Part shown: positions 1-64,000 of the stretch, in pieces
Layout: each line of letters begins with the position of its first letter
Numbering within the stretch: the first letter of the stretch is position 1
Source: Nitrosopumilus oxyclinae
Lineage (GTDB): Archaea > Thermoproteota > Nitrososphaeria > Nitrososphaerales > Nitrosopumilaceae
DNA: 64,000 nt
Assembly (NCBI RefSeq): GCF_013407165.1
Contig: NZ_CP026994.1
Span: 1,330,187-1,394,186 of the forward strand
Direction of reading: 5' to 3'
Position numbers and translations under genes: made by a program
The notes under the pieces: generated by a model
The model's input: only the letters and a program-made list of their open reading frames with translations
The model's database searches: none
What the model was told of the DNA's origin: nothing

Positions 1-57
1 TAGAGTGAATTGGCCCAGAATCAAGAATTATAAGGATTTTCTACAGGGTGAATTTGT

Positions 58-131
58 GCTTCGGTAGCTCAGTCTGGTAGAGCGTTACATTGGTAATGTA
101 AAGGTCACGGGTTCAGATCCCGTTCGAAGCT
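58..131 (+). tRNA. tRNA-Thr (anticodon GGT)
   Basis: A full cloverleaf can be folded. The 7-bp acceptor stem pairs 58-64 with 124-130 (one G-T pair), the anticodon stem TTACA/TGTAA encloses a 7-base loop with anticodon GGT, and the T arm ACGGG/CCCGT carries a TTCAGAT loop. The base after the acceptor stem is T131, and CCA is not encoded. No intron is visible. Confidence 0.93.
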
Positions 132-250
132 TTCTATTTTCTAAATCACAGATTTTGGTAATTTACGAAATTTCTATTTAAGCTATTTCAGGACTAGGAA
201 AAAGTTAGTTCCAGATCAAATTATTTTATGTATAGCACTGTTAATGATTT

Positions 251-1129
251 TTGCAATTACAACTATTGAAACAAGAATACAGTCAAATTTCAACTGTAAC
301 CCCAAAGCCATTTGTAAAATGGGCTGGTGGAAAACGTCAACTAATTCCTATACTAAATGAAAATTTACCCAAAACCTTTGGTACATATTATGAACCATTT
401 TTAGGTGGAGGTGCATTACTGTTCCATATTCTTACTGAGAGAAATGCTCAAAAATGCAGCATCTCAGATTTGAACTCTGATTTAGTTTTGACATATACTG
501 CAATTCGAAATAGAATTGATGAGTTAATTTCATCTTTAAAAAATCACGAAAAAAACTATCAAAAGGATTCTAAAACATACTATTATTCAGTTAGAGAATC
601 AAATCCAAGAAGTGAGATTGAAAAGACATCAAGATTGCTCTTTTTGAATAGAACCTGTTTTAATGGATTATACAGAGTAAACAGTAAGGGAAAATTCAAT
701 GTCCCTCTAGGCAGTTACACAAATCCCAATATAGTAAATGAAGAAAATTTACGCTCAGTTAGTGCTATTTTACAATCAAGTAAGGTTGCTATAAAATGTA
801 GAGATTTTGAATCAGTACTTCGAGATGCAAAAAAAGGAGATCTAGTATACTTTGATCCTCCATATCAGCCAGTTAGTGAAACTGCCAATTTTACAAGTTA
901 TACCAACAAGAGTTTCACATATGAGGATCTAAACAGACTTGCTGAACTTTGTATGAAATTAGATTCCAAAGGATGCAAAGTTCTATTGTCAAATTCAGAC
1001 TCTAAAGAAGTTGCAGAAATATTCTCAAACAAATCTTGGAAAATTAATAAAATCCGAGCAAACCGTTCTATCAATTCAAACTCCAAAAAACGAACTGGAC
1101 ACTTTGAATTATTAATTAAAAATTATTAA
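251..1129 (+). CDS. dam: DNA adenine N6-methyltransferase, Dam / D12 class
   Basis: This protein is expected to transfer a methyl group from S-adenosylmethionine to N6 of adenine. Its 292 residues show the D12-class order: KWAGGK (about 23-28), the SAM-binding FLGGGAL (50-56), a Dam-like recognition segment around NRTCFNGLYR and KFNVPLG (133-154), and the catalytic DPPY (202-205). The recognition segment resembles enzymes that methylate GATC, but specificity is inferred. No partner endonuclease is next to it, so it looks like an orphan methylase. The start is TTG; a TATA-like stretch at 224-234 is well placed for a leaderless transcript. A nearby ATG at 244 is in another frame. It lies just downstream of tRNA-Thr and converges on amoA. 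Confidence 0.88.
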   Translation: MQLQLLKQEYSQISTVTPKPFVKWAGGKRQLIPILNENLPKTFGTYYEPFLGGGALLFHILTERNAQKCSISDLNSDLVLTYTAIRNRIDELISSLKNHEKNYQKDSKTYYYSVRESNPRSEIEKTSRLLFLNRTCFNGLYRVNSKGKFNVPLGSYTNPNIVNEENLRSVSAILQSSKVAIKCRDFESVLRDAKKGDLVYFDPPYQPVSETANFTSYTNKSFTYEDLNRLAELCMKLDSKGCKVLLSNSDSKEVAEIFSNKSWKINKIRANRSINSNSKKRTGHFELLIKNY

Positions 1130-1140
1130 AAAAATTAAAT

Positions 1141-1176
1141 CAAATTTTTTAAAATTTTTAAAATCAAAAATTTTTG
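1141..1176. terminator. T/A-run terminators between dam and amoA
   Basis: The short convergent gap holds three T runs on the plus strand (1145-1150, 1155-1159, 1171-1175) with A runs between them that serve as T runs on the other strand. This fits archaeal oligo-T termination for dam, and possibly for amoA. No strong hairpin is seen. Confidence 0.4.
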
Positions 1177-1223
1177 TAGAGAATCATCTAAGGGATAAAT
1201 AATAAAATGAAAAGGTTGGAGTG

Positions 1224-1874
1224 TTAGTCCCACTTTGACCAAGCGGCCATCCATCTGTATGTCCAAGTGTTCAATTTACAACCTAAAGCTGCAAATGTAC
1301 ATGCCAATACTGCACCTGCACCTGCACCGAGAGCAACTGGGCTGTTATAGAATTTGCCGACTTGCGGTTCGATTGGTGTCATATATGGTGGCAATGTTGG
1401 TCTTGGATATTTGAATGCCGTTTCTAGTGGGTCTGCTACTGTTATCAGGTTTACCATGTTGAACAATGGTAATGACATTCCTACCAGTACGCCGCCAAAC
1501 AGTATCAAGGAGTGCTTGTTCTTCTTTGTTGCCCAGTAAACCAAATCCAACAGCATTGCTGAAGGTAGCCAAACTGGAGTTACAATGAAGTCATATGGAT
1601 ATCCGAGTGCAAACCATGCACCTTTTGCAATCCATGTGTATACTGTCATAATTAGAGCGTAGTACGTTGCTGTGCCTGGAACGCCTGTAAATGTAAGATA
1701 GTATGTAGCACCTACAATAAGCATCAACGTTTGCGATATTGAAAATACCGTGTACGAAGTCCAAGCCCAGTCAGTGTAGAAGATGTAGTCTCCTGCATTA
1801 ATTGTTAACAGTGTTGAGTTAACTGCAACAACTACTATGAATAAGTAGTGTGTACATCGTCTTAACCAGACCAT
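1224..1874 (-). CDS. amoA: Ammonia monooxygenase subunit A (archaeal AmoA)
   Basis: AmoA is an integral membrane subunit of the copper ammonia monooxygenase, which oxidises ammonia to hydroxylamine at the outer face of the membrane. The protein is 216 residues, the usual archaeal length, and reads as a series of hydrophobic helices starting near residue 8. Recognisable archaeal AmoA stretches include NAGDYIFYTDWAW near residue 26 and KYPRPTLPPYMTP in the second half. It is the distal gene of the minus-strand amoC-amoX-amoA set but has its own TATA box 23-30 nt before the ATG, so it can be transcribed alone, probably leaderless. Confidence 0.98.
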   Translation of the reverse strand: MVWLRRCTHYLFIVVVAVNSTLLTINAGDYIFYTDWAWTSYTVFSISQTLMLIVGATYYLTFTGVPGTATYYALIMTVYTWIAKGAWFALGYPYDFIVTPVWLPSAMLLDLVYWATKKNKHSLILFGGVLVGMSLPLFNMVNLITVADPLETAFKYPRPTLPPYMTPIEPQVGKFYNSPVALGAGAGAVLACTFAALGCKLNTWTYRWMAAWSKWD

Positions 1875-1896
1875 AAGAAGGTGAAGAAATGGTCTG

Positions 1897-1926
1897 TATA
1901 TAAAATTTTAGAGTGTGATGAAGATC
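1897..1926 (-). promoter_or_regulatory. amoA promoter: TATA box plus GATC element
   Basis: Read toward amoA there is a TATA box at 1904-1897 (TTTATATA), 23-30 nt before the ATG, which predicts a leaderless transcript. A GATC lies at 1923-1926, 49-52 nt before the start. A similar GATC occurs before most other AMO-block genes. Confidence 0.6.
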
Positions 1927-1980
1927 GTTAACTAAAACTAAAAAGGAAAATGAAAAAGAAGTGTCTGAAGGGGTTTCCTT

Positions 1981-2343
1981 CTAGTTACCAACGAATAGAG
2001 TTATGAAGATAGTACCTGCTGTAACTGCGGCAATACTGCCTGCTACGATACCATTACTATTCTTATTGGAACCTTCTTCCATGACTTTAACACAGAAGAT
2101 GTAACCTATTGCCTCAATGATTGTCAATACGATGAATGCAAAGTGACCACTTGGGGTTGGATATGCCCATGGATAATAGAAATATCCTGCTGCAGTTCCA
2201 CCAAAAGTTGCTAACCATGCTGCCCAGAATGAAATAGTTATCATACCAGTCATGTTTTCAACGCGTCTACCAATCATTCGTTCTACATCGGCACTTGATG
2301 ATCCACCAGCGCCGCCAGAACCGAATCCTTTAGGAAGAGTCAT
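1981..2343 (-). CDS. amoX: AmoX, archaeal ammonia monooxygenase accessory subunit
   Basis: This 120-residue membrane protein lies between amoA and amoC, the conserved place of the gene known as amoX or orf38 in ammonia-oxidising archaea; AmoX has been found in native AMO complexes. A polar Gly/Ser-rich N-terminus (GSGGAGGSSSA) precedes about three hydrophobic segments (near residues 33-55, 66-86 and 98-118). No metal-binding motif is apparent, so a structural role is likely. It has its own TATA-like box at 2368-2375. Confidence 0.9.
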   Translation of the reverse strand: MTLPKGFGSGGAGGSSSADVERMIGRRVENMTGMITISFWAAWLATFGGTAAGYFYYPWAYPTPSGHFAFIVLTIIEAIGYIFCVKVMEEGSNKNSNGIVAGSIAAVTAGTIFITLFVGN

Positions 2344-2367
2344 TCTGGAATTATTCTAATTCAGATT

Positions 2368-2406
2368 CTTTTAAGTCTTTCTTAATTGAATAGGACTTGT
2401 ACGATC
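2368..2406 (-). promoter_or_regulatory. amoX promoter: TATA-like box plus GATC element
   Basis: In the direction of amoX a CTTAAAAG box lies at 2375-2368, 25-32 nt before the ATG. A GTAC-GATC-like cluster lies at 2399-2406, with GATC at 2403-2406, 60-63 nt before the start. Confidence 0.5.
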
Positions 2407-2456
2407 TACGTCGTTTTTTAAAAAAATAAAATAAAAAATGTGCTAATGCACTTTTT

Positions 2457-3020
2457 CTAAGGAATTGCTCTGCTGTACAATTTGCCTTCTAAGGCCATCT
2501 TGTACATCTCTGCAACGTATGGGTTCTCTCCAGGAGTTTCTGCACCAAGTTCTACGAGTCGAGCATATACTCTAACTACGTATGCTAGTGCACCCATGAA
2601 AGCCACTACGACTCCCATGTTAAACATCCAATGGTTTGGAACTGCAAATATTTCTTCTACAAACCAGAAATGCCACATCTCATTGACACCAATTGTAAAC
2701 ATGGTTGCAAGGTAACCAAGAATGGTCATCTTCAATCCAGTGTTCATTGAATTATTTGGGCCTCTAAGAACTGGGATTTTTCTATCATAGATTGCTGCTG
2801 CTCCCCATCCAAGTGGTAATGTGATGAAGTGGGAGTATAGCCACCAGTGAGCTGGTGTGAAAGCACTATCTCTGATAGAGGTTTGATGCAAAGAACCATC
2901 AACGAAGTTATCAACTTCGACTGATGCTGCAGTAGAACCCATAGCAATAACGATGAGCCAGATTTTCTTTAGTCTCTGGATCTCAACTTCTTTTGGGATT
3001 AATGCGGGCATCTGTGCCAT
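2457..3020 (-). CDS. amoC: Ammonia monooxygenase subunit C (archaeal AmoC)
   Basis: AmoC is the membrane subunit equivalent to PmoC of methane monooxygenase, which carries the metal site in the membrane. With the start chosen here (187 residues) D41, H45 and H58 have the spacing D-x3-H-x12-H, which matches the three PmoC metal ligands. An in-frame ATG at 3032 would add MMVY, but the only good TATA box (3045-3051) puts transcription start near 3020, so the second ATG (MAQMPAL) is preferred. The protein has several hydrophobic helices. The gene diverges from amoB and precedes amoX and amoA on the same strand. Confidence 0.96.
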   Translation of the reverse strand: MAQMPALIPKEVEIQRLKKIWLIVIAMGSTAASVEVDNFVDGSLHQTSIRDSAFTPAHWWLYSHFITLPLGWGAAAIYDRKIPVLRGPNNSMNTGLKMTILGYLATMFTIGVNEMWHFWFVEEIFAVPNHWMFNMGVVVAFMGALAYVVRVYARLVELGAETPGENPYVAEMYKMALEGKLYSRAIP

Positions 3021-3043
3021 GTACACCATCATGTGAATTCGGA

Positions 3044-3052
3044 ATATAAAGT
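3044..3052 (-). promoter_or_regulatory. amoC TATA box
   Basis: Read toward amoC the sequence CTTTATA (3051-3045) lies 25-31 nt before the ATG at 3020. This decides between the two possible starts of amoC: initiation would fall close to 3020, downstream of the first ATG. The rest of the 3053-3210 divergent spacer is AT-rich with no further motif that I recognise. Confidence 0.5.
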
Positions 3053-3210
3053 AAGAGTTTTAGAAGACGGTAATTTTTTCCAATTTATCATAATATTCTA
3101 GAAATAATATAGAAATATTACATATTTTTACTTTTAAAATACTAGAATTTAGTCCATTTTTTTATCAATTTCATTGTTATACATCAACGATATACAATGA
3201 ATTCAATATC

Positions 3211-3240
3211 GATCCTCGTTGTTAAGGTAAAACATATAAC
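3211..3240 (+). promoter_or_regulatory. amoB promoter: GATC element plus TATA box
   Basis: A TATA box (CATATAAC, 3233-3240) lies 34-41 nt before the amoB ATG at 3274. Just upstream, ATATCGATCCTCGT spans 3207-3220 with GATC at 3211-3214, exactly 60-63 nt before the start. That sequence resembles the element before the two small membrane genes at 5 kb when read in their coding direction. Confidence 0.5.
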
Positions 3241-3273
3241 GACGTGTTTTGTTTCCTGACTTTAGGGATAACT

Positions 3274-3843
3274 ATGGTCGAAAAAAGAATTTTCGTATTT
3301 GGACTAGCTGTAGTACTTGCACTAGGAACTTTAGGTTTCAACTGGGTTGAATCCATACTTCCAACTGCAGATGCACACGGTGTCCAAGCACAACTCCAGA
3401 GTCGTTTCATCAGAATTGAGGATGAAACCTTCAACAGACAATCCCTACAAACTGGCGAAACCTTGACACTTCAAGGAACTTTAGTTAGTTTAGTAGAAAG
3501 AGACCTAAGAGGATGGCTATCCATTTTCACAGAGTCAACCAACGCAGGTAACAGATGGGAGATGTTGGCAAGAGATCCACCAGGAAACGTCTTTGACATT
3601 CCAGGTAACTCAGTCATCGATTACTCACTATCTGCCAAAGCACTTGAAGCAGGTGTATACCACGTACACACCCAACTCAATGTAGCAAAAGTTGGTCCAG
3701 GACTAGGTCCAGGTCAAACAGTAGTAGTTGAAGGAGATCCAATTATCAAACCAATCCCATATACTAACATCGCATATCAATCAATCATTATCGGTGTTGG
3801 ATATGTCATTACGTTTGCAACACGACCCTGGCAAGTAATCTAA
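3274..3843 (+). CDS. amoB: Ammonia monooxygenase subunit B (archaeal AmoB)
   Basis: AmoB is the subunit with an extracytoplasmic cupredoxin domain. The 189-residue protein starts with a signal segment (about 5-32), probably cut before H35 (ADA/HGVQ), which makes His the mature N-terminus. H35 with H130 and H132 (YHVHTQ) reproduces the three copper ligands of PmoB. A C-terminal hydrophobic helix (about 165-183) anchors it. Archaeal AmoB has only one cupredoxin domain, hence the short length. An in-frame ATG at 3244 was rejected because it would add ten residues and lies only 4 bases after the TATA box. It is divergent from amoC. Confidence 0.97.
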   Translation: MVEKRIFVFGLAVVLALGTLGFNWVESILPTADAHGVQAQLQSRFIRIEDETFNRQSLQTGETLTLQGTLVSLVERDLRGWLSIFTESTNAGNRWEMLARDPPGNVFDIPGNSVIDYSLSAKALEAGVYHVHTQLNVAKVGPGLGPGQTVVVEGDPIIKPIPYTNIAYQSIIIGVGYVITFATRPWQVI

Positions 3844-3939
3844 ACAACCCACTTTTCCTTTTCATTTATTAGATTCTTCTTTACGGTTTCCGTAAAACAA
3901 TAAACCAAGTTTTATTTTCTAGAAAATAATAATAAAAAT

Positions 3940-4254
3940 ATGCTAAGTTTTAAGATAACAAAATTAGATATTTTTCAAAGTTATTTTTTTGGAGAAATTG
4001 AATTCCGTTCTGACAAATACAAAGTAAACATTCAAAATCAAAGAAGAGGAAAAGTTCTAAAACTACCTTTTGAGATAAAACCAAAAAATGAAAAAATTGT
4101 AGTAAGAGTATCAGGAGAAGGAGGTTTGTTTATGGAAGATTATCTTCCTTACAAAGGAGAATCAGAATGGTTAGAAATCGACTCTGATGAAATAACATAC
4201 TTTCTTGCAGATCATCAAGACCAATGTGACACCATTGAAATTATGTATGAATAA
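3940..4254 (+). CDS. Uncharacterised 104-residue protein in the AMO block
   Basis: I do not recognise this family. The protein is soluble, without a signal peptide or membrane segment, rich in charged residues, and appears to be mostly beta-strand (alternating hydrophobic pattern such as KIVVRVSGEGGLF near 45-65). It ends with an acidic tail. It follows amoB by 96 bases on the same strand and precedes another unknown gene, so these two could form a small operon. Nothing in the sequence assigns a role. Confidence 0.7.
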   Translation: MLSFKITKLDIFQSYFFGEIEFRSDKYKVNIQNQRRGKVLKLPFEIKPKNEKIVVRVSGEGGLFMEDYLPYKGESEWLEIDSDEITYFLADHQDQCDTIEIMYE

Positions 4255-4292
4255 GAGAAAGGACTTTAAGGAATCTGGTCAAAGTCATCACG

Positions 4293-4826
4293 ATGAAATA
4301 TCCTGGGATGGGGGATCCATACAAGAAAAAGAAAACTATAAGATTTCTTTTGATATCTGCAATCATAGCAGTATCAATAGGATTAGGGAGTACTGTCATT
4401 CAAAGTCAACTAAACCAAGACAATCCTCTCAAAGTCTGTATTGATGATAGAGAAACCCCATACAAAATGAAAGTCACTTTGGAGTTAATTATAGATGGTC
4501 TTCCAACACCAATTCCTGCCAATATTAACGCCGGATTAAATGAAGGAGAATGTAAAAGGACTATGTACACTCTAACAGATGATGGGACCATCTATGTTGA
4601 ATGGGAAGAGGATTATTCATGGGAAATTGGTCACTTTTTGTGGATGTGGGATTTCCCTCTAAGAGACATGGATCAAGACAAATCAACATTTTATGTCAAT
4701 GATAAAGAATCATCACAATTCATCAACACCCCACTACAAGACGGATACCACTACAAAGGAGTATTCACTACAAAGGATTATGATTCATCCAAAGACAAAG
4801 ACTTCCTACCAGAACTAGAAAAGTAG
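4293..4826 (+). CDS. Uncharacterised membrane-anchored secreted protein, 177 residues
   Basis: The N-terminus has a run of lysines (KKKK, about 11-14) followed by one hydrophobic helix (about 17-36), the layout of a signal anchor with an external C-terminal domain. The external part has two cysteines (near 49 and 87) that could form a disulfide, and an acidic, aromatic-rich C-terminal half. I do not recognise a family; similar small anchored proteins are common in ammonia-oxidising archaea. It follows the preceding unknown gene by 38 bases. The 162-base gap after it shows nothing recognisable beyond AT-rich sequence. Confidence 0.72.
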   Translation: MKYPGMGDPYKKKKTIRFLLISAIIAVSIGLGSTVIQSQLNQDNPLKVCIDDRETPYKMKVTLELIIDGLPTPIPANINAGLNEGECKRTMYTLTDDGTIYVEWEEDYSWEIGHFLWMWDFPLRDMDQDKSTFYVNDKESSQFINTPLQDGYHYKGVFTTKDYDSSKDKDFLPELEK

Positions 4827-4988
4827 AATTAGCAAACTTTGTAAAAAACTAAATTCAAAAAATAAAATATTCTAAAACCATATCATTGTCAATAACATAA
4901 GCAGAACCCACATAATTTTTAGATTTTAAAACATCATAGTTTTCACTAAAAGGTATTAAAAATAATGAAAAGATGAAAGTTGGTAATT

Positions 4989-5258
4989 TTACCAGTATTT
5001 ACCGTTGTCTGGAATGAGACCGATACCTTCTCTTTCGAAGTGTCTGTCTAATTCATCAACCCATCTCTCACGGTTGTCTTTGTAAGCCCAGCCGTGTACA
5101 CGTAACCAGAATGAAATAATTCCAAGAAGGAATACTGTGAACATAATGGTTCCGAAGATGTAAATCATTACATCGTAAAACAATGGATCATAGTTTGGTC
5201 CTAGTTGTCCTGTAATTGAAGACAGGATGCTTAGGAAAGTACCTACGATAGGAATCAT
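4989..5258 (-). CDS. Small membrane protein, candidate AmoY/AmoZ-type AMO subunit
   Basis: The 89-residue protein has a hydrophobic N-terminal segment (about 1-17), a strong membrane helix (about 28-52) and a charged cytoplasm-like tail rich in Arg, Glu and Trp. Proteomics of native AMO complexes from ammonia-oxidising archaea found two extra small subunits, AmoY and AmoZ, whose genes sit near amo genes in compact genomes. Position, size and a strong-looking promoter make this gene and its neighbour at 5400-5732 the likely pair here, but I cannot say which is which. A TATA box at 5281-5289 predicts a leaderless transcript. Confidence 0.72.
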   Translation of the reverse strand: MIPIVGTFLSILSSITGQLGPNYDPLFYDVMIYIFGTIMFTVFLLGIISFWLRVHGWAYKDNRERWVDELDRHFEREGIGLIPDNGKYW

Positions 5259-5280
5259 AATAATTTGGCTCTATTTGTGC

Positions 5281-5324
5281 GATATATACATTTCTTTTAT
5301 TTTCAGAAAGTACGAGATCAGTAT
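5281..5324 (-). promoter_or_regulatory. Promoter with TATA box and 15-base shared element
   Basis: The TATA box (5289-5281) lies 23-31 nt before the start at 5258. The 15-mer GTACGAGATCAGTAT (plus-strand reading) at 5310-5324 lies 52-66 nt before it and recurs exactly at 5805-5819, upstream of the neighbouring small membrane gene. Confidence 0.55.
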
Positions 5325-5399
5325 TCACCAAGAATAAAAATAAACGAATTCAGTTTACACTAAGAAAAGATAATAAAATAAGAGAAATATGAGGTTTGT

Positions 5400-5732
5400 T
5401 TATCCTCTTCCCATTGCTGCGTATTTGCCTGATCTTCCTCTTAAGAAGAAGGCTCCTGCAATACCACCGAATACTGCACCTGCAATAACTGCTGCACCAA
5501 CTACACCACCTGCATCAAGATATGGAGTTCCTGAGCCAGATGCTGGGTTAGCTTCTGCTGCTGCGATTCTTCTTGTTTGAATCTCAAGTGCTTCTTCTAA
5601 TGTGTATGATCCGGTTTGTCCTTCACTACCGACATTACCCATGTACTGTGCAAATGCTACTGCACTTTCTGCATAGAGTCCTATAGTGAATACAGCGATT
5701 AAGGATGCTGCTAAGAGTATTTTTGTATTCAT
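5400..5732 (-). CDS. Small secreted membrane-anchored protein, candidate AmoY/AmoZ-type AMO subunit
   Basis: This 110-residue protein has a clear signal peptide (about 1-27, ending SAVAFA), an external middle part with a charged helix (LEEALEIQTRRIAAAEA, about 45-61), a Gly/Ala-rich membrane helix (about 75-97) and a short positive tail. Together with the gene at 4989-5258 it fits the AmoY/AmoZ accessory subunits found in archaeal AMO complexes and linked to amo genes in streamlined genomes. No metal-ligand motif is seen. The assignment rests on position and topology, since no alignment could be made. Confidence 0.72.
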   Translation of the reverse strand: MNTKILLAASLIAVFTIGLYAESAVAFAQYMGNVGSEGQTGSYTLEEALEIQTRRIAAAEANPASGSGTPYLDAGGVVGAAVIAGAVFGGIAGAFFLRGRSGKYAAMGRG

Positions 5733-5763
5733 ACGATTTACCTGCTCGTTTTGGCGGACGAGA

Positions 5764-5819
5764 GATATTTAACTTTTATTCTGAACACCAAATTTCGATA
5801 TAATGTACGAGATCAGTAT
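5764..5819. promoter_or_regulatory. Divergent promoter region with second copy of the 15-base element
   Basis: Toward the small membrane gene a TATA-like GTTAAATATC lies at 5773-5764. The 15-mer GTACGAGATCAGTAT is at 5805-5819. Its end overlaps AGTATAAG (5816-5823), a TATA box placed 34-41 nt before rps15, so the element could serve either gene. Confidence 0.45.
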
Positions 5820-5856
5820 AAGTAACGTTTAATTCTGTTCTATATTGAGCCAAATC

Positions 5857-6306
5857 ATGGGACGAATGCATACACACAGACATGGGAAATCACACTCCAT
5901 TAGACCAGCAACACTTCGTGCACCCTCATGGATTACACAAAGTCCTGCAGAAATTGAAGAATTAGTAGTTAAATATTCTAAAGATGGTTTGACTCCAAGT
6001 CAAATCGGAATTAAATTAAGAGATCAACATTCCATTCCTCTGATTAAACCAATTACCAAAAAGAGCATGGGTCAAATTTTAGAGGAAAATAAATTGCAAG
6101 CTGAGATGCCTGAAGATTTAGGAAATATTGTTACAAAAGCAGTAGGTCTTCAAAAACACCTCAAAGCAAACAAAGGAGATAACAGAAACGTAAGATCTTT
6201 GGAATTAATTGAAGCCAAAGTTCACAGACTATCAGTCTACTACAAAAGAATTGGAAGAATTGATAAAACATGGAAGTATAAATCCGTGGTTGCTCAACTA
6301 GAGTAA
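5857..6306 (+). CDS. rps15: 30S ribosomal protein S15 (archaeal S15/S13e type)
   Basis: This small-subunit ribosomal protein binds the central domain of 16S rRNA. The 149 residues begin MGRMHTHRHGKS, the archaeal/eukaryotic S13e-like N-terminal extension, followed by the S15 core with its conserved helical segment (LELIEAKVHRLSVYYKRIG, about 115-133). An in-frame TTG at 5845 would add four residues; ATG at 5857 is preferred because it matches the family N-terminus. It overlaps the next gene by one base (TAATG). Confidence 0.96.
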   Translation: MGRMHTHRHGKSHSIRPATLRAPSWITQSPAEIEELVVKYSKDGLTPSQIGIKLRDQHSIPLIKPITKKSMGQILEENKLQAEMPEDLGNIVTKAVGLQKHLKANKGDNRNVRSLELIEAKVHRLSVYYKRIGRIDKTWKYKSVVAQLE

Positions 6307-7727
6307 TGACAAAATCGCTAGATGAATCACTTTCATTTTTCAAAGATAAAATTATAGATTGTATAAAATCAAAAAAATCTATTTCTGTTACAACACATAT
6401 TGATTGTGATGGATTAACATCAGGAAGTATAATCACTAAAGCCCTAATCAGAGCAGGAGCTAATTGTACAGTTAGAACATCAAAGGAATTTAGTAAAAAT
6501 GTTCTAGAGTCATTCAAAACAGATTCTAGGGATTTTCATATAGTTACTGATCTTGGAGGAGGTTTTGCAAATGAATTAGACAAAACATTAGGAGATAATT
6601 GGATTGTTTTAGATCATCATCAAATTCCAGATGAAGAATTAGATAATCAAAATGTCATAAATTCTTGGAAATATGGAATTGATGGTGGAACCGATATTTG
6701 TGCTGGAGGAATGGCATATCTAGCCTCAGAAGCACTAGATGAAAGAAATTCAGATTTGTCTGCAATTGCTATCGTTTCAGCTTTGGGAGATAGACAAGAC
6801 CAAGGAGAAAGAAAATCATTTACAGGTAAAAATTTTGAAATTGCAAACATCGCCAAAGAACTAGGTTTAGTAGATATCGATTTAGACTTGCTATTAGTTG
6901 GGAGAGAAACAAGACCTCTTGCAGATTCCTTAGCATTTACATCTCAACCATTTATTGAAGGGTTAACCTGGAACAGAGAAGCATGTTTTTCACTACTAAA
7001 ATCATCAGGGGTTAATCTAAAGGAAGAAGGCAGATGGAGAGTGCCAGCAGATCTTAACGAGGAAGAAAAAAGACAAGTTATTGAATCAATTACAAAATTT
7101 GCATCTGGGAAAAATACAACAGAAATAATGTCAGAATTAATTGGATATACCTATACATTTCCAAGAGAAGACAACAGGAGTTTCTTGAGAGATGGACGAG
7201 AATTTTCAACAATGTTAAACTCTTGTGGTAGAATTAATCGTTCAGGGGTTGGAATGGCAGTATGTATGGGAGACAGAAACAAAATCCTACGAGAAGCTGA
7301 AACCATCCTAACAGACTATAGAAAAATGATAAGAGAATACATGAATATTTTATCAAATGAAAGATGGAGAATTTCAGAAAGTGAGACATGTGTAATGGTC
7401 AATGGCGAAGACATTGTTCCAGAAACAATGACAGGAACTATTTCATCATTAATTGCAGGATCACCTAAAAATTCTGGAAAAATTGTAATTTTGAGAACCA
7501 AAGGAGAAGAGAATACGATAAAGTTCTCATCAAGGAAATCTTTTGGATGTACATCAGACATCAATCTTAGTGAAATAATGAGAAATGGAGCTGAGAGATT
7601 TGATGGTATTGGAGGAGGTCATAATGCTGCTGCAGGAGCCAAAATAACTAAAGACAAATTGGATGAATTTCTCAACTATTTAGAAGTAAATGTCGTTAAC
7701 GTGCCAAGTTCAAGTAATTCTCAATAA
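6306..7727 (+). CDS. recJ: DHH-family RecJ-like phosphoesterase/exonuclease
   Basis: This is an archaeal RecJ-like protein of 473 residues, expected to be a metal-dependent single-strand exonuclease; relatives (GAN) bind the replicative GINS/CMG helicase. DHH-domain motifs are visible: THIDCDGLTSG (about 27-37), DHHQIP (about 101-106) and the C-terminal DHHA1 motif GGGHNAAAGA (about 436-445). It lies between rps15 and pcc1, a gene order conserved in many archaea, and overlaps both neighbours (1 and 38 bases), so the three are co-transcribed. Confidence 0.92.
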   Translation: MTKSLDESLSFFKDKIIDCIKSKKSISVTTHIDCDGLTSGSIITKALIRAGANCTVRTSKEFSKNVLESFKTDSRDFHIVTDLGGGFANELDKTLGDNWIVLDHHQIPDEELDNQNVINSWKYGIDGGTDICAGGMAYLASEALDERNSDLSAIAIVSALGDRQDQGERKSFTGKNFEIANIAKELGLVDIDLDLLLVGRETRPLADSLAFTSQPFIEGLTWNREACFSLLKSSGVNLKEEGRWRVPADLNEEEKRQVIESITKFASGKNTTEIMSELIGYTYTFPREDNRSFLRDGREFSTMLNSCGRINRSGVGMAVCMGDRNKILREAETILTDYRKMIREYMNILSNERWRISESETCVMVNGEDIVPETMTGTISSLIAGSPKNSGKIVILRTKGEENTIKFSSRKSFGCTSDINLSEIMRNGAERFDGIGGGHNAAAGAKITKDKLDEFLNYLEVNVVNVPSSSNSQ

Positions 7728-7932
7728 TATATCAAAAGAAAAAGCCGAAACGGTGAAGAAAGCCTTAGAACCAGACAATGTAGATTTTCCAGAAGGATTG
7801 AGTCTTTATGTTGAAAATATTGATAACAAACTAGTTTTTAATTTTGAAAGTAAGAAGAACATGAAACAGCTTACAAGTACGGTTGATGAAGTTATGGAAC
7901 ACATCCAAGTTGCTCTAAAGGTGATTGAATAG
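7690..7932 (+). CDS. pcc1: KEOPS complex subunit Pcc1
   Basis: Pcc1 is the small dimerising subunit of the KEOPS complex, which makes N6-threonylcarbamoyl-adenosine at position 37 of tRNAs reading ANN codons. The 80-residue length and the pattern of an alpha/beta sandwich with a helix of Lys/Glu/Ala (KEKAETVKKALEPDN, about 16-30) fit the family, and the position after recJ is typical. It starts 38 bases inside the end of recJ and its stop overlaps the serS start. Kae1 and Bud32 of the same complex are at 29.4-31.4 kb. Confidence 0.85.
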   Translation: MSLTCQVQVILNNISKEKAETVKKALEPDNVDFPEGLSLYVENIDNKLVFNFESKKNMKQLTSTVDEVMEHIQVALKVIE

Positions 7933-9197
7933 TGCTAGATCCTAAACTAATCAAAGAGAAACCGCAAGTAATTCGAGATATGCTCAAAGCAAGAGCGGTT
8001 GATTTTGATTTAGATGCACTAATAGAATCTGATCAAAAAAGACGTGAATTTATTATCAAAACAGATGAGTTAAGAAAAAAGAAAAATGAGATAGGTATTC
8101 AAATTGCTCAAAAGAAAAAAGCAGGAGAAGATACAACTCAGATTTTAAATGAAATGGTTCAAGTTTCAGCTGATCTTACAAAATTAGAAACAGGTCAAGA
8201 GATAGTTGAAAATAAATATTCTAAATTAGCATTAACCATTCCAAATCTCATTCATGAAACAGTTCCTATTGGAGCAGATGAGAATGCAAATAAAGAAATC
8301 AAAAAATGGGGAGAAATTCCAAGTTTCGATTTTAAAATAAATGACCATATTGATATCTCTGAAAATTTAGATTTAGTAGACCTAGAAAGAGCTGCTAAAG
8401 TAGCAGGAGCTAGGTTTTATTATTTGAAAAACGATCTTGTTAGATTAAATCAATCATTAATTCACTATGGATTAGATTTTCTGGCAAAAAAAGAATATTC
8501 ACTTGTTCAACCCCCATACATGATTAATCGAGAATCTATGGAGGGAGCTGTAATTGCGGATGATTTTGAAGAAGTAATCTACAAAGTTGAAGATGAGGAT
8601 CTATACCTGATAGGAACATCTGAACACGCTATGGCCGCAATGAGAGCAAAAGAAATTCTAGAAGGGAAAGAATTACCATTAAGATATGCAGGAGTTAGCC
8701 CATGTTTTAGAAAAGAGGCAGGAGCTCATGGAAGAGATCAGAAAGGAATTTTCAGAGTTCATCAATTTGACAAAATTGAACAATTTGTATTTTCACGACC
8801 TGAAGATTCCTGGAAAGAGCATGAAAAAATGTTAGCAGTGGCTGAAGAATTTTATCAAAACTTGGAAATTCCTCATAGAGTAATGTTACTATCATCAGGA
8901 GACATGGGAAAGGTTTCTGCAAAGACATACGACATTGAAGCTTGGATGGCAGGGCAAAACGCATACAGAGAAATTGTTTCATGTTCAAACTGTTTAGATT
9001 ATCAAGCAAGGAGATTGAAGATTAGATTTAGAGATAAGACAAATGAAGATACACAGTACTTGCATACTCTAAACAGTACTTTGATAGCTACTACCAGAGT
9101 TTTAGTATCAATAATGGAGAATTTCCAAACCAAAGATGGCCACATTAGAATCCCTAGTGTTTTACAGAGTTACATGGGAAATCAGAAAGAGATCTAG
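7932..9197 (+). CDS. serS: Seryl-tRNA synthetase
   Basis: SerRS charges tRNA-Ser in the cytoplasm. The 421 residues show the N-terminal tRNA-binding coiled coil (about 30-100, rich in Lys/Glu/Gln) and a class II core with motif 2 (CFRKEAGAHGRDQKGIFRVH, about 258-277) and a C-terminal motif 3 region (NSTLIATTRVLVSIMENFQ). This is the ordinary type, not the rare methanogen type. The GTG start overlaps the stop of pcc1 by one base, so it is translationally coupled to it. Confidence 0.96.
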   Translation: MLDPKLIKEKPQVIRDMLKARAVDFDLDALIESDQKRREFIIKTDELRKKKNEIGIQIAQKKKAGEDTTQILNEMVQVSADLTKLETGQEIVENKYSKLALTIPNLIHETVPIGADENANKEIKKWGEIPSFDFKINDHIDISENLDLVDLERAAKVAGARFYYLKNDLVRLNQSLIHYGLDFLAKKEYSLVQPPYMINRESMEGAVIADDFEEVIYKVEDEDLYLIGTSEHAMAAMRAKEILEGKELPLRYAGVSPCFRKEAGAHGRDQKGIFRVHQFDKIEQFVFSRPEDSWKEHEKMLAVAEEFYQNLEIPHRVMLLSSGDMGKVSAKTYDIEAWMAGQNAYREIVSCSNCLDYQARRLKIRFRDKTNEDTQYLHTLNSTLIATTRVLVSIMENFQTKDGHIRIPSVLQSYMGNQKEI

Positions 9198-9207
9198 TGA
9201 TATACCC

Positions 9208-9216
9208 TTATATTTT
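9208..9216 (+). promoter_or_regulatory. rps3ae TATA box
   Basis: TTATATTTT at 9208-9216 lies 22-30 nt before the TTG start at 9238, so the mRNA is probably leaderless and begins at this TTG. Confidence 0.5.
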
Positions 9217-9237
9217 GGGTTCAAAGGTCGTTAATAA

Positions 9238-9849
9238 TTGGCACGTAGAAAAGGTCGAGTAAAGGACAAGTGGCGAGAAAAACGCTGGGTTACAGTATAT
9301 GCACCAGATTCATTCAACAATGTTCCAATCGCATATGTTCCAATTACAGATGACGAAAATGCAGTAGGTAGAGTCATTGAAGTGACATTATATGATATTC
9401 TAAAAGGAGATCCTTCACAACATCAATACAAAATCTATTTCCAAATTAACAAAATTGATGGAGACAAGGCTACAACAATCTTCAAGAGATATGAGTATTC
9501 AAAAGAATTTTTGCGTAGTTTAGTAAGAAGAGGATCATCAAAAATTAATTACAGTATTGATATTAAAACAAAAGACGGATATGTCTTTAGAATCAAATTA
9601 TTGGCTCTAACACATAGAACATTAAACACATCCAGACAACATGCTCTAAGATTAATTGCACAAGAAGTAATTAACAAAACAATTCCAGAGATGACAATTG
9701 ATCAATTTGTTCAAGCAACATGCTACAGTAAAATTAATTCAGACATTATGGCAGCATTCAAGAGAGTAATTAGAGTAAGACATGTAGGTCTTGAGAAAGT
9801 AAAACTCATCAGAACTGCAGACAAAGAAACAAAATTACTAGAAGCATAA
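9238..9849 (+). CDS. rps3ae: 30S ribosomal protein S3Ae (eS1)
   Basis: This archaeal/eukaryotic small-subunit protein has no bacterial equivalent. The 203-residue protein opens with a basic tail (ARRKGRVKDKWREKRW) and contains the family core, for example NINTSRQHALRL-like LNTSRQHALRL (about 130-140) and a basic C-terminal segment (FKRVIRVRHVGLEKVK). The start codon is TTG, supported by the TATA box 22-30 nt upstream. Confidence 0.95.
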   Translation: MARRKGRVKDKWREKRWVTVYAPDSFNNVPIAYVPITDDENAVGRVIEVTLYDILKGDPSQHQYKIYFQINKIDGDKATTIFKRYEYSKEFLRSLVRRGSSKINYSIDIKTKDGYVFRIKLLALTHRTLNTSRQHALRLIAQEVINKTIPEMTIDQFVQATCYSKINSDIMAAFKRVIRVRHVGLEKVKLIRTADKETKLLEA

Positions 9850-9876
9850 CCTACAAAGTTATTCTTTTACAATATC

Positions 9877-10305
9877 ATGGTAGATAAGATTGAAATTACA
9901 ATCGACGTAATTGTTCATGCAACAGAAGATATTTCAAAAATTTTTCAATCTTTTGAAGATGTTTTGAATCTCAAAGAAGACGATTTTACAATTGAAGAAA
10001 CAGAAGGACATTATGAAAATCCAATCACCATGTTAAAGGCAAAAATTGTAAAAAAACAGGCTCAAAATTTAATGAGTAAAATGCTTGAACTATTAACAGA
10101 TGAACAAATCAATGACTTAACTGAAGAAATTGAAGAAAGAACAGAAAATTCCAAGTTCCACATGAGACTAGACAAACAGGAATTGATCAAAGGCAATCTA
10201 AAGATTAGTGAAAAAGAGACAATAAAATTAAAAATTCATACACCAATTTACAACAAAAAAGACACAATCAAAATATTTACAGAAATTTTTCATAATGTCA
10301 ACTAG
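9877..10305 (+). CDS. RNA-binding protein of the COG1325 (exosome-subunit-like) family
   Basis: The 142-residue protein matches the archaeal family annotated as RNA-binding domain of exosome subunit: an N-terminal beta-alpha-beta part (EITIDVIVHATEDISKIFQS), a central acidic helix, and a C-terminal segment with FHMRLDKQELIKG (about 94-106), the best-conserved stretch. It follows rps3ae by 27 bases and is probably co-transcribed. The biochemical role is not established; linkage to ribosomal genes suggests RNA processing. Confidence 0.75.
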   Translation: MVDKIEITIDVIVHATEDISKIFQSFEDVLNLKEDDFTIEETEGHYENPITMLKAKIVKKQAQNLMSKMLELLTDEQINDLTEEIEERTENSKFHMRLDKQELIKGNLKISEKETIKLKIHTPIYNKKDTIKIFTEIFHNVN

Positions 10306-10334
10306 ATTAAATAGGAATAAAACAAGCATACAAT

Positions 10335-10407
10335 TTGGGAATGAGGAAATATTAGCCGCTCCAGTCTGAGCGAAAGCTTTGAAGACGCCGCGACGAACCG
10401 ACCCCTT
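10335..10407 (+). ncRNA. Candidate small structured RNA, box C/D-like
   Basis: A GC-rich island stands out in an AT-rich gap. GGG (10337-10339) can pair with CCC (10402-10404). Just inside lie a C-box-like ATGAGGA (10341-10347) and a D-box-like CCGA (10398-10401); inside those are CTGA (10366-10369, D'-like) and TTGAAGA (10379-10385, C'-like). The C'-to-D spacer is 12 nt, the usual guide length in archaeal box C/D RNAs, but C-to-D' is 18 nt and two boxes deviate from consensus. A TTTT run follows at 10406. It is much too short for RNase P RNA. The target is unknown. Confidence 0.42.
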
Positions 10408-10413
10408 TTATCG

Positions 10414-10440
10414 ATCAATAATTTTGAGTTATTGATTTTA
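10414..10440. terminator. Hairpin with T-rich tail
   Basis: An 8-bp inverted repeat (ATCAATAA at 10414-10421, TTATTGAT at 10429-10436) with a 7-base loop is followed by TTTT. It can end the upstream transcript or the small RNA. The stem is AT-only and therefore weak. Confidence 0.35.
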
Positions 10441-10461
10441 CAGACTATTTGATGGTATTAT

Positions 10462-10469
10462 TTTAAATA
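10462..10469 (+). promoter_or_regulatory. TATA box of the geranylgeranyl reductase gene
   Basis: TTTAAATA at 10462-10469 lies 23-30 nt before the GTG start at 10492, consistent with a leaderless transcript. Confidence 0.5.
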
Positions 10470-10491
10470 CCGATAGACAAACCCCAATATC

Positions 10492-11949
10492 GTGGCAGAT
10501 TATGATGTTATAATTGCAGGTGGAGGTCTAGCAGGTACAATTACTGCACAAGCTGTTTCTCACTATTCAAAACAAAATTTGAAAATCTTAATTGTTGATA
10601 GAAATACAGAATTTTTACCAGGTCGAAAATCACTAGCTGGATGGGTATGTGGAGATGCATGCTCCAAAGAAGCTGTTGATTTTATGACAGAAAGAATCAA
10701 AGTTGAATGGACCAAACCAGAAATTGAACATGATGTAAAAGGAGTAATGGCATTCTCCCCAGATAAAGAAACCTCAATTCCATTTGACGGTGATGGGTTT
10801 ATGTTAAATCGCCAAAAATTACCAGAAATTCAAAATGAAAGATGTAAAAAAATGGGAATTGAATTTGAATATGAAATTAATCTCACAGGTTTAATTTACG
10901 AAGGACAACAAGCAGTTGGAATTCAAGGAGTAGATAACAAAACAAAACAACCATACAAAAAAACATCAAAAATTGTAATTGATGCAACAGGAGTCACATC
11001 AATGCTTAGAAATGGTCTTCAGAACTCTACTAAAGTAGAAAAAAGAATCGATAGACGTGATTTAGAATCAACTGGAAGATACATCATGCATTTTGAAAAG
11101 GGTCAAAAAGATCTTACTGAATTTGATCCAGATTATTGCATTATTCATTTAGATCAAGACATTGCACCTGGAGGATACGGATGGGTATTTCCAAAGGGAG
11201 AAACTAAAGTTAACATTGGTTTAGGAGTTGAAAAATCTCTACTAGATAAAAGAAACAAACGATTAGGGAAAAAAGATAATGTCGAATCCTTGATGAAAGA
11301 ATATCTTCACAGAAATACTGCAATTAAAAATGCAAAATTATCAGAAGAACCTCAAGATATTAACAATAATTCAGGAGTTTTCCAAGTTTCAGTTAGAAGA
11401 CAAAACGACTGTATGGTTTCAGGTGGATATGTGATGGTAGGAGATTCAGCATGGATGCCAAAACCAATTGATGCTGGCGGTATTGGCCCCGCTTTAATTG
11501 CAGGTACAATTCTAGGAAACAATGTAGCCCAAGCATTAGAAGCAAATGATGTTTCTGAAGCAGGTTTATGGCAATACAATTTAGATTACATCAAAGAGTA
11601 CGGATACAAAACTGCAGGTCTTGAACTCTTTAGACGATTAATTCAACAAATGTCTAATGAACAAATTAGTTATGGAATGAAACACTTTTTGGGAAAACTT
11701 GATGCTGAATCAATTAGTAAAGGTGAACATCCAGACTTTTCAGGATTAGGAAAGATTGGAATGATAATTAGAGGTGCAATGAATAAAACAGTTGCAGACG
11801 GACTCAGATATACCTCTAAAGAAAATCAATGGTTAGTTGAACATTATAATAATTATCCAAAAGATCCGTCAGGATTTAATGAATGGAATAAAACACTACA
11901 TCAAAGACTACAGGAAGCATTTACAAAAATAGAATCATTTGATTCTTAG
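10492..11949 (+). CDS. Geranylgeranyl reductase family FAD-dependent oxidoreductase
   Basis: This enzyme is expected to reduce double bonds of the geranylgeranyl chains of archaeal membrane lipids. The 485-residue protein begins with a Rossmann FAD motif (VIIAGGGLAGT, about 5-15), has the conserved Cys-containing GWVCGDACS (about 55-63) and the second FAD motif GDSAWMPKPIDAGGIGPALI (about 318-337), all typical of the FixC/GGR family. Whether the substrate is the lipid precursor or a quinone side chain cannot be told from sequence. Start is GTG with a TATA box at leaderless distance. Confidence 0.88.
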   Translation: MADYDVIIAGGGLAGTITAQAVSHYSKQNLKILIVDRNTEFLPGRKSLAGWVCGDACSKEAVDFMTERIKVEWTKPEIEHDVKGVMAFSPDKETSIPFDGDGFMLNRQKLPEIQNERCKKMGIEFEYEINLTGLIYEGQQAVGIQGVDNKTKQPYKKTSKIVIDATGVTSMLRNGLQNSTKVEKRIDRRDLESTGRYIMHFEKGQKDLTEFDPDYCIIHLDQDIAPGGYGWVFPKGETKVNIGLGVEKSLLDKRNKRLGKKDNVESLMKEYLHRNTAIKNAKLSEEPQDINNNSGVFQVSVRRQNDCMVSGGYVMVGDSAWMPKPIDAGGIGPALIAGTILGNNVAQALEANDVSEAGLWQYNLDYIKEYGYKTAGLELFRRLIQQMSNEQISYGMKHFLGKLDAESISKGEHPDFSGLGKIGMIIRGAMNKTVADGLRYTSKENQWLVEHYNNYPKDPSGFNEWNKTLHQRLQEAFTKIESFDS

Positions 11950-11989
11950 ATCTAATATTAAATATTGTAGAATTCATTGAAAACATACT

Positions 11990-12784
11990 TTGGTAGAAAC
12001 TCAATATCTTGACTGGAATAATTCAATTCAAATTCTAAACAAAGCATATGAGGCAGGTCTTTTTGTACTCATAATTGGTCCAAAAGGGACTGGAAAGACA
12101 TCTCTAGTAAGGGATTTTGCCAGAAATAAAAACATCAATTTGGATTCTATCAATTTTAGTTTAAGAACTAGAGAAAGTCATTTGGTGGGTACTAAAACAC
12201 TAACAGATGGAACAGTTAGTTTTGATGAAGGTCTGTTGATCAAATCAATGAAAAGCGGAGACATACTATACCTAGATGAAATCAATTCAGCAGAAGCAGA
12301 TGTTTTACTCAGGTTGGATGAGGCATTAGATGACAGACGTCAAATTGTCTTAAAAGAATCAACAGGTGAAGTAATCAAAGCAAAAGAAAATTGGTTTGTA
12401 GTTGCAACAATCAATCCATTAACACATAGTGGAACAAAAGAATTACCACCACAATTACTTAGTAGATTCCCAGTACGAATTAGATTAGAATATCCGCCAG
12501 AGAATATAGAATTAGAAATTATTAAAAAACATGTTTCAGGAAATCACGAATCAGAAATAATTCAGGCAGTTAAACTAGCAAATACATTAAGGCAGGCTGC
12601 AGCAGTTGAAGAGTTATTTTATTCGCCAAGCTTAAGAGAAACAATTGCTTTTGCCAAATTATTAGATAAGGGTATGGCAGCAAAAGAAGTAGCTAAAATT
12701 GTTTTTGGAAATGTCTATACACAGTGGGGCGATATAGAGTATCAAAAAGTAAGCGACATCATAACTTCAATGTTTGGAAACTAA
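11990..12784 (+). CDS. MoxR/CbbQ-type AAA+ ATPase
   Basis: This is a 264-residue AAA+ ATPase. Walker A is GPKGTGKTS (about 30-38), Walker B is ILYLDEIN (about 90-97), sensor-1 is VATINP (about 138-143) and an arginine finger lies in the LLSRFPVRI segment. MoxR/CbbQ/NorQ ATPases act with a VWA-domain partner to insert metals or remodel a target enzyme; that partner is the next gene, whose ATG directly follows this stop. The target is not evident. Start is TTG. Confidence 0.88.
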   Translation: MVETQYLDWNNSIQILNKAYEAGLFVLIIGPKGTGKTSLVRDFARNKNINLDSINFSLRTRESHLVGTKTLTDGTVSFDEGLLIKSMKSGDILYLDEINSAEADVLLRLDEALDDRRQIVLKESTGEVIKAKENWFVVATINPLTHSGTKELPPQLLSRFPVRIRLEYPPENIELEIIKKHVSGNHESEIIQAVKLANTLRQAAAVEELFYSPSLRETIAFAKLLDKGMAAKEVAKIVFGNVYTQWGDIEYQKVSDIITSMFGN

Positions 12785-14347
12785 ATGCAAGCAATTCAAT
12801 TACAAAATGATTCTTTAGTTGAAATAGCAACTTTTCTTGTTAGAAGATGGTCTGAAAATGAAAACATAATTGTAGAAATTTCAGATAAAACAGAAACAAA
12901 AACACGTCTAAATGAAAACAAAGTAATCTTAACTCCAATGGAAAAACGAATCGGGAATGATTTTCAAAAATATCGTCAATTTAGAACATCATTATGGTAT
13001 GAGGCCATGAGAATAAAATACTGTAAAAAAATCCTCAGTGATGATCATGCATTTGGATTTATTCTCAATGCAATGGAATCTCAAAGGATTGAAAAACTGG
13101 GAAGAAAGATTTGGAGGGGTATGGATGAAGAGATCATTTTCAATTATACGTATATGCTTGTAGCAAGACCACAATTACACACAGTATATGGGAAAGCAAG
13201 GATTGTAGAGGCATTTTATCAATATTTTATGTTTGGAGCATTGAAAGGTGAAATTCAACCAAGTGACTTTGAAAAAATAAAAAAAGCAGTAGTTTTTGCC
13301 AAATCAATTGTTAATCAAGCAATTGAAAAAAAACAAAATACCGATTGGATTGAAAAAAATATCACTGAAATAATAAAAATATTAGATATTGATTCTCTTC
13401 TAACAATTCCAATTTCTCTGCCTTTTATGAAAGCTGGAATGGCATTATCAGAAGAAGAATTACTTAAAGTACTCAAAATAATTTCTAAAAATAAAGAAGG
13501 TGATTTGGGTACAATTGATCCAAAATCAGTAATTAAAGGAGAGGATGTTTATGATGAATACAAAGTACTATTAGATGAAAATAAAAAAACAGAAAATAAA
13601 GGATTGGCAACTGAAACAATAGGAATTCAAATTCCATCAATAAGAAATGTAGACGAAACAACAATCTATGATATGAGTTTGATTAATGGATTAAAAACAA
13701 AATTCAAAGAATGGAAAACTGGTTGGAAAGAACAACATCTTAGTTCAGGAGATGAATTTGATGAGGAAAATTACATTGAAGGTAATGAGCCATTTTTTAC
13801 AGATATTAAAAAATCAATTAAAACAAAAATTGTCATTCTATTAGATCATTCATCCAGTATTGCATCAGATTCAATTGAATATAAAAAAGCAACTTTAGCA
13901 TTATGTGAAGTATTATCTTTTCTCAAAGTGAAATTTGCAGTTTATGCATTTAGCACTGAAAATAGATCAATGGTTTGTTGGTCAATTAAACCAGAAAATG
14001 TAAAATGGAATAGTATCACTGCAAAAAGACTAACACAAATTGTTGCTAACGGTTCAACACCATTAGCTGAAGTTTATGATAAAATGTTTCCAATTTTACA
14101 ATCAAAGAGACCAGATATTTTTTTGACATTAACTGATGGAGAACCTGCAGATCCTGATGCAGTAAGAAATATGAGTAAATCTTTCAAAAATTTAGGAATT
14201 AGCATGGTGGCTTTAGGATTAGGCCCAAATACAGTTAGAGCCATTACTATAGCAAATAATCTCAAACATTTAGGATATGAAAAAACTATGGCGGTTAGTA
14301 GACTAAAAGATATTCCAAACAAAGTTATTGGTATTTTAGATGTATGA
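12785..14347 (+). CDS. VWA-domain protein, partner of the MoxR-type ATPase (NorD/CoxE-like)
   Basis: The 520-residue protein has an N-terminal helical region and a C-terminal von Willebrand A domain starting about residue 347, with the metal-dependent adhesion motif DHSSS (about 355-359), a Thr in GSTPLAE and the Asp in TDGEPADP. This two-part layout matches NorD, CbbO and CoxE, which work with the upstream-type ATPase. It starts on the base after the MoxR stop, so the pair is one unit. No membrane segment is seen. The client enzyme is unknown. Confidence 0.85.
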   Translation: MQAIQLQNDSLVEIATFLVRRWSENENIIVEISDKTETKTRLNENKVILTPMEKRIGNDFQKYRQFRTSLWYEAMRIKYCKKILSDDHAFGFILNAMESQRIEKLGRKIWRGMDEEIIFNYTYMLVARPQLHTVYGKARIVEAFYQYFMFGALKGEIQPSDFEKIKKAVVFAKSIVNQAIEKKQNTDWIEKNITEIIKILDIDSLLTIPISLPFMKAGMALSEEELLKVLKIISKNKEGDLGTIDPKSVIKGEDVYDEYKVLLDENKKTENKGLATETIGIQIPSIRNVDETTIYDMSLINGLKTKFKEWKTGWKEQHLSSGDEFDEENYIEGNEPFFTDIKKSIKTKIVILLDHSSSIASDSIEYKKATLALCEVLSFLKVKFAVYAFSTENRSMVCWSIKPENVKWNSITAKRLTQIVANGSTPLAEVYDKMFPILQSKRPDIFLTLTDGEPADPDAVRNMSKSFKNLGISMVALGLGPNTVRAITIANNLKHLGYEKTMAVSRLKDIPNKVIGILDV

Positions 14348-14394
14348 GGTAAAATCAAAAATGAATCAATCCCAAATAATATCAGATATTTTAT

Positions 14395-15969
14395 ATGAGC
14401 AAAAAATTGACTGCACCTAGAGAAAATATGTCAGAAACTGATTATGATAAACCTCTACTGGAAAAATTTGAGCAAGAAATTTGGAGTAAAATTCCACATT
14501 TAGAAGGAGACAAAGTAGTCAATGCAACACCACTCATTGATCTGACAAAAGATCTAAAGGAATGTGCAAAAAATCTCTACAAACTAGACATTGCAGATTT
14601 AGACTTGAAAGTGTATGGAAAATTTGATGCTAATTTAGTATCAGGTTCAATCAAAATCAGACCAGCAATTCACATTATGCATGATGCAATTAAAACTGGG
14701 AAATTGAAAAGTAATCAAACAATTATTGAAGCAACATCAGGGAATTTTGGAATTGCACTTGGACAAATGTCAAAATTAGGTCTCACTGTTGTTTCACTTG
14801 TTTCAAGGAAATTACAAGAAGGAGTCTTTAAGGAATTAAGGGATGAAAATATTCGAATAATGGATTTGGATATGGATATTTGTCCCGCTCCTGGAATGAA
14901 AGATAGTGATGCTGATGCATTAAAAGCAAAAGCAACGGCAGCAAATATTCGTTCTCAATTAGCCGAATTGGGTTTTGATCCTACAATTTACGATAAATCA
15001 ATTTCTGAAGTTGAAACACTATTGGCAGCGCAAGACATTATCAATCTTGCAAAATTACTTTCAAAAATGTATGGATGTTTTTGTCCAGAACAATATGATA
15101 ATGAATTAAACATTCAAGCTCATAGAACAATTACAGCAGTAGAAATTGATCAACAATTACATGAAAATGGGGATTCATTAGAAGATTATAGAATTGTATG
15201 TTCTTTTGGAACAGGTGGTACATCTGGAGGATTAAGTAAATACATGAATGAAAAATATGGTAAAAAGGCAATTCATGTTGTATTCCCAATTCCAGGTCAA
15301 GATGTAGCAGGAATTAGAACAAAAGCAAAGGCAGACGGATTAAAATTGTATAATCCAGAGGCATATGCTGCTCAACATGAAGTTGATTTTGGACAAGCAA
15401 AGCACTTACTCAAATTCTTTGTAGACAAAGGTCATGATATTGGTGAAAGTACTGCATTGGCCCTATATTCAATTCTAGAAATGCTCAGTAATGGGGATAA
15501 AGGTAAATTTGTAGTTGTAGTTGCAGACGGTATTGAAAAATATAGGAAAAATCTAGAAGCAATGTCAAGTAATCAGCGTATGCAAGTCTCATTAGATGAA
15601 GCATCAGCAAGTGTACAAGATTATGATAAAATAATATGGGTACATACATCATATACTCCAAAAGAAGAAGGGATTGAAATGATTGCTAAATCTCTAGGAA
15701 TAGATAAAGAGAAAATTGCAATACCCAAAGCCAGTACAATTAATCAATTGTTATCCACACAACAAATTCCTGAAGAATTAAGTAAAGATCTAGATGGCTC
15801 TAAAGGTAAATCGTTGTTAATTTGTATGGCTGGAAACACATCATTAATGACTGCTCAAGTACTTGCAAGTAAGGGCATCGTAACTGAAAGTTTGAATGGA
15901 GGCATAACAAATTTACCAGAAGGACAAGGTAAAAACCCAGGTCAATATATTAAAGCAGCCACCGAATAA
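14395..15969 (+). CDS. Fold-type II PLP enzyme (cysteine-synthase-like) fused to a rhodanese-like domain
   Basis: Residues about 45-400 form a fold-type II pyridoxal-phosphate enzyme like cysteine synthase: the PLP lysine is in GSIKIRP (about 87-93), substrate-binding loop EATSGNFGIA (about 117-126) and phosphate loop SFGTGGTSGG (about 266-275). Residues about 410-520 look like a rhodanese-like domain ending in a CMAGNTS loop, where the Cys would carry a sulfane sulfur. Neither substrate nor product can be read directly; sulfur transfer into an amino acid is a reasonable guess. It is downstream of the MoxR/VWA pair and just upstream of an ASCH protein. Confidence 0.75.
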   Translation: MSKKLTAPRENMSETDYDKPLLEKFEQEIWSKIPHLEGDKVVNATPLIDLTKDLKECAKNLYKLDIADLDLKVYGKFDANLVSGSIKIRPAIHIMHDAIKTGKLKSNQTIIEATSGNFGIALGQMSKLGLTVVSLVSRKLQEGVFKELRDENIRIMDLDMDICPAPGMKDSDADALKAKATAANIRSQLAELGFDPTIYDKSISEVETLLAAQDIINLAKLLSKMYGCFCPEQYDNELNIQAHRTITAVEIDQQLHENGDSLEDYRIVCSFGTGGTSGGLSKYMNEKYGKKAIHVVFPIPGQDVAGIRTKAKADGLKLYNPEAYAAQHEVDFGQAKHLLKFFVDKGHDIGESTALALYSILEMLSNGDKGKFVVVVADGIEKYRKNLEAMSSNQRMQVSLDEASASVQDYDKIIWVHTSYTPKEEGIEMIAKSLGIDKEKIAIPKASTINQLLSTQQIPEELSKDLDGSKGKSLLICMAGNTSLMTAQVLASKGIVTESLNGGITNLPEGQGKNPGQYIKAATE

Positions 15970-15974
15970 TAGAT

Positions 15975-16430
15975 TTGAAATGTCTTTCAGTTTCACAACC
16001 ATTTGCTGATTTAATTATTTCAGGAAAAAAAACTATTGAATTAAGGAATTGGAATACAGAATTTCGTGGAGAATTTTTAATTCATTCTCCACTAAAAATT
16101 AGGACAGATGATTCTAAAAGATTAAAAATCAATAAAAAATTTATTACAGGTGCAATCATTGGCAAAGTAGAGTTATACGATGTTAAAAAATATAATTCAT
16201 TAAAAGAAATCAAATTAGATCAGAAACATCATTTTGCATCAAAAAAATTTCAAACTAAAACATTTGGTTTTATGTTAAAAAATGCTAAACCATTACGAAT
16301 TCCAATTCCATGGAAAGGTCAATTGGGAATCTTCGATGTAAACATTCCAAAAACAAAAATCAAAAACAAAGAAATCGTATCAGACATCATAGATGAAGAA
16401 TATCGTTATCAATGGATTGGACATCATTAG
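15975..16430 (+). CDS. ASCH-domain protein
   Basis: ASCH domains are PUA-like beta-barrels that probably bind RNA, and some act on modified nucleosides. The hallmark is at the N-terminus: SVSQPFADLIISGKKTIELR (about 5-24), followed by the R-G-x-x-x-I segment FRGEFLIHSP (about 30-39). The 151-residue protein has a basic C-terminal half. It starts with TTG five bases after the PLP-rhodanese gene and is probably in the same operon. It precedes tbp. Confidence 0.82.
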   Translation: MKCLSVSQPFADLIISGKKTIELRNWNTEFRGEFLIHSPLKIRTDDSKRLKINKKFITGAIIGKVELYDVKKYNSLKEIKLDQKHHFASKKFQTKTFGFMLKNAKPLRIPIPWKGQLGIFDVNIPKTKIKNKEIVSDIIDEEYRYQWIGHH

Positions 16431-16460
16431 AAAATTAAAAATCAATAAAAAATTTGACTA

Positions 16461-16485
16461 GTATATATAAAGGCCATATATAAAG
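16461..16485 (+). promoter_or_regulatory. tbp promoter with two TATA-like boxes
   Basis: TATATATAA at 16462-16470 is 25-33 nt before the ATG, a normal leaderless position. A second box, ATATATAAA at 16476-16484, lies 11-19 nt before the ATG, where a bound TBP would block initiation from the first. This suggests autoregulation of TBP. Confidence 0.6.
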
Positions 16486-16494
16486 TCCCTCGTT

Positions 16495-17058
16495 ATGCCT
16501 CAAACCAAGCCTATTGTTAGTGTTGAAAATGTCGTGGCATCAGCATCAGTAGACCAAAAGATTGATCTTATTGAAATTACTAAGAAATTTCCAGATACTG
16601 AATATAATCCAGAACAATTTCCAGGACTTGTGTTTAGATTAACAAAACCCAAAACTGCAACTCTAATTTTTAGAACTGGGAAAATGGTGTGTACTGGAGC
16701 AAAATCTGAAGAGATGGCAATTAAAGCTGTGAACACAGTCGTTCAACAATTAAGAAAAGGCAAAGTCAAAATAAAAAAAGATGCAGTAATTACAGTTCAA
16801 AATATAGTCGCATCAATTAATTTGGGTGGAAAAATTCATTTAGAAAAAGCAGCTCGAACATTACCTAGAAGCATGTATGAGCCTGAACAATTTCCAGGAC
16901 TAATTCATAGAATGGTAGATCCAAAAACAGTCTTATTGTTATTTGCATCAGGAAAATTAGTGTGTACTGGAGCAAAGAATGAATCAGATGTTTATCGTTC
17001 AGTTCACAATGTACATGCACTATTAGAAGAAAAATCTCTAATGATTTATGATGAATAA
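16495..17058 (+). CDS. tbp: TATA-box-binding protein (TBP)
   Basis: TBP recognises TATA boxes and recruits TFB and RNA polymerase. The 187 residues consist of two direct repeats of about 90, each with the signature YNPEQFPGL or YEPEQFPGL (about 39-47 and 130-138) and LIFRTGKMVCTGAK or LLFASGKLVCTGAK. Length and repeat structure are typical of archaeal TBP. Two TATA-like boxes precede it. Ammonia-oxidising archaea often have more than one basal factor copy; this window shows one. Confidence 0.97.
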   Translation: MPQTKPIVSVENVVASASVDQKIDLIEITKKFPDTEYNPEQFPGLVFRLTKPKTATLIFRTGKMVCTGAKSEEMAIKAVNTVVQQLRKGKVKIKKDAVITVQNIVASINLGGKIHLEKAARTLPRSMYEPEQFPGLIHRMVDPKTVLLLFASGKLVCTGAKNESDVYRSVHNVHALLEEKSLMIYDE

Positions 17059-17073
17059 TTTTGATTTATTAAA

Positions 17074-17295
17074 TTGACTAAAGATATTTTTGAGGATGAA
17101 AAAATTAAATTAACTCCTGAAAAAGGTTTTGATTTGGTTGGTATTGATTATTTTGCAGAGCCTGGTAATCAATTGTATTTAGTAGAACATTTTGAAATGT
17201 ATCAAGATGCTCTTAATGCAAAAAAAGATCGAAAAATTCAGGAAGAATACTTTGTTCTTTACAAAGGAACAGGGAATGAATATTTCTGTAGATAG
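17074..17295 (+). CDS. Uncharacterised 73-residue protein
   Basis: This small soluble acidic protein is rich in Glu, Tyr and Lys, with a predicted beta-alpha pattern (YLVEHFEMYQDALNAKKDR, about 34-52) and no motif that I recognise. It starts with TTG 16 bases after tbp on the same strand, so it may be co-transcribed with it. Open reading through 73 codons with sense-like composition makes it a probable gene. Confidence 0.55.
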   Translation: MTKDIFEDEKIKLTPEKGFDLVGIDYFAEPGNQLYLVEHFEMYQDALNAKKDRKIQEEYFVLYKGTGNEYFCR

Positions 17296-17366
17296 ATTAG
17301 AAAAATCATAAAACTTTACTAAATTTTACACAATCTCTTATCATTTAGTTAAAAAATTTAGAAATA

Positions 17367-17942
17367 GTGTCTGATGAAGTAAGGGATTTAATTGATACAC
17401 TATATGAAAAAGAAAATCCAATCCAAACTCAACAAATAACTAAACAAATGAATCGTAAAAGTCCAAAAGCAAAATATCAAATTTTTGATGAATCAGAGTT
17501 TACACGAGGGAGAGAAGTCCTAGGTGATCTTATTGTTCATGGTATGATAGCCTCAGGTGGCACAGATATTGACTGGTTAATTGAACATAGAGGGGGATTC
17601 ATTATTTTGGAATTTAAGGGATTTCATAACGACAAAATCAACATAGCAAAAGGGCAAATGATAGCTTATGAAAAATTACATGAAAAATTAAACATGGCAA
17701 CAAAATGTTATCTGTACGTTGTCGGATGTGATGATATTGATTTTTCTAATCCAGATTCGACAATATGGATTTTTGAAATGAATCAATGGAAATCAGGTGC
17801 AATACCCAAAAACACTACAGACATCTATGAAAACGATGTAGGTAAACAAAACAAATTCATTGTTTATCGTGAATATATGAATGAGATAAGTGTAGAAAAG
17901 TTACGAGATTTAGTAGACTCACATTGGAAAGAATTTGAGTAA
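17367..17942 (+). CDS. Uncharacterised protein with PD-(D/E)XK nuclease-like motif
   Basis: The 191-residue protein starts with GTG. Its middle contains GTDIDWLIEHRGGFIILEFKG (about 64-84): an Asp, a spacer and then E-x-K in a beta strand, the pattern of PD-(D/E)XK nucleases, followed by KGQMIAYEKL, resembling the Q-x3-Y motif of Cas4/RecB-type members. The family is not certain, and no DNA-binding domain or partner gene is adjacent. It converges with the next gene with one base between the stops. Confidence 0.6.
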   Translation: MSDEVRDLIDTLYEKENPIQTQQITKQMNRKSPKAKYQIFDESEFTRGREVLGDLIVHGMIASGGTDIDWLIEHRGGFIILEFKGFHNDKINIAKGQMIAYEKLHEKLNMATKCYLYVVGCDDIDFSNPDSTIWIFEMNQWKSGAIPKNTTDIYENDVGKQNKFIVYREYMNEISVEKLRDLVDSHWKEFE

Positions 17943-17943
17943 A

Positions 17944-18639
17944 TTATGCAGTAAATGAAAATGTGTTTGATTTTATTTCTTTACCATCATCTACTGTAAT
18001 TGTATAAGTGCCAGATTTTTCCCATCCTGAACCTCCTGCAATAGCTAAAGTTGAAAATCTTCCATCACTTTTTAATGATACTTGTTCTGCCCACACAATT
18101 TCATTGTTTTGATTCTTTATTGAAAGATTCACAGTTCCTTTAGAAGTAGACACTCCACTAATTGAAATTAAATCCTTTTTGCTGTAGGATTTTAAATCAG
18201 TTTGAATTGGTTGTGAAATTGATGTATTATCAGATGAAGTATTAATTGTAGTGCCAGTTGGAAGACCATTAAGAGAAACTGCTGCTGCAATAATTATTAC
18301 TAAAGCTAATCCACCAATTCCAAACATAATTTTTTTATTTTTTGATTTTGAATACGATATTCTTGGGACTTGGGTTTGGAATGATTGAGTTTGTTGACTA
18401 GATTGAATTTCAGGCATAATCACATCAGGAACCGATGGTTTTTCTGCAACTGAAGGTGTTGGAGTAAATTCAGGTTTTTTTCCTAGATGTTTTTCAGCTA
18501 ATTGTCGGACATAATTTCTTTCATAATTACTTATAACTTCATTATTTTCACATGCTCTACAAATTTGCTTTAGAATTCTGTCATCTCCAAAATCCTTATC
18601 CAAAAGAGCTTTTACATCATCCAACAATGGATCTGTCAT
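17944..18639 (-). CDS. Membrane protein with cytoplasmic helical domain and external Ig-like domain
   Basis: Residues 1-55 form a helical soluble domain (VKALLDKDFGDDRILKQICR, about 9-28) followed by a Pro/Ser/Gln-rich linker, one membrane helix (about 105-125) and an external beta-rich domain (about 150-231) that ends in a strand typical of Ig-like folds (GTYTITVDDG). The topology suggests a surface-exposed protein with an internal helical domain. I do not recognise a named family. A TATA-like ATAAATAAT lies about 20-30 nt before the ATG. Confidence 0.7.
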   Translation of the reverse strand: MTDPLLDDVKALLDKDFGDDRILKQICRACENNEVISNYERNYVRQLAEKHLGKKPEFTPTPSVAEKPSVPDVIMPEIQSSQQTQSFQTQVPRISYSKSKNKKIMFGIGGLALVIIIAAAVSLNGLPTGTTINTSSDNTSISQPIQTDLKSYSKKDLISISGVSTSKGTVNLSIKNQNNEIVWAEQVSLKSDGRFSTLAIAGGSGWEKSGTYTITVDDGKEIKSNTFSFTA

Positions 18640-18685
18640 GTGTATTTTCTCTCAAATTGATTATTTATGAATATATGTCAGAAAG

Positions 18686-18862
18686 CTATTTTGCATAGAT
18701 TTTTTGGGCTTGTATTATGACTGTTCTAATGTAATCCTTAGCAGTTGAATCAGTAACCCCCATTTGCTTTGCTCTTTGATAAAGATCAATTTCTTTAGGA
18801 TTTAGCAAATAACACTTCAAAAGATAATTGAGCCTATGAGACCTTTTTTCATCACTTTTCAT
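18686..18862 (-). CDS. Small HTH-like protein, 58 residues
   Basis: A short gene fills most of an otherwise empty 343-base gap. It reads from ATG at 18862 to TAG at 18686. The protein is basic and helical, and its C-terminal half (LYQRAKQMGVTDSTAKDYIR, about 27-46) has the spacing of a helix-turn-helix, with Gly in the turn and a Thr/Lys recognition helix, like the region-4-type HTH. It could be a small DNA-binding regulator. It lies between the membrane protein gene and the P-II gene, divergent from the latter. Confidence 0.55.
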   Translation of the reverse strand: MKSDEKRSHRLNYLLKCYLLNPKEIDLYQRAKQMGVTDSTAKDYIRTVIIQAQKIYAK

Positions 18863-18988
18863 AATTTTATTTTTCTCAGATACTAAAAAGGTCAGAGGAT
18901 TATGACATAACCAACTAGAGCCATAGTATCATAATATTTGAATAAAAACATATGATCTTTTTTAAACAATACGAAAATAAGAATGCAA

Positions 18989-19330
18989 ATGAAACGAATT
19001 GAGGCAACGGTTCAATCAACCAAAGTTGGGGCAGTAACTGAAGCAATAAATGATATTGTTGGAGGATACACCGTTTTGGAAGGTAAAGGTAGAGGTTCTG
19101 GAGCCAGACAAGAAATGAGATCTGGGAGAGGAACTGGTACTGTTACTGCAGAATACAACCATGTTGCATATGTTACTACAATAGTAGATGACTCAGACGT
19201 AGAGAAAGTTTCCACAGCAATTGCTGATGCATCTTTTACGGGCAAAGGCGGAGATGGAATTATTGCTGTATCCAATGTGGATAGCGTTCTGAATATCGCA
19301 TCTAAAAAGAGTGGTTCTGAAGCCCTCTAA
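18989..19330 (+). CDS. P-II family nitrogen regulatory protein (GlnB/GlnK)
   Basis: P-II proteins sense ATP/ADP and 2-oxoglutarate and control ammonium uptake or assimilation. The 113-residue product has the ferredoxin-like fold, starting MKRIEATV, with a T-loop region (about 36-55) that is Gly/Arg-rich and contains the Tyr of TAEYNH. The C-terminal GGDGIIAVSNVD matches the conserved GDGKIFV-like segment. An ATG at 18983 would add two residues; ATG 18989 is preferred because a TATA-like box (18959-18966) is then at 23-30 nt and family members begin MKR. No ammonium transporter is adjacent. Confidence 0.87.
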   Translation: MKRIEATVQSTKVGAVTEAINDIVGGYTVLEGKGRGSGARQEMRSGRGTGTVTAEYNHVAYVTTIVDDSDVEKVSTAIADASFTGKGGDGIIAVSNVDSVLNIASKKSGSEAL

Positions 19331-19383
19331 TCATTTTCTTTTATTAAAATTATAAAATATTAGAATTAATGTAAATTAAACTG

Positions 19384-19456
19384 CTGAGAGGAATGGTGAA
19401 TAAACCTCTCAGGGTGGTATCCCTTTGGGGGACATGTTTTTGAAGGGATGGTATAG
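19384..19456 (+). ncRNA. Candidate structured RNA or structured 3' region downstream of the P-II gene
   Basis: Two GC-rich hairpins stand out in an AT-rich gap. CTGAGAGG (19384-19391) pairs perfectly with CCTCTCAG (19405-19412) over a 13-base loop, and ATCCCTT (19419-19425) with AAGGGAT (19443-19449) over a 17-base loop containing GGGGG. A TATA-like ATTATAAAATATT near 19349-19361 lies about 25-35 bases before the first stem, so it may be its own transcript. ACA occurs at 19461-19463, which would suit an H/ACA RNA, but I cannot confirm that. It could also be a structured 3' end of the P-II mRNA. Confidence 0.4.
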
Positions 19457-19494
19457 TATTACAATTTTAGTATAAAAGCATAGGATTTTGAAGA

Positions 19495-19734
19495 TTATTG
19501 TTGACCTTCAATTCCCATCAAGGTTAGTGTTGATCTAATTTTTGGAATTTTCCTAATTTTCCATGTAATAGTCTCTCTCAGTGCTTCTACTTGGCTTGAT
19601 TCTACTTTAGCCAGAATATCATATGCACCAAAGGTACCATGTACTTCAACAACACCTTCAATAGACTTTAGTTCTGAAATAACAGATTCTTCAGAACCTA
19701 ACTCACAGTTTATGAGAACATAAGCTGTTGCCAT
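19495..19734 (-). CDS. Stand-alone Lrp/AsnC ligand-binding (RAM) domain protein
   Basis: The 79 residues correspond to the C-terminal effector-binding domain of Lrp/AsnC regulators, with no DNA-binding part: YVLINCELGSEESVISELKS (about 5-24), GVVEVHGTFGAYDILAKVE (about 27-45) and a terminal STLTLMGIEG strand. Such proteins oligomerise and bind amino acids and may modulate full-length regulators. It has a TATA box near 19775-19785. Neighbours are the P-II gene region and dus. Confidence 0.85.
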   Translation of the reverse strand: MATAYVLINCELGSEESVISELKSIEGVVEVHGTFGAYDILAKVESSQVEALRETITWKIRKIPKIRSTLTLMGIEGQQ

Positions 19735-19872
19735 TATAATTCAATTCCTATTTTCATACACAAAATACACTCTGGAAATATATAAGAATAGTCCATTTTA
19801 CTTAAAAATTCAATTAAAATTGAATCATATGATAAACAAATGTAAAGAAATTTTATTTAATTTAAAATATTT

Positions 19873-20835
19873 CTAAGATAAAGAATATGCATCTTTCATA
19901 ATTTTTTCTAATTCTTCAATATTTTTTGAAAGAGTAATTTTGGAGCGTAATTTTGAACCGCCTTTCATCCCTTTAGTAAACCTCATGGCCTGACCCTTAA
20001 TGTTTGCAAATTTTATCTTATATTGATTTGTAATGTGTAAATAATCAAAAAAAGAATCTAATCTATCTTTGAATGAATATTCATTGTAAGAGTTAGTTTT
20101 TAGATAATCATTTATTTGTTCAAACAAAAACGGATTACCCATTGCCCCTCTACCAACCATCACATAATCACAGTTCGTATGATCAATCATAGTTTTAGCA
20201 TCTTCAGGAGTAGTGATATCACCATTTCCAACAATTGGAATACTGGAAATTTCTTTTAACTCTTTAATTAAATCCCAATCAGCAATTCCAGAATATCCTT
20301 GACTAACAGTTCTAGGATGCAATGTGATCATTTGGATTCCTTCATCTTCAGCAACTTCGGCTATATCTCTAAAGAGAAATTTACTTGCATCTGTAACTCC
20401 AGAACGAATTTTTAAAGTTACAGGTTTTTTAACAGCATTCACAAGTGTGTTAAAAATTTGTTGAGTTAGATTGACTTCTTGCAGTAATGCACCACCTGCC
20501 ATTTGTTGAGTAATGTGAGGAGCTGGACAACCCATGTTATAATCAATAATGTCAAAATATGGCTCTACAATCTTTGCGGCTTTCTCTAACGCAGGAAGAT
20601 TAGAACCAAAAAGTTGAATTGAAAGAGGGCGCTCATCATCAGAATATTCAATGAATTCTTGAATTGTTTTCATTCTTTCTTTGAGTTGACTTTCTTTGGC
20701 GATAATACTATGAATATTTGTAAATTCTGTTACAACTAATCCAGCACCCATTTTTTTACATTGTAAACGAAGTGCAGGATCACTTACACCTGCCATAGGT
20801 GCTAAAAATGCCCTACTAGAAAATTTTGGAAGCAT
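19873..20835 (-). CDS. dus: tRNA-dihydrouridine synthase (Dus)
   Basis: Dus reduces uridines to dihydrouridine in tRNA using FMN. The 320-residue protein shows an N-terminal FLAPMAGVSD (about 10-19), the catalytic-Cys segment YNMGCPAPH (about 98-106), and FMN phosphate-binding VMVGRGAMGNP near 224-234. A TTG at 20841 is possible, but ATG at 20835 is favoured by the TATA box near 20854-20864. Confidence 0.93.
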   Translation of the reverse strand: MLPKFSSRAFLAPMAGVSDPALRLQCKKMGAGLVVTEFTNIHSIIAKESQLKERMKTIQEFIEYSDDERPLSIQLFGSNLPALEKAAKIVEPYFDIIDYNMGCPAPHITQQMAGGALLQEVNLTQQIFNTLVNAVKKPVTLKIRSGVTDASKFLFRDIAEVAEDEGIQMITLHPRTVSQGYSGIADWDLIKELKEISSIPIVGNGDITTPEDAKTMIDHTNCDYVMVGRGAMGNPFLFEQINDYLKTNSYNEYSFKDRLDSFFDYLHITNQYKIKFANIKGQAMRFTKGMKGGSKLRSKITLSKNIEELEKIMKDAYSLS

Positions 20836-20892
20836 ATTCAAACTTTACAAACTGAATATATTTATCATTCAAAAATATACCAAAAAATTCTA

Positions 20893-23064
20893 TTAATTAT
20901 CTGGGCAACCGTCTAAATCTCGGTCACCATCATAATCCTCAGGATCAAGAGGACATAGATCTTCATCATTAATGATACCATCTAAATCATCATCATGGAC
21001 AAATCTTTGTTGTTCTGGAGCAGTATCAGGGCAACCATCATGATCATTGTATTTGTTCCATGTTTCTGGGCTTGTTGGACATGAATCAATTGCATCCCAA
21101 TATCCATCACCGTCAGAATCAGGTCTAGTAGGAGTGGTAGAATCTGCTGCTAATACATCAGGACAACCGTCCCAATCCAGATACCCGTTAAAGTTCTCTT
21201 GTTCATCAGGGCATGCATCTTTTCTATCATCTATTCCATCTCCATCAACATCTGCAAATATGTAAGAAGGTATTGTACTAATGATAGAGTCTGGACAACC
21301 ATCATTATCTTGATAGAAATTATAAGTTTCAGGTTCTAGTGGACATGCATCAGAGATATCAACAATTCCATCCTGATCAGAATCTATTGTAAATACTAGT
21401 TTGTCTGGACAACCGTCTTTGTCTTGGAAACCATTGAATGTTTCTGGTTGAGCAGGACAAGAATCTAGAATATCAGGAATTCCATCACCGTCAGAATCTG
21501 CTGTACGTTTGTTATCATGAATTTGATCTGGACAACCATCATTATCTAGATACCTGTTGTAAGTTTCTTTAGAATTAGGACATTGATCTATATTATCAGT
21601 AATACCGTCAAAATCAGCATCACCATAGGAATCATATGCTATAGCATCTGGACAACCGTCTTCATCTTGGAAACCATTGTATTTTTCTCCAAATGTAGGG
21701 CATAAATCAAATTCATCTGGAATTCCATCGTAATCAGCGTCGGGTAAAGCAGATTTTGAAAATCCGGTAATATCAGGACAACCGTCAGTATCTAAGAAAT
21801 CATTATAATTTTCTGGTTCGTTTAGACATTGATCCCATCTGTCATCAATTCCATCACCATCAAGATCCGGAAATATGTAAGATGAGATGATAGAGCCAGC
21901 TGAATCGGGACAACCGTCACCGTCTTTGAAGAAATTATAAGTTTCAGGTTCTAGTGGACATGCATCTGAAACATTTGGAATACCATCTTGATCAGAATCA
22001 AGAATGGAATTATATTTATCTGGACAACCGTCACTGTCTTGGAATTTATTGTAAGTTTCTGGTTGGTTTGGACATTGATCTAAATTATCAACAATACCAT
22101 CACCGTCAGTATCATATGTTACTGAACCATCAGCAATCAAATCAGGACAACCATCAGTATCTTGGAATTTATTGTAAGTTTCTTTTGAATAGGGACACAG
22201 ATCAAATTGATTTAAAATTCCATCACCGTCTGAATCACCAGAAATTGAAAGTTCAATTTCATCTGGACAACCGTCTTCATCTTGGAATTTATTAAAATTT
22301 TCACGTTCGAATGGACATGCATCTACAGAATCAAGAATACTATCATAATCAGAATCAATCAATCCATTAGAATCAGCACCAAGAGTATCTGAGCATCCAT
22401 CCCAATCCAGATATCCATTAAAATTTTCTGGTTCGTTTAGACATTGATCCCATCTGTCATCAATTCCATCACCGTCAGTATCTGGAAAAACGTAAACAGA
22501 ATTAACAGTATCAACACTATCAGGACAACCGTCTAAGTCTAGATAGAAATTATAAGTTTCAGGTTCTAGTGGGCATGCATCAAGTCCATCGGAGATTCCA
22601 TCTCTATCACTATCTCTCAAATTTGAAGCATTATCAGGACAGCCGTCTTTATCATCAAATCCATTGAAAGTTTCTGGTTGGTTTGGACATGAATCCATAA
22701 AATCAGGATACCCGTCACCATCAGTATCAGTAATGCCTTGTTTACCTTGAGGAGATAAATCTGGGCAGCCGTCTTGGTCTTGGAATTTATTGTAAGTTTC
22801 TCTTACAGTAGGACAATCATCAATATGATCTTGAATTCCATCAAAATCAGCATCATACCATGGAACAAAATCTGCTGGACAACCGTCTATGTTGTTACCA
22901 TATTGAGGATCATAATCTTCTAAAAGATGAGGACAAAAATCAAGACTATTTGGAACGCCATCACCGTCTGAATCTATTGGATCAGCAGCAAAAGCACTAG
23001 ATGGCAACATTCCGATTGTGGAGGTAAGTAAAAGTAAAAATCCTAAAAGATATTGTTTTTTCAT
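20893..23064 (-). CDS. Giant secreted calcium-binding protein with thrombospondin type 3-like repeats (copy 1)
   Basis: A signal peptide (about 1-26, ending AFA) is followed by an uninterrupted array of about 17 units of some 36-45 residues. Each unit holds a D-x-D-x-DG-x-x-D calcium loop, an ACP or SCP cysteine, an ETYN-like turn and a DGCPD end. The abundant Asp suggests many bound calcium ions and the regular Cys pairs suggest disulfides, so the protein acts outside the cell. No C-terminal membrane anchor is visible. ATG at 23064 is chosen over 23106 because it starts the signal peptide (MKKQYLLGF, as in copy 2) and has a TATA-like box 25-36 nt upstream. Confidence 0.88.
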   Translation of the reverse strand: MKKQYLLGFLLLLTSTIGMLPSSAFAADPIDSDGDGVPNSLDFCPHLLEDYDPQYGNNIDGCPADFVPWYDADFDGIQDHIDDCPTVRETYNKFQDQDGCPDLSPQGKQGITDTDGDGYPDFMDSCPNQPETFNGFDDKDGCPDNASNLRDSDRDGISDGLDACPLEPETYNFYLDLDGCPDSVDTVNSVYVFPDTDGDGIDDRWDQCLNEPENFNGYLDWDGCSDTLGADSNGLIDSDYDSILDSVDACPFERENFNKFQDEDGCPDEIELSISGDSDGDGILNQFDLCPYSKETYNKFQDTDGCPDLIADGSVTYDTDGDGIVDNLDQCPNQPETYNKFQDSDGCPDKYNSILDSDQDGIPNVSDACPLEPETYNFFKDGDGCPDSAGSIISSYIFPDLDGDGIDDRWDQCLNEPENYNDFLDTDGCPDITGFSKSALPDADYDGIPDEFDLCPTFGEKYNGFQDEDGCPDAIAYDSYGDADFDGITDNIDQCPNSKETYNRYLDNDGCPDQIHDNKRTADSDGDGIPDILDSCPAQPETFNGFQDKDGCPDKLVFTIDSDQDGIVDISDACPLEPETYNFYQDNDGCPDSIISTIPSYIFADVDGDGIDDRKDACPDEQENFNGYLDWDGCPDVLAADSTTPTRPDSDGDGYWDAIDSCPTSPETWNKYNDHDGCPDTAPEQQRFVHDDDLDGIINDEDLCPLDPEDYDGDRDLDGCPDN

Positions 23065-23146
23065 TCTATCTGACTCCGCTATTATCATGTATTTATTAAG
23101 TCTCACGTTAAATAGATTCTTCTAAAATTACAAATTAGTAAAGAGA

Positions 23147-25315
23147 TTATGGATCAGGGCAGCCGTCTAAATCTCGGTCACCATCATAGTCTTCTGGATC
23201 GAATGGACACAAATCTTCATCATTGATGATACCGTCTAGATCATCATCATGGACAAATCTCTGTTGTTCTGGAGCAGTATCAGGACAGCCATCCCAATCT
23301 AGATATTTATTCCAGGTTTCTGGACTTGTTGGACAAGAATCAATCACATCTGGATAACCATCAGCATCAGAATCAGCATATGTAGGAGTTGTTGATTCTG
23401 CACCCAAGACATCAGGACAACCATCAAAGTCTAGATAATCATTATAATTTTCTGGTTCATTGATACATGAATCCCATCTGTCTTCAATTCCATCACCGTC
23501 AGTATCTGGGAATTGATATTGTGCTTTAACAGAATCTGCAGAATCTGGACAACCGTCTGAATCTAGATATCTATTGTAAGTTTCTGGTTCTAATGGACAT
23601 ACATCAAATACATCAGGAATGCCATCACCGTCTGAATCTAAGTTTGAAGCAAGTTTATCAGGACAGCCGTCACCGTCTTGGAATTTATTGTAAGTTTCTG
23701 GTTGATTTGGACATGAATCAACGATATCAGGAATACCATCACCGTCTGTGTCGGCAGTCATTTTATTATCAGCAATATAATCTGGGCAACCATCAGCATC
23801 TTGGAATTTATTGTAAGATTCTTTTGCATGAGGACATTGATCTACATCATCATATATGCCGTCACCGTCTGAATCTCCAATGGTTTTATAATCAACACTG
23901 TCAGGACAACCATCTTCATCTTGGAAATCATTGTATCTTTCAGCTAATAATGGACATTGATCTAAATGATCTGCCAATCCATCATAATCAGCATCAAGCA
24001 TATCACCTGCAGTTGTTCCTGGTACATCAGGACAACCGTCAAAGTCTAGATAATCATTATAATTTTCTGGTTCATTGATACATGAATCCCATCTGTCTTC
24101 AATTCCATCACCGTCAGTATCTGGGAATTGATATTGTGCTTTAACAGAATCTGCAGAATCTGGACAACCGTCAAAGTCTTGGAATTTATTATAATTTTCA
24201 GGTTCTAATGGACATGCATCTAGGGAATCAATAATTCCATCACGATCTTTATCAGAATTTGAACCACTGTCAGGACAACCGTCAGAATCTTGGAAACCAT
24301 TGTAAGTTTCTGGTTGGTTTGGACAACGATCTAAATTGTCAATAATTCCATCACCGTCAGTATCAAATGCAAATTTGTTGTCTGCAACATAATCAGGACA
24401 GCCATCAGAATCGAGATATTTATTATAAGTTTCAGGACTAAACGGACAAGAATCTAAATTGTCATAAATGCCGTCACCGTCAATATCACCTGTAAATGTC
24501 AATTGTAATTCATCTGGACAACCGTCTGAATCTTGGAATTTATTATAATTTTCTCGTTCGAATGGACATGCATCTACATCGTCAGGAATTCCATCATAAT
24601 CAGCGTCTGGTGCTTGTAAGGAAGTAACACCTGGTACATCAGGACAACCATCAAAGTCTAGATAATCATTATAATTTTCTGGTTCATTGATACATGAATC
24701 CCATCTGTCTTCAATTCCATCACCGTCAGTATCTGGGAATTGATATTGTGCTTTAACAGAATCTGCAGAATCTGGACAACCGTCTGAATCTAGATATCTA
24801 TTGTAAGTTTCTGGTTCTAATGGACATGCATCAAGACCATCAGATATTCCATCACGGTCTGAATCCTTTTGAGTTAAAGCATTATCTGGACAACCGTCTT
24901 TATCATCAATTCCATTGAAAGTTTCTGGTTGGTTTGGACAGGAATCCATGAAATCAGGATAACCATCACCATCAGTGTCTGCAATTCCTTTTGGATTAAC
25001 AGGTGATATGTCAGGACAACCGTCTTCATCTTGGAATTTATTGTAAGTTTCTTTTACAGTAGGGCAATTATCAATATGATCTTCTACACCGTCAAAATCA
25101 GCATCATACCATGGAACAAAGTCTGCAGGACAACCGTCTATGTTGTTACCATATTGAGGATCATAATCTTCTAGAAGATTTGGACATTGATCTAAATTAT
25201 CTGGTACACCATCACCGTCTCTATCTATTGGATCAGCAGCAAACACACTAGATGGCATCATACCTATGGTAGAGGTAAGTAAAAGCAAGAATCCTAAAAG
25301 ATATTGTTTTTTCAT
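23147..25315 (-). CDS. Giant secreted calcium-binding protein with thrombospondin type 3-like repeats (copy 2)
   Basis: This is a close paralogue of copy 1 with nearly the same signal peptide (MKKQYLLGF...VFAAD) and the same first repeats, 722 residues and about 17 DGCPD units. The array shows a longer period of about 205 residues: the block DTDGDGIEDRWDSCINEPEN occurs three times, encoded by almost identical DNA. It ends directly at a DGCPDP, without anchor or sorting signal. It lies 10 bases after copy 3 in the transcription direction and is likely co-transcribed with it. Function is inferred: calcium-dependent surface structure or adhesion. Confidence 0.88.
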   Translation of the reverse strand: MKKQYLLGFLLLLTSTIGMMPSSVFAADPIDRDGDGVPDNLDQCPNLLEDYDPQYGNNIDGCPADFVPWYDADFDGVEDHIDNCPTVKETYNKFQDEDGCPDISPVNPKGIADTDGDGYPDFMDSCPNQPETFNGIDDKDGCPDNALTQKDSDRDGISDGLDACPLEPETYNRYLDSDGCPDSADSVKAQYQFPDTDGDGIEDRWDSCINEPENYNDYLDFDGCPDVPGVTSLQAPDADYDGIPDDVDACPFERENYNKFQDSDGCPDELQLTFTGDIDGDGIYDNLDSCPFSPETYNKYLDSDGCPDYVADNKFAFDTDGDGIIDNLDRCPNQPETYNGFQDSDGCPDSGSNSDKDRDGIIDSLDACPLEPENYNKFQDFDGCPDSADSVKAQYQFPDTDGDGIEDRWDSCINEPENYNDYLDFDGCPDVPGTTAGDMLDADYDGLADHLDQCPLLAERYNDFQDEDGCPDSVDYKTIGDSDGDGIYDDVDQCPHAKESYNKFQDADGCPDYIADNKMTADTDGDGIPDIVDSCPNQPETYNKFQDGDGCPDKLASNLDSDGDGIPDVFDVCPLEPETYNRYLDSDGCPDSADSVKAQYQFPDTDGDGIEDRWDSCINEPENYNDYLDFDGCPDVLGAESTTPTYADSDADGYPDVIDSCPTSPETWNKYLDWDGCPDTAPEQQRFVHDDDLDGIINDEDLCPFDPEDYDGDRDLDGCPDP
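23409..23600 (-). repeat. 192-bp internal repeat of TSP3 copy 2 (unit A)
   Basis: By eye this stretch is identical to 24636-24827, at a distance of 1227 bases. It encodes the DRWDSCINEPENYNDYLDFD region and its flanks. Confidence 0.9.
24024..24172 (-). repeat. 149-bp internal repeat of TSP3 copy 2 (unit B)
   Basis: This copy matches units A and C with one base difference near its beginning (CCGTC instead of CCATC), then diverges after 24172. Confidence 0.88.
24636..24827 (-). repeat. 192-bp internal repeat of TSP3 copy 2 (unit C)
   Basis: This stretch is identical to 23409-23600 as far as I can read, and nearly identical to unit B over its first 149 bases. Confidence 0.9.
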
Positions 25316-25325
25316 CTAGATACTC

Positions 25326-27764
25326 CTATGGGTCTGGACATCCATCAGTATCTCTATCATTGTCATAATCTTCAGGTTCTAGAGGACACATATCATTCTC
25401 GTTGATAATTCCATCTAAATCAGCATCATGTTTGTATCTTGATTGTTCAGGTGCAATATCTGGGCAACCGTCATCGTCTTGGTATTTATTCCAAGTTTCT
25501 TTGTCAGTTGGACACAAGTCAATTGAATCAAGGATTCTATCTCCATCGGTATCAATTTTTGAATCCCAAATTGGAATGGCATCTGGACAACCGTCATAGT
25601 CAACATATCTGTTCCAAACTTCATTTTGTTGTGGGCACATATCCATTACATCTGGAACACCATCACCGTCTGAATCTGGCTGAGTATCATCTACATCAGG
25701 ACAACCGTCTTCATCTTGGAAACCATTATAGTTTTCAGCAACCAAAGGACATTTGTCTTTAATATCATTAATTCCATCGTTATCAGAATCTACTACAAAT
25801 GATTTAGACACAGTGTCAGGACAACCGTCATCGTCTTGGAATTTATTGTAAGTTTCTTTTGCAGTTGGGCATGCATCAATTCCATCTGGAACACCATCCA
25901 TGTCCCTATCATTCTTTAAAATATAATCATCTGGGCAACCGTCTCTATCAAGAATTCCATTGTAAGTTTCTGGTTGGTTTGGACAATGATCATTGTAATC
26001 ATTTATTCCATCATTATCAGAATCAGGAGTGCCTTTGTTATCTCCCACATAATCAGGACAACCGTCTAAATCTTGGAATTTATTGTAAGTTTCTGGAACC
26101 AAAGGACATTGATCAGATTTATCAGGAATTCCATCATAATCAGAATCTAATGAAGTGATGAAATCAGGGTAATCCGGACAACCGTCTTCATCTTGGAAAC
26201 CATTGTATCTTTCTCTAACAAGAGGACATTGATCTACAGAATCTAAAATTCCATCACGGTCAGAATCAGATTCTATTGGATCGTCAGGACAACCGTCATG
26301 GTCTTGATAACGATTCCAAGTTTCTGCTGTTGAAGGACATTGATCTAGTACATCTCTAATACCATCACCGTCTGAATCCAACACAGAAATATCAGGACAA
26401 CCATCTTGGTCTTGATAACCATTTACAGTTTCTGGTTCTAGGGGACATTTATCATTAATATCAGTAATTCCATCACCGTCATAATCTAATCCTAATAATC
26501 CACCTTTACCATCTGGACAACCGTCTTCATCTTGGAATTTATTGTAAGTTTCTTTTGCAGTTGGACATGCATCTAAATTATCTGGAACTCCATCCATATC
26601 TCTATCAGATGAAGAGTCATTGTCGGGACAACCGTCTCTATCAAAAATACCATTGAACGTTTCTGGTTGGTTTGGACATAAATCAGAGTAATCATTGATT
26701 CCATCACCGTCTGAATCTGGAATTCCTTTATCAGATGTTACAAAGTCTGGACAACCGTCTTCATCTTTGAACTGGTTGTAAGTCTCTTTTACATTTGGAC
26801 ATTGATCAATACTATTTGGAATTCCATCACCGTCTGAATCATTGTCACTTGTATAAGGAGGCATATCAGGACAACCGTCTTCATCTTGATAACCATTGTA
26901 TCGTTCTGGTTCTAATGGACATGCATCATTAGCATCCATAATTCTATCACCATCAGCATCATTTAGTGTACCATCAAATGCTGGAATACTATCAGGACAA
27001 CCGTCATAATCTGCAAATCTATTGAAAGTTTCAGGATGATCAGGACAAATATCAAATTTATCTGCAATTCCATCACCATCTCTATCAGTAAATGAAGTAT
27101 CTAGTGCAACATCAGGACAACCGTCTGTATCTCTATAACCATTATACACTTCTGGTTCGTTAATACACAAATCAATTTTATCTTGAATACCATCATTGTC
27201 AGTATCAATGAAAGAAGAATCTTTTAGAGTATCAGGACAACCGTCTTCATCTTGGAATCTGTTATAATTTTCAGGACTTAATGGACATTGATCAGCAAAG
27301 TCTAAAACTCCATCTCTATCTCTATCACCAGAACCATAACTATCTGGACAACCGTCTCTATCTAAAATACCATTGAAAGTTTCTGGTTGATTTGGACACA
27401 AGTCAACCAAGTCAATAAAACCATCACCATCTGAATCTGGTGCACCACCAGATCCTGTACCAGGAAGTGTATCAGGACAACCGTCTTCATCTTGGAATTT
27501 ATTGTACTTTTCTTTAAGATTTGGACATTGATCAATGTGATCTTCTATTCCATCATAATCTTCATCATACCATGGTACGAAATTTGATGGACAACCATCT
27601 ATTGTACCCTCATAATCTTCTCGTAAATTAGGACATAAATCAACAGAATTGGAAACACCATCATTATCAAAGTCATCAACTGCTGCAAAAGCAGGGTTGA
27701 TCGGCATACTAGTTAATGTGGTTACAAGTAACAATAGGAAAGATATCGAGTGTATTTTATTCAA
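25326..27764 (-). CDS. Giant secreted calcium-binding protein with thrombospondin type 3-like repeats (copy 3)
   Basis: The longest of the three paralogues has 812 residues, a signal peptide (about 1-27, ending AFA) and about 20 DGCPD-type calcium/disulfide units. Its units are more varied than in copies 1 and 2 and its signal peptide differs, so it is the older branch. Start is TTG at 27764; a TATA-like TTTAATAA (27799-27792) lies about 28-35 nt upstream. It is the first gene of the tandem set and converges with none of the flanking genes; taw1 diverges from it across a 138-base spacer. No anchor is visible. Confidence 0.88.
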   Translation of the reverse strand: MNKIHSISFLLLLVTTLTSMPINPAFAAVDDFDNDGVSNSVDLCPNLREDYEGTIDGCPSNFVPWYDEDYDGIEDHIDQCPNLKEKYNKFQDEDGCPDTLPGTGSGGAPDSDGDGFIDLVDLCPNQPETFNGILDRDGCPDSYGSGDRDRDGVLDFADQCPLSPENYNRFQDEDGCPDTLKDSSFIDTDNDGIQDKIDLCINEPEVYNGYRDTDGCPDVALDTSFTDRDGDGIADKFDICPDHPETFNRFADYDGCPDSIPAFDGTLNDADGDRIMDANDACPLEPERYNGYQDEDGCPDMPPYTSDNDSDGDGIPNSIDQCPNVKETYNQFKDEDGCPDFVTSDKGIPDSDGDGINDYSDLCPNQPETFNGIFDRDGCPDNDSSSDRDMDGVPDNLDACPTAKETYNKFQDEDGCPDGKGGLLGLDYDGDGITDINDKCPLEPETVNGYQDQDGCPDISVLDSDGDGIRDVLDQCPSTAETWNRYQDHDGCPDDPIESDSDRDGILDSVDQCPLVRERYNGFQDEDGCPDYPDFITSLDSDYDGIPDKSDQCPLVPETYNKFQDLDGCPDYVGDNKGTPDSDNDGINDYNDHCPNQPETYNGILDRDGCPDDYILKNDRDMDGVPDGIDACPTAKETYNKFQDDDGCPDTVSKSFVVDSDNDGINDIKDKCPLVAENYNGFQDEDGCPDVDDTQPDSDGDGVPDVMDMCPQQNEVWNRYVDYDGCPDAIPIWDSKIDTDGDRILDSIDLCPTDKETWNKYQDDDGCPDIAPEQSRYKHDADLDGIINENDMCPLEPEDYDNDRDTDGCPDP

Positions 27765-27902
27765 AGCCTAAAAATACGTCGAGGATCCAGTTATTAAACC
27801 TCACTCTAGAATCGGCTAAAAATATCAATAGTTTTGAGAAAAATTTCCATGTTGGACAAAAATCTCGATCAATTTAAGTAAACCAGAACACGATCTGAAC
27901 TA

Positions 27903-28934
27903 ATGAGTTGCTCTGGAGAAACTGTCGAAGAGGATGATGAGCAATTACTTCAGATCAGACCTGTAATTACTGCGCAATTAAAAAAAGCAAAATATGGTGT
28001 AGCAGATCATTCAACTGTAGGACTTTGTCATTGGACAAAAAAATCATTCAAGCATGAAGGTAGTTGTTACAAACACAAGTTTTATGGAATTTCAACTCAT
28101 AGATGTATGGAATTTTCCCCTGCTGGCATGTATTGTGAAAATAGATGTGTGTATTGTTGGAGACCAATGGAATTTTATGATTCTATGCAAATGAAGCCAG
28201 AGCAAGTTGCAGAGCCAGAACAGATTTTAACAAAATTGATGGGCGAACGAAAAAAATTGATCAATGGGTTTTACGGTGATTCAAGAAATGACAAACAAAG
28301 ATTAGATGAATCTTTATTGCCTGCACATTATGCTATCTCACTTTCTGGAGAGCCTACAATGTATCCTAAACTTCCAGAATTAATTAAATATCTAAAAACA
28401 TTTGAAGCAACAAAATCAATTTTTCTTGTAACTAATGGGCAAGAACCAGACATGATTCAAAAATTACAAGATGAAGATGCATTACCAACACAATTGTATC
28501 TGTCAACCAATGCTGCAGACTATGAATCTTTTATGAAAATAAACAAACCAAGATATGATGATTCATGGGAAAGATGGAATAGAACACTTGACATGTTAAA
28601 AGATTTGAAAACAAGAACAGTGTTAAGAATTACCTTAATCAGGGATCATAATGATCAAAAAGAATCAATTCCAGCATTTGCAGAAATGTTTAGAAAAGCA
28701 AGTCCGCACTTTATCGAAATAAAATCATACATGCATATCGGGCGCTCAACAAATAGATTAGAATATACAAATATGTTAGAAATGGAAGAAGTGAAGAGTT
28801 TTAGTGAAGAAATTGCAAATCAAAGTAAAATATTTTCAATAATGGATGAAAGTATTGTTTCAAGAATATCAATATTACAAAATAACGAACGATTTATTGA
28901 TCGTTTTATTCCTACTTATGCAAATACCATTTAG
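27903..28934 (+). CDS. taw1: tRNA 4-demethylwyosine synthase Taw1 (radical SAM)
   Basis: Taw1 (TYW1) condenses N1-methylguanosine-37 of tRNA-Phe with pyruvate to form the tricyclic wyosine base. The 343-residue protein has the radical SAM cluster motif C-x3-C-x2-C in YCENRCVYCW (about 77-86), preceded by GLCHWTKKSFKHEGSCYKHK (about 40-59), typical of the family. No flavodoxin domain is fused, as usual in archaea. A TATA-like TTTAAGTA (27873-27880) is 23-30 nt upstream. It overlaps the convergent ITPase gene by 23 bases. Confidence 0.93.
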   Translation: MSCSGETVEEDDEQLLQIRPVITAQLKKAKYGVADHSTVGLCHWTKKSFKHEGSCYKHKFYGISTHRCMEFSPAGMYCENRCVYCWRPMEFYDSMQMKPEQVAEPEQILTKLMGERKKLINGFYGDSRNDKQRLDESLLPAHYAISLSGEPTMYPKLPELIKYLKTFEATKSIFLVTNGQEPDMIQKLQDEDALPTQLYLSTNAADYESFMKINKPRYDDSWERWNRTLDMLKDLKTRTVLRITLIRDHNDQKESIPAFAEMFRKASPHFIEIKSYMHIGRSTNRLEYTNMLEMEEVKSFSEEIANQSKIFSIMDESIVSRISILQNNERFIDRFIPTYANTI

Positions 28935-29460
28935 AGAATTTTTTTAGTGCCTTGTATCTGTGTGATAATTCATTTTTATTATTTAATTCTGCAAATGTTT
29001 TCTTGAAATTATTTGGAATAAATATTGGATCAAAACCCCAACCCTTACCTTTTTGAATTTTAGATATTTTTCCATCTAGTTTACCTACAAACGATTGCAA
29101 AATTGTTTTATCACAATAAGCAATAATTGAAACAAATTTTGCTTTTCGATTATTTTTTAATAAATTTAAAATTCCTTTATTCCCAATTGTTTTGAAAACA
29201 TATGAAGAGTATGGACCTGGAAATCCATCAATTGAGTCTATGAATAACCCATCATCTTCAATAATAACGGGTTTTTTAAATTTAGAAAATGCATCTCTAG
29301 CTTTTGCCATTGCAATAGTTTCAAGAGAACTTGATTGGATTTCTTCTAAATTAGATTTTAAATATCCAATATCAATTCCTAGAGAATCTAAAATAATCTT
29401 AGATTCCTGATATTTGTGATTATTAGAAGATACAAAAAATAGATCAAACGACTTGTGCAT
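28912..29460 (-). CDS. Non-canonical purine NTP pyrophosphatase (ITPase, RdgB/HAM1 family)
   Basis: This enzyme removes ITP, dITP and XTP from nucleotide pools. The 182-residue product begins with the family motif FVSSNNHKYQE (about 8-18), has IIEDDGLFIDSIDGFPGPYS (about 65-84) and the GKGWGFDPIF loop (about 134-143). GTG at 29469 would add three residues; ATG at 29460 is preferred. It overlaps bud32 by 17 bases and the convergent taw1 by 23 bases. Confidence 0.92.
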   Translation of the reverse strand: MHKSFDLFFVSSNNHKYQESKIILDSLGIDIGYLKSNLEEIQSSSLETIAMAKARDAFSKFKKPVIIEDDGLFIDSIDGFPGPYSSYVFKTIGNKGILNLLKNNRKAKFVSIIAYCDKTILQSFVGKLDGKISKIQKGKGWGFDPIFIPNNFKKTFAELNNKNELSHRYKALKKFSKWYLHK

Positions 29461-30070
29461 ATCTTCCACGACTTTCTATTTCTGATACCAATTTAGTTAT
29501 TTTAGAATAATAGGCATGACCAACGACGGATTTGTATCCATTTAGAAAATTTTTCCAGGAAAGTAACATAATTTTGGCATGAGCACTGTTAAGAATTTCT
29601 TTAATTAATCTCAAATCAACAGCATGATCTTCTGGTTTTATTGAAGTTTGAGATAATCCAAAATCAATTACATATACAGTATTTTTACTTAAAATAAAAT
29701 TTGAAGTTGTTAAATCACCATGCATTACACCGTTCTTATGTAAAGTACCTACTAATTTCCCAATGTCTTTTGATAATTCTATAATTTTTGATTCAGGCAA
29801 GTCATGTACTGGTGTCCCTGGAATTTCTTGCATGGTAATTGATGTTTTATCTAAATTTACAAAGTAAACAAGAGGTGTAGGTATTCCAAATGATTTTACT
29901 AGAGAGAGCATTTGAGATTCTTTGATAGTTCTTTGTTTACGAATTTTTGAATCAAGAGAAGAATTTCTATAAGTTTTAATTTTTCTAATTTTTAATATCA
30001 CCTTTGAATTTTGCCATTTAGTTTGATACAAATCTGCTTCAGCACCTTTTTTGAGTAATTTCATTAACAT
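29444..30070 (-). CDS. bud32: KEOPS kinase/ATPase Bud32
   Basis: Bud32 is the small atypical kinase that regulates Kae1 in the KEOPS complex for t6A37 tRNA modification. The 208-residue protein shows the reduced kinase fold: KKGAEADLY (about 6-14), catalytic loop HGDLTTSNF (about 118-126) and VIDFGLSQ (about 134-141). It is a separate gene here, not fused to Kae1 as in some archaea. It overlaps the ITPase gene at its 3' end. Pcc1 is at 7.7 kb and Kae1 at 30.4 kb. Confidence 0.93.
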   Translation of the reverse strand: MLMKLLKKGAEADLYQTKWQNSKVILKIRKIKTYRNSSLDSKIRKQRTIKESQMLSLVKSFGIPTPLVYFVNLDKTSITMQEIPGTPVHDLPESKIIELSKDIGKLVGTLHKNGVMHGDLTTSNFILSKNTVYVIDFGLSQTSIKPEDHAVDLRLIKEILNSAHAKIMLLSWKNFLNGYKSVVGHAYYSKITKLVSEIESRGRYAQVV

Positions 30071-30101
30071 TATATCCAGAGGGATTCAATAAAAATTAAT
30101 C

Positions 30102-30425
30102 ATGGATGAAGGAGAAAAACGAATCAAACAAGAAGACTGCAGTGAAGATAATCTAGGTGCAGGAATACTAACATTAACAAACAAAAGATTAGCATTTGAT
30201 AAAACTAATGCAAGAATAATGGACTTTTCTAAACATTTTGGAGATACAGTTTTAGATATTTCGTTAGATAAAGTAACAAAAACATGGAAAGAAGGGTTAT
30301 TGATGAAAAAAGTATGTTTTACAGCAAAAACAGATGACGGTGAGCAAACTTACAAGTTCGGAGTATTTAATACAAAAAGTTGGATGAAAGCTATTGAACA
30401 AACCATTAGTGAAAACAAAAACTAG
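30102..30425 (+). CDS. Uncharacterised 107-residue protein, possible PH/GRAM-like fold
   Basis: The protein is soluble and beta-rich with a final helix (KSWMKAIEQTISE, about 91-103). The opening GAGILTLTNKRLAFDKT (about 20-36) looks like the first strands of a PH or GRAM-type domain, in which a similar LTLTNKRLIF pattern is common. No catalytic motif is seen. It lies between bud32 and kae1 on the opposite strand and overlaps the end of kae1 by four bases. Function unknown. Confidence 0.65.
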   Translation: MDEGEKRIKQEDCSEDNLGAGILTLTNKRLAFDKTNARIMDFSKHFGDTVLDISLDKVTKTWKEGLLMKKVCFTAKTDDGEQTYKFGVFNTKSWMKAIEQTISENKN

Positions 30426-31405
30426 TAATCAATTTTAACAGAATCTAATCTCCAAGATTGTGTAACAAACGTATCTTTTAATTCTACACCAGATTTTATT
30501 TGAGATTCTAATAAACCAGTCCAACAAATTTGACTTCCACAATCTCCAGCATATTGTAATGGAACAACAAAAAATTTACAACCATGTCTTTTACAAACAT
30601 CCTTTAGCATTTCAGATAATCGTTTGTTAGCAGCAACTCCTCCAACAATCATTAGTTCTTTTTTTCTTGTAAAGGATAGAGCGCGTTCTACTGCCTCACT
30701 TATCATAGCAAATGCAGTTTCTTGAAGTGAATAACACGCATCTATCTTACTTTTTGTTGCAACAGATTTTGTTGCAGATAATAATCCAGAAAATGACACA
30801 TCATTACCTTTTACAGAGTAAGGTAATGTAACATAGTTTGAAGATGTAGACGCTAACTCTTCAATATTTTTTCCACAGGGAGATGCAAATCCAATTGAAC
30901 GTCCAAATTGATCTAACAATTGGCCTAAAGTAATATCCAATGTTTCTCCAAATACTCTCCACTGTTTATTTAGAAATGCCAAAAGCATGGTATGTCCTCC
31001 AGATACTAAAAGTACTAGGGGGTTAGTTGATCCAGTTAGTAATTTTCCTAATTCAATATGTCCAATTGCATGATTCACAGGATATATTGGAATTTTGTAG
31101 TATGAAGAAAGAGATCTAGCAACTATAGCACCCACACGTAAACATGGGCCTAATCCTGGTCCTGCAGCATATGAAACAATATCTAAATCTTTGACGGTTA
31201 CATTTGCTTCTTGAAGACAATCAGATAGTACTTGTGAACTATTCTCAATATGATGGCGTGATGCCTCTCTAGGGTGAATTCCTTCTCCCTCTTCAGGTCG
31301 ATAAATTTTTCTGATATCTGAAAGAATTTTTCCTTTTTTTCCACGTTTTTCAATTATTGCACAAGAAAATGTATGAGCAGTACTTTCTATTCCCAATCCT
31401 AGCAT
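30422..31405 (-). CDS. kae1: KEOPS catalytic subunit Kae1 (t6A synthase)
   Basis: Kae1 (TsaD/Gcp family) transfers threonylcarbamoyl to A37 of tRNA. The 327-residue protein begins LGIESTAHTFS (about 3-13), has the metal-binding HAIGHIEL (about 106-113) and AAGPGLGPCLRVG (about 74-86) and the C-terminal GGVAANKRL and GDCGSQI segments of the ASKHA fold. GTG at 31414 is possible; ATG at 31405, just past the ychF stop, is preferred. It forms a likely operon with ychF. Confidence 0.95.
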   Translation of the reverse strand: MLGLGIESTAHTFSCAIIEKRGKKGKILSDIRKIYRPEEGEGIHPREASRHHIENSSQVLSDCLQEANVTVKDLDIVSYAAGPGLGPCLRVGAIVARSLSSYYKIPIYPVNHAIGHIELGKLLTGSTNPLVLLVSGGHTMLLAFLNKQWRVFGETLDITLGQLLDQFGRSIGFASPCGKNIEELASTSSNYVTLPYSVKGNDVSFSGLLSATKSVATKSKIDACYSLQETAFAMISEAVERALSFTRKKELMIVGGVAANKRLSEMLKDVCKRHGCKFFVVPLQYAGDCGSQICWTGLLESQIKSGVELKDTFVTQSWRLDSVKIDY

Positions 31406-31406
31406 A

Positions 31407-32594
31407 TCAACCACGACTTAATGTAGAAACAATTTTGATTACATCACCATTTTTGAGTTTTTGATCTCCACTAATCCTTTGTTTTGTTTTACAATCTATT
31501 GCATGTAAAAATCCCTTTGCAATATCTGCATGAATTAATCCTGCCAAATCTTTAGCAGTAGAATCTTGTGGAACTAATTTTGTATCAGGTAAAATTACTC
31601 CGTCTTTGTTAGTAAGTTTAGTTTCATCTTCTACAGGATATACAACGATATATTTTAGAGAATCAAAAACAGCAGTATTTAGAATTTTTTGAATTCCTGT
31701 TGAATTTATTTTTGAAAAAACAGATTTTACTAAATCAAGTGCTTTTTGTTGGGGTAAAGGAATTTCTTTTCCTTCAACAGGAGTAAATCCTTCATCTCCA
31801 GAAGAATAATTTACAATTCCAGCTTTTGATGCTTTTCGTAAAAGCAATTCAGTTTCCGCACTACATGGAATTACATTATCAGTAATTTTCTTAATTATGT
31901 CTAAGTCTTGACAAAGATCTGCCTTGTTTGCTGCAATAATCATAGGCTTTGTACTCCTTCTTAATTCTTTAACAAAAGTTTCAATGTCATCATCTACCCA
32001 TTCTTTTGGATTTTTAGCCATAAACCCTAATTTTTGAAGAATTTCTTGAACTTGAAAATCTTTAATTCCCAATCCAGAAAATCTTTTTGCAATACCATCA
32101 GTTAGTTTTGCACGTTTTTGATCTATTTCTCTAGTAATTTTATCCCATTCTCTTTTTAAAATATCTGCAAACCATTGATCAAATTCATCTTGTACAAAGA
32201 CAACATCTTCTAATGGATCATGAGTTCCAACAGGAACTGGTTGTCCTTGAATATCTGTTGTTCCCGCAATATCCACAACATGGATTAAAACTTCGGCTTG
32301 TCGTGCATCATCAAGGAATTGATTCCCTAACCCTTTACCTTCATGAGCTCCAGGTACTAATCCTGCAACATCAATTAGTCTAACAGGAATAAAACGCGTA
32401 CCATTTACACATAATTCATTTTCATGTTTTATTTCAAAGTGTTTGCAAGCACAATCTGCTTTAACATATGCTACTCCAACATTAGGTTCAATTGTCGTAA
32501 AAGGAAAATTTCCTGTTGCAACAGGTGTTTCAGTTGCAGCTGAGAAGAATGTGGATTTACCAACATTTGCTTTTCCTAGTAAACCAATTTGCAA
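31407..32594 (-). CDS. ychF: Obg-like GTPase/ATPase of the YchF/OLA1 family
   Basis: This is a ribosome-associated nucleotidase with a G domain and a C-terminal TGS domain. The P-loop is LGKANVGKSTF (about 5-15), switch region NFPFTTIEPNVG (about 29-40), DVAGLVPGAHEGKGLG (about 75-90) and the G4 motif region ANKAD (about 218-222). The TGS domain ends the protein (about 310-395). Start is TTG. It is upstream of kae1 with no gap. Confidence 0.93.
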   Translation of the reverse strand: MQIGLLGKANVGKSTFFSAATETPVATGNFPFTTIEPNVGVAYVKADCACKHFEIKHENELCVNGTRFIPVRLIDVAGLVPGAHEGKGLGNQFLDDARQAEVLIHVVDIAGTTDIQGQPVPVGTHDPLEDVVFVQDEFDQWFADILKREWDKITREIDQKRAKLTDGIAKRFSGLGIKDFQVQEILQKLGFMAKNPKEWVDDDIETFVKELRRSTKPMIIAANKADLCQDLDIIKKITDNVIPCSAETELLLRKASKAGIVNYSSGDEGFTPVEGKEIPLPQQKALDLVKSVFSKINSTGIQKILNTAVFDSLKYIVVYPVEDETKLTNKDGVILPDTKLVPQDSTAKDLAGLIHADIAKGFLHAIDCKTKQRISGDQKLKNGDVIKIVSTLSRG

Positions 32595-32667
32595 TACTGT
32601 CGAAAATCTAATTCTACTTATTAGTATTGCAGAAATCGTTTAATCTGGTTAATCATGATTTCATATC

Positions 32668-33216
32668 ATGTCAATAGTAATTACAGGTAATCCAGGTGTA
32701 GGAAAGCACACAATTACACAACTAATTGCAGAGAAAATGAAATTATCAATAATTGATATTAATAAAATAGCAAAAGATTCTGGACTATTTGAAAAAAATG
32801 GGGATATAAATGATGTAGATGTTGAAGTACTTGAAAAAATTCTTGAATCAAAAACTTTTGAAAATAATATTATCGTAGGGCATTTGGCACCATATGTTTT
32901 GGAAAAAAACCAAGTAAAAATAATGATAGTATTACGAAGGAGTCCCTATGATTTGATTCCAGTTTACGAAGAGAGAAAATATGATGATGATAAAATCAAA
33001 GATAATGTAGGTAGTGAAATTTTAGGAATTATAACAAATGATGCAATGAGTAAATTTCAAGAAAAAACATTTCAGATTAACGTTAGTGAGAAAACAGTTC
33101 CAGAAGTATTTGAAAAAATTATGAATATGATTATGGATAAAAAAGGAAATGAAGTGGTAGATTGGCTAGAAATAGTAAGAAAAAATAATGATTTAGGAAA
33201 ATTTTTTGCTGATTGA
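32668..33216 (+). CDS. Adenylate kinase of the AK6/Fap7 type
   Basis: AK6/Fap7 proteins are broad adenylate kinases that assist maturation of the small ribosomal subunit. The 182-residue protein opens with P-loop ITGNPGVGKHT (about 5-15), and has the LRRSPYDL NMP-binding region (about 92-99) and the short-lid pattern EERKYDDDKIKDNVGSEIL (about 104-122). It has its own start 13 bases before tgtA and is probably co-transcribed with it; ychF is divergent. Confidence 0.87.
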   Translation: MSIVITGNPGVGKHTITQLIAEKMKLSIIDINKIAKDSGLFEKNGDINDVDVEVLEKILESKTFENNIIVGHLAPYVLEKNQVKIMIVLRRSPYDLIPVYEERKYDDDKIKDNVGSEILGIITNDAMSKFQEKTFQINVSEKTVPEVFEKIMNMIMDKKGNEVVDWLEIVRKNNDLGKFFAD

Positions 33217-33229
33217 TTAAATAACGCCT

Positions 33230-34759
33230 TTGGATTGGTGTAATTACTTGTTTGAAATCTCTAAAACTGATTTAGCTGGAAGAATTGGGACCTTGTATAC
33301 CAATCATGGGAAAATTGAGACCCCAGCTTTTGTACCAGTTATTCATCCAGTCAAACAAACAATCCCATCTAAAAAAATTAAAGAGATTGGTTTTGATTTA
33401 GTAATTACCAATGCCTACATTACAAGAAACAGTTATGGAGATGAAGCAGTTGAAAAAGGAATTCACAAAATAATTAATTTTGATGGTGGAATAATGACAG
33501 ATTCTGGAGGTTATCAAGTTCTTGAATACGGAGATGTTGATGTATTGCCACCAGATATGGCAAACTTTGAAAGAGGTATCTTAACTGATTTTGCAATTCC
33601 ACTTGATAAACCAACAGGATATGGAATGCCAATTAAAAAAGCAGAAGCCTACGTAAAACATACTCTAGATGTTTGTAAACAAACTCTAAAGGATAGTGAA
33701 GATAATGGTCAAATTTGGATAGGTCCAATTCAAGGAGGAGAACATTTTGATCTTGTTGGAAAATCTACAAAAAGTTTAGTCAATATGGGATTTCAAATGC
33801 TTGCATTAGGAAGCCCAGTTGAATTTATGGAGTCCTATGAATATAGATTATTAGCACAGATGATAGTGGCTGCAAAAAAACAGATGCCACATTCAATTCC
33901 TTTACACCTATTTGGTGCAGGACATCCTCTTACCATACCATTTGCAATAGCTTTAGGATGTGATACTTTTGATTCAGCATCATACATGCTTTATGCAAAA
34001 CAACTCAGATACATCACAGATGATGGGACACGATATTTATCCGATATTTCCACATTTCCATGTAATTGTGAAATATGTTCAAAATATACACCAGATGAAT
34101 TTCGTCAATTAGAAGCCACTGAAAAGATCAATCAATTAGCAGTTCATAATTTGTATGCAATTAAACTAGAAGTTGACAAGGTAAAACAAGCAATCTATGA
34201 GGGAAGATTATGGGAATATGTAATTAAAAAAGCAAGAGCTCATCCAAAATTATTTGAAATGATCGAGGTTATGACTGAAAATTATGAATTTTTAGGTTTA
34301 GGAACTCCCAAATTCAAAGAAAAAGCAATTTTCTTATTCAGTAAAGAGGATCAATATAGACCAGAAGTTCAATCATTCCATAAAATAGTTAGAAAATTCA
34401 AATCAAAGAAAAAGAAATTGATCATAACTAAAGAATCAAGTTCAAAACCAGGATATCTTTCACATGAATATGCTGGACTAAAAAAGAAAATTAAAGATTT
34501 TGAATCATTTCAAATTTGCCAATACAATCCTCTTTTAGGATTAATACCAATCGAGATTTCTGATATTTTTCCAGCAGCACATCATGAAACTTCTAGAATA
34601 GATTTTGAACCAAATGAATTTCCTGTATTTGAAAAAACATGGAACGAATTCTTTGCATACAATAAATTTTCTGAAATTCATTTTGATAAAGAAGATAAAT
34701 TTCTAAAATATTTTGTAAAGAGTTTGCCAAAAGAGATCAAGAAAAAATCTCAAGGGTAA
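33230..34759 (+). CDS. tgtA: Archaeosine tRNA-guanine transglycosylase (TgtA)
   Basis: TgtA exchanges guanine-15 in the D-arm of archaeal tRNAs for preQ0, the first tRNA step toward archaeosine. The catalytic barrel contains MTDSGGYQVLE (about 89-99) with the nucleophilic Asp, and the zinc site C-x-C-x2-C with a later His (CNCEICSKY, about 281-289, and VHNLY). Residues about 350-505 form an accessory C-terminal region. At 509 residues it is shorter than the better known archaeal enzymes of about 580, and a terminal PUA domain is not apparent. Start is TTG. Confidence 0.92.
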   Translation: MDWCNYLFEISKTDLAGRIGTLYTNHGKIETPAFVPVIHPVKQTIPSKKIKEIGFDLVITNAYITRNSYGDEAVEKGIHKIINFDGGIMTDSGGYQVLEYGDVDVLPPDMANFERGILTDFAIPLDKPTGYGMPIKKAEAYVKHTLDVCKQTLKDSEDNGQIWIGPIQGGEHFDLVGKSTKSLVNMGFQMLALGSPVEFMESYEYRLLAQMIVAAKKQMPHSIPLHLFGAGHPLTIPFAIALGCDTFDSASYMLYAKQLRYITDDGTRYLSDISTFPCNCEICSKYTPDEFRQLEATEKINQLAVHNLYAIKLEVDKVKQAIYEGRLWEYVIKKARAHPKLFEMIEVMTENYEFLGLGTPKFKEKAIFLFSKEDQYRPEVQSFHKIVRKFKSKKKKLIITKESSSKPGYLSHEYAGLKKKIKDFESFQICQYNPLLGLIPIEISDIFPAAHHETSRIDFEPNEFPVFEKTWNEFFAYNKFSEIHFDKEDKFLKYFVKSLPKEIKKKSQG

Positions 34760-34797
34760 TTAAAAATAAGAAAAAAGAATGTGCTAAAAGAAGCTGC

Positions 34798-35100
34798 TTA
34801 TAGAGCGGCGTCTTCTGCCCAACCTTTAATGAAGATACCGTTTTTGTGAAGAGGTACTGGTTGTCCAGCTGTGTAATTCATTGGTCTCATCCAAAAGATT
34901 GATTTTGTTGGACATACACCTATGCATGCACCATCAGAAATACATCTTTCTGGGTAGAAAACAAATGCTTTACCTCTCTTCCAGCCTTCAACAGGTTTGA
35001 CTCTAAGGACATCAGGACCAAGAGTTGTACAGATTTCTACACATAGTGCACATCCGATACATCTTTGTTCATCAATGTCTGGAAGTATTGCTATTGGCAT
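34798..35100 (-). CDS. Ferredoxin with two [4Fe-4S]-type cysteine sets
   Basis: The 100-residue electron carrier has one cysteine set CIGCALCVEIC (about 15-25) with a Pro-lacking end, and a second CISDGACIGVCP (about 53-64) in which spacing is longer than the classical C-x2-C-x2-C. It therefore probably holds one standard and one variant cluster (for example 3Fe or 4Fe). It is cytoplasmic, with no signal. A TATA box 26-33 nt upstream predicts a leaderless transcript and high expression. Confidence 0.88.
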   Translation of the reverse strand: MPIAILPDIDEQRCIGCALCVEICTTLGPDVLRVKPVEGWKRGKAFVFYPERCISDGACIGVCPTKSIFWMRPMNYTAGQPVPLHKNGIFIKGWAEDAAL

Positions 35101-35125
35101 TACAATGATTAGATTGCTTGGTACC

Positions 35126-35141
35126 TATTTAAACCATGATC
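35126..35141 (-). promoter_or_regulatory. Ferredoxin promoter
   Basis: TATTTAAA at 35126-35133 is the TATA box, 26-33 nt before the ATG at 35100. A GATC at 35138-35141 directly borders it, and another is at 35168-35171. Confidence 0.5.
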
Positions 35142-35241
35142 AAAATTCATAACCCTGTTATGAAAATGATCGACCCAAAATGTATGCGCAGAATCTAGAT
35201 TAAGGAATTTAAAAAACAAAAAGACAACGTGTTGTGCACGT

Positions 35242-35454
35242 TTATTTTCTCATTGCATCTATTTGACCAGAGGTTACCCAGTCAAGTAGTTCTGCTGAAG
35301 AAGGATTAAGGTCTGCTTTCTTATTCATAAGATTGTTTACCCAAATCCAGTTGAGTTGATTTAAGAGTGGTTTGTTTGCTTCATCACCAGCACGTGTCTT
35401 TGAGACAACGGCTTGGTCTTGCTGTGCTAACCAATCTGCGAAACTTCTTCCCAT
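35242..35454 (-). CDS. Uncharacterised 70-residue protein
   Basis: This small soluble protein begins GRSFADWLAQQDQ and is rich in Trp, Gln and Asn (NQLNWIWVNNLMNKK, about 31-45), with helical character. I do not recognise it. Codon use looks like that of the highly expressed neighbours, and it has a clear promoter with a TATA-like TAATTAAAG at 35478-35486 and two GATCGGATC elements. This suggests an abundant protein of unknown role. Confidence 0.72.
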   Translation of the reverse strand: MGRSFADWLAQQDQAVVSKTRAGDEANKPLLNQLNWIWVNNLMNKKADLNPSSAELLDWVTSGQIDAMRK

Positions 35455-35457
35455 GAG

Positions 35458-35544
35458 GATCGGATCTTAGCTTACACTAATTAAAGCTTTTGTAGATTCC
35501 ACGACAGGCGTTATGATCGGATCGCTGCTAAGAAGGTTTTAAGG
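35458..35544. promoter_or_regulatory. Divergent promoter region with two GATCGGATC elements
   Basis: The 113-base spacer between divergent genes holds the 9-mer GATCGGATC twice, at 35458-35466 and 35515-35523. TATA-like boxes lie at 35478-35486 for the 70-residue gene and 35536-35544 (GTTTTAAGG) for the beta-CASP nuclease gene. The second 9-mer is 61-69 nt before the first gene and 45-53 nt before the second. Confidence 0.5.
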
Positions 35545-35567
35545 TAGATAAAAAGTCATTTTAATTC

Positions 35568-36833
35568 TTGGATGTTAAAGTTTTAGGTGCTGCAAACGAA
35601 GTGGGCCGATCAGGATTTTTGGTTAATTGCAATGGTACAAAATTACTGCTTGATTATGGGGTAATGTTTGGAAGAAGAGGTTCACCTCCACAATATCCGC
35701 TTCATGTAAAACCAAAGGATTTGGATGCCATCATTATCACACATGCACATTTAGATCATTCAGGAAACGTTCCATCTCTATTTGTGAGTGGGAATACTGA
35801 CGTATACGCCACACCTCCAACATTTGACCTCTCAAAATTATTGATTAATGATATGTTAAAAATTGAAAAAAATGCACATCCATTTGATTTACCTGAATTA
35901 AATAACATGATGAAAAATGCAAAGGAAATTGGATTCAAACAAAAAGTAACCAAAGGAAATGCAACTTTTGAATTCAGAGAATCAGGGCATGTGATTGGTG
36001 GAAGTACTGTACTGGTAGAATCTGAGAAAAAACGTCTTTTCTACACAGGGGATATCAAAACAAACGGTTCTCGAATGCTTAGAGAGATGGATATGGATAT
36101 TGGAGAAATTGATATGCTGATTACTGAGAGTACTTATGCAAAAACACAACAAAAATCAAGAAAAGAGTCAGAAACTGAATTAATAGAATTTGCAAATGAA
36201 GTAATGGATAGAAAAGGGATTTTGTTTATTCCGTCATTTTCAGTAGAGCGTTCTCAAGAAATAGCATGTATTTTGAGAAGTTCAAATTTTAAACATAAAA
36301 TCATCATGGATGGGATGGCACTAAAAGTTAATGAAATAATGTTCAAACATCCAGAATATCTAAGAGATCCCAAAATATTTTCTGAAGCAATCAAAAGTGC
36401 AACTGCAATAAGAGAACATTCAGAAAGAAAACGTGCAATGGGAGAACCTTGTGTTGTAATATCTCCAGCTGGTATGTTAGTTGGAGGGAATGCTGTTTAT
36501 TATTTGCAACAATTATCTTTTGATAGTAAAAACGGAATAGCCCTTGTATCGTATCAAGGGGAAGGTACACCAGGTAAAAAATTACTAGATACAGGAATGG
36601 TTTCAACCAGAGGTAAAGATCTACATGTTAAAGCAGAAGTTAAACAATTTCAATTTTCAGGACATGCAGACAGAAAAGAGTTGTTTGATATGATAAAAAA
36701 AATAAAAGGAAACCCAAAGGTATGGACAGTGCACGGAGATTCAGAATCATGTGAAATGTTTGCTCAAGAAATTCATGAAAAATTTGGTTTTGAAACACAT
36801 GCACCTGCAGTTAATGACGAAATAACTGTTTGA
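35568..36833 (+). CDS. Metallo-beta-lactamase/beta-CASP ribonuclease (aCPSF2/RNase J-like)
   Basis: The enzyme belongs to the COG1236 group of RNA-processing beta-lactamase-fold nucleases. The 421-residue protein has the zinc signature THAHLDHSG (about 59-67), YTGDIKTNGS (about 160-169), a beta-CASP region and the C-terminal FSGHADRKEL (about 362-371) and VHGDSE motifs. It lacks the N-terminal KH domains of aCPSF1, so it is the shorter type, acting as endo- and/or exonuclease on RNA. Start is TTG with a TATA-like box at leaderless distance. Confidence 0.9.
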   Translation: MDVKVLGAANEVGRSGFLVNCNGTKLLLDYGVMFGRRGSPPQYPLHVKPKDLDAIIITHAHLDHSGNVPSLFVSGNTDVYATPPTFDLSKLLINDMLKIEKNAHPFDLPELNNMMKNAKEIGFKQKVTKGNATFEFRESGHVIGGSTVLVESEKKRLFYTGDIKTNGSRMLREMDMDIGEIDMLITESTYAKTQQKSRKESETELIEFANEVMDRKGILFIPSFSVERSQEIACILRSSNFKHKIIMDGMALKVNEIMFKHPEYLRDPKIFSEAIKSATAIREHSERKRAMGEPCVVISPAGMLVGGNAVYYLQQLSFDSKNGIALVSYQGEGTPGKKLLDTGMVSTRGKDLHVKAEVKQFQFSGHADRKELFDMIKKIKGNPKVWTVHGDSESCEMFAQEIHEKFGFETHAPAVNDEITV

Positions 36834-36834
36834 G

Positions 36835-37677
36835 ATGCAAAATAATTGCACAATAAATGTCGAAAATTCAATTAATAGCGGTCAAGTATTTCTTTGGAGA
36901 AAAAACAATGATATCTGGTATGGGGTTAATGGACAAGATATTTTAAAAATTTCAAAAGTAGGGAAAATTAAATCATATCAAAATATAAAAACAGATTTTT
37001 TCCGAAAAAGAGATGATATTGAAAAAATAATTAAATCAATTTCTAAAGATAGCGTTACCAAAAAAGCTGTAAAACAATATTTGGGATTGAGAATTCTAGA
37101 ACAAGATCCATTTCAATGTCTAATTTCTTTTATTGTATCATCAAACTCTAACATCCAAAAAATTAAGAATAGTTTAGAAAAAATATCAAAAAAATTTGGA
37201 GAAAAGGTTGAATTTGAAAATCAAGAGTTTTTTTTATTTCCAAAACCAGAAATTATTGCTAAAGCATCAATAAATGAAATTAAAAGTTGTGGAGTTGGTT
37301 ATCGTGCCAAATTTATCAAAGAGGCTGCAAATATGATGGCTTTAAAAAAAATAAATTTTGAATACTTGAAGAAATGTAATTATCAAGATGCAAAGGAAGA
37401 GATTTGTAAAATTCCAGGTGTAGGAAACAAAGTTGCAGATTGTATTTTATTATTTTCATTAAACAAATTGGAATCTTTCCCATTAGATAGATGGATGATC
37501 AGAATATTAGAAAAATATTATTCAGATAAATTCCAATTAGAAACAAAATCAATAACTGAAAAACAATATGAAATTCTTCATGAAAAAATTGTAAATCATT
37601 TTGGACCATATGCAGGATATGCACAACAATTTCTTTTCAAAATGGAAAGAGAAAATTACCAAAAGAAGTGGCTGTAA
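36835..37677 (+). CDS. ogg: 8-oxoguanine DNA glycosylase (OGG1-like)
   Basis: This base-excision-repair enzyme removes 8-oxoguanine. The 280-residue protein has the N-terminal OGG1-like beta domain (NSINSGQVFLWRK, about 11-23) and the HhH-GPD motif IPGVGNKVADCILLFSLNKL (about 195-214), with the catalytic Lys in GNKVADC and the Asp in FPLDRWM (about 217-223). It starts one base after the nuclease gene stop, so they are co-transcribed. Confidence 0.93.
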   Translation: MQNNCTINVENSINSGQVFLWRKNNDIWYGVNGQDILKISKVGKIKSYQNIKTDFFRKRDDIEKIIKSISKDSVTKKAVKQYLGLRILEQDPFQCLISFIVSSNSNIQKIKNSLEKISKKFGEKVEFENQEFFLFPKPEIIAKASINEIKSCGVGYRAKFIKEAANMMALKKINFEYLKKCNYQDAKEEICKIPGVGNKVADCILLFSLNKLESFPLDRWMIRILEKYYSDKFQLETKSITEKQYEILHEKIVNHFGPYAGYAQQFLFKMERENYQKKWL

Positions 37678-37710
37678 ACCCTTAAAATGGTAATTAATTT
37701 CTAGGTTTTT

Positions 37711-37785
37711 GGGCCTATGGCGCAGCATGGATAGCGTGTTGGACTTCTAATCCAAAAGTCAAGGGATCGAAGCCCTTTGGGCCCA
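37711..37785 (+). tRNA. tRNA-Arg (anticodon TCT)
   Basis: The acceptor stem pairs 37711-37717 with 37778-37784. The anticodon stem TTGGA/TCCAA encloses CTTCTAA, giving anticodon TCT, and the T arm is AAGGG/CCCTT. Discriminator base is A37785. CCA is not encoded and no intron is seen. Confidence 0.93.
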
Positions 37786-37824
37786 CTTAACAAAATTATT
37801 ATGCCAATTTAAAAAGAAAGTTTT

Positions 37825-38175
37825 GTGAAAGATTTAGAATTCAAGTTAAATTCAACAGATATTCATCCAGATTCTGAAATTAAAGGAACAATTTTAGTTT
37901 CATATCCAGGACGGTATGATGGAGTGGTAGTTAATACCACAATTTTAGACTCAAACGAACATATCATTTACAAATCATATAATGAAAAAAAAATATCACA
38001 AAATGTTTCAAGACTATTCATCAACAAAGATGTAATGCCTGAAGACAAGGCAGAATTTACTGCAATAATTAATTTTGAACCAACTCAAGAACATGAAGTA
38101 AAATTTAGAGTATCAATTATTGAACAACACAAAGAAATTGAAAGTCAAATAATTTTTGCAAAATATTCAGTCTAA
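37825..38175 (+). CDS. Uncharacterised beta-sandwich-like protein, 116 residues
   Basis: The soluble 116-residue protein has alternating hydrophobic strands throughout and starts LEFKLNSTDIHPDSEIKGTI (about 4-23), a pattern like arrestin-fold or Ig-like domains in which an incoming strand is followed by a G-x-I/V turn. No catalytic motif is visible. It starts with GTG 39 bases after tRNA-Arg and converges with the plastocyanin gene with a 4-base overlap. Function unknown. Confidence 0.65.
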   Translation: MKDLEFKLNSTDIHPDSEIKGTILVSYPGRYDGVVVNTTILDSNEHIIYKSYNEKKISQNVSRLFINKDVMPEDKAEFTAIINFEPTQEHEVKFRVSIIEQHKEIESQIIFAKYSV

Positions 38176-38636
38176 AATCTGCTCTTTTCAACCACAATTG
38201 AACCGGTCATCCATGGATGAGGTTGGCAATGATAGTGTACCTCTTGTGGTTCAGTAAACAAAAAGTCGTACGTATCTCCCGGTTTTAAAACACCTGTTGA
38301 ACCAAAGTCTCCAGAATAAGCATCTGCATGACGATGATCAGGAGTAACGGTGTGAGCAGTATCATCATTATTCATCCACCTTACGTTATTTGTAAATTCT
38401 AAAAGTACCGTTGGATCATTTGGAACATAATTCTCATTACCCTCAATAACTGCACCTGGAACAATTTCAATAATGAAAAACTCTTCTGCCGGATGTAAGA
38501 TATGATCAGATACAGATGGCTTTGCCAATGATTCTGGGAGATAAAACGATGTGTAAAATACAACAGATGCAGACATGGCAATAATTAATGCAATCATTCC
38601 AATTCCATATGCATGACTTGATGTGGGACTACTCAT
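38172..38636 (-). CDS. Membrane-anchored plastocyanin-like blue copper protein
   Basis: This 154-residue cupredoxin probably accepts electrons from the complex III encoded just upstream and passes them to the terminal oxidase. An N-terminal membrane helix (about 10-32) anchors it outside. The type 1 copper ligands are visible: His in TAHTVTP (about 103-109) and the C-terminal Cys, His and Met of HCQPHPWMTG (about 137-146). Its ATG overlaps the cytochrome b stop (ATGA), so it is translationally coupled. Ammonia-oxidising archaea use such copper proteins in place of cytochrome c. Confidence 0.93.
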   Translation of the reverse strand: MSSPTSSHAYGIGMIALIIAMSASVVFYTSFYLPESLAKPSVSDHILHPAEEFFIIEIVPGAVIEGNENYVPNDPTVLLEFTNNVRWMNNDDTAHTVTPDHRHADAYSGDFGSTGVLKPGDTYDFLFTEPQEVHYHCQPHPWMTGSIVVEKSRF

Positions 38637-40228
38637 AATTTTTTCACTCCATCAACATCGTTAGAACCAACCTTTGAATTGTTATTTGCACCAACTCCCA
38701 TATCGGCTTGAGTTTTTGGTACTGGTACTTCAGGGGCCAATTCTTTTGCATTAGGTTTTGCATCAGATGTTGTTTCACCTTCTGGAAGTTTACTTTGCTC
38801 TGCAAGTACTTCAGGTTCTGCAAGTTTTGGTTTCTCCTCAACTACAGGTATAGGTGCAGGTGGAGGTGCATTCTTTTGTTGACTCATTGCATATCTATAC
38901 ACATGGAAGAATGCTGCAAATACTAACAAAATAAGTCCAACAAAGAACAGTGAGATGTTCTTCATGCCTGTCAAAGATGCATTGTATGCTGCAATGTTTA
39001 GGAATACTTGGAATGCCAATAGTGCAATTAGTAACCAGTTAATCCATTTTTCAGATAAATTAATTGTGGCAACTTTTTGCGGGCCATTACTTTTAGCAAG
39101 TTTTGATTTTCTTTCTGCTTCATTTGCTAGTTTAATCATCATGTAAGTGAATCCAAATGATAATGGAACCAACAATATCATTGTTGAATAGAAGAATATC
39201 GGATCAATTACTAAACGCTCTACTAATGGAATTGAGATGTCAGGTGAAATATAGAAGCCCCAATATGTTGTAACCATGATTTGAGCAAGGCTGGTAATAC
39301 CAAATGCAGTAATTAGTGGTCTATCCCTCCATGAGAATTTCTTGTATCTGTCGATAAATGGAATCAAAACGAACGATATGATGAATAATAACGGCCACAG
39401 TAAACCTGTAACAAACTTGTCATATTGTGTCCTCATGAACGCATAGATTCCTGTTAGATACCATTCAGGGACTGTAACACCGGGCGGCACGGTGGGTTCA
39501 AACTTGAATCCCAAATCAATTGGGAAAACACCACCAGTAATCAAAATAGCACCACCAATAGCCATTACCATAGGAACATCAAATACCAAGAATCTTGGGA
39601 AGTGAACTGCCATTAATCCAAGCATAACGATAGGTAGCAAGAATACATGCTGTGCATAGAATCTTAATACAAAGTCTGAGAAACCACTACCCAGCGCCGC
39701 ATCACGAATTGTAGGTCCTACAACAGGGATAGATGTTGTTAACGACGCCGCAATACTAATTGCAAGTTCTGCTCTTTCACTGAAAATTACATCATATCCA
39801 GTAAACGCTTCAAGAATAGTAACAGTTCCTAAAATAACACCGGTCATCCATAAAACTTCATTTCTAATTTTATATCTTCCACTAAAGTATTGGTAATACA
39901 TGTGAAGAACTGCAAGAAGTACCATAGCATTAGAACCATGATAGTGAATGTTTCTAATGTGAAAACCAAATGGAACATCATCATTAATGAATTGAACACT
40001 GTCCCAAGCTCTATCTAAAATCGGTTGATAGTAAAACATCAGTAAAGCACCCGATACTCCAAGAATAATGAAAACAATGAATGTGAGCATTCCCAAAAAG
40101 CCAAACGGACTTACAAATCTTGCAGGGAATGAAAATTTAATTGCTGTAAAGATAGTTCTGTCTACTCCATCCCAAAGCCAATAAAGGAATGCTACGACCC
40201 CAGTTCTTCTCTCAAGCGAAACGGCCAT
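38633..40228 (-). CDS. Cytochrome b of the bc1/b6f-type complex III
   Basis: This membrane diheme subunit oxidises quinol. The 531-residue protein has heme-ligand His pairs: IHYHG...VLH (about 97 and 111) and QHVFLL...AVHF (about 190 and 205), the second with the longer spacing of b6-type proteins, and a PEWY motif (about 255) of the quinol site. Eight or more hydrophobic helices are followed by a Pro/Glu/Lys-rich, low-complexity tail (about 430-531) of unknown use. ATG at 40228 is chosen over TTG 40234. It overlaps the Rieske gene by 17 bases. Confidence 0.94.
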   Translation of the reverse strand: MAVSLERRTGVVAFLYWLWDGVDRTIFTAIKFSFPARFVSPFGFLGMLTFIVFIILGVSGALLMFYYQPILDRAWDSVQFINDDVPFGFHIRNIHYHGSNAMVLLAVLHMYYQYFSGRYKIRNEVLWMTGVILGTVTILEAFTGYDVIFSERAELAISIAASLTTSIPVVGPTIRDAALGSGFSDFVLRFYAQHVFLLPIVMLGLMAVHFPRFLVFDVPMVMAIGGAILITGGVFPIDLGFKFEPTVPPGVTVPEWYLTGIYAFMRTQYDKFVTGLLWPLLFIISFVLIPFIDRYKKFSWRDRPLITAFGITSLAQIMVTTYWGFYISPDISIPLVERLVIDPIFFYSTMILLVPLSFGFTYMMIKLANEAERKSKLAKSNGPQKVATINLSEKWINWLLIALLAFQVFLNIAAYNASLTGMKNISLFFVGLILLVFAAFFHVYRYAMSQQKNAPPPAPIPVVEEKPKLAEPEVLAEQSKLPEGETTSDAKPNAKELAPEVPVPKTQADMGVGANNNSKVGSNDVDGVKKL

Positions 40229-40817
40229 ATCCAATTACTCCATTTTCATTTGCGTTAAACTTTGGTGGCATGATAAATACAAAGCCATCTGAATCAATAT
40301 CTAAAGTTAATTTAGGTAATGTATTTGATGGTGCGGCTTGCACTGATGCAGGACCAACAAATGCAGTTCCAGTCATTGGGTCATACATACTACCGTGACA
40401 AGGACATTCACCCCTCTTTCTTCCTTCATCAGGCCAATATTTCCATAAACACCAAAGATGTAAACAGATCATACTATAAGCTCGTAATGAACTAGGATCT
40501 TTTTTATCTCCACCTAGTTCTTTTGGTAATCTAATGAATTGCCATTTACGAAATGCTTCTGCATCAAGTGCTGCATCACCAGTTGCAGGATATGTAATTA
40601 CTTCGGCATGATTAATTGGATAAGTATTGATATTTGCTTGAGTGCCATCAGGCAGAATTACTGGGACTCTTTCAAGAGAGGCCTGATTTGGATTTGGCAT
40701 GAAATTACCAAATGGGACAAATGGAGCAAAAGCCAATCCTGTGCCTGCTGCTCCTATTAATTTTAGAAAGTCTCTTCGGGATAATCCGCCAGACTTTTTT
40801 GTCCCCAGTTCTGACAT
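40212..40817 (-). CDS. Rieske iron-sulfur protein of complex III
   Basis: The Rieske protein carries electrons from quinol to the copper carrier. The 201-residue protein has a Tat signal (SRRDFLKLIGAAGTG, about 13-27), and the cluster-binding motifs CLHLWC (about 113-118) and CPCHGS (about 132-137), with Cys/His ligands in each and a structural disulfide. It is the first gene of the Rieske - cytochrome b - plastocyanin operon. Its TATA box lies 24-33 nt upstream. Confidence 0.94.
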   Translation of the reverse strand: MSELGTKKSGGLSRRDFLKLIGAAGTGLAFAPFVPFGNFMPNPNQASLERVPVILPDGTQANINTYPINHAEVITYPATGDAALDAEAFRKWQFIRLPKELGGDKKDPSSLRAYSMICLHLWCLWKYWPDEGRKRGECPCHGSMYDPMTGTAFVGPASVQAAPSNTLPKLTLDIDSDGFVFIMPPKFNANENGVIGYGRFA

Positions 40818-40840
40818 TCAGCTCTCGTACTCGACAAATT

Positions 40841-40850
40841 GCTTATAAAC
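40841..40850 (-). promoter_or_regulatory. Complex III operon TATA box
   Basis: GTTTATAAGC, read toward the Rieske gene, lies 24-33 nt before the ATG at 40817. It is in a 42-base spacer behind the subtilase stop, so the operon has its own promoter and a leaderless first gene. Confidence 0.55.
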
Positions 40851-40859
40851 CTTATTCAG

Positions 40860-43800
40860 TTAATTTGGAGGTTTTTGTCTAATGATAAAAATGAAAACTA
40901 ATCCGATCGCAATTCCAATGACTATTCCTACTGCAATTCCAGTACTAAATGGAAGATCAGAATTCACATTATTTGGATCTTGAATTTCTATTTTAGATAT
41001 TATTTCAGATGTATCTTCAATTTTTGTAGGTATTGTTTTTATTTCCACATTGACAGATTCTTGAGAATCAAACATTTCAGCAGAAATATGTGTGAATTTA
41101 GCTGCAAGTGTAATTGGTTCTGTAGTTGATGAACCTCCAAATAATGTAGAGTGTGTCAATAGTGTGTAAGTGCCAGTTTGGTTAATTGGAACATAGAGAA
41201 CAGTTGAAGTGTCATCTTTATTTTTCACAGGATAGAAACCCCCACCTTGACTAAAAATTGAACTGCCTAACCAATCAAGTGAAGCCCATCCCAGAAAATG
41301 ACCAAAGACTCCAGATGGGACATTAGTTTGTATTATTTCTCCTAAAGGATTCATTACAAATACAGATAGATTTGTGTTATTGCTAATCCAGGAAAGTTCA
41401 ATTGCTGCAGCATTGATGGATGGATTTTGAATATCAAAATAATATTGCCTCCAATCTCCTGCCATGTATCTATTAACCATATCAAATGCACCTTTTGTGT
41501 AACCATTTCCATAAAGAATATCATCACTTTGTATTCCTTTGATCAAAATAGTAGAATCATTTTCAATTACAGGTTGTTTGATAACAAAAGATATTGGCGC
41601 ATTTACAGTATGTTGTTCACCTTCAAAAGTTAAAAATCCTTGATACATACCTGTTTGATAATCTGTTGGCGTTACCAAAGTAACATCAACAGTTGATGAG
41701 CTTTGAGGAGAAACCAAAATTGTTTCAGATTCAGACCAAAGGATAGGCCATTTTTCTTTTTCATAGTGACTAGCTGAAATTGTATAATCCATGGAAGTAG
41801 AATTTAGTTTAGTGTCACCTAACCAGTAAGAATAACGTGTAGGGACTGGGTAAACTCCAACTAATGGAACACCATCAAATTTTTCATTTGGTTGTGAAAC
41901 CCTAAGTTCTTGAACAGTTCCCCATGAACCAGCTCTATTCACTAAAGATAATTCATCACTAGTAATTTTTGTATCATTATTGTTATCAATCCAATCATAA
42001 AGATAAAGAGAAGAAATTTTGAGATCATCTGCATAAACATCTGAAGTATTATTCATAAAATCATTAAATTCAAAATTCAGATTTAGAATCATTAGTGATG
42101 ATTCATCAGGAATTGGATCATCATTGTTAAAAAATTGCCCAAGTTCATCTTGATTTGCAAGTTCAGATAATTTTACATAATTTGGAATGAATGTATCAGT
42201 TTTATTCATCAAAGTATCTTGTTGTCTTACAATTGTTGTTCCATTAAATTGAATTTTAGAAATTAATGACAAAGTCTGAGGTTTTACATTTATTGTTTGA
42301 GATTCATTTGAAGGATTATCTATGGTAAAAGTTGTTGTAGTTCTATCTCCAGGAAGTAATTGTCCTGCAAACCAACTTGTCATTGGAAATGATTTTGAAG
42401 GTAGTTGGAATTTCTCAAATCCTATTGATGTAGAGTTAATTTTTTCAATTGCAGGTTCAAGAATATTTTTTATATTATTATATGAACCATCATTGTAAAC
42501 AATAAAAGTTCCATTTTTACCATTAACGTAATTTAATGCAGATTCAATATTTACCAAACCAGAACCTTGAGTAAATGGATCATTTTGTAAATCAGTTGCA
42601 GTAGACATGAGAATATTTTTGATCAAAAAAGAATCATAATCTTTAGATTGTTTTTTTAATTCTTCAATTAGTATTGCAGCACTTCCAGATACAAGGGGTG
42701 CGGCCATACTAGTGCCACCAAATAATGAAAAAGATTCATTTTTAGAATCTTTATTAATTTTCAACATATTAGATGGTACAAAACCATGGGCACCAATACT
42801 CATAACATCAGGTTTTGGATCTCCTATTGAACTAGGACCTCTACTAGAAAAATCAACTACATTGTTAGAATGAATTGTTGTGTTTCCAAATCTAGGTTGA
42901 TCCTTGAACGGACCATAACCAACAAAAACATTGTTTGTGGTAGCACCAACTGACATACCAAATGGTGAAGCATTTGGCAACCCAATTGTACCATAACCAT
43001 GACCTGAATTTCCTGCACTAGAAATTATTGTAATGCCAGGATAATTATCATTAAAAGAATTAGGAGTTGTAAGTACACTCAAAATTAAAGATAGCATATC
43101 CATTCCAGGGGATGCCTTGAATGATGGGAAATTGGACACACCCCAACTATTAGAAATTATATCAACTCTTGGATTTCCAGTATATTCCCAAGTATGTTCA
43201 TTGTTTTCAAATCCTGCAATCCATAACCAACCATATACAGTATCTCCAAACCACAGCGCTTTTACGGGTAGAATTTTTGCATCAGGAGCTACACCAGTGA
43301 TAGAATATTTTTTTGAATTATTATAAATGTCATAAGTTTCTTGACCACGTGAAGTGATTGAAGCTGCACTAGAAGTACCATGTCCCATAAAATCTGTCAT
43401 CAAGCCAAAAAATTCACCATTAGGATCCAAAGGTGGTAAAAGAGTTCCATTAATTGCCTTTAGTGCATCATCAATATCAGTAGAATTATTTTTAATTACA
43501 CCATAAACATCCAGAACTTGCGCACCAAATGTGCCAGCACTGTAATCAATTATTCCATCATTGTTTGAATCATAAACAAGGAATTCTTTTCCACTTCCTA
43601 ATACAATAGGCTTTTCATCAGTAAAATCAAAGTCATAATTTGGTTTTTTACCTTTTTCTAAATCAAATCGCGTATAATCTTCCCATGAAGTACTAAGATC
43701 AGGAATTATTGTATCATATACTCCTGGAATAAATGAATCAACAACAAGTACAGGTACAACTTGTATTTTAGAATAAGGTCCACTCAATCCACCTTGATAT

Positions 43801-44654
43801 ATCACACCAAGATGATAAACACCGCTTTTAGATTTAATATAATTTCTATTATCTTCGCCAATTTTCATATCAGTTGTTAGCGTTCCATTAAATATTACAG
43901 ATGAACCAATCTGTGGAAAAAATGAATTGTAAATAGGTATGTTACTACCTTTCCCACCTTGAGATACATCAAGGAACACACCATCCCGTGTAACATACGC
44001 TGACGATGTCATATGAGAAGGGATTGGTTTACTATAATTTCGAATTATTTCATTTTTATCAATATATGCAAAAAAAGTTGCGTTTGTTAATACAATACCT
44101 TGACCATCAGGATCAAGCATTATAGGATGATTAAGATCATTTCTTGCCAAGGAATGTTGTATATCAGGATTTGAAAAGTCAACACCCGTATCTACAATTG
44201 CAATTACAGTTCCATTTCCAGATGAATCATACTTTGTTTTAGCTAAATTTGAACCAGTTATTTCTCCAATTCTAGAAGCGTCTTGAATTTGATTATTTTG
44301 TGAATGAAAATCTAATTGGAAATCTTCAACTACAGTATACCCTTGAGAAACCAAATTAGTTGCAGAAGTTTCTGTAAGTATAGCAACAGAAAAAAATCCA
44401 GAATCAGATTGAATTCCATAGAATGAATTAGTTTTTAAAATATCATTTTTTTCTAGTTTATCTCCAAAAATTAAATATCTTTTAAAATCATTTTCAGTAA
44501 AAAAATTAGAATCAATATCCACAATACCAGAATCAAAAATTAAAGTATATTTCTCGTCATTTTCAGTTTTTAAATCAACAGGAATGAAAGCATGTGAATT
44601 AGTTATCATCGGAGAAAATAACAATATGAAAAAGAGTATAGCCACTTTGGGCAT
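40860..44654 (-). CDS. Giant secreted subtilisin-family serine protease, membrane-anchored
   Basis: The 1264-residue protein has a signal peptide (about 1-22), a subtilase (S8) domain with catalytic Asp in IVDTGVD (about 155), His in GHGTSS (about 422) and Ser in GGTSMAAP (about 647), a long beta-rich region, and a C-terminal membrane helix (about 1235-1258) with a short basic tail. A large insert separates Asp and His. The enzyme is therefore tethered outside and may process surface proteins. It sits between the complex III genes and the surface-layer genes and has no obvious partner peptide. Substrates are unknown. Confidence 0.92.
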   Translation of the reverse strand: MPKVAILFFILLFSPMITNSHAFIPVDLKTENDEKYTLIFDSGIVDIDSNFFTENDFKRYLIFGDKLEKNDILKTNSFYGIQSDSGFFSVAILTETSATNLVSQGYTVVEDFQLDFHSQNNQIQDASRIGEITGSNLAKTKYDSSGNGTVIAIVDTGVDFSNPDIQHSLARNDLNHPIMLDPDGQGIVLTNATFFAYIDKNEIIRNYSKPIPSHMTSSAYVTRDGVFLDVSQGGKGSNIPIYNSFFPQIGSSVIFNGTLTTDMKIGEDNRNYIKSKSGVYHLGVIYQGGLSGPYSKIQVVPVLVVDSFIPGVYDTIIPDLSTSWEDYTRFDLEKGKKPNYDFDFTDEKPIVLGSGKEFLVYDSNNDGIIDYSAGTFGAQVLDVYGVIKNNSTDIDDALKAINGTLLPPLDPNGEFFGLMTDFMGHGTSSAASITSRGQETYDIYNNSKKYSITGVAPDAKILPVKALWFGDTVYGWLWIAGFENNEHTWEYTGNPRVDIISNSWGVSNFPSFKASPGMDMLSLILSVLTTPNSFNDNYPGITIISSAGNSGHGYGTIGLPNASPFGMSVGATTNNVFVGYGPFKDQPRFGNTTIHSNNVVDFSSRGPSSIGDPKPDVMSIGAHGFVPSNMLKINKDSKNESFSLFGGTSMAAPLVSGSAAILIEELKKQSKDYDSFLIKNILMSTATDLQNDPFTQGSGLVNIESALNYVNGKNGTFIVYNDGSYNNIKNILEPAIEKINSTSIGFEKFQLPSKSFPMTSWFAGQLLPGDRTTTTFTIDNPSNESQTINVKPQTLSLISKIQFNGTTIVRQQDTLMNKTDTFIPNYVKLSELANQDELGQFFNNDDPIPDESSLMILNLNFEFNDFMNNTSDVYADDLKISSLYLYDWIDNNNDTKITSDELSLVNRAGSWGTVQELRVSQPNEKFDGVPLVGVYPVPTRYSYWLGDTKLNSTSMDYTISASHYEKEKWPILWSESETILVSPQSSSTVDVTLVTPTDYQTGMYQGFLTFEGEQHTVNAPISFVIKQPVIENDSTILIKGIQSDDILYGNGYTKGAFDMVNRYMAGDWRQYYFDIQNPSINAAAIELSWISNNTNLSVFVMNPLGEIIQTNVPSGVFGHFLGWASLDWLGSSIFSQGGGFYPVKNKDDTSTVLYVPINQTGTYTLLTHSTLFGGSSTTEPITLAAKFTHISAEMFDSQESVNVEIKTIPTKIEDTSEIISKIEIQDPNNVNSDLPFSTGIAVGIVIGIAIGLVFIFIIRQKPPN

Positions 44655-44685
44655 TGATATGTTTTCGATTCTTATCTTATTATAA

Positions 44686-45657
44686 CTATCTTCTTCTAGC
44701 TAAAATTGCTATTTGAAGTGCAACAATTAGTCCCACAGATGCAATGATTGGTAACAATAATGCATTTAGTTGTGCAGATGATTCACTGATAGATTTTGCA
44801 GAAAGTGCAAACGTACCAATATTTTCATCAATTTGAGTACTGGCATATTTTAAAGTAGTATCAAAACCGTTTATTTCAGATTTTAAAATTTCAAGTTCCT
44901 CTGATGTTTGATCCAAAATGGAATTTAATTTAATTATTTGATTTGAAATTCCTCCAAGATCTTGACTCAACACAGTTGTAGCCGCTGATCCATGTGATGT
45001 TGTTCCTTGACTAAATGCAACTACATGGAATACATGAGTTCCTTCTTCTATCGGAGTATAATCAACATAGTATAATCCCTGATGTAATGTCTTAAATGAA
45101 TTAGATAGAGTAACTGAAGATCCTGAAGGTAGGTGAACGTGAGTTGTCCCCAATAATTTACTAGGTTCATTTCCAATCAATAATCCATCACTTGTCGTCT
45201 GCACAAAAACTCTAATTGGATGACCTTTTGCAGCAGTTTCAGGAGCAAAAACTAGTGTATTTACAAATCTTTCAATAGTTACATCAAGTAAATCAATAGT
45301 AGCTGAAAATTTAACATCAATTTTTTTCGATACACCATTTTGTTCTGTACTAATTACCTCAACAGTATACGTTCCATATGGAAAATCAGTGGAAGGTCCA
45401 GGCCATGTTAACAATACATAGTTAAATGTGCCATCAGAATTTGTAGTAATTTGATCAAATTTTGTAATTGTTTCATCGGGGGCAAAAACTCTAATAATTA
45501 AATTCTCTTCAGGCAATCCGTTGCCATATACTTGTAAATTATGTGCAGGAGAATAGACCTTACTATTTGTAAAAAGTTCAAGTTCTTCTGCAAATGAATT
45601 TGGAGTATTCATCAACATAACTAGAAAAAAAACAGAAAGACAAATTTTGAATTTCAA
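44686..45657 (-). CDS. Surface protein with Ig-like domains, coiled coil and C-terminal membrane anchor
   Basis: The 323-residue protein has a signal peptide (about 1-23), two beta-rich Ig-like domains (for example YGNGLPEENLIIRVFAPDET near 45-64 and a second around 130-220), a helical, probably coiled-coil region (about 228-290) rich in Ile, Leu and Asn, and a membrane helix at the end (about 300-319) before RRR. It would project from the membrane with a stalk, suited to contacts with the S-layer. Start TTG gives the signal peptide. It is downstream of the S-layer gene on the same strand, 115 bases after it. Confidence 0.72.
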   Translation of the reverse strand: MKFKICLSVFFLVMLMNTPNSFAEELELFTNSKVYSPAHNLQVYGNGLPEENLIIRVFAPDETITKFDQITTNSDGTFNYVLLTWPGPSTDFPYGTYTVEVISTEQNGVSKKIDVKFSATIDLLDVTIERFVNTLVFAPETAAKGHPIRVFVQTTSDGLLIGNEPSKLLGTTHVHLPSGSSVTLSNSFKTLHQGLYYVDYTPIEEGTHVFHVVAFSQGTTSHGSAATTVLSQDLGGISNQIIKLNSILDQTSEELEILKSEINGFDTTLKYASTQIDENIGTFALSAKSISESSAQLNALLLPIIASVGLIVALQIAILARRR

Positions 45658-45772
45658 TTTAATTAATTGTTAATCTTCTCCTAGATATTACTTGTGAAAA
45701 AATTGTGCATAACTTTCGTTAAGAGGTATTCAAAAAAAAGAAAAAAAGGAAAATTTGAACTAGTTATCTTAC

Positions 45773-48700
45773 TTATTGTACAGTTACTGTTGTACTGACT
45801 GGTGGTGATAATGCCGTTGGATTATCTACTGATTCCCATACAAATGCAGTTGCTGTGTAAGTTCCTGCTTGTGTTGGAATCCATGATAATGCCGGGCTGA
45901 ATGATTGACCAGCAGATAGTGAACCTGTAATCCATGCTAGTGAGACTGTAACACCGTTACCATCTTGGATCTGTACCAAGTATGCGAATGATTGCTCTCT
46001 ATCCTGACCATTTGCTAAGTCAGCACTGATTTGCACCTGTTGATCAACGGAGACAGTATCTAAACTGTTGCCGAAGGCATCAACTGTTCTCAAGTTAGCA
46101 GCTGGTGCTCTCTCGAGAGGTGGTACTACAGTACCGATTAGTGAAGTGGCAGTGATATCAAGTTCATCTGCAGTTGTGTACGGATCTGGTAATGTATTGT
46201 CCTCATATTCTGCGGTGACAGTGTCACCTTCTGCGACTCTGAGTCTGTGACCAGATGATTCGTCAGAAACTGTAAAGAATACAGTACCTTCGAAAATTCC
46301 GGTTGCCTCATTAGTCTCAGTTACAGTAAGGTCAATACCTCCGGCGTCGGAGTCAGACCACACATCGACATCGAAGTTGTCGACTGCTTCTGGATTTAAG
46401 TTCATGTCTGGATCAATTACTCTTACAACACCTGTTCCGCTAGCTGGGTAGCTTGCTTCTAACCATTGTACCTCTCCGATGTTCCATCTGATAAGTGCTG
46501 AACCGACTACAGTTTCATCCTCTGAGAATTCAAAGGAGACTGTAATACCGTCATCGTCATCAGTTGGTAGTAGTCCATCTGTTGGACCAGTACCATCAAG
46601 AGATTTTATACCGGATGCATCGCCTGCAGTACCATCGCCATCTGCATCATGTGTTGTAAATCCTGTTAGGATTACTTCACCTGTGAAGATGCCTGTGTCA
46701 GTTCCAGTTTCGACGAGTTTGTAGTTGTCAATATTGAATCCTCTTGTAGAGATCTTTATCGGATCACTAGAAGTATTTCCAATCTCGTCAACTAAATCAC
46801 CGTCAAAGTTGTGATCTGGAGCGACTATGGTAACGTAGACTTTGTCAGTCCATGTGTATACTTTTTGGTCAAGTTCGACAGTTGCACCGAAGTTAGATGT
46901 GAAGACTGTGATGTTTACATCTTCATCTTCATCACCTACATAATCTGAACCGGATGGACCCCAATCAGTGTACTCTAAGATGATTTCTTCACCTCTTTCA
47001 AGGTTATCACCACCTAGAGCATCAGGAATCTCGATAACAATCTGGAAGATACCAGTACTGTCACCTGTTTCTCTGAAATCTGTTGGCTCTGGGTCAAATG
47101 CTGTTGCACCAACACCAAGGTTACCCATGGTAGTAGTAGCGGCATCTGAATCCCATTCGATTAAGTCCAAGTCATAAGTCTCAGCACCATCATTGTCAAG
47201 ATCAAGGTCTGGCTCAATGAGTGTTAAGATCATGTCGGAACCGATAATGTATACGGATTTGTCGGACTGCAATACACCGTTTCTTAGGTCAAATGTAGCA
47301 GAATCAGTTACAGTGTTAACATCACCAGATGCATCTGCTGGATCAGTGTACTCTACTTGGAGAATATCTCCTTGTAAGATACAATAATTCAGACCAGCTG
47401 CACTTGCAACGCTAAATCTGCTTAATTCTGTACCAGAAGCGGTACCGTCTATACTAGTAAAGCCTGTGGCTAAAGTAGGTGGACAGGTAGCACTTGCTGG
47501 ACCGTCAGTGTATCTGATGTTAAGATCTAATTCGTAAATACCGGCATCTGGGGCAATCTCATCGATTGGACCCAATTGTCTGGTGGCCAAAGGAGTTGCA
47601 TCGCCGACATCTATTGTGCCGTCAATTTCTGTTGGACCACCTGCATAACCGAGTACGACTTCAGAAGAACCTCTAACTACAGAGATTTTTACTGGGCCGA
47701 CTGCAGCTGCAGCGGTATTTGCGTTAATAGAATCTTCACCAGCTGGGTTAATGTCAAAGTCTGGATCGTTAACTCTAATGTGGACTGTTAGATCACCATT
47801 TGACAGGAATTCTCCTGCATCAAGATCTGCAGTATTACCTGCTACGACTCCCATACCAGTTTGGTGGATTGGGAATACGGATCTTTGTGAAGGAGTTTCA
47901 GTTGTTCCTGTAGCAAAGTTTGCCGGAACACCAAATGGTACCGGATAAACTGTTCTATCAAGGCTTACTGAACCTGTGTTGGCACGTACTCCTGCTGAGT
48001 CACCTACTTCAATTATTTCACCAGATGCATCTCTATAATCAACATAGTTGACTTCGATGTCGAGTCCGGTTACGGTCTCGGCTACACCTGTTGCTGCTCT
48101 ACACCAATCTGCTGGGATTTGGAAATCACCAATAAATTTGCCTGAATCTTTGGCTGTCTCTACTAGAGTAAATCCAGTAGCAAACAAACCATCATCAAAT
48201 TGAGCGTTACAAGTAGTACCAGTATTCTCCCATTTTACATCGTCAAATGTAACATCGAGGAGTCTACCTTGAGAACCAAATGAAAGGGCTTCTTGTAGGG
48301 CAGTTACATCGACACCTACTTGATCGTTATCTGCTCCGCCAGTTGCATCAGTAGATGGCTGTGAGCCAGCTAATGGTGCTACTACGGTGTAAATATCGAT
48401 AAGATCAGAGTCGACGTTTAGATCTAAGTCTTCTAGAGTAATAATTACAGTATCAGCTGCTTTGTAAGAGTCTTGATTTAGAGAAACAATACCAGAGTGG
48501 CTTGGAGCTTCTTCTTGATCAGATATTGGAGTTACTACACCATCTGCACCTAAGTCGTTATATGAGACTCTTGGTGCGTCTTCGTCAGTCAAATCTTCAA
48601 TTACGATGAATGAAGGATCGTCTGCGATTGGAGTAATTCCTGCAAAGGTTGCAACATCAATAATATTGAGTTGGTTAACCATGATATACTCAAGTGAACC

Positions 48701-50950
48701 TACGAAGGTACTTGTGTTATCACCTGTTTCTTCAGCTTCAATTCTGATGATTTGGTGTGCAATTCTTTCGTTTGATTGTACGCCGTCATCTGTGAAACCA
48801 AATGAGAAGAAGTCAGCTACTATAGCTTCTTTATCATCGATACCTGTAACACCTCTTGCTGTGGCAGCTCCTGCATAGTCAAACTCGATAGCGAGACCGA
48901 GATTTTGTCTTTTTGGATCTGTTGCACTAAACAAGTTAGCATCAAGGCCATTCAATGAAATGTAGTCCTGTCCAGTTCCGTTTGCAATAAGTACTACAGC
49001 GTTTGATTGTGTTGCTGTAGCATTAGATGTGTATCCTGTTGCAGTAAGAATTGTACCGGTTTGATTAAGTAAGAATATACTTACTTCATCTGCACCGAAG
49101 GATTCTACATTATAGTTAAAGAAGTTAAATCGGACACCTGTTGCGTCTGCTTGGCCAATTGTTTTTTGTAGTTCACTCATGGTTGTACCAAGGTCTACAA
49201 TAACTGTACCAACTTCAGCAGTTGCATTTACTACCTGTGAAAGAATTGCTCTTTGACTGAAAGTATCTACTGCTGCTGTAGAAGTTGTGTTTGCGCCAGT
49301 TCCACTGATCGTTACCAAGGTGTAGTTTGCTAGTGCACCAGTTGCCATATCTCCTGCAACGGTAGAACCACCTAATACGGTTCTAGTTGCATTAAATACA
49401 TTGACTGATGGTGTACTAGTTCCCTCACCAATGGTAAATGGATCTCCTGTTTTTAAGGCAGGAACAAGTGTGATTTCTGTGTTATCTAAATCTAAGTCTT
49501 CATCAGCTCTGCTGTTTTTGTTTTGATCACCGTCAACGATGGTTACTGGAATCTCTTCACCAGAGCTCCATTCATCATCAATTGGTTGGATGTCAATACT
49601 TGCAAAGCTGAATCCCACAAGAACAGTTACTGGTGATTCATTGTAATCAAGAGATGCTGAGGTTCCCCTCTTTGCATTAGTTGTTACTTGAATTGCTGAT
49701 ACATCTGATTCATCATATGTACCAAACACACCACTGTTTGGACCCTGTTCGGTGATTGTTACAGGAACTGATCCTTCCCCTAGTTGTGCAGTAAATGCTG
49801 CTACACCAAAGTTTGTTGCATTATTTGATGAGGCAGTAGAACTGGTACCATTTAGGTTATCTAGGATAGAATCATCGTTGTCCTGGATGGTAAGTACATT
49901 AGCTGTTGAGCCTTGTACGTTCAAATTAATTAACAGATTACAATTATCTTCACACATTAGTGAGGATCGTTGTTGTGCTGTTAATTTGATCGGAGTACCA
50001 CCGGATGCACCGTTTTCATCGAATACTTGGTAGTGTGGGCCTCTGCTTGTAGCGTTGGCGTTATTCGTACCAAATGTCCAAGAGTCTTCATCAGTTGGGT
50101 CAATGTTTAACCATAAGTCGGTAATTGTTGCGTGAATTTGTGAACCTTTTGGATATACAGATCTGTCCAATTCTACACCAGCAAAGTTATCAACAGTATC
50201 AAAAGTTAATGTGGTTGATTGAGCACCACCACCTTTGTTGTACTGTACGACAACGTTACCAGTTGGGTTTAGAGGATAGAGTTGTATAATTGGCCATGCT
50301 GCACCATCATTTAGCACACCAATTTGGCCTGCTGCTGTTGCTGATGGGTTAGCTGCGTCATTTAGGTTTAGAGTTTTTGCTTCTCTGACAACATTGTTGG
50401 TGTTACCATTAGTACCTGCTGGGACACATGCAGTTGAACCTGCAGTAATTGCGCCACCGCTTGAAGTACCATTAATACCACCTGTAACGTTACCAGATGC
50501 GAATCCGACTGTGTCACTTAAGTTAATACCAACTGCGGCTACGCCGTCAGCTGCTTCACAAAAGTCACCAAAGTCTAATCCACTACCAGAAACTAATGAT
50601 CCTGCTGCTGTTGAATCAGCAATCAGAGCCATGTTTCTATCTGCAAAGTATCCATACCAGTTACCGTCTACGGCTTGAGCCATTCTCAGGATCTTTCCGT
50701 TGACTGTAACATCTGGTTCACCTTTTGCTTGATCTGTATCATTGATATCAGAATCAATTACGACTACCTCAATTACTTGAGGACCTGACATGTAATTGTC
50801 AAACTGTGAGTTTTCTGCGGAAACAAATAGGTTAGCGTTGGCTGCATATGCAGCTGGCATTACACCAGGTGCTGCAAATGTCAAACCACCGGCTAACATA
50901 ATTGTCATTAATGTAAGACTAGTTATTTTACGTCCTATTTCGTTATTCAT
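45773..50950 (-). CDS. S-layer-like giant surface protein
   Basis: The 1725-residue protein is the best candidate for the main S-layer glycoprotein of this cell; the homologue in Nitrosopumilus maritimus forms the cell envelope lattice. It has a signal peptide (about 1-37, ending AYA), then a long string of beta-rich, very acidic domains, including several repeats with DSSTFV- or SGKFIGDF-like strands (TGIFTGEVIL and TGIFEGTVFF near the C-terminal end), and a last Ig-like domain. No membrane anchor is obvious. Its base composition is visibly richer in G and C than its neighbours, in line with strong expression. Confidence 0.9.
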   Translation of the reverse strand: MNNEIGRKITSLTLMTIMLAGGLTFAAPGVMPAAYAANANLFVSAENSQFDNYMSGPQVIEVVVIDSDINDTDQAKGEPDVTVNGKILRMAQAVDGNWYGYFADRNMALIADSTAAGSLVSGSGLDFGDFCEAADGVAAVGINLSDTVGFASGNVTGGINGTSSGGAITAGSTACVPAGTNGNTNNVVREAKTLNLNDAANPSATAAGQIGVLNDGAAWPIIQLYPLNPTGNVVVQYNKGGGAQSTTLTFDTVDNFAGVELDRSVYPKGSQIHATITDLWLNIDPTDEDSWTFGTNNANATSRGPHYQVFDENGASGGTPIKLTAQQRSSLMCEDNCNLLINLNVQGSTANVLTIQDNDDSILDNLNGTSSTASSNNATNFGVAAFTAQLGEGSVPVTITEQGPNSGVFGTYDESDVSAIQVTTNAKRGTSASLDYNESPVTVLVGFSFASIDIQPIDDEWSSGEEIPVTIVDGDQNKNSRADEDLDLDNTEITLVPALKTGDPFTIGEGTSTPSVNVFNATRTVLGGSTVAGDMATGALANYTLVTISGTGANTTSTAAVDTFSQRAILSQVVNATAEVGTVIVDLGTTMSELQKTIGQADATGVRFNFFNYNVESFGADEVSIFLLNQTGTILTATGYTSNATATQSNAVVLIANGTGQDYISLNGLDANLFSATDPKRQNLGLAIEFDYAGAATARGVTGIDDKEAIVADFFSFGFTDDGVQSNERIAHQIIRIEAEETGDNTSTFVGSLEYIMVNQLNIIDVATFAGITPIADDPSFIVIEDLTDEDAPRVSYNDLGADGVVTPISDQEEAPSHSGIVSLNQDSYKAADTVIITLEDLDLNVDSDLIDIYTVVAPLAGSQPSTDATGGADNDQVGVDVTALQEALSFGSQGRLLDVTFDDVKWENTGTTCNAQFDDGLFATGFTLVETAKDSGKFIGDFQIPADWCRAATGVAETVTGLDIEVNYVDYRDASGEIIEVGDSAGVRANTGSVSLDRTVYPVPFGVPANFATGTTETPSQRSVFPIHQTGMGVVAGNTADLDAGEFLSNGDLTVHIRVNDPDFDINPAGEDSINANTAAAAVGPVKISVVRGSSEVVLGYAGGPTEIDGTIDVGDATPLATRQLGPIDEIAPDAGIYELDLNIRYTDGPASATCPPTLATGFTSIDGTASGTELSRFSVASAAGLNYCILQGDILQVEYTDPADASGDVNTVTDSATFDLRNGVLQSDKSVYIIGSDMILTLIEPDLDLDNDGAETYDLDLIEWDSDAATTTMGNLGVGATAFDPEPTDFRETGDSTGIFQIVIEIPDALGGDNLERGEEIILEYTDWGPSGSDYVGDEDEDVNITVFTSNFGATVELDQKVYTWTDKVYVTIVAPDHNFDGDLVDEIGNTSSDPIKISTRGFNIDNYKLVETGTDTGIFTGEVILTGFTTHDADGDGTAGDASGIKSLDGTGPTDGLLPTDDDDGITVSFEFSEDETVVGSALIRWNIGEVQWLEASYPASGTGVVRVIDPDMNLNPEAVDNFDVDVWSDSDAGGIDLTVTETNEATGIFEGTVFFTVSDESSGHRLRVAEGDTVTAEYEDNTLPDPYTTADELDITATSLIGTVVPPLERAPAANLRTVDAFGNSLDTVSVDQQVQISADLANGQDREQSFAYLVQIQDGNGVTVSLAWITGSLSAGQSFSPALSWIPTQAGTYTATAFVWESVDNPTALSPPVSTTVTVQ

Positions 50951-50977
50951 GTTATTGATATTTTTCTTAAAAATTAG

Positions 50978-51005
50978 TATAAAAGACTAATGGACGAATT
51001 GTCCA
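50978..51005 (-). promoter_or_regulatory. S-layer promoter: TATA box and inverted repeat
   Basis: CTTTTATA (50985-50978) lies 28-35 nt before the ATG at 50950. Upstream the short inverted repeat TGGAC-GAATT-GTCCA spans 50991-51005 and could bind a regulator. The rest of the 215-base spacer (to 51165) is AT-rich; an 8-bp ATATGAAA/TTTCATAT inverted repeat is present around 51096-51130, without a clear role. Confidence 0.5.
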
Positions 51006-51165
51006 CAATTATCGAATTTTTTGTAATTATTTTAGTAAATATTCAAATTCAATATAATTTCTAGATATTTTAGTCATAATAATCATAGTTTGATATATGA
51101 AATAGTAAATGATCGTCATATTTTTCATATTTTATGTATAATTAATGAAATTTTTGTAGGCTATT

Positions 51166-52497
51166 TTACGCCTTGATCTCTTTACCAAGTAAAGATTTGT
51201 ACAAAAATATAGCATCAGATTCATCCTTTGGTCCTACGACAACTGCAGAACCTCTTTTCATAAAACTAACAGATAATTCATTTGTTCTCAAAGACAAACC
51301 CAAGTCACCTTGATTATCAATTGTAAATCCTTTTTGTTTTCCAATTGCAATAACACCATTAACATCAAGATCAAATGTTTCAGTTGGAGTAATAGAGTAA
51401 GTTCTCTTTCCACGATTACGTCCACACAACTCTTCTAAAATTAATTCTTCTTTTTGTACAACATCAAGTTTTCCTGTTCCACATATTGGACATTCTTCAG
51501 CTCTGAATGTTCTAGTACTGTTAAAATCTAAATTTTCTAAATCAATATGTAAAATTCTTTCAGAAAGATTAGGGGTTTTTCCAAGAATTATTTTTACAGC
51601 TTCTGCAACTTCAATTGCACCAACAATAGAAAGTATTGGAGGATGAACACCTTCAATACTACATGTTGGCATTTTATCCTCATCTAATTCAGGAAACATA
51701 CAAAAATAACATGCAGATTTTTTTGGTAAAACTGTAAAGACTTGTCCTGATGTTCCAACTGCAGCCCCTGTTACAAACGGAATTCCAAACTTAACACATG
51801 CTTTGTTTAATGCATATCTTGCATTAACACTATCAAGTGCATCAATTACAACATCGCACCCTTCAACTACTTCTAATGCAGTGTAATCGTTTACAGATAT
51901 AGATAATGCTTCAATTTTACAATCAGGATTTAATTTCTGTAATTTTTTTGCAGCTACTTCAACTTTAACTTGCCCAACATCATCTTCATCAAACAACATT
52001 TGTCTATGTAAATTAGATAGTTCTATTACATCTCTATCAATAATACGTAAAGCCCCAACACCCATTGTAGCTAACCTAGAAATAATTGGATGTCCTAAAC
52101 CACCAGTTCCAACAACACAAACTTTGGCATTTTTTAATTTTAATTGTCCACCATATCCAATTTCTTCCAACATTACTTGCCTTGAAAATTTATCAAGTTC
52201 TTTTGGAGATAATTCTTCAGAACCACCTGCAACTGCAGGTAAAATGTAAACTTCATCACCATCTTTTAGAACAGCTTCCATGCCACCAGAAAATTTTGCA
52301 TTCTTTCCATTGATGTAGATATTTATCAATGAACGCGGGGTTCCATCACCTTCCAAAACTCTACGCTTAAAATCATCACCCATAATTTCTGAAATCTTTG
52401 CAAAAGCATCAGATAGAGAATCAGCAGAAATCTCAGTTTTCTTCTCCCCACCACTTTGGTTTAGTACAGATGGAATTGTAAAAGTGATATTTGTCAT
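51166..52497 (-). CDS. Fusion of MoaD/ThiS-like ubiquitin-fold domain and E1-like (MoeB/ThiF) adenylyltransferase
   Basis: Residues 1-92 form a ubiquitin-like sulfur-carrier domain ending in Gly-Gly (91-92), which is followed without a linker by an E1-like enzyme: the Rossmann motif VVGTGGLGHP (about 128-137), ATP-binding DRDVIELSNLHRQ, a CYFCMFP and CPICGTG zinc pair, and the catalytic-type Cys in TCSIEG. A further C-terminal part (about 355-443) is of unknown fold. The normal job is to activate a carrier C-terminus for sulfur transfer (molybdopterin, thiamine, tRNA thiolation or amino acid synthesis). Its ATG overlaps the thrC stop. Confidence 0.87.
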   Translation of the reverse strand: MTNITFTIPSVLNQSGGEKKTEISADSLSDAFAKISEIMGDDFKRRVLEGDGTPRSLINIYINGKNAKFSGGMEAVLKDGDEVYILPAVAGGSEELSPKELDKFSRQVMLEEIGYGGQLKLKNAKVCVVGTGGLGHPIISRLATMGVGALRIIDRDVIELSNLHRQMLFDEDDVGQVKVEVAAKKLQKLNPDCKIEALSISVNDYTALEVVEGCDVVIDALDSVNARYALNKACVKFGIPFVTGAAVGTSGQVFTVLPKKSACYFCMFPELDEDKMPTCSIEGVHPPILSIVGAIEVAEAVKIILGKTPNLSERILHIDLENLDFNSTRTFRAEECPICGTGKLDVVQKEELILEELCGRNRGKRTYSITPTETFDLDVNGVIAIGKQKGFTIDNQGDLGLSLRTNELSVSFMKRGSAVVVGPKDESDAIFLYKSLLGKEIKA

Positions 52498-53711
52498 TAA
52501 TTTACTACCGCCGATATTTCTCCAACGTCTGCTTTCATTACAGTTGGTTTTTCTAAAACGTCCATAATTGATTCAGTTGCCTTTAGACCATTACCAGTAA
52601 CATAACATACTACTTTGTCATTTCTATCAATCTTTCCTTGTTCAACCATCTTCTGAAGAACTGAAATAGAAACTCCACCTGCAGGTTCTGTAAATATTCC
52701 TTCAGTTTGTGCAAGAAGTAAAATTGCATCAAGGATTTCTTTGTTATTACATTCTTCTGCAAACCCATTATACTGTTGTAATCGTTTCAAAACATATCTA
52801 CCATCACCAGGATCACCTATTGCTAAACTCTTTGCAACAGTGTCAGGATGCTCAACTGGGATTACTTCTTTACTATTTTTCTTAAATGCGTCAACTATTG
52901 GTGCACATCCATGTGGTTGTGCTGCAACCATATGCATGTTTGAAACATCATCAAGTAATGAGACAGTTTGTAATTCTTCAAATCCTTTACAAATAGCATT
53001 GAGCATTGCACCACTTCCTACTGGAACTATAACTTGATCAGGGACTTGCCAATCAAGTTGTTCTGCTACTTCAAATGAAAATGTTTTAGAACCTTCTACA
53101 TAGTGTGAACGCATGTTAATGTTCACTATACCAATTCCTTTACTATCACCAATTTGTGCAGCTATTGTGTTTGCATCGTCATATGTTCCATCAACTGCAA
53201 TGTAATTTGCACCATAAGATAGTGCTTGTGCAATTTTTGCCATCTCAATATTACTTGGAGCAAATACATGACATGGTAAACCTGCTTTTGCTGCATGTGC
53301 TGCAGTTGCAGATGCTAAATTACCAGTTGATGCACACCCAACAGATGTTAATCTAAATTCTTTTGCTTTAGATATTGCAACTCCAGCAGGTCTGTCTTTA
53401 AAGGAAAATGTGGGATTTACAGAATCATTTTTTATGTAAAGATTGTTTAGTCCTAGTTTTTTTCCAAGATTATCAGCCTTGATAAGAGGAGTCATTCCAG
53501 CACCAATGCTTACAATATTAGATTTTTCCTCTATAGGTAATAATTCAAAATATCGCCAATAGGTATGCTCACGATTAGAAAATGTCTCCTTTGTAATTGC
53601 AGGAAAATTATATTTTACATCAAGTGGGCCAAAACACTCATCGCAGATGTACTTGAAAGCAGTATCATATTCTTTCTTACATTCTCTGCATTGTAATGAA
53701 GTTCTAGTCAA
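52497..53711 (-). CDS. thrC: Threonine synthase
   Basis: This PLP enzyme converts O-phosphohomoserine to threonine. The 404-residue protein has an N-terminal zinc ribbon with C-x2-C (CRECKKEY and CDECFGPLDV, about 8-33), the PLP lysine in SFKDRPAGVA (about 103-112), and GCASTGNLASATAAHA (about 126-141) binding substrate and phosphate. It is translationally coupled to the downstream ubiquitin-like/E1 fusion gene. Start is TTG with a TATA-like box about 26-37 nt upstream. Because related fold-type II enzymes take sulfur from carriers, another substrate cannot be fully ruled out. Confidence 0.92.
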   Translation of the reverse strand: MTRTSLQCRECKKEYDTAFKYICDECFGPLDVKYNFPAITKETFSNREHTYWRYFELLPIEEKSNIVSIGAGMTPLIKADNLGKKLGLNNLYIKNDSVNPTFSFKDRPAGVAISKAKEFRLTSVGCASTGNLASATAAHAAKAGLPCHVFAPSNIEMAKIAQALSYGANYIAVDGTYDDANTIAAQIGDSKGIGIVNINMRSHYVEGSKTFSFEVAEQLDWQVPDQVIVPVGSGAMLNAICKGFEELQTVSLLDDVSNMHMVAAQPHGCAPIVDAFKKNSKEVIPVEHPDTVAKSLAIGDPGDGRYVLKRLQQYNGFAEECNNKEILDAILLLAQTEGIFTEPAGGVSISVLQKMVEQGKIDRNDKVVCYVTGNGLKATESIMDVLEKPTVMKADVGEISAVVN

Positions 53712-53861
53712 GATCAGTATATCCTTTGAGAAAATACATAAAAAATCCTAATATCAAGTTAAGTGTTACTTAATTTTAGCTATTAAAAAATATAATGAAT
53801 AATAATGAGCATAAGGTGAAAAATAGGAAAAGTGGAATTTTAGCAAAAAAAAGTAAAACAA

Positions 53862-53881
53862 TCAAATTTTATAAAATTTGA
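53862..53881. promoter_or_regulatory. 20-base perfect palindrome
   Basis: TCAAATTTTATAAAATTTGA at 53862-53881 is a perfect palindrome in the 212-base spacer between divergent thrC and the unknown gene at 53924. It contains a TATA-like TTTATAAA and lies 43-62 nt before the downstream GTG, so it could be a promoter with an overlapping operator. Confidence 0.4.
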
Positions 53882-53923
53882 ATTATGAGGAAGGTTTTTA
53901 GATATTTTTGAAAGGATATTTGT

Positions 53924-54499
53924 GTGAATAATAAGATTGTAATTCCAATTGCAATAGGGATAATCATAGTAATAGGAGGAATTATTGTAATTACAAATCA
54001 AGAATCAGATACAATTAAAATTGAAGATACATTGAATAAAGAATTACAACTAAATGAAGATATCACACCAGAAGTTGAAGAAAAATTAAATGAAATAGAA
54101 AAAATAAATTTAGAAAATGAATATTCACCAAAAGAAAGAGAATGGATAACTTCAGGTCCATTTCAAATTGATCGCAGTGAATATGTTTTAGGAGAGAAAA
54201 TTTTTCTGAGAATTGGAGGATTAGAATATGATGACAAGGGTCAAGTTGCATTTCTAAGACCATTAAACAATACACACTATTCAGTATTCATTACAATTCC
54301 ATTTGATGGTGCAAATAAACCTGCTTTCAATTATTATGTAGAACCGCAACTTTCAAAGACAAAAGGATATTGTACTGTAGATGATTTTGTAGGAAATTGG
54401 AGAGTGGTGTTTAGAGGTACAGATTACCCCAATTTAGAATTTAAAATAACAGAACAGATACTACCTGGAAATGAAAGTGATTTTAAACCAATCTGTTGA
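53924..54499 (+). CDS. Uncharacterised membrane-anchored surface protein, 191 residues
   Basis: An N-terminal membrane helix (about 6-25) is followed by an acidic helical linker (EDTLNKELQLNEDITPEVEE) and an external beta-rich domain beginning SGPFQIDRSEYVLGEKIFLR (about 83-102), the opening strands of an Ig-like domain seen in many thaumarchaeal surface proteins. Two cysteines (near 143 and 191) may pair. The family is otherwise unnamed. Start is GTG. It converges with hisI, with one base between the stops. Confidence 0.72.
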   Translation: MNNKIVIPIAIGIIIVIGGIIVITNQESDTIKIEDTLNKELQLNEDITPEVEEKLNEIEKINLENEYSPKEREWITSGPFQIDRSEYVLGEKIFLRIGGLEYDDKGQVAFLRPLNNTHYSVFITIPFDGANKPAFNYYVEPQLSKTKGYCTVDDFVGNWRVVFRGTDYPNLEFKITEQILPGNESDFKPIC

Positions 54500-54500
54500 T

Positions 54501-54830
54501 TTATTTCTCTAAAGAATTATGAAAACAAACTTTGTCACCCAAGTGACATGCAGGGCCTGAAGGTTCAACAAGATAAATTATTGCATCAAGATCACAATCA
54601 ACTAAAATTTCTTTGATTTTTTGAATGTTGCCAGATTCTTCTCCTTTCATCCAAAGTTTATTTCTGGAACGACTCCAAAACCAAGAGTTACCAGTTTTTT
54701 TTGCAAGTTCTAAAGATTCTTTATTTGTATATGCCAACGTAAGGACATCTTTTGTATTTGCATCTTGAACTATAACAGGCACAAGACCACCACTTTTCTC
54801 AAAATCTAATTCATCGATGGTTTTTTCCAT
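54501..54830 (-). CDS. hisI: Phosphoribosyl-AMP cyclohydrolase
   Basis: This enzyme opens the adenine ring in the third step of histidine synthesis. The 109-residue protein contains KTGNSWFWSRSRNKLWMKGE (about 45-64), the metal ligands of VDCDLDAI (about 78-85) and the C-terminal CHLGDKVCFH (about 95-104). It is a stand-alone cyclohydrolase, not fused to the preceding pyrophosphohydrolase (HisE), which is absent from this operon. It is the last gene of the his operon, 24 bases after hisF. Confidence 0.94.
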   Translation of the reverse strand: MEKTIDELDFEKSGGLVPVIVQDANTKDVLTLAYTNKESLELAKKTGNSWFWSRSRNKLWMKGEESGNIQKIKEILVDCDLDAIIYLVEPSGPACHLGDKVCFHNSLEK

Positions 54831-54854
54831 AATTACAAATAAAAAAAATAGCTA

Positions 54855-55658
54855 TTATAATCTTACAGGGATACCCTTATTTTTCAAATAGGACTTTACG
54901 CCATTTACACCATGGGTCTCATAATGAAATATGGAAGCAGCTAGTGCAGCATCTACATTTGATTCCTTGAAAACCTCAATCATGTCATCAGGTTTTCCAC
55001 AACCTCCTGAAGCAATAACAGGAATAGTTACTGAATCAACGACATTCTTAGTCAGTAAAATATCATAGCCGTCTTTAGTTCCATCTTTATCAATACTTGT
55101 AAGAAGAATCTCCCCTGCACCTAATTTTTCAGCATCTTTAACCCATTGAATTACATCGATTCCAGTACCTTCTTTCCCACCATAAATGAAAACTTCAAAC
55201 CAAAATTTTTTATCATTCTCAATAAAAATATTTTTTAAATCATCTATGTTGTAATTTCTTTTTGCATCAACTGCTATCACTACACATTGGCGTCCAAACA
55301 ATTCCATTAATTCTGTAATGACTTTAGGGTTTTTTATTGCTCCAGTGTTAATTCCAACTTTATCTGCCCCATTTAGTAAAATATTTCTAGCATCTTCTAA
55401 TGACTTTACCCCACCACCGACAGTAAATGGAATATCAATTACTGATGCAACTTTCTGAACCAGATCTTTAAGGGTTTTTCTCTGTTCATCTGATGCAGTA
55501 ATGTCTAAAAAAACTAGTTCATCTGCCCCTTCATTGCTATATTTTTTTGCTAGCTCTACTGGATCCCCAGCATCTTTAATTGATTCAAAGTTTAATCCCT
55601 TTACCACTCTTCCATTTTTTACATCCAAACATGGAATAATTCTTTTAGTTAATGTCAT
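54855..55658 (-). CDS. hisF: Imidazole glycerol-phosphate synthase, cyclase subunit
   Basis: HisF, with HisH, makes imidazole glycerol phosphate and releases AICAR. The 267-residue TIM barrel begins [19 protein letters not shown] (about 3-21), and has phosphate loops [13 protein letters not shown] (about 79-91) and [12 protein letters not shown] (about 214-225). It overlaps hisA by four bases. Confidence 0.95.
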
Positions 55659-56362
55659 GATAATTTTTTTGCCTCCTCAATTGAAATTTTTTTCTCATAC
55701 AGTGCCTTGCCAAGGATTACTCCAAATGCATTTTTTTCTTTTACATTTTTAACATCATCAAGATTAGAGATTCCTCCACTTGCAATGATATTTGTTTTAG
55801 GTAAATTACATGCTTGTTCTAAAAATTCTAAATCTGGACCTTCCATAGTTCCATCACGACTAACATTTGTTAGTAAAAATTCAGTAAAGCCCATTTCAAG
55901 AAATTCATTAATTGCAGGAATTAATTTAATTCCAGTATCTTTTTGCCAACCATTAATTACGATTTCACCATCTTTATGATCAACCGAAATTACAATTTTT
56001 TCTTCTCCTAGTTTAGACAATAATAATTTCAGTAGAGATTTATCTTTGAATGCCAAAGTTCCCAAAACAATTCGTTCCGATAATTTTGCCATTTCCAAAA
56101 CTGATGATTTATCTCTCAATCCACCAGCAACTTCAACTGGAATTGAAATAGATTCAAGGATTTTTTTAATCACATCAAGATTGGAGCCAATTCCAAGAGT
56201 TGCATCTAGATCAACTAAATGTAAAACATCTGCACCTGCAGATTCCCATTTTTTTGCAATCTCTACAGGATTGTCACTATACACAGTCTTTTGGCCAGGA
56301 TCTCCTTTGTACAATCTAACAACTTTGCCATCCATAAGATCAATTGCAGGAATAATTTTCAT
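55655..56362 (-). CDS. hisA: ProFAR isomerase
   Basis: HisA isomerises ProFAR to PRFAR in histidine synthesis. The 235-residue protein is a TIM barrel related to His[21 protein letters not shown] (1-20) with the catalytic Asp in [17 protein letters not shown] (about 76-88) and [12 protein letters not shown] (about 189-200). It overlaps hisF and hisH by four bases each. Confidence 0.95.
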
Positions 56363-56964
56363 TTTTTACACTCTCTAAGAAAGTTCTCTAACATTATTTT
56401 TCCCACAGTACTTGATTTTTCAGGATGAAATTGAGTTCCATAGAAATTATCTTGTTCCACTACAGCAGGAACTTTAATTCCATAATCAGATTCAGCAGTT
56501 ATGACATCATCAGAATAAGGTTTTACCCTATACGAATGAACAAAATAAGCCCATGAACCATCTTCCACACTTTCAAGAATTTTTCCAGGTTTTTTTATTT
56601 CAAGATTATTCCATCCCATGTGTGGCACTTTCATACTAGAAGGAAGTATTATTACTTCACCATCAATAACATTCAGACCTTTCTCTTTACCTTCTTCACT
56701 TTTTTCAAAAAACATTTCCATCCCAAGACAAATCCCTAATACAGGCATATTTCCGATATATTCTTTAAATTGAATTTTAGATAAATCCCTAATACTATTC
56801 ATTGCAGGATCAAAATTTCCTACACCTGGAAGTATCAATCCAGAATATTTATTTTCATTATCAAAATTAGTTATTACATTAACTGCAGCTCCTACTTTTT
56901 CAAGTGAATTTTTTAGACTGAAAATATTTCCAGCACCATAATCAAAAATTGCAACACTTACCAT
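56359..56964 (-). CDS. hisH: Imidazole glycerol-phosphate synthase, glutamine amidotransferase subunit
   Basis: HisH hydrolyses glutamine to supply ammonia to HisF. The 201-residue class I amidotransferase opens VAIFDYGAGNIFSLKN (about 4-19), has the nucleophile in GICLGMEMFFEKSEEG (about 77-92) and the catalytic His/Glu in GTQFHPEKSS (about 175-184). It overlaps hisB by one base (TAATG). Confidence 0.95.
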   Translation of the reverse strand: MVSVAIFDYGAGNIFSLKNSLEKVGAAVNVITNFDNENKYSGLILPGVGNFDPAMNSIRDLSKIQFKEYIGNMPVLGICLGMEMFFEKSEEGKEKGLNVIDGEVIILPSSMKVPHMGWNNLEIKKPGKILESVEDGSWAYFVHSYRVKPYSDDVITAESDYGIKVPAVVEQDNFYGTQFHPEKSSTVGKIMLENFLRECKK

Positions 56965-57551
56965 TACATTGAACCTTTTGTACTTGGAATTCCTTTTTGT
57001 TTTTTATCTAGCGACGATGCATTTCTTAATGCAACAGCAAGTGATTTTATGGCAGCCTCAACTTTGTGGTGATCATTATCCCCATACTTCACAGTGAGAT
57101 GAATGCAACTATTGAGATTTTGCAATAAAGATTGAAAGAAATGCTCAAGATCCTCTTTTGATATATCTTCAATCTTATTACGTTTAATCAATAATGTTAA
57201 TTTCCAAAATGGACGTTTTATCAAGTCAATTGAAGCCTCAGCAAGAGATTCATCCATTGGAACAGATGCATAGCTAAATCTAGTAATTCCACGTCTAGAA
57301 TTTAGTGCCTTGTCAATTGTTTGTCCTATTGTAATTGCAGTATCTTCAATCAAATGGTGTTCAATTCCATCATTAGATTTTGCATCAACTTTGAGATCCA
57401 TCATCCCATGTTTGCCAAATGATACAATCAAGTGATCAAGAAAATTAATTCCTGTTTTGATAGATGTCTTTCCTACTCCATCAAGATTTACAGTCACAGA
57501 AACGCTTGTTTCTTTTGTATTTCGTTTAATTGATGCTTTTCGTGGTGCCAT
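56964..57551 (-). CDS. hisB: Imidazoleglycerol-phosphate dehydratase
   Basis: This is the manganese-dependent dehydratase of histidine synthesis. The 195-residue single-function protein has [19 protein letters not shown] (about 32-50), [12 protein letters not shown] (about 64-75) and the later [18 protein letters not shown] (about 161-178), which carry the metal-binding His/Glu residues. It lacks the phosphatase domain fused in enterobacteria. A GTG at 57560 would add three residues; ATG 57551 is preferred. Confidence 0.95.
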
Positions 57552-57576
57552 TTTTCTCACAGATTATGTAATTGTT

Positions 57577-58551
57577 TTATTCTAAATTTAATACCTTTGG
57601 TAATAGATTAATTGAATCTAATACCAAAATAGCATCATTTCGCTCAAATAGTTCCAATTTTTCTTGAGGATCTTTACTAGTTCCTATAATTCCACAAAAA
57701 GTAGTTTCATGTCCTAAATCACTAGTTCTTTTGGCCATAATGAAATCCTCCATAGAATCTCCAACATAAAGAGTGGAAGTGCAATTCATTCCTTTAATTG
57801 AATTTAAAAGAGATTTGGGATTGGGTTTTGCAAGTTCACGTGATTCATCTTCAAGAAATATAGAATTATCTAAATTAAATTTTTCAAGTAGGGATTTTAA
57901 AGAATAACTTACAGATTCTTTTCCTCTTCCAGTCACCATTGCAATTTTTGAATTAAATTTTTTCTGTAATTTTTCAAACAAAATTTCATTTAGGAGTACA
58001 TCATCTTGTTCAATTAAACCAGGTTCAGAAAAGTTTGAATATTTATTAAATAATTTTTTATATAATTCAGGTCCATAAAATATCTGATCAAAAATTTGGT
58101 ATAAAGGATTATCATGATGAGTTCCAGGATAAGATAATTGTTTTTTGATATCAGAAATATCAATTTTATCTTCAATATATTTTTCTACAGATACAATTCC
58201 GGTAGAATCAGAATTTTTAATTACATCAAAGATAAAACTGGATGGATTTTTTTCTAATTTTTCAGCAGCAACAAGTGAAATTATTGCAGCATAAGTTAAA
58301 TCAACTTCATCATTAAATCCCCCAGTAGATTTGAATCCATCAATAATTTTAAAATCAACATCAATAGAAGAATCAATTTTTGCTAGATGTTCTAAAATAT
58401 ATCGAGTAGTTTTGATAATAGCCAGATCATATGATTTTGTAATATCAATTAACACCCCATCACAGTCAAAAATTATTGCATCTATTTTATTTAGAATTTG
58501 AATTTTAGAATCATCCGTATAGACACCGTCAGATTTTTTTGTTAAAGTCAT
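57577..58551 (-). CDS. HAD-superfamily hydrolase in the his operon, candidate histidinol-phosphate phosphatase
   Basis: The 324-residue HAD protein has motif I FDCDGVLIDI (about 28-37), a motif II region MVTGRGKES (about 208-216), the Lys in AKPNPKSLL (about 247-255) and motif IV YVGDSMEDF (about 270-278). A helical cap of about 150 residues sits between motifs I and II. Histidinol-phosphate phosphatase is otherwise missing from the operon, and this gene lies between hisC and hisB with short spacing, so it is the best candidate for that step. The family itself does not prove the substrate. Confidence 0.75.
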   Translation of the reverse strand: MTLTKKSDGVYTDDSKIQILNKIDAIIFDCDGVLIDITKSYDLAIIKTTRYILEHLAKIDSSIDVDFKIIDGFKSTGGFNDEVDLTYAAIISLVAAEKLEKNPSSFIFDVIKNSDSTGIVSVEKYIEDKIDISDIKKQLSYPGTHHDNPLYQIFDQIFYGPELYKKLFNKYSNFSEPGLIEQDDVLLNEILFEKLQKKFNSKIAMVTGRGKESVSYSLKSLLEKFNLDNSIFLEDESRELAKPNPKSLLNSIKGMNCTSTLYVGDSMEDFIMAKRTSDLGHETTFCGIIGTSKDPQEKLELFERNDAILVLDSINLLPKVLNLE

Positions 58552-59618
58552 CCTAATAGATCACGAATAGCCAACAAGAATTTTGAGTTCATCTCTTTTG
58601 TTCCAATAGTTACCCTAAGACATCCATTATGATTTCCAATTTTACCTAATTTTCGAATTGAGATTCCCTGTTCAGCAAGTGCAGAGTAGACACGTTTGTA
58701 GGCACCATGAGCATCAAATAACACAAAATTAGCCTTGGAATCAAACACATCAAAGGCATCAAAAGTTTGTAAAGTTTCAACTATTCTTTTTCTTTCAATT
58801 TTGATAATTTCAAGAGTATCTTTCATTTGTTTTGATTTTTCCAAAGCATGAATTCCAGATTCAATTGTGATAGTGCTAATTGGGTATGGGTATTGTAAAA
58901 CATTCATAAAAGTTTCAGTAAATTTTTTGTTTGCAATAAAATAACCCAGTCTTAATCCTGCTAATCCAAATGATTTTGAAAGAGTCTGTACAACAATTAA
59001 ATTATTTTGAGTCTTCACCATACTTGATAAAGAATATTCACTAAATTCACCGTATGCTTCATCAATTATTACAAGACCCGAAAAAGATTTTATGAGTTTT
59101 TGTAATTCAGTTTTTGTAAACTGGAATCCAGTTGGATTATTTGGGGAATCTAGATAAAGAATATCTGCATTTTTAGATTGCTGTATGAAATCTTTAATGT
59201 CTAATGTCATATTATCAGAAAATGGAATTGCAATTAGAGGTATATCATAGAGCTTACAACGCTCTTCAAAAAATCCAAATGTAGGATTTGATGTGAGAAC
59301 TTTTGTTTCATTTGATGCAAAATTTGAAAGGATTAAATCTAAAATCTGATCAGAGCCATTACCTACACCAATCATAGATGATGGTATTTTTGCAAATTTA
59401 GATATTGTTGCAATTAATCTTTCGACTCCTCCTAATGGATATTCTCGAATGTCAGAATTTTTTCTTGCAGAAGAAATTATATCGTTTTGAAATTGTTTTG
59501 AAATTACATAATTTTCATTAGAATCAAGTTTTACAGAATCCTCAATTAGTTCAGGTTTTTGATAGCCACCTATTGAACTAAATTTCTTAATTTTATCTTC
59601 AAACCAATTTTTTTTCAA
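58548..59618 (-). CDS. hisC: Histidinol-phosphate aminotransferase
   Basis: HisC is a PLP-dependent aminotransferase. The 356-residue protein shows LDSNENYVIS (about 28-37), GNGSDQILDL (about 84-93), SPNNPTGFQFTKTEL (about 155-169), IIDEAYGEFSE and the PLP lysine in TLSKSFGLAGLRLGY (about 213-227). It overlaps both neighbours by four bases. Confidence 0.95.
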   Translation of the reverse strand: MKKNWFEDKIKKFSSIGGYQKPELIEDSVKLDSNENYVISKQFQNDIISSARKNSDIREYPLGGVERLIATISKFAKIPSSMIGVGNGSDQILDLILSNFASNETKVLTSNPTFGFFEERCKLYDIPLIAIPFSDNMTLDIKDFIQQSKNADILYLDSPNNPTGFQFTKTELQKLIKSFSGLVIIDEAYGEFSEYSLSSMVKTQNNLIVVQTLSKSFGLAGLRLGYFIANKKFTETFMNVLQYPYPISTITIESGIHALEKSKQMKDTLEIIKIERKRIVETLQTFDAFDVFDSKANFVLFDAHGAYKRVYSALAEQGISIRKLGKIGNHNGCLRVTIGTKEMNSKFLLAIRDLLG

Positions 59619-60889
59619 TTTATTCTACCCCTTACTGCTTCAAAGTGATTTGAAAGTCCTTCAGCTTTTGTTAAAACTTCAAGATGTTTTGAGATCTTCG
59701 ACAGTGATTTTTTAGATGATGTAATCTGTGTGTTTACTTTGATAAAGTCCAAAACAGAGAGGGAGCCTCTAATTTTTCCAAATCCGTTAGTAGGAAGGAT
59801 ATGATTTGAGCCTAGAATATAATCACTTGCTGATGATGGAGTATCATTTCCAATTAAAACAAGCCCAGATGAAGTAATTTGGGAAGAGATAGATTCCGAA
59901 TTTTTGGCCATTATTTGCAAGTGTTCAGGGGCTAAAATATTTGCAAGTTTTATCATATCAGAATTAGTTTTACATATTCCAATAAATCCATTATTTTTTA
60001 GACTAGACTGGACTATTTTTCCTCTTTGAATTTTTGGAATTAATTCTGACACAATTTTGTTTACTGATTTTGCAATTTTCTCAGATGTTGTGATCAAATA
60101 ACAAAATGTATCATTGCTGTGTTCAGCTTGAGAAATCAAATCTAATGCCACAAATTTTGGATTTGCTGAACTATCTGCAATTATTCCTAATTCAGTAGGA
60201 CCTGCAAGCATATCAATTCCAGTCTGATCACTTATCATGGATTTTGCAGTTGTAACATATGCACCACCAGGACCTACAATTTTATCCACTTTACGGATTG
60301 ATTTAGTTCCAAAAGACAATGCTGCAATAGATTGAACACCTCCTGTTTTGTAAATTTCATTTGCACCACAAATATCAGCACTAACAACTGTTAATGGATC
60401 AATTTTTCCAGCAGAATTTGGAGGAGATACAACTACAATTCTTTTTACTCCCGCAATTTTTGCTGGAACTACAGACATAATTACAGAACTAGGATATCGT
60501 GCCAATCCCCCAGGAATGTAACAGCCTACACTTTGAATAGGAATGAATTTTTTAGAGATTTTTATTCCATCCTGGTTAATTGTTTTATTTTTGAAAAGTG
60601 ATTTAATTGAAGATTCTGTTTTTCCAAGTCTAGCTTTTGCTAATCTTAATGCATCAAGTTCTGTTTTTGATATTTTAGAATATGCATTTTTTATTTCATT
60701 TTGAGTTAAGCGTAACGATGATATGTTTGCCTTACTAAATTTTTTTTCATATTTGCGAATTGCAGCATCTCCATTTTTTCCAACATCCTTTAGAATAGAT
60801 TCAACTATAGTTTTGTTATTTTGAGCCTGTTTTGGAAGTATTTTAGCTGCAAACTGTTCAACATTTGTTACTTTGATTATTTTCATCAA
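59615..60889 (-). CDS. hisD: Histidinol dehydrogenase
   Basis: HisD catalyses the last two oxidations to histidine, with zinc. The 424-residue protein has VGCYIPGGLARYPSSVIM (about 118-135), VGPGGAYVTTAKSMI (about 206-220), DMLAGPTELGIIADSSANPK (about 225-244) and APEHLQIM (about 316-323). It overlaps hisG and hisC by four bases. Confidence 0.96.
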   Translation of the reverse strand: MMKIIKVTNVEQFAAKILPKQAQNNKTIVESILKDVGKNGDAAIRKYEKKFSKANISSLRLTQNEIKNAYSKISKTELDALRLAKARLGKTESSIKSLFKNKTINQDGIKISKKFIPIQSVGCYIPGGLARYPSSVIMSVVPAKIAGVKRIVVVSPPNSAGKIDPLTVVSADICGANEIYKTGGVQSIAALSFGTKSIRKVDKIVGPGGAYVTTAKSMISDQTGIDMLAGPTELGIIADSSANPKFVALDLISQAEHSNDTFCYLITTSEKIAKSVNKIVSELIPKIQRGKIVQSSLKNNGFIGICKTNSDMIKLANILAPEHLQIMAKNSESISSQITSSGLVLIGNDTPSSASDYILGSNHILPTNGFGKIRGSLSVLDFIKVNTQITSSKKSLSKISKHLEVLTKAEGLSNHFEAVRGRIN

Positions 60890-61863
60890 TTTTCTTCGTC
60901 ACGTTTTATTTCCTCAAGTTCAAGTATTTGTCTAGGTTCATGAACAACAAGACCTTGGGCAATCTTTCGTAATTTAGGAATGAGTTTGTGAAATTCTTCT
61001 TTTTGAATTACTGTATTTACACCAAACCATCCTTGTTCACTTAGTGGACTAATTGTAGGTTTTTTGAGAGAAGGCATCTGTGTCAAAAGCTTTTTCAGAT
61101 TTTTTTCTTCAACATTTAGATAAATGTGTAAGAATTTCTTGCCTTGAACTGCACCCCTCATCAAAGTTACTATATCAAAGATTTTTTCACGTTTTATAGG
61201 ATCTTTTAATGATTTTTTATTTGCAATCAAATGTGCAGTTGAAGTAAGAACCTCATCTACAATTTTGAGTTTATTTTGTTTTAGAGTTGTTCCAGTTTCT
61301 GTAACATCCATGATTGCATCAACATCCTCAGGTGGTTTCGCTTCAGTAGCACCGAAGGATAAATGAATTTGAACACTTTTGTTATTTCCCAATCTAACCC
61401 AAGGAGTAACAATTAGAGGATCTTTTGAACCATAATATTTTTTGTAAGATTTCGATTGTTTTAGAAATTTTGATGCTGTTGTGAGATATTCAGATGAAAT
61501 TCTAAGTGTTTTTTTCTTCTTACCATAATCTGCAATCATTTCATCAAGATTTTTGTATTTGTATTTATCAGGAAATGCAATTACTAGTCTAATTTTCCCA
61601 TATTCTAAATCTAAGATTGGTTCAACATCAGAATTTGTTTCTCCTACCCAATCCTTTCCAGTAATGCCTACATCATACAATCCTTCTGCAACCATTGTCG
61701 GAATTTCTTGAGGACGAAGCATTTTGACAACAATACTTGGATCATCTAGATAAACTCGATATGTTCTACTTTTTCGATTTACTTTGGTAAACGATCTTTC
61801 TAACAATTTGAAAGTAGCTTCTTCTAAACTTCCTTTTGGAATAGCAAATTTTACTTCAGACAT
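60886..61863 (-). CDS. hisG: ATP phosphoribosyltransferase, long form
   Basis: HisG starts the histidine pathway by joining ATP to PRPP and is usually inhibited by histidine. The 325-residue protein is the long type with a C-terminal ACT-like regulatory part (about 225-300). Core motifs are FAIPKGSLEEATFKLLERS (about 5-23), GLYDVGITGKDW (about 62-73) and the PRPP loop AIMDVTETGTTLKQN (about 186-200). A GTG at 61878 is possible; ATG 61863 is preferred because the TATA box at 61886-61894 is then at leaderless distance. Confidence 0.93.
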   Translation of the reverse strand: MSEVKFAIPKGSLEEATFKLLERSFTKVNRKSRTYRVYLDDPSIVVKMLRPQEIPTMVAEGLYDVGITGKDWVGETNSDVEPILDLEYGKIRLVIAFPDKYKYKNLDEMIADYGKKKKTLRISSEYLTTASKFLKQSKSYKKYYGSKDPLIVTPWVRLGNNKSVQIHLSFGATEAKPPEDVDAIMDVTETGTTLKQNKLKIVDEVLTSTAHLIANKKSLKDPIKREKIFDIVTLMRGAVQGKKFLHIYLNVEEKNLKKLLTQMPSLKKPTISPLSEQGWFGVNTVIQKEEFHKLIPKLRKIAQGLVVHEPRQILELEEIKRDEEN

Positions 61864-61885
61864 TTTTAATTTTTTCACTTTTTAG

Positions 61886-61894
61886 CTATATAAT
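61886..61894 (-). promoter_or_regulatory. his operon TATA box
   Basis: ATTATATAG, read toward hisG, lies 23-31 nt before its ATG at 61863. It sits in the 38-base gap behind the HMG-CoA reductase gene, so the nine-gene his operon probably has its own promoter. Confidence 0.55.
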
Positions 61895-61901
61895 CGCATG
61901 T

Positions 61902-63158
61902 TTAAATTTGCTCAAGTAATTCTTTGGCTCTATCAAGTGAAATTTTCTTTTCTTCAATCATTTTTTGAACAATTTCATCAATTTGATCAGGTGTAGCACC
62001 TGCAGCAGCAGCTAAATTCCTAGCATGAAGACGCATGTGTCCTTTTTGAATCCCTTCAGTTGAAAGAGCTCTAATTGCACTATAATTTTGAGCCAATCCA
62101 GTAGCAGTCATCACACATGCAAGTTCTTGTGCAGATGTTGCTCCTAGAATCTTTGTACACACTTTGGCTACAGGATGAACATTTGCAATTCCACCCACAA
62201 TTCCTACAGAAAGTGGTATTTCTAAAATCCCAACTAGATTCCCCTCACTATCCTTACTCCATTTACTCAAAGAACGATATTTTCCAGTATGTGCAGCATA
62301 AGCATTAGCTGCTGCCTCTATTGCCCTACTATCCTGACCTACTGCATTAGCAACAGCTATTGTTCCATTCATAATACCTTTGTTATGAGTAACGGCTCGA
62401 TACACATCATTATCAGCAAACTCAAATGCAGAAATAATGTTATCAACTACTTGCTCACCACCTACAGCTTCTTTTTCAAATACTGCTTTTGCTTTCACCA
62501 TTCGTCTAGTAGAATAATTAGATAATATTCTTAATAATGCTCTTCCACCAGTAATTTTTTCAATTAAAGGGGAGATAGCTTCGCACATAGTATTTGTAAC
62601 ATTTGCACCCATTGCATCACCTACGTCAATAAGTAATTCAACAATTAGCATTTTTCCAGATGGCGTATCAATTTCTTTACATGAAATTTCTTTAGCACCT
62701 TTTCCCATTTTAGATAAAGTATTACTTTTTGAATTTGCTAGTTGTATTATTTCCTTTGTAGCATTTTCTATTTCCAATATTGCTGATGAAATATCAACAT
62801 CTAACATTTGGATTTGACCAATGCTAATAGATTCATCAGCAAATACTTCAAATCCACCTTTAATTCGTGCAACTTTAGCACCCTTTGATGCAGCAGCTAT
62901 TACGGATGGTTCCTCAATTACCATAGGGACTAAGTAATCCTTACCGTTTATCTTAAAATTTGTAGCAATTCCTAAAGGAAGAGAGAAAGTTCCAATGGCA
63001 TTTTCAACCATTTTATCGGCTTTATCAAAAGAAATTCCCCCATTATCATTTTTTAAAATTTCTAATTCTTCATTTGAAAGATTTGCAAAATTGGCAACAA
63101 CATCTAATCTTTCTTGTTTAGATTTTTCAAAAAATTTGGAAATTGATGAATCAGGCAT
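61902..63158 (-). CDS. HMG-CoA reductase, class II type
   Basis: This enzyme reduces HMG-CoA to mevalonate for isoprenoid lipids. The 418-residue protein begins directly with the catalytic part and has the class II-like ENAIGTFSLPLGIATNFKIN (about 52-71), the signature DAMGANVTNTMCEA (about 179-192), and a C-terminal catalytic His in GHMRLHARNL (about 377-386). Class I enzymes of most archaea have DAMGMN at the signature, so this gene looks like the bacterial-type class. It ends at 61902 and starts one base after the stop of the sugar-dehydrogenase-like gene, so they are co-transcribed. Confidence 0.9.
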   Translation of the reverse strand: MPDSSISKFFEKSKQERLDVVANFANLSNEELEILKNDNGGISFDKADKMVENAIGTFSLPLGIATNFKINGKDYLVPMVIEEPSVIAAASKGAKVARIKGGFEVFADESISIGQIQMLDVDISSAILEIENATKEIIQLANSKSNTLSKMGKGAKEISCKEIDTPSGKMLIVELLIDVGDAMGANVTNTMCEAISPLIEKITGGRALLRILSNYSTRRMVKAKAVFEKEAVGGEQVVDNIISAFEFADNDVYRAVTHNKGIMNGTIAVANAVGQDSRAIEAAANAYAAHTGKYRSLSKWSKDSEGNLVGILEIPLSVGIVGGIANVHPVAKVCTKILGATSAQELACVMTATGLAQNYSAIRALSTEGIQKGHMRLHARNLAAAAGATPDQIDEIVQKMIEEKKISLDRAKELLEQI

Positions 63159-63159
63159 T

Positions 63160-64000
63160 TTATTTCAATATCCTCAATAGTTTATCATCCATACTATCTG
63201 GAAAACCTTTTCCATCTGTATTTGAAGTAATTACATACAGACTACCATCAGGACCTTGTACTACATCACGTACACGTCCTATACCACTAAGAATTGACTT
63301 TTGTGAACTCAACCCTTCTTCAAAATCTAATTGGTATAGATTTGCTGCCCTCATGGATGCCATAATAAATGAGGATTCAAAGTCTATGGAATCCCCAGAA
63401 TAAAACAAGATACCTCCAGGTTCTATACTTGGATCATAACAAAGAAGGGCATCTTCAAAAATTTTATCACCTGAACATTGTTCCTCAGGCCATCCATAAT
63501 TTTTCCCTGCTTGAATTAGATTAATTTCATCATTTTTTTCTGGACCAAATTCTGCAACAAAGAAATTTCCATTATCATCCCAAGTCATTCCCTGAGGATT
63601 TCTGAATCCTAATGAGTAGACAAGTGAATTAGGAAATGGATTATCATCAGGAATTGTACCATCATCATTTAATCTTAAAATTTTTCCAGATAGAGAATCA
63701 AGATCTTGTGGTGAATGAGAAGCATCAGAAATAGTACCTGTACCTACATACAATTTTTCATCTGGACCAAATTTCAAAAAACCTCCATTTGTAAATGAAG
63801 AACCAGGAATTTTATCTAAAATAATTTCTGCATTTTGTAATTTGTTCTCTGATTCAGTAATTCTTAAAATCTTATTCCATAAATTATCACCTTCTTCATA
63901 GGTCAAAAATACATACATGTAATGATTATTTGAAAAATTTGGATGTAATGCAATCCCCAACAATCCACCATCAAACACATCAGCTCCACGTAATGTAGCT
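63160..64000 (-). CDS. PQQ-type sugar dehydrogenase family protein (5' part outside the window)
   Basis: The reading frame is open to the right edge of the window, so the gene begins beyond 64000. The visible part has about 280 residues of the soluble glucose/aldose sugar dehydrogenase fold: FDGGLLGIALHPNF near its start, GGFLKFGPDEKLYVGTG, SLGFRNPQGMTWDDNGNFFVAEFGP and GKNYGWPEEQC, typical blade motifs of this six-bladed beta-propeller family. Whether it binds PQQ and acts on sugars is not certain from sequence. It is co-transcribed with HMG-CoA reductase. Confidence 0.85.
   Translation of the reverse strand, partial: ATLRGADVFDGGLLGIALHPNFSNNHYMYVFLTYEEGDNLWNKILRITESENKLQNAEIILDKIPGSSFTNGGFLKFGPDEKLYVGTGTISDASHSPQDLDSLSGKILRLNDDGTIPDDNPFPNSLVYSLGFRNPQGMTWDDNGNFFVAEFGPEKNDEINLIQAGKNYGWPEEQCSGDKIFEDALLCYDPSIEPGGILFYSGDSIDFESSFIMASMRAANLYQLDFEEGLSSQKSILSGIGRVRDVVQGPDGSLYVITSNTDGKGFPDSMDDKLLRILK

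Follow-up and report, generated by a model that had tools for sequence, protein, structure and literature searches.

Ammonia-oxidising archaea rank with the most abundant cells of the sea and, to our knowledge, little is known about their surface beyond the S-layer. In a stretch of 64,000 nucleotides from the closed genome (1.585 Mb) of Nitrosopumilus oxyclinae, hereafter the window, three tandem genes (A, B and C) had been picked out by a sequence-only reading as coding for giant, calcium- and cysteine-rich surface proteins without an anchor. The locus raises the question of what these proteins are, how their number of repeats is kept, and what they might do outside the cell. The proposed interpretation was reasonable and is partly supported here, its details on the S-layer and on seawater being unproven; it overlooked a super-repeat of five or six units, the fixed lengths of the proteins, their private promoter and a prior publication on such proteins.

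Three exported TSP3-repeat proteins between tyw1 and dus

The three open reading frames (ORFs) proposed on the minus strand were real, and their coordinates could be kept except for the start of C, which was shifted from GTG 23106 (ORF 20893-23106, 737 aa) to ATG 23064. The features of the locus are collected in Table 1.

Table 1. Genes and sequence elements of the array locus (positions in the window)
Feature	Position	Strand	Remarks
dus (dihydrouridine synthase)	19873..20841	-	Pfam; conserved opposite array flank
Gene C, TSP3-repeat protein with export signal	20893..23064	-	723 aa from ATG 23064 (most likely start), 17 units (2 + 3 x 5), 34 Cys
Promoter block of C, TTTAACGTGAGACTTAATAAATAC	23089..23112	-	Conserved across species
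Gene B, TSP3-repeat protein with export signal	23147..25315	-	722 aa, 17 units (2 + 3 x 5), 34 Cys
Gene A, TSP3-repeat protein with export signal	25326..27764	-	812 aa, 20 units (2 + 3 x 6), 40 Cys, TTG start
Signal peptide of A, MNKIHSISFLLLLVTTLTSMPINPAFA	27684..27764	-	A-x-A cleavage motif, same place in most orthologues
Promoter block of A-B unit, GTGAGGTTTAATAACTGGATC	27784..27804	-	Conserved across species
tyw1-like (radical SAM, wyosine base formation)	27903..28934	+	Pfam; conserved array flank

Parsing of the translations gave exactly two cysteines in every unit, confirming the three paralogues with 17-20 two-cysteine repeats that had been described. The units, usually of 36-44 residues in total, approximate to the consensus D-x-D-G-D-G-I-x-D-x-x-D-x-C-P-x-x-x-E-x-Y-N-x-x-x-D-x-D-G-C-P-D followed by a linker, and nearly all of them end in DGCPD. 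To call this ending characteristic was an overstatement, as it is common to bacterial proteins with thrombospondin type 3 (TSP3) repeats, such as MtsC. The conserved motif of the unit is D-x-D-x-D-G-x-x-D-x-x-D-x-C plus the second cysteine within DGC; among 23 A and 34 B/C sequences, the calcium-ligand aspartates and both cysteine positions were invariant or nearly so in essentially every unit. This Asp-rich motif supports the earlier suggestion that the proteins are likely to bind calcium.

The likeness to TSP3 repeats was borne out by Pfam, where TSP_3 (PF02412) matched the three proteins with E-values of 5e-30 to 1e-42 (103-144 bits against a gathering threshold of 25 bits) and was the only domain above the cut-off. 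A chance origin of the repeats is ruled out by these E-values and by the regular two-cysteine parse.

All three proteins carry a cleavable signal peptide (ending in AFA, with cleavage before a further A), which supports secretion. The chains stop one residue past the final DGCPD, and neither a C-terminal sorting motif of the PEFG-CTERM type nor a transmembrane helix was found in them that could act as an anchor. A second membrane segment is also missing from the mature proteins, in which the most hydrophobic 19-residue stretch averages 0.14-0.74 (Kyte-Doolittle); the claim that they lack an anchor is thus supported. The mature forms have masses of 77-87 kDa, for which giant is a relative term, with a pI of about 4.05, about 22% Asp and a net charge near -160 each. 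A related TSP3 protein of 9 units and 415 aa in another genome (L154:7677-8922) has a hydrophobic, probably membrane-spanning tail, and anchored variants may therefore exist in the family. Two further TSP3-containing proteins of the genome (C1:445386-445661, L001; C1:45907-45975, L002) have few units plus other repeat domains and fall outside the array family.

Orthologues of A with a similar length and likewise 20 units were found in dozens of species, and the array locus is bounded by tyw1 and dus in nearly all relatives examined. In one array-less relative (L178), dus directly adjoins tyw1, as an empty site. Four small-genome relatives (L149, L150, L157 and L158) have one array of 17-18 units adjoining tyw1, and this array lacks the usual last unit and a clear periodicity; these single arrays may be an early or a reduced form. 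Three ORFs antisense to the arrays (21954-22295, 23593-24078 and 25439-25762) were discarded, as they are apparently a by-product of the Asp-rich strand that codes for the arrays.

A private promoter pair

Two similar sequences are strongly conserved across species, AGAGTGAGGTTTAATAACTGGATC before A and TTTAACGTGAGACTTAATAAATAC before C. Their common core, GTGAGRYTTAATAA, has exactly two copies in the genome even at one mismatch, one before A and one before C; the reversed control pattern has seven. When four relatives were tested for this core, two had exactly two copies, both at the arrays, another had a single copy and the last gave zero exact matches.

A TATA-like box lies about 26-34 bp ahead of the TTG of A, which is the start codon in most orthologues, and from this distance the mRNA of A is probably leaderless. 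B follows A after 10 bp and is preceded by a GGAG ribosome site. The arrangement points to two transcription units, A-B and C, which are probably under one dedicated element. ATG 23064 is preferred as the start of C since the upstream GTG sits inside the conserved promoter block; the frame from GTG 23106 is conserved in many species, but conservation there extends to the DNA block as such, which is similar to A's promoter.

A super-repeat of five or six units and its length steps

When the units of each protein were compared with one another, identity was highest at a lag of 6 units in A and of 5 in B and C. The same was seen across arrays of the modal sizes, with a best lag of 6 in 60/60 A-type arrays of 20 units and of 5 in 73/73 B/C-type arrays of 17 units. 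The repeat is therefore hierarchical, with a period of six units in A and of five in B and C.

The number of units follows this period. Arrays with both end units had 7, 8, 12, 14, 17 (62 arrays), 20 (53 arrays), 22, 26 or 27 units, with three exceptions (19, 19 and 23). Once arrays with units of abnormal length had been dropped, all 136 intact arrays fitted either 2+6k (8, 14, 20, 26) or 2+5k (7, 12, 17, 22, 27), and the modal number was kept in 117 of them; the counts come from related species, and the length events are not independent. Collapse of repeats in metagenome assemblies could yield short arrays, not long ones. The rule was followed less clearly by arrays without the last end unit (e.g. 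L091, L146, L150, L155 and L157). Two records that apparently represent one genome (L058 and L130) hold extra arrays, one of 27 units and one of 14 units, the latter beginning like B/C and ending like A.

Lengths in residues are also constrained. The distance from unit 2 to the last cysteine was 748-750 residues in 56/60 arrays of 20 units and 655-657 residues in 66/76 arrays of 17 units; position by position, unit lengths are nearly constant between species, and the linkers hardly vary.

These regularities may have no functional meaning, a reading that concerns the length rule alone and is compatible with every role proposed below. Fixed lengths would then be inherited, and changes by whole super-repeats would come from unequal crossing-over that pairs the most similar segments, giving the same length steps without selection. 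We regard this as a serious possibility, somewhat short of probable. Units in the same phase are indeed the most alike, which favours such an origin of the steps; B has three 44-aa units with identical protein and 99-100% identical DNA, and this DNA identity of its units 4, 9 and 14 should favour unequal exchanges. However, such exchanges should alter the length often, and the modal number and the near-constant linkers speak otherwise. The contrary idea, that the arrays are molecular rulers, is put forward tentatively and looks rather doubtful at present. The functional unit would then be the super-repeat, with six units in A and five in B/C; selection would permit whole super-repeats only, and A-B and C would be kept proportionate by a dedicated regulator that acts on the private promoter. 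One super-repeat could, for instance, make a single turn of a superhelix, or provide one site at which a lattice or polymer partner binds.

Distribution, selection and history of the paralogues

With protein A as query, matches were obtained in 84 of 150 genomes of the family Nitrosopumilaceae. In a class-wide search, 78 of the 81 matching genomes belonged to this family, the other three giving weak matches (E about 1e-4 to 1e-11), and arrays were absent from some Nitrosopumilaceae lineages. Carriers comprise Nitrosopumilus and other Nitrosopumilaceae, and the same array cluster is present in genome L132, which we take to be N. maritimus SCM1. Nitrosarchaeum from groundwater and lakes has the same arrays; therefore seawater is not required, and the supposed dependence on seawater calcium is weakened.

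The dN/dS ratios against two relatives (about 0.09-0.15) indicate that A, B and C are under strong purifying selection. A hypervariable adhesin is ruled out by a dN/dS of about 0.1 together with the fixed length. Within a genome, B and C mostly show 55-75% likeness in their middles, which are 75-90% alike to their own orthologues, and mostly 80-100% at their ends, which look converted in some genomes; to judge from these values, B and C are old paralogues. The second unit (0.73) and the last unit (0.71) are also shared between A and B/C, interior phases being about 0.5-0.6 alike.

Possible roles at the cell surface

On balance, and with moderate confidence, A, B and C are read here as extracellular rods, stiffened by calcium, locked by disulfides and fixed in length, which make up or cross-link a matrix at the cell surface. 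Chains made purely of TSP3-type units would be exported by the Sec pathway; outside the membrane, every unit would fold around Ca2+ and close its own disulfide, and the folded chain would become an acidic, stiff rod whose length is set. Docking of the rods, to one another or to the S-layer, might be through the end units, which are well conserved. The rods would form or cross-link a surface matrix, itself increased under oxidative stress and promoting aggregation. Location, partner, calcium binding and rod shape are what we infer in this scheme, which draws on the TSP3 family match and the solved TSP3 relatives, on the conserved calcium-ligand aspartates and cysteines, the signal peptide and the absent anchor, and on the fixed array length, constant unit lengths, low dN/dS and shared end units. 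It also draws on published proteomics of three Nitrosopumilus strains under H2O2, in which two TSP3-like proteins rose 15-40-fold, S-layer proteins were also raised and small aggregates formed (PMC6593220). The role in a matrix or in aggregation that had been suggested from the sequence fits these data and is still putative.

Several points stand against the rod and matrix reading. No partner gene was found beside A, B and C, the flanks being tRNA-modification genes. AlphaFold models of A and B (23 and 34 homologues), computed without ions, were of low confidence (pLDDT 58, pTM 0.17) and without secondary structure, so that they do not confirm the rod shape. A biofilm study of ammonia-oxidising archaea ascribed attachment to other large adhesins and left thrombospondin proteins unmentioned. 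Anchorless proteins could simply be released, and some lineages of the family are free of arrays.

A role as pseudoperiplasmic spacers or as a scaffold of the S-layer, with rods that set or stabilise the space between it and the membrane, seems unlikely. The fixed lengths and shared end units would suit it, the S-layer of N. maritimus is calcium-dependent and highly acidic, according to the published in-situ S-layer paper, and S-layer and TSP3-like proteins increase together under H2O2 (PMC6593220). However, a text search of the in-situ paper found no mention of thrombospondin proteins, and some members of the family lack the arrays. The S-layer gene of the window (45773-50950, minus strand), orthologous to the N. 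maritimus S-layer protein of known structure (PDB 8c8k, 2471 bits), lies about 18 kb from the arrays, a proximity that does not amount to evidence of binding; A, B and C are not the S-layer protein itself, as its gene sits elsewhere. On the strand of the S-layer gene, and two genes beyond it, an S8 (subtilisin-family) protease of 1264 aa with a weak Fn3-like match is encoded (40860-44654); it is possibly an envelope protease.

It is quite improbable that the three proteins are no more than a soluble or loosely held buffer, released to hold Ca2+ or further cations in the vicinity of the cell without a structural role: their acidity and lack of an anchor would agree with it, but a mere buffer would not need a conserved length, register and end units. 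That the 34-40 cysteines of each protein serve as sacrificial thiols against H2O2 is very improbable, since the conserved calcium motifs and even cysteine pairing match structural intra-repeat disulfides, such as the title of a bacterial OmpA study cited in PMC6593220 names, despite the induction by H2O2 and the two cysteines in every unit.

The locus is conserved and dedicated, and it offers candidates for a matrix linked to stress, together with a length rule (whole super-repeats) and a private promoter that can both be tested; the quantised super-repeat, the fixed length and that promoter lift the finding above routine annotation.

Comparison with known systems

Calcium-binding TSP3 repeats, the type found in A, B and C, have been solved in thrombospondin-2 and cartilage oligomeric matrix protein (PDB 1yo8, 3fby); the thrombospondin C-terminal domain and other thrombospondin domains are absent from A, B and C above the Pfam cut-off. 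Cartilage oligomeric matrix protein and the TSP3 region of bacterial OmpA (PDB 5wtl, E 1.8e-7) are their nearest solved relatives. The OmpA region has the same calcium motif and two cysteines per unit, but it is short and its units are shorter, whereas in A, B and C the repeats cover the whole protein and Pfam detects no OmpA domain above the cut-off.

The best NCBIfam match of the three proteins was MtsC (NF047638; E 4e-38 to 2e-57, best 1.6e-57), a myxobacterial cell-cell cohesion protein that likewise has long TSP3 arrays of similar units. Their scores of 131-195 bits are below the curated cut-off of 350 bits, which places them outside the MtsC family. MtsC belongs to a bacterial envelope and carries a MYXO-CTERM anchor, whereas A, B and C are archaeal and end without a hydrophobic tail.

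TSP3-like proteins of Nitrosopumilus are already known from PMC6593220, whose authors drew a parallel with a myxobacterial cluster presumed to make a surface matrix; A, B and C have genus and repeat type in common with them. In its main text, that paper names no locus tags and describes neither the repeat architecture nor a promoter or synteny. New in the present analysis are the super-repeat of five or six units with its quantised counts, the private promoter pair, the tyw1-dus locus with its empty site, and the purifying selection indicated by the dN/dS ratios. A, B and C are specific candidate genes behind the published proteomic response, and can be tagged or purified.

Follow-up and report, generated by a model that had tools for sequence, protein, structure and literature searches.

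Two overlapping genes of Nitrosopumilus oxyclinae probably form an archaeal version of the MetM/MetO route, in which homocysteine would be made from O-phosphohomoserine with a ubiquitin-like carrier as the sulfur donor; on the comparative sequence evidence, the probability of this reading was put at about 0.78. Both genes lie on the minus strand of the window, that is, the whole 64,000-nucleotide stretch of DNA that was analysed, and have the following parts:

52497..53711, minus strand: 'thrC', placed in a MetM-type subfamily within the threonine synthase family and proposed to be an O-phosphohomoserine-dependent homocysteine synthase (404 aa, TTG start)
51166..52497, minus strand: Ubl-E1-CTD fusion gene, a MetO/CysO-like carrier with a ThiF/MoeB-type activating enzyme (443 aa, ATG start)
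52222..52497, minus strand: ubiquitin-like carrier domain, residues 1-92 (from a profile match and the closest solved chains)
52222..52227, minus strand: Gly91-Gly92, the expected carrier C terminus after release
52189..52221, minus strand: short GG-to-E1 junction, residues 93-103, in which a start codon is absent in this genome
51487..52188, minus strand: E1 (ThiF) domain, residues 104-337, with GxGGLG, SNLHRQ and Cys279
51169..51486, minus strand: C-terminal domain, residues 338-443 ('TBP-like' in Makarova and Koonin 2010)

Judging from its family, the E1 domain would adenylate the C-terminal glycine of the carrier, which a sulfur donor would convert into a thiocarboxylate; because carrier and E1 are translated as one chain, with the carrier at the N terminus, release of the carrier after Gly92 would be needed first, with one of the genome's two JAMM metalloproteases as the candidate releasing enzyme. 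As analogy and the reported activity of MetM suggest, the ThrC-like PLP enzyme would remove phosphate from O-phosphohomoserine and take the thiocarboxylate sulfur instead of the water that gives threonine. The product would be homocysteine, or a carrier-homocysteine adduct for hydrolysis by a JAMM peptidase as in CysM/CysO/Mec, and methionine synthase would then form methionine from homocysteine. The gene anatomy, the subfamily, the pairing, the genomic context and the absence of the alternative homocysteine enzymes that were sought were computed here.

An excerpt of Price et al. (2018) states that at least one more homocysteine pathway was still to be discovered, and MetM/MetO, described in Streptomyces in 2024, may be that missing pathway in many lineages. 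The gene pair would tie the route to abundant ocean and soil archaea, in which none of the enzymes searched for here accounts for the homocysteine step, and would, if the reading is true, explain methionine synthesis in ammonia-oxidizing archaea. The database names (threonine synthase; MoaD-MoeB) hide this route. The fusion itself is already known, and its pairing with ThrC matters more than the fusion; a single fused protein nevertheless offers a direct test object for carrier release.

The fused carrier-E1 protein and its release

The preliminary description, in which a carrier ending in Gly-Gly ran straight into an E1 and the gene overlapped thrC by one base, was borne out. In the open reading frame at 51166-52497(-), the ThiS/MoaD-type match (PF02597, 32.3 bits, E 1.4e-7) ended at residue 92 (LPAVAGG) and the ThiF/E1 domain spanned residues 104-337 (249.7 bits); base 52497 is common to both frames. 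Two CxxC pairs in the E1, with residues 336/339 at the domain edge, were kept in 7/7 aligned fusions, and the roles of GxGGLG, SNLHRQ, Cys279 and CxxC are presumably those of their counterparts in MoeB. By sequence, the solved chain closest to the carrier domain was M. tuberculosis CysO (3dwg_C, E 1.7e-13), nearly tied with 4n6e_B (E 3.1e-13), and both chains end LPAVAGG. The carrier is accordingly of CysO type in its beta-grasp domain ending in GG and in its similarity to CysO; the free C-terminal GG of that type would arise only after cleavage, since the E1 continues after GG. An AlphaFold model of the fusion had low confidence (mean pLDDT 57, 7 sequences) and was set aside.

Over the stretch from PAxxGG to FSRQ, where carrier and E1 join, the 21 rows read (19 genomes) contained ATG in 0/21 cases and lacked ATG, GTG and TTG altogether in 14/21; because start codons are so scarce there, no separate start for the E1 is evident. 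The pattern behind these rows itself required GG, and GG in them was not counted as evidence; in a separate display for which the search did not demand GG, it was present at the carrier end of 18/18 fusions.

The conservation of these internal glycines argues against a fusion that is never cut, whose carrier domain would act in place or be a structural remnant. We regard such a fusion as unlikely, although in one genome (G030) GG and E1 are separated by a long Gly/Ser-rich linker that would suit a tether. Free carriers of deeper branches end at GG, one of two carriers in Cenarchaeum MAGs (L179, L180) stops at GG with no E1 behind it while the other is fused, and nine carriers have 1-3 residues after GG, which imply trimming. 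An uncut carrier, moreover, has no free C-terminal glycine to adenylate.

Of the two JAMM proteases (L004 and L005), both encoded away from the fusion gene, one would probably release the carrier after Gly-Gly. Somewhat short of an even chance is given to a broader proposal: that in most of the ammonia-oxidizing archaea sampled, the Nitrosocaldus-like L151 and G037 excepted, the methionine carrier is a pro-carrier joined to its own E1, with JAMM release after Gly-Gly obligatory, possibly regulated, and gating homocysteine synthesis. Under this proposal, one carrier/E1 gene would supply all thiocarboxylate sulfur in the N. oxyclinae genome, because the only other ubiquitin-like domain found there is locked in a Cgi121 fusion. 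A pro-carrier fusion perhaps formed separately in Hadesarchaea (L183), as its scattered place suggests.

The protein is the same as the published Ubl-E1-TBP or MoaD-MoeB fusion of Thaumarchaeota (Makarova and Koonin 2010; mSystems 2024 fusion survey). The term 'threonine synthase' is absent from the available text of Makarova and Koonin (2010), where cysteine synthase is named among E1 gene links; in the accessible parts of the mSystems survey, the fusion is discussed under molybdopterin and ThrC is mentioned only as a CysH fusion in Thermoplasmata. It is decidedly unlikely that the fused carrier-E1 serves molybdopterin synthesis or tRNA thiolation or protein modification, as its annotation (MoaD-MoeB, SAMP/UbaA-like) has it. 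The E1 does match MoeB and UbaA models, with 0/25 of the matches listed reaching the model cut-off; excerpts of Makarova and Koonin (2010) link archaeal carriers to tRNA modification; and no other E1 was found in the genome, which makes side jobs possible. However, the conserved neighbour is a PLP enzyme, and two genomes (G041, G060) keep carrier and ThrC together with E1 matches elsewhere. A molybdopterin role was dropped because MoaE was not found in the genome, whereas the control search found it in 11/14 named genomes.

The ThrC-like enzyme and its pairing with the carrier

The 'thrC' product has a PALP fold (247.4 bits). NCBIfam models assign it to threonine synthase with scores over their cut-offs (PRK08197, 308 bits; TIGR00260, 292 bits), and its best solved-structure match, with VIA-align serving as a re-examination of Foldseek matches and not as a search of its own, was Arabidopsis threonine synthase (Z 52.7, rmsd 1.9, 399 aligned). 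In place of the canonical threonine synthase motifs NPTGSFKDRGM, ASTGNTSAS and NSxNPxRxEGQKT, it has NPTFSFKDRPA, ASTGNLASA and VNINMRSHYVEGSKT. A second ThrC with canonical motifs (L009) is encoded elsewhere in the same genome. In the tree, the 'thrC' subfamily formed one group (support 100/99, 44 rows) that takes in cyanobacterial and actinobacterial members and stands apart from canonical threonine synthase, S. albulus MetM and the Microcystis enzyme being outside the sampling. At thirteen residues and one gap column, the subfamily is invariant or almost so in a state that differs from that of other ThrC proteins, and Asn199, Arg201 and Tyr204 of the subfamily correspond to S, N and R in the others.

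As in MetM, the gene adjoins a MetO-type sulfur carrier. Among 61 genomes, that of N. oxyclinae included, 40 had the ThrC orthologue, with the carrier directly downstream in 39/40 (fused to E1 in 29, separate in 10), a recurrence that rules out a chance reading frame. In a wider sample, the best 80 of at least 586 loci, many of them near relatives and both search patterns being derived from the subfamily itself, a GG-ending carrier lay directly downstream in 74/78 named loci with room (archaeal, 49/49; bacterial, 25/29). GG stood at the carrier end in 74/74 of the carriers found, likewise without having been demanded by the search. Pairing was counted from the match coordinates of all 80 loci. 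The carrier, NIL, JAMM and TusA profiles were built from proteins of the sampled and own-genome loci, and Pfam agreed on each part submitted; the CYSM profile also matched ThrC itself, and such matches were disregarded. The control drew on archaeal relatives only and took their canonical ThrC genes and further genes of ThrC type; a carrier was nearby in 0/21 of these loci. In five bacterial clusters (L204, L205, L212, L220, L223), by contrast, a canonical ThrC stands in the same cluster as the carrier. Of the four loci with no carrier within reach, one (L222) has a carrier 1.1 kb away and the other three (L199, L209, L218) each have a SAM riboswitch.

These results do not support the earlier caution by which ThrC could be a threonine synthase of the ordinary kind, with the carrier-E1 as an operon neighbour doing an unrelated job. 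The database naming and the Arabidopsis structure favour that view, as does the threonine synthase activity of a Microcystis homologue in the sections of PMC12172450 available, but it is very unlikely: a canonical paralogue coexists, the window's ThrC belongs to a subfamily of its own that is marked by its pairing with the carrier (74/78 against 0/21), SAM riboswitches occur at subfamily loci, and some clusters hold the two ThrC types side by side.

Methionine signals and known systems

SAM riboswitches were found in 11/32 scanned loci (L192-L223), and 10 of the 11 were on the same strand and ended 8 to 493 bp before the matched ThrC stretch; in Nonomuraea, the riboswitch preceded the ThrC match by 41 bp, with a GG carrier downstream. 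Neither the window nor any of 12 archaeal loci yielded one, and the upstream riboswitch of S. albulus MetM is thus a trait that is absent here and not universal in the subfamily. NIL domains, called with the profile built here, were present in 14/80 loci (best 80 of at least 586); 6/6 calls tested were confirmed by Pfam, and two were carrier-NIL fusions. In part of PMC12068725, methionine binding is reported for the NIL domain of M. acetivorans L-ASST. Bacterial clusters of the subfamily also hold homoserine dehydrogenase, aspartate kinase, a proposed homoserine kinase and a second, canonical ThrC.

Streptomyces MetM, encoded with metO, is a homocysteine synthase using O-phosphohomoserine (Hasebe 2024, as cited in the excerpted text of PMC12172450). 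According to the same excerpts, the Microcystis homologue is 51.6% identical to MetM, adjoins a MetO-like gene and lacks a SAM riboswitch; in vitro it had threonine synthase and threonine deaminase activity, with sulfide it gave only an unidentified peak, and its induction brought no methionine rise. These findings count against the homocysteine reading.

The earlier suggestion that the carrier gives sulfur to the PLP enzyme for cysteine or homocysteine was narrowed, homocysteine being well supported by the comparative evidence and cysteine less so. Synthesis of cysteine from O-phosphoserine and the carrier, like that by CysM/CysO, is highly improbable: CysO is the closest of the solved structures to the carrier, cysteate synthase is among the sequence and structure relatives of the enzyme, and cysteine synthase occurs in Nitrospira and Syntrophaceae clusters, but it stands there beside the ThrC-like enzyme and not instead of it, the N. 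oxyclinae genome has a separate cysteine-synthase-like enzyme (L008), and methionine is the product indicated by the SAM riboswitches, the NIL domains and the homoserine-pathway context.

The proposed homocysteine route shares with MetM/MetO of Streptomyces albulus (Hasebe et al. 2024, via the excerpts of PMC12172450) a ThrC-like enzyme, a sulfur-carrier-type partner gene, the proposed substrate O-phosphohomoserine and, in some bacterial members, a SAM riboswitch; the likeness follows the citing paper's description, and the pair here differs in being archaeal, in having its carrier fused to E1 and in that no riboswitch was found. With CysM/CysO/Mec of Mycobacterium tuberculosis it has in common the LPAVAGG carrier end, a fold-type-II PLP enzyme, a JAMM peptidase in the genome and, as proposed here, a phosphorylated amino acid partner, whereas here the enzyme belongs to the threonine synthase family, a single polypeptide holds both carrier and E1, and the JAMM genes are elsewhere in the genome. 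In the HcyS route of Wolinella, reportedly described by Krishnamoorthy and Begley in 2011, a protein thiocarboxylate is said to feed homocysteine synthesis by a PF01053-type enzyme. The HcyS partner is of the MetY type, fold type I, contrary to the fold type II of the preliminary description. The passage from protein thiocarboxylate to homocysteine would be common to both, but no full-length PF01053-type member was found in the N. oxyclinae genome.

Other homocysteine and methionine enzymes

PF01053 gave five partial matches in this genome, none scoring above 32.9 bits; NCBIfam groups them with aminotransferases, BioF and cysteine desulfurases. Two of the five exceeded the Pfam cut-off (32.9 and 28.3 against 27 bits) but spanned about one-third of the profile, and no MetY-type family was among the NCBIfam families listed for the five (for one of them, the best 25 of 56). 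Neither a full-length MetY/MetB-type enzyme nor HcyBio was found in the genome. Another homocysteine enzyme was present in 6/40 genomes with the ThrC-like gene and 6/21 without it, a complementarity that is suggestive and not significant.

Both genes and the homocysteine enzymes searched for were absent from 12/36 same-genus relatives, compared with about 3.8 absences expected from incompleteness, and from 1/11 relatives with 20 or fewer contigs; relatives that lack the whole set speak against the homocysteine reading. On the tree of the canonical paralogue, the joint absence needed seven changes, at least four of them on supported branches. As evidence of a functional unit, the joint absence is weak, because most of the 12 assemblies are fragmented and the two genes are adjacent. 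For the last step, MetE (PF01717) was found in 0/37 genomes of the genus, and MetH is reported in one paper to be present in other ammonia-oxidizing archaea. Separately, the genome's own cysteine synthase appeared by eye, in alignments without CysM, to have an Arg220-like match to M. tuberculosis CysM, a likeness noted here but not claimed.

Carrier-E1 fusion in its genome

The fusion of a ubiquitin-like sulfur carrier to its own activating enzyme (E1) is already known (Makarova and Koonin 2010). The genome of N. oxyclinae, a single contig of 1.585 Mb, carries it in the following form.

51166-52497, minus strand: carrier-E1 fusion, 443 residues
Residues up to 92: ThiS/MoaD-type ubiquitin-like domain of the fusion, ending LPAVAGG
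Residues 104-337: ThiF/E1 domain of the fusion
Behind the ThiF/E1 domain: C-terminal domain of the fusion

The fusion gene overlaps thrC (404 residues) by one base, and by eye an S-layer-like gene adjoins, which, like the relatives found, fits a Nitrosopumilus-like ammonia-oxidizing archaeon. In the genome search, the E1 of the fusion was the sole ThiF-family protein found, and the one other ubiquitin-like domain found was joined to the KEOPS subunit Cgi121; thus, the search turned up no carrier in free form. Two JAMM metalloproteases were present, both away from the fusion locus. In the Cgi121 fusion (L002, G000:C1:1289423-1289665 region), an arrangement known since 2010, Cgi121 is joined after Gly-Gly. 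Weak matches suggest that this fusion persists in the relatives G014 and G024 (56% and 96% complete), in which no E1 match was found, so the Cgi121-fused domain may not need activation. Elsewhere in the window, a 524-aa PLP enzyme (14395-15969) has a cysteine-synthase-like core and an additional C-terminal part, and its score was below cut-off for each of the 10 listed NCBIfam models.

A ThrC subfamily paired with the carrier

Judged from its sequence, the window ThrC is not the ordinary threonine synthase that the preliminary description had allowed for. A second ThrC in the same genome, L009, scored above the TIGR00260 cut-off and has the motifs NPSGSFKDNGM, ASTGNTSAS, and VNSINPFRIEGQKT, the counterparts of which in the window ThrC are NPTFSFKDRPA, ASTGNLASA, and VNINMRSHYVEGSKT. 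Thirteen residue positions and one gap column were fixed, or nearly so, differently in 41 subfamily members and 12 other ThrC proteins, and in a tree of 63 rows the subfamily (44 rows) formed a single group with support of 100/99. Threonine synthases were the best match to the predicted fold (pLDDT 93), as expected because the window ThrC is a paralogue.

At a threshold of ≥415 bits (the next match scored 307), 40 of 61 genomes, including that of N. oxyclinae, had a ThrC orthologue, and in 39 of these a carrier lay directly downstream (29 as an E1 fusion, 10 as a separate carrier). The exception was G050 (82% complete), whose 4.9-kb contig lacks a carrier. G041 and G060 keep the carrier beside ThrC, with the E1 matches elsewhere. 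In a scan of named genomes, the best 80 of 586 loci came from Nitrososphaeria, Bathyarchaeia, Hadesarchaea, Archaeoglobus, Chloroflexi, Nitrospirota, Cyanobacteria, Actinomycetota, and others. Among the 78 of these best 80 loci with at least 400 bp downstream, a carrier was located within 600 bp downstream on the same strand in 74 (all 49 archaeal loci and 25 of the 29 bacterial ones). All 74 carriers contained Gly-Gly, followed by no residues in 27, 1 to 3 in 9, 4 to 15 in 3, 16 to 100 in 4 (two cut by a contig end and two NIL-fused), and more than 100 in 31, with an E1 match in every locus of the last class. For comparison, 21 loci in archaeal relatives that hold a canonical ThrC or another ThrC-type gene were searched, mostly over about 3 kb per side (less in three), and none showed a carrier, NIL, JAMM, or E1 match.

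Probable release of the carrier

Adenylation requires a free C-terminal Gly. The junction Gly-Gly was kept in all 18 fusions shown, and no separate start codon for the E1 part of the fusion was evident; outside the fused group, the carriers of the relatives are free and end at Gly-Gly. Two Cenarchaeum MAGs differ: the carrier of one (L179, 5539-5811) stops exactly at GG-TAA with no E1 behind it, and in the second (L180) carrier and E1 are fused. The break in L179 falls where cleavage is predicted and looks like a natural fission. A JAMM protease probably does the processing, for which archaeal Rpn11, reported to process a ubiquitin precursor (PMC6043591), is a precedent. A TusA gene and a JAMM gene adjoin a Hadesarchaea carrier-E1 fusion that has no C-terminal domain (L183, 7268-8371). 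In L192 and L206, the carrier is extended by a NIL domain instead of an E1, and this other type of extension would likewise have to be trimmed. A less probable alternative is that the carrier acts from within the fusion, and the linker rich in Gly/Ser in one genome, G030, would suit a tether as well.

A proposed archaeal homocysteine route

The genomic context of the ThrC subfamily points to methionine. A scan of 32 loci among L192-L223 found SAM riboswitches in 11, and 10 of them end 8 to 493 bp upstream of the matched stretch; the one in Nonomuraea stops 41 bp short of the match, with a Gly-Gly carrier downstream. The riboswitch of L209 lies ~2.4 kb upstream, near a homoserine dehydrogenase-like frame. 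No riboswitch was found in the window or in the 12 archaeal loci scanned. NIL domains occurred in 14 of the best 80 of 586 loci (six confirmed by Pfam), and in L192 and L206 they are fused behind the carrier Gly-Gly. Homoserine-pathway genes or canonical ThrC, detected with profiles built here, occurred in 8 of the best 80 of 586 loci, namely the archaeal L181 and seven from bacteria, and homoserine dehydrogenase was found in L205, L181, and L204. The Nitrospirota locus L212 has the order TusA, E1, JAMM, subfamily ThrC, carrier, NIL, canonical ThrC, proposed homoserine kinase, aspartate kinase, and cysteine synthase.

The MetB/MetC/MetY/MetZ family (PF01053) gave five partial matches in the N. 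oxyclinae genome, all ≤32.9 bits and two above the Pfam cut-off of 27, which NCBIfam placed among sugar aminotransferases, BioF, aspartate and glyoxylate aminotransferases, and cysteine desulfurases. A search for HcyBio in this genome found none, and across 37 genomes of the genus, neither PF01053 at an E value of 1e-20 or better nor HcyBio was found. According to Price et al. (2018), at least one homocysteine pathway was then still undiscovered. MetM of Streptomyces is described as a homocysteine synthase with O-phosphohomoserine as the substrate (Hasebe et al. 2024, cited in PMC12172450), and the citing paper says that a sulfur-carrier-family gene adjoining Microcystis thrC resembles metO, for which it also cites Hasebe et al. 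As the route is known in bacteria, the archaeal pair is best called a variant of it, a proposed MetM/MetO-type homocysteine route that differs from the bacterial one in being archaeal and in having the carrier joined to its own E1.

Several findings stand against a methionine role. For the Microcystis enzyme, which shares 51.6% identity with MetM, both threonine formation and threonine deamination are reported in vitro, and with sulfide the same report describes nothing beyond one unassigned peak (PMC12172450). Another homocysteine enzyme was found in 6 of 40 genomes with the ThrC orthologue versus 6 of 21 without it. Of 36 same-genus genomes, 12 had neither the pair nor any of the alternatives looked for, where incompleteness predicts about 3.8; among the 11 with ≤20 contigs, the pair was absent in 1. 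Five bacterial clusters also have a canonical ThrC close to the same carrier, so proximity by itself does not tell which enzyme is the carrier's partner. A molybdopterin role, under which a 2024 survey in mSystems treats the MoaD-MoeB fusion of 61 of 98 Thaumarchaeota, is argued against by the N. oxyclinae genome, in which no MoaE was found. TIGR02535, the proposed homoserine kinase family, occurs in L212, L205, and L223 together with the carrier system and with canonical ThrC, aspartate kinase, or homoserine dehydrogenase, company that supports this putative assignment.
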